From a virus: 25,728 bases of DNA. Positions within the stretch are counted from its first letter, which is position 1. The number at the start of each line of letters is the position of its first letter. Below, piece after piece: positions 1 through 25,728 of this stretch. The stretch covers positions 1-25,728 of IMG/VR virus record IMGVR_UViG_3300036768_000186; one strand, given 5' to 3'. Position numbers and translations under genes: made by a program. The notes beneath the pieces are model-generated. The model made no database searches and had not been told where the DNA came from. It was given only the letters and a program-made list of their open reading frames with translations.

Positions 1-139
1 CAGAGAAAAAAGTGCCGACCACTGCGCAAGTTATGTGGCCGACACTTCAATCTTCCGCGTCCTAGCCCCAGAGGGGATGAAAAGCATTGCTCAGATAGGA
101 AGTGGAGAACATGGTCAAACCCCAACCCTTTGGAGTTAG
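1..139 (+). CDS. Partial C-terminus of an upstream phage protein
   Basis: One plus-strand frame is open from the window edge to a TAG at 137-139 and would encode about 45 residues, ending in GEHGQTPTLWS. The stop lies three bases before the capsid start codon, the tight spacing seen elsewhere in this operon. In capsid operons the gene just upstream is often a scaffold, protease or stabilising protein, but nothing here shows which. A second frame is open from the edge to a TAG at 63-65, and an imperfect inverted repeat at 11-46 could instead mean that part of this stretch is non-coding. The call is therefore tentative. Confidence 0.42.
   Translation, partial: REKSADHCASYVADTSIFRVLAPEGMKSIAQIGSGEHGQTPTLWS
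11..46 (-). terminator. Candidate intrinsic terminator read on the minus strand
   Basis: Arms 11-22 and 35-46 form a 12-bp stem around a 12-base loop. As plus-strand RNA the stem has two A·C mismatches. As minus-strand RNA both become G·U pairs, so the whole stem can pair. On the minus strand the stem runs straight into six T residues (A6-A11 on the plus strand). That is the form of a Rho-independent terminator against leftward transcription. It overlaps the possible partial gene at 1-139, so its role is uncertain. Confidence 0.4.
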
Positions 140-142
140 CTA

Positions 143-1186
143 ATGGCGACTATTGGCTCTACCGCGTTGACCTACGCGGATTGGGCGAAGCGTGTCGATG
201 ACGGGTATCGGATCGCCCGGATCATCGAGCTTCTGTCCCAAACGAACGAGATCCTCGACGACATGCTTGTTGTCGAAGGCAATCTTCCTACCGGACATAA
301 AACAACTGTCCGGACTGGCCTTCCACAAGGAACGTGGCGTATGTTGAACACTGGCGTTCCCAACGCTAAGTCTACGACTGCGCAGATCACTGACACTTGC
401 GGCAACCTTGAAACGTACTCGGTCATCGACAAAGACATCGCGGACCTCAACGGCAACACCGCTGAGTTTCGGTTGTCGGAAGTCAAAGCCTTCCTTGAAG
501 GTATGTCACAGCAGGTTGCCTCGACCCTCATCTACGGCAACCAGTTTGTGAACCCTGAAAGGTTCACTGGCTTTGCGCCGCGGTATTCAACGCTCTCGGT
601 CTCTGCGTCACAGACCGCGAATAACATTCTCGATGCCGGCGGCACGTCCTCGACCAACACGTCGATTTGGATCGTGACGTGGGGTGCGGATACCTGGCAC
701 GCGACGTTCCCGAAAGGCAAGATCACTGGCTTGCAGCATCGGGATATGGGCGAGTGGCCTGTGACCGACTCGGCAGGCAACACCTACCAAGCCTACCGCG
801 ACCACTTCAAGTGGGAGATTGGCCTTGTCGGTCGGGATTGGCGTTACTGCGTACGCATCGCCAACATCGACGTCAACCAGCTCTCTGGCGTGTCCGCTGC
901 GAATTTGATCAACCTTCTTGTTCGCGGCCTCTATCGCATGCCGACTGCGTCTGCGCAGACGACGGCGGTTCAATCCTCCGATACCCCGGCGGTCCGTGGT
1001 GATATGGGCCGGACGGTGATCTACTGCAACCGCGTTATCCGCACGTACCTCGATCTGCAAGCCATGAACAAGACAAACGTCTTGCTCCAGCTTCGCGAAT
1101 TCGATGGTAAGGTCGTCACGACGTTCCGTGGTGTACCGGTTAGGACGGTTGACGCTATCCTCAATAACGAAGCTCGGGTTGTTTAA
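143..1186 (+). CDS. Major capsid protein (GP7/BPP-1-like type)
   Basis: This 347-residue protein forms the icosahedral head shell. The N-terminal half has the pattern I recognise from a widespread podovirus capsid family: LADWAKR-like start (YADWAKRVDDG), then LSQTNEILDDM, EGNLPTGHKTTVRTGLP, NGNTAEFRLSE and a YGN...PERFTGFAPRYS segment. The length, near 340 residues, fits that family. The next gene is a Bbp16-like cement protein, the same capsid/cement order as in Bordetella phage BPP-1. The ATG at 143 follows a GGAG at 132-135 with good spacing. No signal, scaffold domain or protease is fused to it. The HK97-type fold is inferred from the family, not seen directly. I am confident in the capsid role and less so in the exact subfamily. 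Confidence 0.9.
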   Translation: MATIGSTALTYADWAKRVDDGYRIARIIELLSQTNEILDDMLVVEGNLPTGHKTTVRTGLPQGTWRMLNTGVPNAKSTTAQITDTCGNLETYSVIDKDIADLNGNTAEFRLSEVKAFLEGMSQQVASTLIYGNQFVNPERFTGFAPRYSTLSVSASQTANNILDAGGTSSTNTSIWIVTWGADTWHATFPKGKITGLQHRDMGEWPVTDSAGNTYQAYRDHFKWEIGLVGRDWRYCVRIANIDVNQLSGVSAANLINLLVRGLYRMPTASAQTTAVQSSDTPAVRGDMGRTVIYCNRVIRTYLDLQAMNKTNVLLQLREFDGKVVTTFRGVPVRTVDAILNNEARVV

Positions 1187-1198
1187 GGAGCAGCTAAC

Positions 1199-1756
1199 AT
1201 GATCATTGACGGCTCCCTTTTGTTTACCGGCACCTCGAACGGTGCCACCGGCGGTATTACCGCCTCGCCAACGACCGACGCGCCGACCACTGGCACGCAG
1301 GTTGCTAGCAATATCATTGACCTTGGCCTTGTCAACGGCGTTCCATCTTACGCCAACGGCGGTGGTGCAAGGGATATCGGCGTCGGTGATAACCCAGCGT
1401 TGAAATTCCTTGCGTCGGTTGCGGTTACGTTCGCCGGCGGCACAAGCTTGCAGCTTGAGCTTTCTGGTGCGCCCGATAGCGGAACGGGAACGCCGGGAGC
1501 GTATTATGTGATGTGGCTTGGCCCTGCAATTTTGTTGGCTAACCTTGATCAGGGACAGGAGCTCGGCAACATCAACATCCCGCGCGCGACTCCAGGACAA
1601 CCTCTTCCAAGGTTCCTGCGGCTGCGTTTCATTTCCGTGGGCTCGTTTACCGCAGGACAGGTTTGCGCAGCGATTGTGCTTGATCGTATGGATCATCCGC
1701 AGGGCTTGAACGGTAACCTGTCCGGCTATCGCCCGGGTGTTGTGGTGTCTAACTGA
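1199..1756 (+). CDS. Bbp16-like capsid cement (decoration) protein
   Basis: This 185-residue protein is predicted to stud the outside of the capsid and clamp capsomers together, as Bbp16 does in phage BPP-1. Visible family marks are NIIDLGLVNG followed by GGGARDIGVGDN, a strand-rich centre (VAVTFAGGTSLQLELSGA), LPRFLRLRFISVGSFTAG and AAIVLDRMD near the end. The N-terminus is rich in Gly, Thr and Ala, with little predicted helix. The start codon follows AAGGAG at 1184-1189, which overlaps the stop codon of the capsid gene, so translation is probably coupled. Length and position match the family. Trimeric cement function is inferred from the BPP-1 structure. Confidence 0.82.
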   Translation: MIIDGSLLFTGTSNGATGGITASPTTDAPTTGTQVASNIIDLGLVNGVPSYANGGGARDIGVGDNPALKFLASVAVTFAGGTSLQLELSGAPDSGTGTPGAYYVMWLGPAILLANLDQGQELGNINIPRATPGQPLPRFLRLRFISVGSFTAGQVCAAIVLDRMDHPQGLNGNLSGYRPGVVVSN

Positions 1757-1766
1757 GGATAGTCCG

Positions 1767-2171
1767 ATGCGTAAGCTTGCGCTTTTCGTAACGCTTGCTC
1801 TTCTTGCGTCAGCGGGAGCGCAAGCACAACAATCGGTGGTCGTTCCGGCGACCACCGACACAATTGCAATTGCCGGGACGGTCGCGGCAAGAACCAAAAT
1901 CATCACTGGCGTTGTTGGGAAGTCGATCTACGTCACTGCTCTTGCATTGGTCCCGGCTTCTACTTCATCGGTGACTTTTTCGTACGGCACCGGCACCAAC
2001 TGCGGCACTGGCACTGTCAACCTTACTGGCATAATGACCTTCAATCCAGGCCAGACCATTAACTATGGTTCCGGCTACGGTACGGTCCTTCGTGTCCCCG
2101 ACGGGAATGATCTTTGCATCACCGTTGGCACAACGGCTGCGCCCGGCACGCTGAGCTATGTTATCTTTTGA
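1767..2171 (+). CDS. Small beta-rich structural-type protein with Sec signal peptide
   Basis: This 134-residue protein begins with a textbook export signal: MRK, a hydrophobic run LALFVTLALLASAG and a cleavage-like AQA followed by QQ near residue 20. The rest is Gly/Thr/Val-rich beta sequence with two cysteines (GTNCGTG and NDLCITV) that could pair in an oxidising compartment. The strand pattern IYVTALALVPA, ...FSYGTGTNC, then VLRVPDGNDLCI resembles small head or tail decoration proteins in other phages. I place the start at the ATG at 1767; an in-frame ATG at 1737 would bury the signal peptide behind ten extra residues. It sits between the cement protein and more structural genes. An exported protein in a head operon is odd, because capsids assemble in the cytoplasm. 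Function unknown. Confidence 0.78.
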   Translation: MRKLALFVTLALLASAGAQAQQSVVVPATTDTIAIAGTVAARTKIITGVVGKSIYVTALALVPASTSSVTFSYGTGTNCGTGTVNLTGIMTFNPGQTINYGSGYGTVLRVPDGNDLCITVGTTAAPGTLSYVIF

Positions 2172-2183
2172 AAGGAACGTCAG

Positions 2184-2756
2184 ATGGCTCGTTGGATGTT
2201 AATCGAACCTCACTACCTCAACGTTGAGGGTACGAAGTGGGAGTATGTTGAAGTCGACCGCGGTACGGGGAAGCAGCTGCGGAAGCAGTTTTCAGTTCCT
2301 CGGTTCTTGGACCCAAATGATCCGGCGGATTGGACCGAGAAAGAAATGACCCCGGCCGGGCATGTTGTTAACGGCCGTGTGATTGTTTCCGACGGCAACG
2401 GGGCGCAGCCCGGCGACATCGTTTTCGTTGGTGATCCGACGCCGAACATGCTTCCGCTCGACGATGAGGCCAAGAAAATCTCTGCGTCGTACTCGACGAA
2501 ATGGAGTGCGCCGAATCCGGATTCGAACAGAACGCATAGCCAGTCGCTGCTTGATGACTTGGAGCAGCAGATGCTTATCGTTGAGCGGCGCAATGCTGAG
2601 GCTAAGTCAGCTCCGGTTGAAGGCATTGAGAAGCTCCTTACTGCGATGGCGGCTATGATGGAGCAGAACCAGCAGTTGCTTTCTGTGCTTGGCAGCGCGG
2701 CGGTTAATCGAACCGGAGATTCGTCGGCTAAGTCCGCTGGCGCCCGTAGGGTTTAG
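2184..2756 (+). CDS. Hypothetical structural-region protein with C-terminal coiled coil
   Basis: This 190-residue protein has no family I recognise. The first 100 residues look globular and acidic, with a short beta motif (GDIVFVGDPTPNM) after a conserved-looking HVVNGRVIVSDGNG. Residues from about 115 to 175 are predicted helix, with heptad-like hydrophobics and many Gln and Glu (LLDDLEQQMLIVERRNAEA, LLTAMAAMMEQNQQLLSVLG). This suggests a multimerising coiled coil. The C-terminus is basic and Ser/Ala-rich. The ATG follows AAAGGA at a good distance, 12 bases after the previous stop. The place in the head region suggests a head, scaffold-like or completion role, but nothing in the sequence proves one. 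Confidence 0.8.
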   Translation: MARWMLIEPHYLNVEGTKWEYVEVDRGTGKQLRKQFSVPRFLDPNDPADWTEKEMTPAGHVVNGRVIVSDGNGAQPGDIVFVGDPTPNMLPLDDEAKKISASYSTKWSAPNPDSNRTHSQSLLDDLEQQMLIVERRNAEAKSAPVEGIEKLLTAMAAMMEQNQQLLSVLGSAAVNRTGDSSAKSAGARRV

Positions 2757-2759
2757 CAA

Positions 2760-3233
2760 ATGTCGAATATCGACCTAGATAAAGGCGGACGGGTTCCACA
2801 GAACGTTCGAACATACCTTGGCCCGTCCGTTGGATGGAAGTCAACTGACTCGCCGGTTGATATTGAATGGTCAGTTGAGGGCGGCGGTTCGCTTTTGCCG
2901 TCCGGAGTCAAGCCGCCGGTTCTGATCCCGGATTGGCTCACCATCTTGGGTTGGTCGATCTTTGCGAAGGAGACCGGAAGCATTGATTTCGATCTTTACA
3001 AAGTGTCGGAGCAAACTTACCTTGATGGAACGTTGCCGGGGCCAGCGGACACAATCTGTCCGGTGAATAAACCATCGATGACCAACGCGGTGGCGGTGGC
3101 TTCGTCCAGCTTATCTGGTTGGAATGTTACGATAGACCAGAACGACGTGCTTGTTTTAGATGTGACATCTGTCACTGTTTTGACTTCTGTAACCTTTGTC
3201 CTGAAATGTGTCAGGAACATTGGTCCGTCTTAG
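2760..3233 (+). CDS. Probable virion surface / fibre-type beta domain protein
   Basis: This 157-residue protein ends in a beta module I recognise from many phage fibres and head decorations: SIDFDLYKVS, then a variable loop, PSMTNAVAVASSSLSGWN, IDQNDVLVLDV and TSVTFVLKCVR. In other phages the module is attached to receptor-binding or collagen-like proteins and probably adopts a jelly-roll-like sandwich. Here it follows about 60 residues that are less conserved. The ATG at 2760 comes three bases after the previous stop, with AGGG upstream as ribosome binding site. Location among head genes suggests a virion surface protein. The exact site, on head or fibre, is not shown by the sequence. Confidence 0.72.
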   Translation: MSNIDLDKGGRVPQNVRTYLGPSVGWKSTDSPVDIEWSVEGGGSLLPSGVKPPVLIPDWLTILGWSIFAKETGSIDFDLYKVSEQTYLDGTLPGPADTICPVNKPSMTNAVAVASSSLSGWNVTIDQNDVLVLDVTSVTVLTSVTFVLKCVRNIGPS

Positions 3234-3235
3234 CC

Positions 3236-3265
3236 CGCACAGCTAGACGGATTTCTAACTGTGCG
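3236..3265. other. Intergenic hairpin after the fibre-type gene
   Basis: The only internal gap of any size (3234-3282) holds an inverted repeat. Arms 3236-3247 and 3254-3265 form 12 pairs with one mismatch around a six-base loop (cggatt). The mismatch is C·A in plus-strand RNA and G·U in minus-strand RNA. No T-run follows on either strand, so it is not a standard terminator. It lies 17 bases before the next start codon, just upstream of an AAAGGAAG ribosome binding site. It may stabilise or process the mRNA, or tune expression across the gap. Confidence 0.55.
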
Positions 3266-3282
3266 CATAGAAAGGAAGTGCA

Positions 3283-3768
3283 ATGGCTCAATACGCTGTA
3301 AGCAATCTGCTTGGTGGTACTCAGCAGAATCTGTCATCTGCGTTTAAGACAATCAACGTCGTAACCGCCGCGACTGGCGCTGCAACGCTGCGTCGTGGTT
3401 GGATTTACGAATTTGAGATTGGCGCGGATAACGTGCCGAATGCTACGGACTGCCCGATTATTTGGGATATTTCCCAACAGACCGCGGCAGGCACAGCAAC
3501 GGCGGTAACGCCGGTTCCGGTCGATCAGGGCGCGGATGCTGCGGCGCAGTTGACGTATGCAGCGAACGCTACGGTCGAGGGCACGATCACGGCAAATTCA
3601 TCGGTGTTCTACCTCGGGCTGAACCAGCGCGCTAGCCAACGTTGGATTGCGCGGGATAAGGCATCTTGCATTATCGTGCAGGCGGTTGACCTCAAAGGTT
3701 GGGCTATGCGGGCGAAGTCGCCTAACTACGCTTCGACCGTTGGCTGGCAGTATTACATCGAAGAATAA
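3283..3768 (+). CDS. Hypothetical virion-region protein
   Basis: This 161-residue protein is strand-rich and Ala/Thr-rich, with no transmembrane segment or signal peptide. Recognisable stretches include NLLGGTQQNLSSAFKTINVV at the start, RRGWIYEFEIGADNVPNATD and a C-terminal VGWQYYIEE. Proteins of this kind, often 150-170 residues and spaced among head and fibre genes, are usually annotated only as phage structural protein. The start has a strong AAAGGAAG ribosome binding site downstream of the 3236-3265 hairpin, so it may be translated independently of the genes before it. Role unknown; a decoration or head-completion protein is an inference from position. Confidence 0.78.
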   Translation: MAQYAVSNLLGGTQQNLSSAFKTINVVTAATGAATLRRGWIYEFEIGADNVPNATDCPIIWDISQQTAAGTATAVTPVPVDQGADAAAQLTYAANATVEGTITANSSVFYLGLNQRASQRWIARDKASCIIVQAVDLKGWAMRAKSPNYASTVGWQYYIEE

Positions 3769-3771
3769 ACC

Positions 3772-4080
3772 ATGCGCTCGGCTGGTGGTTATAGCGTAAT
3801 TACAGAACCCGGCAAAAGGGATGTTGAGCACGATACGTTTTCCTGTGCTCATTGCAATGCTATAACATTCACACAGCCGGGTTGGGGAAAGCCGTTGCAA
3901 GTGGCGGTAGTGCGGGCAGATGGTAGTGTCACGATGAAGGATGCTGGCTTTTGCCGTAAGTGCTACCGCCACATCTGCCCGCGCTGCGAGGGTAAATTCG
4001 AGTGCACGCCGGTGGAGAAGCGGCTTGACGATGAGGAGCGCGAGTGGAGACGTTCGCGTGGTGGGGTGATTTTACCTTAG
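3772..4080 (+). CDS. Zinc-ribbon-like phage protein
   Basis: This 102-residue protein has seven cysteines arranged as CxxC at residues 25/28, CxxC at 61/64, CxxC at 69/72 and a single Cys at 78 in FECTPVEK. The first two pairs probably bind one zinc, and the later group (with His68 possible) a second. The core CRKCYRHICPRCEG followed by a Cys-Thr-Pro-x-Glu-Lys tail matches a small protein often found beside phage head and tail-fibre genes and having no assigned job. The C-terminus is highly charged. It starts three bases after the previous stop, with a poor ribosome binding site, so coupling is likely. Metal binding is inferred from the cysteine pattern. Confidence 0.75.
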   Translation: MRSAGGYSVITEPGKRDVEHDTFSCAHCNAITFTQPGWGKPLQVAVVRADGSVTMKDAGFCRKCYRHICPRCEGKFECTPVEKRLDDEEREWRRSRGGVILP

Positions 4081-4089
4081 GATTTTGTC

Positions 4090-4740
4090 ATGGCTAAGAT
4101 CAAAAACCGCGCGTGGGTTTCGACAAGTACTGTTGGTACGGGAACGCTTACACTTGGTTCTCCTGTTTCCGGTTACCAATCTTTTGCTGCCGCTGGTGTA
4201 GCTGATGGTGATGTTGTTCAATATGTTATTGTTGATGGGACTTCGTGGGAGATTGGCACCGGAACGTATTCAAGCGCTGGCCCAACACTTACGAGAACGG
4301 TGTTAGAGAGCACGAATTCAAACAACCTTGTTAGCCTTTCTGGCTCTGCAACAGTTTTTATATCGCCTAGCGCAGCGGATATCCCAGTGCTAAGCGAGCC
4401 GAATGTTTTTAAACGAACGGTTTCGGGCGAAGTTTTTGCGTTGTCAAACAACACGGCTTGGGATGGTAAGAGACAGGTTTTGTCTGTCACAGTTAACGGT
4501 GGGAATTTTACAATTGCCAACCCAACAAGCTCAACGCTTATTGTTGGTGCGTATTACACGTTTTATATCAGCTATACTACAGCACACACATTGGCTTTTG
4601 GCAGTAATCTTACTGGCATCGCAGCAAAAAATATTTCATGGTCAGCAACGGCTGGGATGAAAGACCATCTTGTGATGCGTGCGTCCTCGTCCTCGGTTTT
4701 GGAATATATTTCACACACGTTAAATTGTTCTGGGGTGTGA
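4090..4740 (+). CDS. Tail-associated protein with conserved N-terminal beta module
   Basis: This 216-residue protein opens with a module common near phage fibre genes: NRAWVSTSTVGTGTLTLGS, GYQSFAAAG, a V-Q-Y-V-I-V-D strand, SWEIGTGTYS, LTRTVLESTNS and a final TVFISPSAAD. Residues after about 100 form a second Thr/Ser/Val-rich beta region. It comes directly before the large fibre gene and shares its lower G+C, so the two probably arrived together. The likely role is as a short fibre, a fibre connector or a base for the following protein. No enzyme motif or coiled coil is visible. The start has a weak ribosome binding site (AGGA). Confidence 0.7.
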   Translation: MAKIKNRAWVSTSTVGTGTLTLGSPVSGYQSFAAAGVADGDVVQYVIVDGTSWEIGTGTYSSAGPTLTRTVLESTNSNNLVSLSGSATVFISPSAADIPVLSEPNVFKRTVSGEVFALSNNTAWDGKRQVLSVTVNGGNFTIANPTSSTLIVGAYYTFYISYTTAHTLAFGSNLTGIAAKNISWSATAGMKDHLVMRASSSSVLEYISHTLNCSGV

Positions 4741-4742
4741 CT

Positions 4743-7055
4743 ATGTTTCCTGTTGTTGGCCCGGTTGGTAGCGAAGTACCGAAACATCAAATTCAAAGAT
4801 CGCTTCGGTTTAATCCTTTGGACAGTGCTTACCTGAGCCGAACGCCAAGCAACGTTGGCAACCGCAAGCTTTTATCGTTTCGTGTGCGAATTAAGAGAGC
4901 TGCGCTTGGGTCTGTTCAGGTTATAGTTTCGGCCGGAACAGCTGGCATCGATAGGTTTTATTTCGACGCTAGCGATCGCCTTTGTCTTGATGTTCTTGGA
5001 ACGACTTGCCTTGTGACAACGCCAGTTTATAGGGACCCGACAGCGTGGTATGTTGATGTTGGGTTTTTGCTTGATGTTGCCAACCCAACAGCGCAAAACC
5101 GCGCTAAGATATTGATTAATGGCAGCGAGGTTTTGGCTTACACAACAGACATGCGAAGCGCTATTACAAATACAAACACGAATTGGAACGATGTTGTTGT
5201 TCATTATCTTGGGCGGGATGACAGCGGCAATTATTTCAGCGGTTACCTTTGCGAGCCGTGTTTGGTTGATGGCGGCAGTTCTGTTTTATATTCGCAAATA
5301 GACAGTGATACCGGGGCACGGGTATCGGTTAAGCCTGTGGCAACTTGGGGTGTAAACGGGTTTTATCTTGATTTTTCTGATAACTCAAATACAACAGCGA
5401 CTACGCTTGGCGCGGATCGTAGCGGGAATGGAAATAATTTCACGCCGGTTAACTTTTCTGTGGCAGCTGGTGTTAGTAATGACAGTCTTGTGGATACACC
5501 AACAAACCACGGAACAGATACAGGTGTTGGTGGTGAGGTTAGCGGAAATTATTGCGTGTGGAATCCGTTGGAATTGAACGCGTCCGCGTTATATAACGGG
5601 AACCTGCAATATATTGGTAGCGGGGGTAAAGGCGCGGTGATGTGGTTAGAGAGTGGGAAGTGGTACGCTGAGTTTATTATTGATACTTTTTCAACATATA
5701 TCGGATTTGGTTTTGCCGGAGATGGATGGGACGGATCTGTTCTGGTAGGAAATACAGCAGATAGCTGGGCTTTGGAGATTGAGACAACTAATAATTGGAT
5801 TAGAAATAATAGTTCTGTTACTGGTGCCGGATTGGGTGGTGGAGCGGCTGGTGTCGTTATGATGCTTGCTCTTGACATGGATAATAAAAAAGCTTGGCTA
5901 GGAAGAAATGGTGTTTGGTATAACTCAGGTAACCCAGCGAATGGTACTAATCCCACAGCAACGAATATCCCTAACCGTGTTCGTTTGGCGTCGAACAGCG
6001 CATTTTCACAGTCGAATTATCTAAACTGCGGTCAATATCCATACACATACACCGCCCCAACCGGGTTCAAAGCTATTTGCACAGGTAATTTTCCTGATCC
6101 GGCAATTGCGGCCCCTGAAAAATATTTCACGGCTAATACACGGGCTGGAACAGGGTCGGCGGGGGCTGTTACAGGTAAGAAATTTAAGCCGGATTTTATT
6201 TGGTCAAAGTCATGGTCGGTTCGTGGTCATATGCTAGCTAATGTTGTGAGAGGGGTTGGAAAGTATTTTTCGTCGGACAGCGCAGCAGATGAAACGGTTG
6301 ATGCCAACGCTGTGACGGCGTTTAACTCGGACGGTTTTTCGTTTGGGAATTCTTCGATACTCAATACGAACGCTGAGAATTATGTTGATTGGCTGTGGCG
6401 TAAAGGGGCTATTTCTGGTTTTGATGTTGTAACATATACCGGGAATGGAACAAACAGAACGATTAATCATTCGCTTGGTGTGGCTCCGGGATTTGTGATG
6501 GTTAAGGCTTTAGCTACGGCTGGGGCGGATGTCGGTGCGCAGGTTTGGCATAATAAAATCGCGAATACGGAGTACCTTGTTTTAGATTCGACAGCGGCTA
6601 AAGATACGGGAACAACGCATTGGAATAGTACTTCACCAACATCATCTGTGTTTAGTCTTGGAACGGCGGCGGAGACAAATGCTAACGGCGATACGTTTAT
6701 CGCGTATCTTTTTGCAGGTGTGGCTGGTTTTTCGAAGATGGATAGTTACACAGGCAACGGCAGCGTTGATGGAAAGTTTGTTTACTGTGGTTTCGAACCG
6801 GCTTTTTTGTTGGTTAAGAGAGTCGATGCCGCAGGCGGTTGGTATGTGTGGGATATGAAACGCAGCCCTTACAATCCTGTTTCTGAGGAGCTGCTGGCAA
6901 ATTCTTCGGCAGCTGAGGGTGGAATGATCGACATTGATCTTTTATCGGTGGGTTTTAAGCTTCGCTCAACTGACGCGGATTTAAATGCATCTGGTGGCAC
7001 ATATGTTTATGTAGCCTTTGCGGCTTTTCCAGATAAATATTCCAGCGCGGTGTAG
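4743..7055 (+). CDS. Large tail fibre / spike, LamG-like and SPRY-like regions
   Basis: This 770-residue protein is the best candidate for host recognition. Residues about 20-180 look like a LamG/concanavalin-type sandwich (LRFNPLDSAYLSRT, SFRVRIKRA, WYVDVGFLLDV, NYFSGYLCEPCLVDG). Residues 205-275 hold a linker seen in many environmental phage fibres (GFYLDFSDNSN, DRSGNGNNFTPVNFSV). Residues 300-430 look SPRY-like (SGKWYAEFIIDTF, IGFGFAGDGWDG, ALDMDNKKAWLGRNGVWYNSG). Residues about 490-770 carry a repeated fold of the type (VVTYTGNGTNRTINHSLGV, PGFVMVKA; again SYTGNGSVDGKFVYCGFEP, AFLLVKR). The start is the ATG at 4743, two bases after the previous stop; an in-frame ATG at 4638 would overlap the upstream gene. 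Codon use is visibly more A+T-rich than in the neighbouring modules. Receptor unknown. Confidence 0.82.
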   Translation: MFPVVGPVGSEVPKHQIQRSLRFNPLDSAYLSRTPSNVGNRKLLSFRVRIKRAALGSVQVIVSAGTAGIDRFYFDASDRLCLDVLGTTCLVTTPVYRDPTAWYVDVGFLLDVANPTAQNRAKILINGSEVLAYTTDMRSAITNTNTNWNDVVVHYLGRDDSGNYFSGYLCEPCLVDGGSSVLYSQIDSDTGARVSVKPVATWGVNGFYLDFSDNSNTTATTLGADRSGNGNNFTPVNFSVAAGVSNDSLVDTPTNHGTDTGVGGEVSGNYCVWNPLELNASALYNGNLQYIGSGGKGAVMWLESGKWYAEFIIDTFSTYIGFGFAGDGWDGSVLVGNTADSWALEIETTNNWIRNNSSVTGAGLGGGAAGVVMMLALDMDNKKAWLGRNGVWYNSGNPANGTNPTATNIPNRVRLASNSAFSQSNYLNCGQYPYTYTAPTGFKAICTGNFPDPAIAAPEKYFTANTRAGTGSAGAVTGKKFKPDFIWSKSWSVRGHMLANVVRGVGKYFSSDSAADETVDANAVTAFNSDGFSFGNSSILNTNAENYVDWLWRKGAISGFDVVTYTGNGTNRTINHSLGVAPGFVMVKALATAGADVGAQVWHNKIANTEYLVLDSTAAKDTGTTHWNSTSPTSSVFSLGTAAETNANGDTFIAYLFAGVAGFSKMDSYTGNGSVDGKFVYCGFEPAFLLVKRVDAAGGWYVWDMKRSPYNPVSEELLANSSAAEGGMIDIDLLSVGFKLRSTDADLNASGGTYVYVAFAAFPDKYSSAV

Positions 7056-7066
7056 GAGGGTATGGC

Positions 7067-7582
7067 ATGGTTAGGTTTCGGCTACCCGATAATAGAACGG
7101 TCTCGGCTGAGAGCGGGTTTTATCTGGATGGTATTTCATATTCGCCGGGGTGGTTGCTTGCGGCGAGTGAAAAAGAACTTGCTGATCTTTCTATCGTGCG
7201 TGTCGAAGAAACAACCCGAGAGCCGGTTAATCATCGGTTTTATATGACGGTTGGTGACGGCGAACCGACTCCAAGGCCGTTGGAGCATATTCGGGAAATG
7301 CTTAAGAATGAGGTGAAACAAGAAGCGCGGTATATAATTCTTAAAGTTTTCCCCGACTGGAAACAGACAAATATGGTCGCTAGAGGCGTTGAGCTTCAAG
7401 ATTCGTGGCGTGTTAATGGTACGTGGACAGATTCAGAAAAAGAGGAGGCGGCTTTGTTAGCGGCTGCTTGGTCTTGGATCAAAGCGGTTCGGGAGCACAG
7501 CAACGTGTTGGAGGCTGAGATTGACGCTTCTGATTTTGAAACTTTGACAAAATGGCAGTCACACGACTGGCCGGGTAGGTAG
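7067..7582 (+). CDS. Tail-fibre assembly-like protein
   Basis: This 171-residue protein starts with a short beta region (VRFRLPDNRTVSA) and ends with a helical part, EEAALLAAAWSWIKAVREHSN, after EARYIILKVFPDWKQTNMVA. That layout resembles fibre-assembly or DUF4376-type proteins that sit directly downstream of phage fibre genes and help fibres fold or attach. The start has a strong GGAGGG ribosome binding site beginning inside the previous stop region. An ATG at 7062 is in another frame and opens only a short shadow. The stop TAG at 7580-7582 overlaps a possible GTG start for the next gene. A structural rather than chaperone role cannot be excluded. Confidence 0.65.
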   Translation: MVRFRLPDNRTVSAESGFYLDGISYSPGWLLAASEKELADLSIVRVEETTREPVNHRFYMTVGDGEPTPRPLEHIREMLKNEVKQEARYIILKVFPDWKQTNMVARGVELQDSWRVNGTWTDSEKEEAALLAAAWSWIKAVREHSNVLEAEIDASDFETLTKWQSHDWPGR

Positions 7583-7587
7583 TGGCG

Positions 7588-8277
7588 ATGTCCGTTGCGG
7601 CTTTCCCTGTAGCATCCTTACCTGTAGCCGGAACCCCTGCGCCAGCGGTTCCGGTCAACACAAACGCAGGTATCCCATGGATGCGTGTGTGGGAGCCGCC
7701 GTTCTTTGCCGGGAACAGGCTTCATGTAGTTTACCACCCGACAAGCTTTTACGCGATAGCCCCACAAGAGTTTAATACCGGGCTTTCAGGAGCTCCATAC
7801 AACTATCCTTGGGAGCCGCCGCAGTTTCGGGGGAATAGACTTCCTGTTGGTCAGATGCCAACGGAGTTTGTGGTTCTCATCCCAGACACTCTGCCGGTCG
7901 GTATTGAGGGTATTGCCTTTTACAAAGCCTTCGACCAGCCGCCGCAACGTCGAACGCGGGTTGAGATTCAACAAACAGAATTCCGCGTTCTGATTCCAGA
8001 AACGCTGCCGGTTGGCATCTCCGGCATTGCTTGGATGAAGCCGTGGGAGCCGCCGTATTTCGCTCGGCGGACCGATCCGACAATTCATCCGCAGCCGGCC
8101 TACGGCACTCCGTCGTTCTTGCCTACGCCTGTTTCAGGCATGGCTTGGTATGTAGCGTTTGATCAGCCGAAGCAAAAGCGTGTTCCGGTTTGGTCAATGT
8201 CAACGTCCTTCTATATCCCCGCCAACACGCAATGGAAGGGCTATTACAGCATCCGAATATTTGGCGGTATTCGGTAA
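7588..8277 (+). CDS. Protein of five tandem WEPP/FDQP repeats
   Basis: This 229-residue protein (231 if it starts at the GTG at 7582) has an Ala/Pro/Val-rich leader and then five copies of a 35-40-residue unit. Each begins Gly, small residue, aromatic, and contains W-E-P-P or F-D-Q-P, then an Arg/Lys-rich stretch, an aromatic strand and often IPxTLPVGI. The repeats read WEPPFFAGNRL, WEPPQFRGNRL, FDQPPQRRTRV, WEPPYFARRTD and FDQPKQKRVPV. It ends in KGYYSIRIFGGIR. There is no cysteine pattern, membrane helix or enzyme motif. I prefer the ATG at 7588; the GTG at 7582 overlaps the previous stop and is also possible. It sits between the fibre block and the tail tube. The family and function are not known to me. 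Confidence 0.72.
   Translation: MSVAAFPVASLPVAGTPAPAVPVNTNAGIPWMRVWEPPFFAGNRLHVVYHPTSFYAIAPQEFNTGLSGAPYNYPWEPPQFRGNRLPVGQMPTEFVVLIPDTLPVGIEGIAFYKAFDQPPQRRTRVEIQQTEFRVLIPETLPVGISGIAWMKPWEPPYFARRTDPTIHPQPAYGTPSFLPTPVSGMAWYVAFDQPKQKRVPVWSMSTSFYIPANTQWKGYYSIRIFGGIR
7669..8241 (+). repeat. Five tandem protein-level repeats, 35-40 codons each
   Basis: Units lie at 7669-7788, 7789-7908, 7909-8022, 8023-8136 and 8137-8241. Identity is clearest at protein level. Units 1, 2 and 4 carry WEPP; units 3 and 5 carry FDQP. Units 2 and 3 share VLIPxTLPVGI almost exactly. DNA identity between units is only partial, which suggests old duplication and divergence, not recent slippage. Confidence 0.75.
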
Positions 8278-8291
8278 TGAAAGGAGAGACT

Positions 8292-8453
8292 ATGGACTTC
8301 GGGAAAATCCTGACCCTGCTTCAGGTAATTGAAACGGCGGACAAGCATGGTTTGCTTTTCAAGCATATCTCCGCTGCTGCGCGGAAGGAGCTTGAGAAGT
8401 TTGAGGAACCGGTTGCGGAGCCTAAGCTTCCATTTAGTGGGGTTGGAAAATGA
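8292..8453 (+). CDS. Small hypothetical protein
   Basis: This 53-residue protein begins MDFGKILTLLQVIETADKHG and is mostly amphipathic helix, ending in a Pro-rich tail (VAEPKLPFSGVGK). I place the start at the ATG at 8292 because an AAGGAGAG ribosome binding site lies just upstream. In-frame ATGs upstream would overlap the previous gene by up to about 90 bases. Its stop overlaps the start of the next tiny gene (ATGA). Small helical proteins in this slot, before tail tubular protein A, occur in related phages without a known role. Confidence 0.7.
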   Translation: MDFGKILTLLQVIETADKHGLLFKHISAAARKELEKFEEPVAEPKLPFSGVGK

Positions 8454-8569
8454 CCAGTACTCGCGACGGCGGGAAACCTGTGGTGAAAAATCTTCCTTAC
8501 CCAGCGCCGCAGGGACCGAAGAACAACAGCACGAATTACGGCAATTGCGGTTCTCAACGTAAAGGCTAA
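8450..8569 (+). CDS. Tiny basic protein, 39 residues
   Basis: An ATG at 8450 overlaps the previous stop as ATGA and opens a frame of 39 codons, ending at a TAA three bases before the next ATG. The product starts MTSTRDGGKPVVKNLPYPAP and ends in GNCGSQRKG. It is Gly/Pro/Asn-rich and basic, with one cysteine. The exact fit between two coupled genes and the normal codon use support it as real. Short proteins with a similar RDGGKPVVKNLP start occur in phage tail regions. Function unknown. Confidence 0.65.
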   Translation: MTSTRDGGKPVVKNLPYPAPQGPKNNSTNYGNCGSQRKG

Positions 8570-8572
8570 GAC

Positions 8573-9703
8573 ATGGTAGACAAGACCGACATCGTGAATA
8601 TGGCTCTGCAAACGATCGGAACCCGTACCACGGTGACGGCTGCGGAGCTTGCGAATGAAACTTCCAACGAAGCTATTCAAGCGAACCTTGTCTACGAGCG
8701 GTATCGGGATGAGCTTTTGCGGATGGCTCCTTGGGATTGTGCGCTTAAGACCGCTGATCTTGTCTACATCACCTCATTGCCGGGGACGGCCGAGAATACG
8801 TCCCCGGCGACAAGCCAATGGCAGTACGGTCAACCATCACCGCCGTGGAGTTATGAATATCAGTATCCGGCGGATTGCCTTAAAGCTTGCTGGATCCTTC
8901 CGGGATCGAACAGCGGTTGGTCCGGCGGAGTGCCGATTACAACGGCGGTGACTGGTCGGCCTTCGACTTGGTACAAAGGCCCGCCGGTTAAGTTTAAGGT
9001 GCACACGGATAACTTTTATTACGTTACAGGAGTGTCAGTTGTTTCGGGCGGTTCGGGTTATGCTGTCGGTGATGTGCTTCAAGTCGGTGGGCTTTCGCCG
9101 AGTCAGGTGCCGGACGGCAACCCGCCGATTGGGGCGCCGGTGCTTGTGAGGGTAACTGGCGTTGGTGCCTCCGGCGCGGTTCAGACGGTGGAGATCCTAA
9201 ATCAAGTCCACGGCGCTAATCCAGTTGTCGGCGGCAGCTATTTTGCGCCTCAGACCGGCAACCAACCGGCGGTGGTTCAATGGCGGTATAGGCTTCCGTC
9301 GACCACAGGTTCATCTGCAAGCTTCTCACTGACATGGGCTTCGGCTCCGTCGCCGCAGCGCGTGATTTTGACAAACCAGTCAAAGGCGGTCTTGGCGTAT
9401 ATCCAACGGGTCGAGAACCCGAATGTGATGGACGATCTGTTCCTGCGGGCATGGATAAATCTGCTTGGCGCGGGGCTGTGCATGGCGTTGACTGGGGACA
9501 AGTCACTTGCAAACGGGAGGATTCAGCTTGCCAATGAGGCGATTCTTGAGGCGAGGAAAGCCGACGGAAATGAAGGTCTGACCGTTAATGATGTGACGCC
9601 TGACTGGCTTCGGGCTAGAGGGCTTACCTACCCGGACGTGAATATTGGTTTAACCGGCCCTGATACAGCGTATGATTGGGGCGGGCTTTGGGCTAGTTGG
9701 TGA
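8573..9703 (+). CDS. Tail tubular protein A (T7 gp11-like adaptor) with inserted domain
   Basis: This 376-residue protein is the ring that joins portal to tail nozzle. The N-terminal half fits the family: DIVNMALQTIGTRTTVT, NLVYERYRDELLRMAPWDCALK, then YQYPADCLKACWI. The C-terminal helical part resumes at about residue 260 with RVILTNQSKAVLAYIQRVEN, DDLFLRAWINLLGAGLCMALTGD and ANEAILEARKADGNEG. Between them, residues about 151-255 form an extra beta region (VSVVSGGSGYAVGDVLQVGG, RVTGVGASGAVQTVEIL) not present in the basic fold. T7 gp11 is about 196 residues, so the insertion explains much of the added length. The next gene is tail tubular protein B, as in T7. The start follows AAAGG in the preceding gene's end. 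Confidence 0.87.
   Translation: MVDKTDIVNMALQTIGTRTTVTAAELANETSNEAIQANLVYERYRDELLRMAPWDCALKTADLVYITSLPGTAENTSPATSQWQYGQPSPPWSYEYQYPADCLKACWILPGSNSGWSGGVPITTAVTGRPSTWYKGPPVKFKVHTDNFYYVTGVSVVSGGSGYAVGDVLQVGGLSPSQVPDGNPPIGAPVLVRVTGVGASGAVQTVEILNQVHGANPVVGGSYFAPQTGNQPAVVQWRYRLPSTTGSSASFSLTWASAPSPQRVILTNQSKAVLAYIQRVENPNVMDDLFLRAWINLLGAGLCMALTGDKSLANGRIQLANEAILEARKADGNEGLTVNDVTPDWLRARGLTYPDVNIGLTGPDTAYDWGGLWASW
8779..8808. other. Perfect 10-bp GC-rich hairpin within the adaptor gene
   Basis: Arms GCCGGGGACG (8779-8788) and CGTCCCCGGC (8799-8808) pair perfectly around a ten-base loop, and a T·G pair can extend the stem. It lies inside the coding sequence for residues LPGTAENTSPAT. No T-run follows. 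It may slow ribosomes at a domain boundary or only reflect codon choice. Confidence 0.5.
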
Positions 9704-9708
9704 CGCAG

Positions 9709-12507
9709 ATGAGCAACCCGGTAATTCAAGCGACATTTAACGGCGGTGAGTTTAGCCCGTTTCTTTATGCGCGGGTTGACTTGCAGAAGTATCGGCAAGG
9801 CGCGGCGTTGCTTGAGAATTTCTTCGTTGATTACCGTGGTGGAGCTAGCACAAGGCAGGGCACGCGGTATGTCTTGCAGGCGTGGAAGTCAAACAAGCCG
9901 GTTCGTATTATCCCGTTCCAGCCAAGCTTTGTACTTGGTTACATCCTTGAGTTTGGCGATTACTACATGCGGCCCTTTTACAACGGCGCGCCTATACTTG
10001 AAACGGCCGTTGCCGTTACCGGAGCGACACAGGCAAACCCGTGCGTTATCACTGTCACGAACAGCTGGTCGGTTGGGGATTGGATTTACATCTCCGGCGT
10101 CGGCGGGATGACGCAGCTTAACAAACAGTATTTCAGGGTTAACGCCCGGACAGCAACAACTGTCACGCTTGGTGATCTGCAAGGGAATCCGGTTGACTCA
10201 ACGGCATTCTCAGCTTTCTCTGGAGCAGGAACAGCGGCGAGGGTTTATACGATAACGTCGCCGTACGCGGCAGCTGATCTTGCCTTGATTAAGTTCGCGC
10301 AGAATGTGAACTCGTTGATAATCTGTCATCCGAATTACACTCCTTACGCGCTAAACTTTGTTTCGAACACAAACTGGAGTTTTAGCCCGATTAGTTTTGT
10401 TGCTGGTATCCCGGCGCCAACTGGTGTGGCGGTTACAACATCGTTATCTGCGGGCAGTGTAAACTACGCGTATATTGTGACGGCGGTTAATTCATCTGGC
10501 GAAGAAAGCCCGCCGTCGATTCCTGGAACGCTTAACAGCCGGCAAGATTTGCGGTCGGTTGCAGGCACAAATACTGTTACTTGGGCTGCTGTTTCGGGCG
10601 CCGTCTCTTACAACGTTTACAAAGCAATGCCAACCTACGGCGGTGTTGTTGCTTCTGGTGTTCAGTATGGGTATATCGGCACGGTTACTGGAACAACTTT
10701 ACAGGACAGTAACATCACACCGGATTTTTCTATCTCGTACCCGGTGACCAGAAATCCGTTTGGCGGCTCTGGTGTGTCTTCTGTTACGGTGACGAATCAA
10801 GGGTCGTATAACGCTCCTGGGCCTACTGTTTCTTTTTCGGCCCCGACGTCCGGCACAACTGCGACAGGTATTTGTGTTTTCACCGCGATTGGGACTTATG
10901 ATTTGGTTGGTGGTTCTGGTTGGGCCGGCACGGTGGGGCAGGTTATTTCGCTCGGTTATGGGGTTAAAATCCGGATTAATTCTGTCTCTGGAGCCGGAGC
11001 CATTACAAGTATTTCGCTTGTAGACGGTGGGTATTCTCTTGGTGCAATCCCGGATAATCCGTTCTACATCGGCAGCGGTGCGCGGGTTAATTTGAATTGG
11101 GGCGTTTTAGCAGTCAACATAATCAACCCCGGCTCAGGGTATACCGCACCACCAACGGTCACGTTTTCAAGCGGCACCGCAGCGGCCACAGCGACTATAG
11201 GATCAAGCTCGCTTGGCAATCCATCTGTACCGGGTTTTGCGCAGCAACGTTTGTGGCTCGGGAACCAACAACTGGCCCCGCAAACGTTCCATGTCTCGCA
11301 GCCAGGGAATTTTTACAATTTCAATATCTCATCCCCGATACAAGCTTCTGACGCGATTGAGTCAACGCTGTCCTCCGGTGTGTTGAACGAGATCAAGGCG
11401 ATGATTGCGCAACAAGCGGGGATGATAATTCTTACGAATAACTCGGCGTGGCTCATTACCGGCGGTCAGCCGGGGTCGGCTATTACACCAATTAACGTGA
11501 CTGGCAACCCACAAAGTTGGATCGGCTCGAACGATGTGCCGCCGATTGTTGTGAACCATGATATTCTTTTTGTGCAGTCGAAGGGATCGGCTGTTCGGAA
11601 TATGTCCTACAACTTCTATACTAACGTTTATACCGGCACTGACATTTCTGTTATGTCTAGCCATCTGTTCTACGGCCATCAAATTGTGGAATGGGCTCTT
11701 GCGTTGGAGCCTTTCAAGTTGATTTGGGCTGTGCGAGATGACGGGGCTTTGCTTACGCTGACCTTTATCAAAGAGCAGGAGTTTATCGCTTGGTCACATC
11801 ATACAACGCAGGGTTTGTTCAAGTCGATTGCAGCGATTGTTGAGCCTGTCAGCGGTGTGTACAACGATGCTGTCTACGTCGTTGTACAACGAACGCTGAA
11901 CGGATCGCCGGTGCAATATATCGAACGATTTGTTGATCGTACTTTCCCGGCTGGGCGGGTCAGCGCTTGGTCTGTCGATTGTGGGCTTCAGTATAACTCG
12001 ACACCAACCACAACATTTTCTGGAGCGCAGCACCTTGCCGGGATGACGGTTACTGGCGTAGCTGACGGGGAAGTGATTGAACCGTTTGTAATGCCAGCGA
12101 GCGGTACGTTCACACTGCCGGCAGCGGCTGGCGTTGTCACAATCGGGTTGCCTTTCACAGCGAAGCTCAAGACCCTTGCCATTGACATTGGCGATCCGAC
12201 GATACAGGGTAAGCTTAAGAAGATACCAGACGTTACCGTTCGCTGCGTTGACACGCTCGGGATTAAGATCGGATCAAACTTTGATCGGCTTGTGCCAATG
12301 AAAGACTTCCAGATCGGGCAGGTATCCGGCGCGTTGTCTGGGCAGGACTCGCAGGTTGTCACGGATTTGGTCACTGGTGACGGTATCACAGTGCTTGATC
12401 CAACCTACACGTTGCCGGGGCAGTATTGTATTCAGCAAGATAAACCGTACCCAGCAACGATCCTTGGTGTTATTCCAAACCTTGTTTTGGGAGATACCGC
12501 GCGATGA
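9709..12507 (+). CDS. Tail tubular protein B (T7 gp12-like nozzle), enlarged
   Basis: This 932-residue protein forms the tail nozzle through which DNA leaves. Family marks are ATFNGGEFSPFLYARVDLQK, LLENFFVDYRGGASTRQGT, YILEFGDYYMRPF, then FAQQRLWLGNQQLAPQTFHV, FNISSPIQASDAIE, IILTNNSAWLI and QYIERFVDR. Residues about 100-180 resemble an FCCH-like beta module (GDWIYISGVGGMTQLNKQYF). Residues 235-345 look fibronectin III-like (PTGVAV, VNYAYIVTAVNSSGEESPPS, YNVYKAMPTYGG). Residues 352-505 carry repeats of the GSGY type (VTVTNQGSYNAPGPTVSFS, NIINPGSGYTAPPTVTFS). I chose the ATG at 9709, six bases after the previous stop; TTG at 9697 and GTG at 9700 are in-frame alternatives that overlap it. T7 gp12 is about 794 residues, so the extra length matches the inserts. 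Confidence 0.87.
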   Translation: MSNPVIQATFNGGEFSPFLYARVDLQKYRQGAALLENFFVDYRGGASTRQGTRYVLQAWKSNKPVRIIPFQPSFVLGYILEFGDYYMRPFYNGAPILETAVAVTGATQANPCVITVTNSWSVGDWIYISGVGGMTQLNKQYFRVNARTATTVTLGDLQGNPVDSTAFSAFSGAGTAARVYTITSPYAAADLALIKFAQNVNSLIICHPNYTPYALNFVSNTNWSFSPISFVAGIPAPTGVAVTTSLSAGSVNYAYIVTAVNSSGEESPPSIPGTLNSRQDLRSVAGTNTVTWAAVSGAVSYNVYKAMPTYGGVVASGVQYGYIGTVTGTTLQDSNITPDFSISYPVTRNPFGGSGVSSVTVTNQGSYNAPGPTVSFSAPTSGTTATGICVFTAIGTYDLVGGSGWAGTVGQVISLGYGVKIRINSVSGAGAITSISLVDGGYSLGAIPDNPFYIGSGARVNLNWGVLAVNIINPGSGYTAPPTVTFSSGTAAATATIGSSSLGNPSVPGFAQQRLWLGNQQLAPQTFHVSQPGNFYNFNISSPIQASDAIESTLSSGVLNEIKAMIAQQAGMIILTNNSAWLITGGQPGSAITPINVTGNPQSWIGSNDVPPIVVNHDILFVQSKGSAVRNMSYNFYTNVYTGTDISVMSSHLFYGHQIVEWALALEPFKLIWAVRDDGALLTLTFIKEQEFIAWSHHTTQGLFKSIAAIVEPVSGVYNDAVYVVVQRTLNGSPVQYIERFVDRTFPAGRVSAWSVDCGLQYNSTPTTTFSGAQHLAGMTVTGVADGEVIEPFVMPASGTFTLPAAAGVVTIGLPFTAKLKTLAIDIGDPTIQGKLKKIPDVTVRCVDTLGIKIGSNFDRLVPMKDFQIGQVSGALSGQDSQVVTDLVTGDGITVLDPTYTLPGQYCIQQDKPYPATILGVIPNLVLGDTAR

Positions 12508-12908
12508 AGGTTTTGCTAACTCAGGTGGGGTTAGATGACGTTATCGGCGCAGTGCCTGAGGAGCACCGAAAGCAGTTCTATGACTGCGCCAACACGTCTC
12601 GGCAACTTTGGGTTGGGCTTATCGAAGGCAACGTTGTTTGTGTCTGGGGTTTGATCCCGCCGACGCTTTTGAGCTCGCGAGCGTATCTGTGGCTTTACAC
12701 AACAGATAACCTCGACGGGAATGAGTTTCTCTTTGTTCGGCACAGCCAGCGCGCGATTGAAGAGATGTTGAAGGAGTATTCGGTTATTTACGGACATACT
12801 GAGCCAGGCTTGCCGCGCACGCATAGATGGCTGCGTTGGCTTGGTGCTCAGTTTGGGGAACAACAGAACGGTCTAATTCCTTTTGAGATAAGGAAGAAAG
12901 ATGGCTAG
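12504..12908 (+). CDS. T7 gp13-like internal virion / GNAT-like protein
   Basis: This 134-residue protein has the strand-helix order of a small acetyltransferase-like fold: an N-terminal strand and helix, LWVGLIEGNVVCVWGL, LLSSRAYLWLYTT, a long helix (HSQRAIEEMLKEYSVIYGHTE) and a final RWLRWLGAQFGEQQNGLIPF. The last motif, R-x-L-R-W-L-G-A, is typical of the gp13/DUF2833-type proteins that precede gp14 in T7-like late modules. A clear acetyl-CoA loop (Q/RxxGxG/A) is not visible, so enzymatic activity is doubtful. Its start overlaps the previous stop (ATGA), and its end overlaps the next gene by eight bases. Role in virion assembly is inferred from position. Confidence 0.68.
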   Translation: MKVLLTQVGLDDVIGAVPEEHRKQFYDCANTSRQLWVGLIEGNVVCVWGLIPPTLLSSRAYLWLYTTDNLDGNEFLFVRHSQRAIEEMLKEYSVIYGHTEPGLPRTHRWLRWLGAQFGEQQNGLIPFEIRKKDG

Positions 12909-13440
12909 TCCAGCTGTACTTACGACAACATCAATTCTGAGCTCCGCTGCTGGCGGGCTCATAGGCGCGCTTGGCTCGTGGCAGAGCGGTAAGGCAAGAG
13001 CATCTGCGTACCAGTTTCAGGCTGGTATCTCGCGAATGAATGCGGAGATTAATCGAAGAAACGCACAGAACGTGCTGGAGACCGGGGATCAGGAATTGCT
13101 GAGCCTCGGCCGAAGGCAGGCGCAGCAGATGGGGCAGATCAAAGCCGCGCAGGCAGCTAGCGGGCTTGATATGAATTCAGGCACGGCGGTAGCGGTGCGT
13201 GAAAGCCAAGAGATGTTGAACCGCGAGGATCAACAAAGGCTGGCTTCGCAGACAGCGAGGAAGGCTTATGCTTACAACGTTGCCGCTGCCGGTGACCTAG
13301 CGCAGGCAGCGTTGTATGATTCGGCAGCGATTAACGCCAGAAAAGAAGGCAAGCTTGGGGCTCTGACTTCGCTTATCTCTGGCGCAACGTCTGTCAGCAG
13401 TAAGTGGCTTCAAGCCTCTCAATACGGAGTATACGGCTGA
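12901..13440 (+). CDS. T7 gp14-like internal virion protein B
   Basis: This 179-residue protein begins with a small-residue hydrophobic stretch (SILSSAAGGLIGALGSWQSG) able to insert in membranes, then long Ala/Gln-rich helices (AYQFQAGISRMNAEINRRNAQ, RRQAQQMGQIKAAQAASGLDM). This is the composition and order of gp14-type ejection proteins, which leave the virion first and form the channel in the outer membrane. The motif SGLDMNSGTAVAVRESQEML is typical of the group. Length is close to T7 gp14 (196 residues). It lies exactly between the gp13- and gp15-like genes. Its stop overlaps the next ATG (TGATG), indicating coupled translation. Confidence 0.82.
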   Translation: MASPAVLTTTSILSSAAGGLIGALGSWQSGKARASAYQFQAGISRMNAEINRRNAQNVLETGDQELLSLGRRQAQQMGQIKAAQAASGLDMNSGTAVAVRESQEMLNREDQQRLASQTARKAYAYNVAAAGDLAQAALYDSAAINARKEGKLGALTSLISGATSVSSKWLQASQYGVYG

Positions 13441-15599
13441 TGCCTCAGGTTCCTTACACAGGCACGAATACAGTTTCGGCCACGTCGGTATCGACACCGG
13501 GCATTAACACCCGCGCAATGCCTGAGGCGTGGGGTTCTAATGTTGGTGAGGGCAACCAACGCCTTGGGCGGCAGCTTGAAGCTACCGGCGATGAGATTTT
13601 TCAGCGCGCGATACAGCTTCAGGCGGTGGCGAATGACGCTGCTGCAAAGGAGGCGGAAGCTCAGTGGATTGAGCAATCCGCAGATTTGCATGTTGAGTTT
13701 AAATCGCTGAAAGGCCAAGCCGCGGTTGATGCTCGGCCAGCGCATATTGAGAAGCTACGTGAGCTTCGGGAGAGGATTCGAGAAAGTCTTCCGAATGACA
13801 TGGCGCGGAAGATTTACGACGGAACGACGCGACAGTCATTTGCCAGGTCGGCCTTCAGCGCGGCGGAGTATGCAGCGACGCAGCTGGATCAGTATCGCAA
13901 GACGGCGGATAAGGCAACGCTTGAAGCTTACCGGAATAAAGTTGATCGGCTGCCGGATGATCCGAGCGTTATTGAAGAAGCTATTGCCGCTTCGGATTCA
14001 GTCATCAACGGCCTTGGACGCCTTGATGGATTGCCTGAGCAAGAGATCGAGAATAAAAAGGCAGGTTTCCGTAGCGAGCTTTGGCGGACGAAGATCGATG
14101 CTTTGGCGAGGAAGGATCCAGAAGCGGCATCGGAGTTGCTATCCCGCGCCCGCGAGAAAGGAGAAATCCAAGGATCGGATTACCAAAAGACTTTGGTAAC
14201 GGTGCAGTCGCAGCTTCGCACGCGCGGGGCGAAGATGATCACGGCCGCGGTGAGCGAGGGTTGGGCGCCGTATATGAAGCCGGAGTACATCGCCCGGGCG
14301 GACGGTGTTGAGACGGCGTTGATTGATGTTGTGAAGGAAGCTCAACGCGCGAATCCTGATTTGGAGTTTATCATTGGCCATGAAGGCGGGCGGCGCAGCC
14401 AAGAGACACAGGACCGGCTGGTGGCGGAAGGAAAGAGCCAGACGCGGAACTCGCAACATCTCGCCGGGCGCGCTGTTGATCTGTTGCCGCTGAAAGATGG
14501 CAAGGTCGCTGGGCGTGACGGAGAGCTTGTCAAGCGCGTTGAGCGGGCGATGTATGAGGCTGCGGAACGCCTTGGCGTGAAGTTGTCGGATAGGCGGATC
14601 CCGTGGGACCTTGGGCATTTTGAATTGGCAAAGGACTTCGATACCGCGGCTTATGAAAGCCCGAGAAAGGCTGAGCCGGTCGAGGAGCAAGAGGCGAGGG
14701 CGAGGGAGTACGCGCAAAAGACGGGTGGCGCTGATCCGCTTTATCCAGAGTATGTATCGAGCGCGGTGGTTGCGAAGCATCGCCGGGATAAAGCGCTTGT
14801 GGAGATGAAGAACAACACGAACCGGATTAAGCTCGACGAGTATATCTACGGCATTGCCACCGACGGAGTGAAGCCGCGGGACCTCGATGAATTGCGCGCA
14901 ATGGGCGGTGAGGCGATTTCAGGTATCTTGGACTCGATGGACGCAACGCAGCTGCGCGGGGTCATGGCGAAGCTTGCGAAGAATGACAAGGAACAGCTTG
15001 TTGCGGATTCCAAGCTTGAGTACGTGAACCTGGTTGGGCTTGCTGAGACGGACCCGTTGAAGTTTGTTAACACGGACCTAGGTGAGTATAGACTGACCGA
15101 CGAGGATCGGAAGAAGCTACTGCTGTTGCAGCAGAAGAAGTTGAAGAACGCGGAGCAATCCCCGCGTACAGCTTGGGCTCTGCAACAGCTCATGCCGATG
15201 TTGTCGGCGGCCGGGATCAAGAACTCCGGAAGCGAGACGAAGAAAAAGCAGTTTCAAATGTTCAATGGCGCGTTGCATGTCGCGATCGAGGAGTGGCAGG
15301 ATATTCATGGCAAGGCCCCGACGGCTAAGGAAATCATCAATGAGATCGGCCCGCGGCTATTGCATGAAGTGTCTGTGCCTGGAACGATCTTTGGCGATGT
15401 TTGGCCGTCGAAGGTTAGAACGTTTAACCTTCCGGTGCCGAATGAGTTCAAGAAGAAGCTTGAGGAAGCGGCTTCCGCTGAGGGTGTGCCGGTGAATGAT
15501 ACGTTGATACAGCGAGCGTACCTGCGTCAGCTGTACCGGGAGATGTGGGGCGGTAAGAAGGAAGGCAAAGGTGACGGATTATCTAAAGCTTCTCAATGA
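13440..15599 (+). CDS. T7 gp15-like ejection protein with embedded M15 peptidase domain
   Basis: This 719-residue protein is mostly helical, and its size and place match T7 gp15 (747 residues), a periplasmic tube component of the ejection machine. Residues about 285-405 are different: they hold an M15 zinc peptidase core, with EFIIGHEGGRRSQETQDRLV, SQHLAGRAVDLLP and WDLGHFEL. The zinc ligands are predicted as His340, Asp347 and His393, all present, so it should be active against peptide cross-links. This gives the virion a cell-wall-cutting activity during DNA entry. The remaining parts are charged helices. The ATG at 13440 overlaps the previous stop; an in-frame ATG at 13404 would overlap that gene by 37 bases. 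The 3' end overlaps the next gene by 29 bases. Confidence 0.83.
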   Translation: MPQVPYTGTNTVSATSVSTPGINTRAMPEAWGSNVGEGNQRLGRQLEATGDEIFQRAIQLQAVANDAAAKEAEAQWIEQSADLHVEFKSLKGQAAVDARPAHIEKLRELRERIRESLPNDMARKIYDGTTRQSFARSAFSAAEYAATQLDQYRKTADKATLEAYRNKVDRLPDDPSVIEEAIAASDSVINGLGRLDGLPEQEIENKKAGFRSELWRTKIDALARKDPEAASELLSRAREKGEIQGSDYQKTLVTVQSQLRTRGAKMITAAVSEGWAPYMKPEYIARADGVETALIDVVKEAQRANPDLEFIIGHEGGRRSQETQDRLVAEGKSQTRNSQHLAGRAVDLLPLKDGKVAGRDGELVKRVERAMYEAAERLGVKLSDRRIPWDLGHFELAKDFDTAAYESPRKAEPVEEQEARAREYAQKTGGADPLYPEYVSSAVVAKHRRDKALVEMKNNTNRIKLDEYIYGIATDGVKPRDLDELRAMGGEAISGILDSMDATQLRGVMAKLAKNDKEQLVADSKLEYVNLVGLAETDPLKFVNTDLGEYRLTDEDRKKLLLLQQKKLKNAEQSPRTAWALQQLMPMLSAAGIKNSGSETKKKQFQMFNGALHVAIEEWQDIHGKAPTAKEIINEIGPRLLHEVSVPGTIFGDVWPSKVRTFNLPVPNEFKKKLEEAASAEGVPVNDTLIQRAYLRQLYREMWGGKKEGKGDGLSKASQ

Positions 15600-18500
15600 G
15601 ACTGTTGAGTCGCTAGACACAGAAATTGACGTTGCAGTTGCTTCTGGCATTGATGGTGATCCGGAGGAATACTCGCGGGCGCATAAGCTGTCGAAGGCCA
15701 GCGGTATGCCTGTCGGTGTTATCTACCCGCGGCTCGACGAGTACGATCAAGAGACAAAGACAATCTTTGCACGGGATATTGTAAAGAACAATCCGTATCT
15801 CCGCGAGATTATCCTGCGCGATCCGTTGTCAGCGAAGGCGCTGAATAAGGACTACGCGAATATTGATAAAGCCACGGAGTCGGTGACGCAGATGTTTGAG
15901 CCGTCGCTGTCTGATGGGATTATCGAAACGTACCGAAAGCTTGAAAACGGCAAAGAGCTTCCTGAATGGGCAAAGAATAGTCCGTATGTTCTGCCTGCGG
16001 AGACTGAGGACGCAACTTGGAGCGGAAGCCCCGGCGCGGCTGCATTGGATTTTGGAAAGGGATTTGTTAGAGGCGCCAAGGATATCTTCGGCCAGGGTGT
16101 AAAGGGCTATGCCGCGCTGCTGAACGCTGTGAAGCCGCTCGGCGAGGTTCCGGACCCCTACGGGATCAATCCTTATATGGACCCTGAAACCGGATCGGTA
16201 ACGCGAAGCTCGCTGGAGGCGTTTAAGCCAACCCCGCTGAAGGACTCACTGCTTTATAAATTCGGGCAGGCGATCGAGGACCTTGGCAAGGATACGTTGA
16301 GGGAAGGCCGGCCGTATCCAGGGCAGGGGTTTGTCAGCGACCTCGGAAGCGGCGCCGGTAGCATGGCGGCTGGTATTGGCGTAGCATCGCTGCCGCTTGT
16401 TGGCCCGGCCGCGGCTGGTGCGTTGTTCGTTGGCGCTGGCGCTGGCGAAGCAGCGGATCGCGCGCTTGCGTTTGGCGCTTCGCCTGAGCAGGTTCAACTT
16501 GCCGCGCAGCTTGGCACGATCGCTGGCGCGACCAACTTCGTTGATGTGCTGATCGCGAATAAGGCGCTTGGTTCGGTGAAAGCCGTCAATGAGTTTTTGA
16601 AGCGGGTGGGGCTTGTGCCTGTTGGTGTTGCTCTTGCCGAAGGCGGGCAGGAAGGGTTGGAGCAGTTTGTGCAGAACATGATTGCGAAGGGGGTTTACAA
16701 CCCGGACCAATCATTGATGGAGGATGTGGCTTACAACGCGTTGATTGGCGGGGTTCTCGGCGGGGCTGTCCACGGCTTGCAGGCATTGGCGGATCGACAG
16801 GTTCAACGATCGACGCAGGAGATTGTTAGGCAGATACAGGAAGCGAATTTGTATCTGCAAGAAGGCAAGAGCATTCCTGTTGGGCTCAACCCACTGTTTG
16901 ACCGGGCCATCGCACAACAGGCAAAGATCGACGTGCAACGGCTTGACCGGGCCTTGGCCGATGCAATGCAAAGCGAGTCGCGGGAAAAGAACCCGGACTT
17001 GTTGGAGGAGATTTATCGCATCCAAACCAACGCGCGGATTGGGATTAACGTAGATGCGGTTGCTGCTTTGTACGGTAATGAAACGCCGTACGAAGGCGAT
17101 GGCAAGCTTGGTTTGGTCTCAGACATCACAGAGCAATTTCAGCTTGCGGTTGAGACCGGTTCTGATATCGAAATCCCGCTGGCGACTTGGTTAGCGAAGG
17201 TTGATCCAGAAGTTGCAAAGGCTCTTCGAGAGGATATTCGCGTTAGGCCGGGGTCGTTGACGCTGAAGGAAGCGGCGGCGATTGATGAGCGGTATTCCGC
17301 GGAGGGGTTTGAAAGCTCCAGCGTGCGACGGAAGAGGCCGAGCAGCGAGCAAAAGCCGCAGGTGTCTGTTGAAGAGCTTCAGCAGCCGAAGCAAGGCACG
17401 GATGAGTCAGCTGTGCGTGTTCGGCCGGCGGATCCGGTGGAAACTGTTCGAAAGGCTTCAGGGCTTGAGCCGTTGTTTGCTATCGGCGATCGCAGGTTGA
17501 CGATGCGGCCGATTGACGTGTTCAATTATAAGACCCCGCTTGGGAATCCGGAAAGCGTAAATACGTTCGATCTGTACGACTCCTCCGGCCGCAACGTCGG
17601 GATAATGGATATTACAGTTAAAGAAGGCGGTAAGGTCCTTTGGGTCGAGAATATTGCTCGGGACTGGAAGCTTGGGCCGGTTGCAAATCAATTCGGCCCA
17701 TCGGTAATGAGGGATTTGATCCTGCAATTGAAGGGGAGGTTCCCGCAAGCTGAGCGCGTTGGCGGGTTTCGTGTTTCAGGCGCACGGGATAAAGCCGGGA
17801 AGCAGGGCGAGGCTTGGATCAAGCTTGATGAGAACGCTATCGAGGAAGCTTTTAAAGAAGGTGATTCTTCATGGGAGCTCGCCTCAGAGGAAAACGGTTT
17901 GTGGTATCAAGTCGGTTCGACGGAGGTTTTAGTCAAACCGAGCGAGGCTGTGACAGAGCGTGAAGCAGAGCTTACCAAAGCTGTTGAAGAGGCTTTGCTG
18001 AGGGTTGCTGGGGATAAGGTAACGGCTGTTGGAGGGCAGCGGCTGCGCAGCGGTTCTAGGGAACCGCTTGGTGCGTATATACAGTTTGCCGATGCTTGGC
18101 CTTTGATTCTGTGGGCTTTTGAGGATCCGAACGCGCTAGGTACGGTTAGACACGAAGCGATCCATCATCTGCGACAGTATAATTTCTTCAAGCCAGAGGA
18201 ATGGAATATTCTTCGGCAGGCGGCGTTGAGCGAGCGTTGGATTGAGAAATACAACATTAACCAACGTTACCAGAACCTGAGCGTAGAGGAAAAGATCGAA
18301 GAAGCCATCGCCGACGCGTTCAAAGATTGGTGGCTTAATTCTGCGAAGATCCCGCAGGAAACACAGCCGATGTTCGAGCGGATCAAGGAATTTTTGCAGG
18401 AGATAATCGAGAAGGCGAAGGGGATACTTGGAAAGAAAGACCTGACTTGGGAGGACATTTTCGTAAAGGTTGAGTCCGGTGAGATTGCTTCCAGAGGTCC

Positions 18501-21500
18501 CGGCAAGAGCAGAGTTAAAGGAGCTTTTTCAGAAAAAATGGCCGAGCGGCCGTTTGTTAATGCAGCGGCGTTCGGGAATCTTGAAGAGAATTACCGACGG
18601 TATCTCGAAGCGATCCAGCAACGCCAGAAAGAAGATTTCGAAAGACTGCTTGGGCAGAAGCAAAATGAAGAAACCCGCCGACAGAGTGCTGAATGGCAGA
18701 ATGAAGAAGCCGCGCTTTGGCCGCAGGTGGCGCAAGAGCTGAAAGAGCGGCCGGACTTCCGTGCGGAGGCGTTCTTCCGTGACGGACTGTTTATGGGTAC
18801 GAAGCTTGAGGGGGTCGCCCCGAAGCTTGCCAAGGAGTATCTGCGTGAGGATGAAATCTCAGCGCTGCCGTCGGACTTCGTCGCGAAGAAAGGGCTGCAT
18901 CCGGACGATGCCGCAGCTTTGCTTGGGTTCCGTTCTGGCAGCGAGATGATATCGGCCCTGGCCGCGTTGACAGAGAAGCGTCGAAACACGCCGGGCAGGC
19001 CGGATAATTTCTTCCGGAAGATGGTTAAGGATGAGGTTCAGCGACGGCTTGAATTGAAGTTTGGGAAGCTCGAAGAGAACATCCTTGAGGCGGCGAAAGA
19101 GCAGGCTCTGTCGGAGAGCCAGATCAACCTGCTTGCGGAAGAAATGTTGTTCTTTGCATGGGCTGCTGGGGAGGAGTTTGAAATAGATGGTAAGGCGATT
19201 AAGGCAAAAGCTAAAGAAGCTTTTGAAAAAACGTTGGTTGATCGTGTGTCTAGCGATAAGCTGCTAGCGGCTGCCGAGCGAGAGTATCGGAATGTCGAGA
19301 CCGCGTTGTTGAAGAATGATCCGGCGGCCGCGTTTGTTGCTTCACAGCGAAGGTACCTTGCTGCGCTCGCCGCGAAGGAGGCGGTTGCGTTTGAGCAGGC
19401 GCAGGCGAAGTATAAGAAGTTTGTAAAACGGTTCCGGAAGTCGGAGGTTAAAGGGATTCATCCGGATTATTTGGTTTATATCCAACAGCTGCTCTTGCAA
19501 AAGGGTGAGCGGGTGTCTGTGACACCGCAGCAGATTTCTGACACGCTTGCTGCGAAGGGTAATGGGACGTTGCCTGAGTTTGCAAATTACGTTTACCAAA
19601 CTTCCGGATATGAAATTTCTGTAATGCCTGAGATTGAGGACGGTACGTTTGACTTTATCAAAGATAAGATGGCCGTCACTCAGTGGTACGATTACTTTGA
19701 CACGCTTGTGTCTCTGGCTCATGCTGGGCGGGAGGAGAATCTTGTTAAGGAAGGGGATGAAAGGGTAGAGCTGGATAAAGTTGTGCAGGAGATTGTCGGT
19801 AATATCGAGACTCTGCCCGAGCGCAGCCGCGAAAAACAAGGGCGGTGGTTGTATAGATTTGAAGCGATGCTTCTTCGGCCGGAGAACTTGCTTAAGGACC
19901 TTGACCTTCGACAAGCGTTCGGGCCGCTTTTCCGGCATGTGATTGTGCCGCTGATGCAGTCGAAGTCGCAGGAGTTTGATCTGATCAAAGAGTTGAATGA
20001 GAAGATAGAAAAGATCAAAGGCGACTTCGGTAAGCAATGGAAGAAGACACTGCGGGATGTGATACCGCAGGATATCATCTACGATCCTTTGTACAAACGA
20101 CCGATGAAGTTGACCCGCGAGATGTTGCTGAACATCATGCTGAATTGGGGCAACCGGTCGAATATCGAGAAATTCACACGTGGGTACGCGAGCCTCCTTC
20201 TTGGCAGGCTTGCCACAAAAGAAGAAGCGGCGGACTTCGAGGCGAAGGTCAAGGCGTTGATAGACAAACATGCCACAGAGCAAGACTGGAAATGGGTCGA
20301 GGCTATGTGGGACATCTTCAAAGGCTGGCGGCCGGAGATTGTAAGGAACCATGTTAACCTCACTGGCGTTGCGCCGAGGCTTGTTGAGCCGACGCCGGTG
20401 AGAACGCCGTTCGGCGTGCTTGAAGGTGGGTACTGGCCGGTGATGTATGACCAGCTATCGCCGAGCATGATGGTGCTTAAGGCCGAGAAGAAAACGTCTA
20501 CAGACAGTTTGTTTGGTCCGACGTATATGAGCCCGAGCACGTCGAAGGGGTACTTGAAAAAGCGGACGAGTTACGTTGACTTCGTCAATATCAGCACGTC
20601 AATTGAGCAAGCCGCGGCAGTGATGCAGCAGACAATTCATGACATCGCTTTCCGCGATAGCTTGATGCAGGCTAGGAAAATCCTGCTTGATCCGCGCGTT
20701 TACAGCGCTATCGTGAAACATTACGGGATTGAATATGCAGAGCAGTTATTGCCGTGGCTTCAACGGATCGCGAATAAGTACCCGATCGATTATTCGGTCT
20801 CGACATTCAGCAAAGCCCTCGAATGGATGCGGGTTGCCATCGTTTCAAACGCATTGCCTCTTAACCTTGTGGTTCTCGCCACACCAGATGTTGGCAAGGT
20901 ATCGCCGGTCGTGTGGGGGCAGTATATGGCAAACAAAGCTGAGTGGGACAAGATCGCGGAGACACATTCGAAGGAGATCAAGCATTTGGTCTTCAACCTC
21001 GACCGCGACTTTAGCGATGCTTTGGAGTACATGACAAAGAATAAATTCTCGCATTTCCAGCGAGAAGCGGTTAAATTCGGCTACATGCCTGTTACGAAGC
21101 TGAGCCAATTCTTCCGCACAGCTACGTTTGTTTCGGAATTTCAGAAGGCGAAAGCCGAAGGGTATTCCGATCACGAAGCGGCGCAGATCGCCGACGGTTA
21201 CGTTCGCGAGAGGCACTCAGGAGCGCACACAGTTGACCTTGCACCGATGCTTGCGAGCAAGAATGCAGCGCTGCGAAGCTTGACGATGTTTTACATGTAC
21301 TTCAATACCATGGCGAATTGGGCTAGGACGATCCCCGGCCACGTTCGGCGCGGGGAGTACGGTGAAGCGTTTCAGGTCGCGTTGGCGTCGATAATCCTCG
21401 GCGCTGCGCAGAATGCTGTTTTGTTCAGCCCGCCCGGCGAGGAAGAGGATTGGTGGAAATGGCTTGGCCGCGCTGTGGCGGGACAGACCATGAGCTTTGT

Positions 21501-21813
21501 TCCGCTGGTCCGGGATGTTGCTAATTTCATGTTTGAGGGTTTCGAGACACGGTCGCCGCTGGACACGTTTATGAGAACCAGCCAACAAGCGTACAAGGAA
21601 ATTGCGCGGTTGATCGAGGGCGACGAAACAAAGAAGCCGATTAAGGTCGCGGCGAATGTTGTTGGCCTTGGCCTTCGCGTTCCCGGCGCAGAGATCGGAC
21701 GGCAAGGGCAGAGTATTGCGGATCTTTGGACCGGCGAGAAGGCGCCGGAAGGGTTCTGGCAATGGGTTAATCAGATATTCCACGGTACACCAAACCCAAG
21801 AGAAAGGAAGTAG
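15571..21813 (+). CDS. Giant T7 gp16-position ejection / polyvalent protein with zincin motif
   Basis: This 2080-residue protein sits where T7 has gp16 (1318 residues) and is probably ejected with the DNA. Residues about 264-294 and 384-405 are Gly/Ala-rich hydrophobic segments suited to membrane insertion (IGVASLPLVGPAAAGALFVG, ALIGGVLGGAVHGLQAL). Residues 631-760 form an alpha/beta region, perhaps GNAT-like. Residues about 840-935 hold a zinc peptidase motif, HEAIHH (His861, Glu862, His865), with a downstream EEAIADAF (Glu911) as likely third ligand. Residues 1005-1050 are charged coiled helix. The C-terminus from about 1737 resembles the LPD38-type domain of phage polyvalent proteins (ALEWMRVAIVSNALPLNLVV, LTMFYMYFNTMANWARTIPG). 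I see no transglycosylase motif. The GTG start has AAGGA upstream and overlaps the previous gene by 29 bases. Confidence 0.82.
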   Translation: MTDYLKLLNETVESLDTEIDVAVASGIDGDPEEYSRAHKLSKASGMPVGVIYPRLDEYDQETKTIFARDIVKNNPYLREIILRDPLSAKALNKDYANIDKATESVTQMFEPSLSDGIIETYRKLENGKELPEWAKNSPYVLPAETEDATWSGSPGAAALDFGKGFVRGAKDIFGQGVKGYAALLNAVKPLGEVPDPYGINPYMDPETGSVTRSSLEAFKPTPLKDSLLYKFGQAIEDLGKDTLREGRPYPGQGFVSDLGSGAGSMAAGIGVASLPLVGPAAAGALFVGAGAGEAADRALAFGASPEQVQLAAQLGTIAGATNFVDVLIANKALGSVKAVNEFLKRVGLVPVGVALAEGGQEGLEQFVQNMIAKGVYNPDQSLMEDVAYNALIGGVLGGAVHGLQALADRQVQRSTQEIVRQIQEANLYLQEGKSIPVGLNPLFDRAIAQQAKIDVQRLDRALADAMQSESREKNPDLLEEIYRIQTNARIGINVDAVAALYGNETPYEGDGKLGLVSDITEQFQLAVETGSDIEIPLATWLAKVDPEVAKALREDIRVRPGSLTLKEAAAIDERYSAEGFESSSVRRKRPSSEQKPQVSVEELQQPKQGTDESAVRVRPADPVETVRKASGLEPLFAIGDRRLTMRPIDVFNYKTPLGNPESVNTFDLYDSSGRNVGIMDITVKEGGKVLWVENIARDWKLGPVANQFGPSVMRDLILQLKGRFPQAERVGGFRVSGARDKAGKQGEAWIKLDENAIEEAFKEGDSSWELASEENGLWYQVGSTEVLVKPSEAVTEREAELTKAVEEALLRVAGDKVTAVGGQRLRSGSREPLGAYIQFADAWPLILWAFEDPNALGTVRHEAIHHLRQYNFFKPEEWNILRQAALSERWIEKYNINQRYQNLSVEEKIEEAIADAFKDWWLNSAKIPQETQPMFERIKEFLQEIIEKAKGILGKKDLTWEDIFVKVESGEIASRGPGKSRVKGAFSEKMAERPFVNAAAFGNLEENYRRYLEAIQQRQKEDFERLLGQKQNEETRRQSAEWQNEEAALWPQVAQELKERPDFRAEAFFRDGLFMGTKLEGVAPKLAKEYLREDEISALPSDFVAKKGLHPDDAAALLGFRSGSEMISALAALTEKRRNTPGRPDNFFRKMVKDEVQRRLELKFGKLEENILEAAKEQALSESQINLLAEEMLFFAWAAGEEFEIDGKAIKAKAKEAFEKTLVDRVSSDKLLAAAEREYRNVETALLKNDPAAAFVASQRRYLAALAAKEAVAFEQAQAKYKKFVKRFRKSEVKGIHPDYLVYIQQLLLQKGERVSVTPQQISDTLAAKGNGTLPEFANYVYQTSGYEISVMPEIEDGTFDFIKDKMAVTQWYDYFDTLVSLAHAGREENLVKEGDERVELDKVVQEIVGNIETLPERSREKQGRWLYRFEAMLLRPENLLKDLDLRQAFGPLFRHVIVPLMQSKSQEFDLIKELNEKIEKIKGDFGKQWKKTLRDVIPQDIIYDPLYKRPMKLTREMLLNIMLNWGNRSNIEKFTRGYASLLLGRLATKEEAADFEAKVKALIDKHATEQDWKWVEAMWDIFKGWRPEIVRNHVNLTGVAPRLVEPTPVRTPFGVLEGGYWPVMYDQLSPSMMVLKAEKKTSTDSLFGPTYMSPSTSKGYLKKRTSYVDFVNISTSIEQAAAVMQQTIHDIAFRDSLMQARKILLDPRVYSAIVKHYGIEYAEQLLPWLQRIANKYPIDYSVSTFSKALEWMRVAIVSNALPLNLVVLATPDVGKVSPVVWGQYMANKAEWDKIAETHSKEIKHLVFNLDRDFSDALEYMTKNKFSHFQREAVKFGYMPVTKLSQFFRTATFVSEFQKAKAEGYSDHEAAQIADGYVRERHSGAHTVDLAPMLASKNAALRSLTMFYMYFNTMANWARTIPGHVRRGEYGEAFQVALASIILGAAQNAVLFSPPGEEEDWWKWLGRAVAGQTMSFVPLVRDVANFMFEGFETRSPLDTFMRTSQQAYKEIARLIEGDETKKPIKVAANVVGLGLRVPGAEIGRQGQSIADLWTGEKAPEGFWQWVNQIFHGTPNPRERK

Positions 21814-21814
21814 T

Positions 21815-22132
21815 ATGAGAGTTTTGTTGATCCTGCTGGCGCTGGCTACGCCTGCGAATGCGGCCAGCCTAAACGCGATTGTGGCCCGGCTTAAAGCCGA
21901 ATGCGGCGCGAGGGTGATTTCCGGTTACAGGGACACGTACACGCCGTTCGGTGTTAAATCCTGCCACGCCACAGGGCAGGCCGTGGACGTTGTCGGGAAT
22001 TACAGCTGCATGTACCGTGTGCTTCGCAGTTGGCCCGGTGGGTATACAACCGATGCGGATCGATGCAAGCATATTCACGTTTCTAGCTGCAAAATGGAAT
22101 GGGGCCTGAGGTTCAGGCATCGGACATGTTGA
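21815..22132 (+). CDS. Exported, cysteine-rich M15-like peptidase
   Basis: This 105-residue protein has a signal peptide (MRVLLILLALATPANA, cleaved after Ala16) and a mature part of about 89 residues. The core reads VISGYRDTYTPFG, SCHATGQAVDVVG and KHIHVSSC, matching the S-x-H-x-x-G-x-A-x-D and H-x-H pattern of Peptidase_M15_3-type metallopeptidases. The predicted zinc ligands are His51, Asp58 and His86 or His88. Six cysteines (30, 50, 65, 84, 92, 105) suggest up to three disulfides, so it probably works in the periplasm. I chose the ATG at 21815, one base after the previous stop, because AAGGAAG and the signal peptide both fit it. It opens the lysis cassette. It may help cut cross-links after Sec export, or modify the wall earlier. 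Confidence 0.75.
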   Translation: MRVLLILLALATPANAASLNAIVARLKAECGARVISGYRDTYTPFGVKSCHATGQAVDVVGNYSCMYRVLRSWPGGYTTDADRCKHIHVSSCKMEWGLRFRHRTC

Positions 22133-22139
22133 GGGTGAC

Positions 22140-22424
22140 ATGTTGACGATTTTTCTGGTTTCGGCTTGGCTTAAGACTTGGATACCTTCCGTTTGCTGTG
22201 TGACCAACGATTGCTGTTGGGAAGTGCAAGAGCGGGAGTTGCGGCCTTTGGCCAACGATGAATGGATGATCCGCTCGACAGGGCAGGTTATCAAGCGCAC
22301 TGGCTGGTCGCCTGACGGTAAGTTTTACCGTTGCGCTTGCGATTACGATGTTTCCACCAGGCAATGGGTTAGGCACGATCGCGCGAATACCCGTTGCCTT
22401 TTCGTTCCATTGAGAGGAGTGTAA
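22140..22424 (+). CDS. Small exported-type cysteine-rich protein
   Basis: This 94-residue protein has a short hydrophobic start (MLTIFLVSAWLKTWIP) and seven cysteines at 19, 20, 25, 26, 65, 67 and 86. The pattern CCVTNDCC, then GKFYRCACDYD and RCLFVP, resembles small secreted proteins of unknown job found in rhizobia-type bacteria and their phages. A disulfide-linked periplasmic protein is likely. GAGGGTGAC before the ATG is a good ribosome binding site, and the gene starts eight bases after the exported M15-like gene, with which it probably functions. No catalytic motif is visible. It could bind, protect or regulate the peptidase, but that is inference. Confidence 0.68.
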   Translation: MLTIFLVSAWLKTWIPSVCCVTNDCCWEVQERELRPLANDEWMIRSTGQVIKRTGWSPDGKFYRCACDYDVSTRQWVRHDRANTRCLFVPLRGV

Positions 22425-22425
22425 A

Positions 22426-22821
22426 ATGCCCGATACCCAAGCACGTAGCGTGAGGAATTTGGAACGGGTTCATAAGGACCTTGTGAAGGTCTATCAAGCG
22501 GCCTACGATAAAGCCGAAGTGAAGCCGGTCGTTACCGAGGGCGCGAGGACGTTGGAAAGGCAAAAGCAGCTAGTCGCTGCGGGCGCCAGCCGAACGCTTA
22601 ATTCCCGGCACATTCCTGGCAAGGATGGAACAGCGAAGGCGATTGATGTCGCTTTCTTCATCAACGGTAAGGTTCGTTGGGACTGGCCTTTGTATAAGAC
22701 CTTCGCGGATGTGATGAAAGCAGAAGCAAAGCGCCTTGGCATTCCAATTGAATGGGGCGGAGACTGGCGCAGCTTCAAAGACGGACCGCATTTTCAGCTT
22801 CCGTACGGGGTGTATCCATGA
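22426..22821 (+). CDS. Endolysin, M15C L-alanyl-D-glutamate-type peptidase
   Basis: This 131-residue protein is a compact endolysin that should cut the peptide stem of peptidoglycan. It shows the complete M15C core: TEGARTLERQKQLVAAGASR, NSRHIPG followed by AIDVAFF, then WGGDWRSFKDGPHFQLP. The zinc ligands are His62, Asp74 and His122, with Asp119 as the probable catalytic base. Length matches T5-type and related single-domain endolysins. There is no signal peptide, so release should depend on a holin, for which the 54-residue protein at 23361 is the candidate. GAGAGGAG precedes the ATG. Its stop overlaps the start of the hydrolase gene (ATGA). Confidence 0.9.
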   Translation: MPDTQARSVRNLERVHKDLVKVYQAAYDKAEVKPVVTEGARTLERQKQLVAAGASRTLNSRHIPGKDGTAKAIDVAFFINGKVRWDWPLYKTFADVMKAEAKRLGIPIEWGGDWRSFKDGPHFQLPYGVYP

Positions 22822-23342
22822 GCGTTAATGTTCAATTCGTTTATGGGGCTGGAAATGATCAGATCTTCGGCGCGGCGTTGCGGGCTCTGCGCGAGACTGT
22901 CCTACGGTCTTTCCCTGATCGCGAGCAGGTTTATTGCCCTCGAATACTGGACTACACGGAAATGCAGACGCTTAGCCGCTTGGTGGGGCAATGGAAAGAC
23001 CCGACGATTTTAGTCGGGCACAGCTGCGGCTGCATGAGTATCACTCGCGCGGCGGTGGAGAATTCGATGAAGAGAATTCCGCTGCTGCTGGCTATTGCCC
23101 CTAGCATTTACTGTCCGGTTGTGCCGTTGACAGTGAACGTTGCGAAGGCTGTGCAAGCAACGAGTTGGTTCGGTGATTTCTTCAATCCGTTTGGAAGGAT
23201 GTTGCTGTCGCGTGTTGAAAGCAATAGCCGGACTGCGGTTGAGAGCATTAACACCGGGCTGAGTCATCTTTCTGCCCCGGCAGCGCCGGAGGTTGAAAGC
23301 GTGTTGTTGTCGTCAATCCGCGCCGCGCGGCTCGCGGCATAA
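22818..23342 (+). CDS. Small alpha/beta-hydrolase-like serine hydrolase
   Basis: This 174-residue protein starts with a strand (VNVQFVYGAGND) and has a nucleophile elbow, ILVGHSCGCMS, with Ser69 in GHSCG, followed by a helix and the strand IPLLLAIAPS. This is the order of a minimal alpha/beta-hydrolase. His150 in LSHLSAP is a possible catalytic histidine; the acid residue is not clear. No signal peptide is seen. It overlaps the endolysin stop by four bases, so it is produced with the lysis proteins. Mycobacteriophage LysB shows that esterases can act in lysis, but this is not recognisably LysB. It might act on membrane lipids, lipopolysaccharide or O-acetyl groups; the substrate is unknown. 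Confidence 0.65.
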   Translation: MSVNVQFVYGAGNDQIFGAALRALRETVLRSFPDREQVYCPRILDYTEMQTLSRLVGQWKDPTILVGHSCGCMSITRAAVENSMKRIPLLLAIAPSIYCPVVPLTVNVAKAVQATSWFGDFFNPFGRMLLSRVESNSRTAVESINTGLSHLSAPAAPEVESVLLSSIRAARLAA

Positions 23343-23360
23343 CTTGAAAAGGTGAAGATC

Positions 23361-23525
23361 ATGGACACTGTTATTTCTGTCGCGCGACATGGTGGGCAGT
23401 TTATCGCTGGCTATCTTCTGTCGAAGGGCATCATTGATGCGTCGATGACTGAGACTGTTACCGGTATCGTTGTGTCTCTCGCAACGCTTGGCTGGTTCTT
23501 CTACAGCAAACGTCAAGCGAAATGA
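23361..23525 (+). CDS. Holin-like small membrane protein (Pam3 gp28 type)
   Basis: This 54-residue protein has two hydrophobic stretches (FIAGYLLSKGII and VTGIVVSLATLGWFFY) separated by ASMTET, and a basic tail (YSKRQAK). The pattern G-x-x-x-x-x-G-Y-L-L-x-K-G-I-I-D followed by TETVTGIVVSL is that of the Pam3-gp28-like putative holin group. It would make the lesion that lets the endolysin reach the wall. The ATG follows AAAGGTGAAG with good spacing, and the stop overlaps the next start as ATGA. Placement after endolysin and hydrolase fits. Membrane role is inferred from sequence only. Confidence 0.75.
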   Translation: MDTVISVARHGGQFIAGYLLSKGIIDASMTETVTGIVVSLATLGWFFYSKRQAK

Positions 23526-23728
23526 GCTGGACTGCGATTATCTCGGCTATCTCCAGCCTGATCGGTTTGATCCGTGAGTTTTTCTCTTGGAAGCGTTCCG
23601 CGGACGCCCGGCAGGCTGGTGCCGACGCTGCCAACATAGCAGGCCGTGCGCTTGAGGATGAAGCCCTCAAGCGCACGCAGGCCGCGATGGACGAGGCGGA
23701 CAGGAAGCCGATTGAATACAGAGATTAG
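23522..23728 (+). CDS. Small membrane-anchored helical protein, possible inner spanin
   Basis: This 68-residue protein starts with an amphipathic or hydrophobic segment (WTAIISAISSLIGLIREFF) followed by a charged, Ala-rich helix (RQAGADAANIAGRALEDEAL) to the end. A membrane anchor plus helix is the layout of an inner spanin, though it is short and the hydrophobic part is borderline. It is translationally coupled to the holin-like gene. A perfect 13-bp inverted repeat (23645-23677) lies within the part coding for the helix. An alternative is a second holin-class or antiholin protein. No partner lipoprotein with a clear lipobox is seen nearby. Confidence 0.6.
   Translation: MSWTAIISAISSLIGLIREFFSWKRSADARQAGADAANIAGRALEDEALKRTQAAMDEADRKPIEYRD
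23645..23677. other. Perfect 13-bp hairpin inside a lysis gene
   Basis: Arms CGTGCGCTTGAGG (23645-23657) and CCTCAAGCGCACG (23665-23677) pair without mismatch around a seven-base loop (atgaagc). Outside the stem, GGCC at 23642-23645 can also meet GGCC at 23680-23683 across a small internal loop. It lies in coding sequence, and no T-run follows on the plus strand. Possible roles are an RNA structure that slows translation, an RNase site, or a protein-binding site on DNA. Confidence 0.65.
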
Positions 23729-23746
23729 AAAAGAGGACGATGATAA

Positions 23747-23938
23747 ATGACTTGCATCGGCTTCGCCCTTGGCTTTGCTTATCTTACCTGCACGCAGCCT
23801 GCGCCAACCGGCAAGGCCCCGTTCTGCGCGGTTGTGCGGCAGGCGGGCGGCGTGCTTAGGCCTTCGCGAAAGGATACGACTGAGTCGGCGCGGTACATGA
23901 ATCGGCTGCGGGCTGCGTTTGAAAGAGAATGCCAATGA
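23747..23938 (+). CDS. Small hypothetical lysis-region protein
   Basis: This 63-residue protein begins with a short hydrophobic stretch (CIGFALGFAYLTC) and has cysteines at the start, middle (APFCAVV) and end (FEREC). The C-terminal part, SRKDTTESARYMNRLRAAFE, resembles a motif in small phage proteins placed among lysis genes. The N-terminus is not a canonical lipobox, so I do not call it an outer spanin. AAGAGGACG lies upstream at a fairly long distance; it would also serve an ATG at 23740 in another frame that gives only 38 codons. The stop overlaps the next start. Confidence 0.55.
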   Translation: MTCIGFALGFAYLTCTQPAPTGKAPFCAVVRQAGGVLRPSRKDTTESARYMNRLRAAFERECQ

Positions 23939-24183
23939 ACATCGACTGGACGGTTAATCTCAGTCATGTGCTAACTGTCATTGGCCTTGCCGTAGGCGCT
24001 TTGGCGATCATCTACACGATGCGTGCTGACGTGCGGCATATCGAGAAAGACCTGAAAGACATTCGAGAAGAGCTGAAATCGATGGCTGGAATTCTTGTCC
24101 AGATCGCTGAGCAGCGGGTGTTGATTAACTCTCTCGAACGTCGAGTTACAATGCTTGAAGAAGAAATACATGGGAATGATTAA
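23935..24183 (+). CDS. Single-span membrane protein with coiled coil, possible inner spanin
   Basis: This 82-residue protein has one transmembrane helix near the N-terminus (VLTVIGLAVGALAIIYTM) and then an uninterrupted charged coiled coil (DVRHIEKDLKDIREELKSMA and LERRVTMLEEEIHG). That topology fits an inner spanin or a holin-associated protein. The ATG at 23935 overlaps the previous stop (ATGA) and is preferred; an in-frame ATG at 23929 adds two residues. It is the last gene of the plus-strand module, and its TAA (24181-24183) overlaps the stop of the convergent ATPase gene. No partner lipoprotein was found, so spanin function is unproven. Confidence 0.7.
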   Translation: MNIDWTVNLSHVLTVIGLAVGALAIIYTMRADVRHIEKDLKDIREELKSMAGILVQIAEQRVLINSLERRVTMLEEEIHGND

Positions 24184-25418
24184 TCCTCGATAGGATCGAC
24201 CTGCGCTTTGTATTGGCGCAGGCCGGTTCCCTTTGAAATGCCAATGCATTTGATCTTCCCGCTCCGCTCCATGATTTCGAGAACCCGAAGCACTGAATGC
24301 GCTGGCACTCGCTCGCGCAGGAAGTTAATGATGCGGGTCTCTGACACACCTTTAACCCCGGCAGTCAGCATGAAATGATAAGCCTCGTCCATGGCTTGGC
24401 TGTCTCCGACGCCGCCGACGGCTTTGAAGATGTCTGGCATCAGAGCTTCGACTTCGACAAGCCAGCCCAAAGCCCGGTTGAAATCGTCCTTTGTGAGGAC
24501 AAACGCGTTGGTTTTATCAATAGACGAGATCATGCTTAGCTTGTACAGCTGTTCCTTCCTTCGCGCGTTGTAATGAAGGAGCTTCGGGTGTGTTGGCGTT
24601 GGCGGCTCGCCGAGGCTTCGCCAGTGAAGGACGGCTTTTTTGTATTCCTCTGTGACGGTGAAACCGCCGACAAGGCTGTTGATCAAGCGCAGGTCGTGGA
24701 TTAGATCCGGGTCGATTGCGCTCCGCACTGTCGCGAAGTCATCTCCGACGATCCTTTCATCGGAGAAAACGAGGATAACGCGTGACATGAAACCTTGTCC
24801 CCAAGCGCCCTCCGGGAGAAGCTCGATTAGGTTCGATGGCGTGCTGCCACAGAGCACGGATAGCTGTGGGGATTTGATTTTGATCCTTATCTCGCCCCCG
24901 CGGCGTTCATGGCCGTAGGTATACGGATAGTAAAACGCGCTAAGCCCGTCGCTCATTTCTTTATCGTATTTATGCATGAACGTGCCGAGCTCATCGGCCG
25001 CGATTAGCATGGAGTTATACTCAATCGGCGGCTCAGGCAGGCGGACAATGGTGCGCTTTGCCTTGACAAGGGCGTCGGTTAAGGAAGCCCATGTCAACGA
25101 AGTCGGCGCTAGGTGGAAGTCTTCGATCTCGAACAGATACTTACGCGCTTCGTTTATCGTGCGGGATTTACCTGTACCGGGGTGGCCGATCAGGAATACA
25201 TACATGTTCGCGTAGAGCGGTGAGGAGGTTTGAAGCCAGACTTTCTGCTCCATCACCGCGCCGAGCGTTGCGATCGCGGTCCACTTACGAAAAAGCTCGG
25301 GCGCTTCGAGACTTTCTGTTGAAGCTATGAAGCGGTCTATCCAAGATGCCAACCTCCGGGCTCCGCTTCCGTTTGTCGCCGGGTTTGTAGTCTTTGAGCC
25401 CATCTGGATTTTGCTCAT
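24180..25418 (-). CDS. P-loop ATPase, DUF3987-like, probable replication protein
   Basis: This 412-residue protein has a Walker A motif GHPGTGKS (residues 78-85) and a likely Walker B, SMLIAADELGTF (Asp142, Glu143). Before it lies FRKWTAIATLGAVMEQKVWL, typical of DUF3987-like phage and plasmid ATPases related to helicase loaders or primase-helicases. PQLSVLCGSTPSNLIELLPE fits a sensor region. The last 65 residues look like a winged helix (VSETRIINFLRERVPAHSVL). It lies just downstream of DNA polymerase on the same strand. GAGGAG six bases before the ATG fixes the start at 25418, so the gene overlaps the polymerase end by 134 bases. It probably acts in phage DNA replication; helicase activity is not shown. 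Confidence 0.78.
   Translation of the reverse strand: MSKIQMGSKTTNPATNGSGARRLASWIDRFIASTESLEAPELFRKWTAIATLGAVMEQKVWLQTSSPLYANMYVFLIGHPGTGKSRTINEARKYLFEIEDFHLAPTSLTWASLTDALVKAKRTIVRLPEPPIEYNSMLIAADELGTFMHKYDKEMSDGLSAFYYPYTYGHERRGGEIRIKIKSPQLSVLCGSTPSNLIELLPEGAWGQGFMSRVILVFSDERIVGDDFATVRSAIDPDLIHDLRLINSLVGGFTVTEEYKKAVLHWRSLGEPPTPTHPKLLHYNARRKEQLYKLSMISSIDKTNAFVLTKDDFNRALGWLVEVEALMPDIFKAVGGVGDSQAMDEAYHFMLTAGVKGVSETRIINFLRERVPAHSVLRVLEIMERSGKIKCIGISKGTGLRQYKAQVDPIED
24200..24222. terminator. Weak terminator-like hairpin at the convergence point
   Basis: Arms CCTGCGC (24200-24206) and GCGCAGG (24216-24222) form a perfect 7-bp stem with a nine-base loop, 17 bases after the last plus-strand stop codon and inside the 3' end of the ATPase gene. 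No good T-run follows on either strand. It may help end late transcription, but evidence is weak. Confidence 0.25.
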
Positions 25419-25728
25419 TCCAGTCTCCTCGGTTCCAACCTACTTTTGCATCGAACGGGATAAGAAGCTCCCGGCTGTGGTTGAGTGCAATTGGGACTTC
25501 GAGAAGTTTCTGGATTTTCGGAATAAGCTCATCTTCCTGTTCCTCAGGGTATTGAACCACCAACGCGTCATGATCTTGGAGAAGGACCTGCACGGGCAAG
25601 TCGCTGCGCCAGATGTTAAGGAGCGCGCTGTTGATGATGAAGGCTTCGGTGTTCTGTGGGTCATACGCCGCTGCGTCGCGCCATGTTTTTTCGTCGGTTC
25701 GGCGACCCCAAAAGAAGCGGCGAGCCCC
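25285..25728 (-). CDS. DNA polymerase I family (family A), C-terminal part
   Basis: The frame is open from the right edge to a stop at 25285 and encodes 147 residues of a polymerase C-terminus. Visible marks are RRFFWGRRTD, AAYDPQNTEAFIINSALLNI and QVLLQDHDALVVQYPEE, the last being motif C with the catalytic His-Asp pair. GWNRGDWNEQNPDGLKDY near the end is also typical. The start and the other motifs lie outside the window. The last 25 or so residues after GDKRKR are low-complexity and basic, and lie in the overlap with the ATPase gene. It is the replicative polymerase of the phage, and lies upstream of the ATPase on the same strand. Confidence 0.88.
   Translation of the reverse strand, partial: GARRFFWGRRTDEKTWRDAAAYDPQNTEAFIINSALLNIWRSDLPVQVLLQDHDALVVQYPEEQEDELIPKIQKLLEVPIALNHSRELLIPFDAKVGWNRGDWNEQNPDGLKDYKPGDKRKRSPEVGILDRPLHSFNRKSRSARAFS
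25425..25430 (-). promoter_or_regulatory. Ribosome binding site of the ATPase gene
   Basis: GAGGAG on the minus strand, with a six-base spacer to the ATG at 25418, is a near-ideal site. It decides the start of the ATPase gene and shows that the 134-base overlap with the polymerase gene is real. Confidence 0.7.

Follow-up and report, generated by a model that had tools for sequence, protein, structure and literature searches.

A predicted M15C peptidase module in an exchangeable hydrolase slot of the gp15-position ejection protein of a BPP-1/AF-type phage

The window, i.e., the whole stretch of DNA analysed here (25,728 nucleotides, a 25.7-kb IMG/VR virus record), encodes a gp15-position protein in which a complete M15C zinc peptidase module lies between two helical flanks. 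It is likely that the gp15-position proteins of phages of the Bordetella BPP-1/Pseudomonas AF type are helical scaffolds with an internal socket near residue 270, at which whole hydrolase modules are exchanged, and that in the window an M15C peptidase with a role at entry has replaced an SLT-like module. With somewhat more reserve, it also appears probable that, across this widespread podovirus group, wall hydrolases of several unrelated families and of both glycan and peptide chemistries are swapped at this socket, perhaps in step with the wall chemistry of new hosts; M15C and an unannotated module would be two of its rare occupants. Computational analysis identifies the domain with its fold and catalytic residues, locates the insertion site, demonstrates the exchange of modules, and provides a second example of the same arrangement.

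The gene lies within an ORF at positions 13404-15599, and a plausible start codon (ATG at 13440) gives a protein of 719 aa, in which the residue numbers assigned to the metal site in an earlier note on this DNA (His340, Asp347, and His393) are exact. The same note had placed the protein in the gp15 position, in agreement with the gp14-like gene upstream, the gp16-like gene downstream, and a scaffold of the PHROG_10475 family (Table 1). The tail, internal, and gp16-like genes of the window match PHROGs 394, 376, 418, and 9880, and the gp16-like protein has matches in Cobetia phage Carin1, Pseudomonas phages AF and UFJF_PfDIW6, Vibrio phages, and Bordetella phage BPP-1 (Bbp10). PHROG_10475 matches the N-terminal part of the gp15-position protein (residues 1-297, 1.4e-20); the same family is matched by BPP-1 Bbp11 (753 bits) and, over nearly their whole length, by the proteins of two relatives (L017 and L020), to both of which the window protein aligns on both flanks. 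Based on the gp16-like matches and the kinship with Bbp11, the window phage, which is short-tailed, belongs to the BPP-1/AF group, and this group rather than T7 is the relevant comparison. The earlier interpretation stands as regards a gp15-position protein with a complete M15 domain and predicted peptide chemistry, but not in its choice of T7 as the frame of comparison. The structural match to T7 gp15 (6yt5_A) is weak (rank 9, E 0.11, prob 0.38), so that the label "gp15-like" is founded on the order of the genes and on kinship with Bbp11. Single-sequence searches of IMG/VR with gp15 or gp16 found no close relatives, so that profile searches were required, and tblastn of the N-terminal flank against INPHARED gave no matches. 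In the tail protein of the window (9697-12507, PHROG_376), Pfam reports an E1_FCCH-like stretch at residues 124-181, an oddity that is also annotated in Vibrio phage MZH0603.

Table 1. Coordinates of the gp15-position gene, its module and predicted active-site codons, and related genes in the window.
Feature	Positions	Strand	Basis
gp14-like internal virion protein	12901..13440	+	PHROG_418 internal virion protein, 1.1e-17
gp15-position ejection protein, 719 aa, BPP-1 Bbp11/PHROG_10475 family, with embedded M15 module	13440..15599	+	ORF; PHROG_10475; gene order gp14-gp15-gp16
N-terminal helical flank, residues 1-271	13440..14252	+	32% identity to L017 over 1-274; AF2 helices 28-274, pLDDT mostly about 95
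M15C zinc peptidase module in the slot, residues about 272-412	14253..14675	+	Pfam M15_4; PHROG_465; Foldseek to ChiX/LysECD7/T5 endolysin; unrelated module there in L017/L020
His340 codon, predicted zinc ligand	14457..14459	+	Invariant across 47 M15 sequences
Asp347 codon, predicted zinc ligand	14478..14480	+	Invariant across 47 M15 sequences
Asp390 codon, predicted catalytic acid/base	14607..14609	+	Invariant across 47 M15 sequences
His393 codon, predicted zinc ligand	14616..14618	+	Invariant across 47 M15 sequences
C-terminal helical flank, residues 413-719	14676..15596	+	34% identity to L017 over 413-705; AF2 helices
gp16-like ejection protein of 2080 aa without a transglycosylase match; zincin-like HExxH at residue 861 (18151-18165)	15571..21813	+	PHROG_9880, 7.9e-108; relatives in BPP-1, AF, Carin1
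Stand-alone M15 endolysin, 131 aa, separate gene	22426..22821	+	Pfam M15_4, 1.6e-9; PHROG_465, 6.5e-53

Residues of approximately 272-412 form a complete M15C module (L-Ala-D-Glu endopeptidase-type) by sequence and predicted fold, and a chance resemblance is ruled out. The earlier note had described a complete M15 core inside a helical ejection protein, and profile matches agree: Pfam Peptidase_M15_4 covers residues 333-396 (7.1e-5; 23.8 bits in the protein scan, just under the curated cut-off of 25 bits, and 27.6 bits, above it, in the DNA-level scan), PHROG_465 (endolysin) matches residues 286-428 (4.7e-22), and a profile built from 80 M15 endolysins matches the protein at 7.4e-25. No match was found in NCBIfam. 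In an alignment of 47 M15 sequences, all 14 invariant columns are kept in the slot module, including the His/Asp/His zinc triad with its H-x6-D spacing (His340, Asp347, His393) and the predicted catalytic Asp390, three residues before His393. A phmmer search against the PDB retrieved the M15C endopeptidases LysECD7 (8q2g), RB49 (23ri), ChiX (5opz), and T5 (2mxz). Compared with the extent previously proposed (14292-14654), the foreign module is slightly wider (about 14253-14675). Its G+C content of 0.588 is in slight excess over about 0.55, which is uninformative on foreign origin.

Structure prediction points to the same family. In Foldseek, six M15C-type structures (5opz, 8q2g, 23ri, 2mxz, and 2vo9 among them) match the module's AF2 model (pLDDT 85) with a probability of 1.00, and ChiX superposes on this model with an rmsd of 1.7 Å over 118 columns. 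In the full-length model, an all-helical N-terminal part (28-274) is followed by a low-confidence linker (275-281), the alpha/beta M15 module, and helices from residue 414 on. The predicted chemistry of the slot module is peptide rather than glycan cleavage, and we infer both its enzymatic activity and its bond specificity. The module shares its fold, zinc ligands, and catalytic Asp with the T5 endolysin, ChiX, LysECD7, RB49, and the catalytic domain of Ply500; however, these known M15C enzymes are small, free proteins, mostly endolysins, whereas the window module forms part of a helical ejection protein of 719 aa and has no WGG.W loop, the near-invariant W and G columns of the 47-sequence alignment being empty in the window. 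This loop lies near the active site and is frequent in M15C endolysins, but does not supply catalytic residues. Its absence from the window suggests that substrate preference may differ.

In relatives, the same place holds other enzymes or none. Pfam finds SLT domains in BPP-1 Bbp11 (325-406), Carin1 gp33 (276-379), AF gp15 (277-372), BL94 (359-433), and PfDIW6 (269-380), M23 in ctEw122 (329-426), and GH108 in ctQRb9 (295-370), and detects no module in the 542-566 aa proteins of MZH0603, PS25B.1, DC33, and vir555. Bbp11 and AF gp15 resemble the window protein in gene position, length (700-720 aa), homologous N-terminal flank, and module site, but carry an SLT transglycosylase domain instead of an M15C peptidase. 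To obtain a broader set of relatives, profiles of the gp16 C-terminus were used, which yielded three sets of 80 loci and a close clade; slot classes were assigned with profiles built in this analysis. Among the resulting 176 gp15-position proteins, 47 carry SLT modules (42, plus five of a divergent SLT-like type that hhalign relates to SLT at 96%, 4e-9), 23 carry M23, 10 GH108, two a tail lysozyme (Phage_lysozyme2), five an unannotated candidate module, and one, that of the window, M15C; a few hold other or unclassified content. The remaining large class (66/176) has no assigned module and a length of at most 620 aa (median 565.5 aa), which fits an empty slot, compared with a median of 719 aa where a module was assigned. 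The median starting residue of the modules lies at 255-287, independent of module type. Since relatives hold sugar-chain cutters, other peptidases, or nothing at this site, the gp15 slot can be regarded as a socket for different tools.

A second gp15-position protein with M15C in the same slot (L351) was found in a further scan with the window's own clade. It shares the junction GWAPYMKP and the catalytic residues with the window protein at an overall identity of 28%, and its existence makes a mis-assembly of the M15 segment in the window unlikely. Other proteins in that scan contain SLT-like modules, a short slot, or content without a class. M15C is rare in the slot, being present only in the window and L351 among the records searched.

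Several further slot contents were observed. The unannotated module of L029, L031, L037, L039, and L070, with the pattern SYR..DHPLSK..SWHT.SHAAVDV...HATGDHWHIVL, is a candidate new wall-hydrolase family; a weak match to the PHROG_894 endolysin was seen in L070 only. An assignment of this module to M15 (as "M15b") was rejected, as hhalign to M15 gave no support. The 960-aa protein of L077 (3301-6183) carries an SLT and then an M15_3 domain in tandem, i.e., two chemistries in one ejection protein. Nine long gp15-position proteins of 757-889 aa without a slot class (L307, L310, L314, L315, L317, L325, L326, L340, and L342) may hold further unknown modules.

The nearest relatives of the window (L017, L020, L184, and L185) have a transglycosylase-like module where the window has M15C, and in L017 and L020 this SLT-like module sits between two flanks that both align to those of the window protein (identities for L017 in Table 1). 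A tree built from the gp16 C-terminus (109 rows) groups the window with four SLT-like rows as their sister (support 100), and the state of the slot changes at least 44 times, compared with a minimum of 7. When changes are counted on well-supported branches only, SLT still requires at least 19, the short form at least 17, and M23 at least 11. Some of the changes on this tree could represent exchange of the whole gp15 gene. Exchange inside the gene is evident in close pairs: L027 (M23) and L029 (other module) are 57-92% identical in C-terminal blocks 441-680 and unlike in the slot, and the same holds for L264 (M23) and L254 (empty), while in some other close pairs gp15 is too diverged to tell a module swap from a whole-gene swap.

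With regard to origin, the M15 module in the window's slot pairs with that of L351 as its sister (99/97), and the endolysin of the window phage falls outside this pair. That endolysin is 62% identical to a stand-alone M15 protein of another locus (L129) and only 36% to the slot module. A recent duplication of the endolysin into the slot was therefore rejected, the endolysin being nearest to stand-alone endolysins. A tree of the flanks separates the scaffolds of the window and L351, but an AU test does not reject their clade (p 0.34), and the two may have inherited M15 jointly with the scaffold. The 80 nearest M15 relatives retrieved are essentially all free-standing endolysins: 79 have frames of their own of 121-225 aa, and the longer frame of the remaining one (L168, 296 aa) may simply reflect an upstream start codon. 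The window also contains a third M15-like gene, a small ORF at 21815-22132 (+) that seems to encode a signal peptide and has a weak M15-like motif (SCHATGQAVDV...HIHVS), for which Pfam M15_4 scores 14.9 bits on 21860-22132.

The retention of the zinc ligands, the catalytic Asp, and all 14 invariant columns in an intact predicted fold, together with the same catalytic set in L351 despite the low overall identity, makes it unlikely that the M15 module has degenerated, or persists only as a structural remnant, and lacks enzymatic activity, although the WGG.W loop is missing, the Pfam score in the protein scan is low, and the 66 lengths that fit an empty slot imply that hydrolase activity is dispensable in the group. 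A second reading, in which the gp15-position protein joins an endolysin of the lysis stage to another phage protein and acts at lysis rather than at entry, takes its plausibility from database names: PHROG_10475, PHROG_1044, and AF gp15 are labelled "endolysin", and BL94 "lysis protein". These labels are probably misleading for this family. The gene is flanked by gp14-like and gp16-like virion genes, its scaffold is common to phages without a recognised enzyme in the slot, no signal peptide was seen at the N-terminus on inspection by eye, and the window has a separate stand-alone M15 endolysin, which together leave action at lysis with little probability.

If the module instead acts at entry, as we prefer, the gp15-position protein would be carried inside the virion and, on ejection, would reach the periplasm together with the gp14-like and gp16-like proteins. 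The tethered M15C zinc peptidase would then cut the stem peptides of peptidoglycan locally, allowing the DNA conduit to cross the wall, and the tether would confine the damage to the entry point. Such a mechanism would imply a division of labour between a virion-borne enzyme at entry and the stand-alone M15 endolysin at exit.

The earlier note had further proposed that the wall-cutting function passed from gp16 to the gp15 position and took on a new chemistry; T7 has its transglycosylase in gp16 and the window gp16-like protein has none, but throughout the BPP-1/AF group it is normally the gp15-position protein that bears the hydrolase, usually a transglycosylase, and the window's closest kin carry an SLT-like module there, so that such a shift is barely credible and the change is better described as an exchange within gp15. 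The reported lack of a transglycosylase motif in the gp16-like protein was itself borne out at the Pfam level, where only LPD22 (large polyvalent protein associated domain) was found at residues 24-98 (9.7e-7; 15571-15900). A conserved HExxH had gone unmentioned: in the window it reads HEAIHHL, followed by EEAIADAF, and of 177 gp16-like relatives 167 have an HExxH, in most cases as LSTFLHE.GH, for which Pfam has no name. This motif marks a second predicted zinc enzyme in the gp16-like proteins of the group.

The principle of a virion-borne wall hydrolase (PMC8954989) is shared with T7, as are the gene order gp14-gp15-gp16 and a helical gp15-position protein; however, T7 gp16 bears the hydrolase, a transglycosylase, in its N-terminal part, and the structural match to T7 gp15 is not significant. 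Another parallel is gp35 of phages K1E and K1-5, a gp15-like protein that also bears a wall hydrolase but belongs to another phage group and carries a lysozyme, i.e., an enzyme of glycan cleavage; swaps of the hydrolase between gp16 and gp15 homologues in these phages have been described by Swanson et al. 2022 (PMC8954989). A hydrolase on a gp15 homologue is therefore already known. Reports of M15 or M23 domains in gp15-position proteins were not found in the open-access literature. Isolates such as BPP-1 and AF have Gram-negative hosts. According to a 2018 review, virion lysins of the endopeptidase type are found almost only in phages that infect Gram-positive bacteria (PMC6116005). If the phages with M15 or M23 in the slot have Gram-negative hosts, as BPP-1 and AF do, these modules would depart from that rule. 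The socket pattern across the group is of more interest than the single M15C case: in nature, one ejection-protein scaffold takes many wall hydrolases at one fixed site, which makes it testable whether entry enzymes are matched to the peptidoglycan of the host and whether peptide cutters are able to replace glycan cutters at entry.
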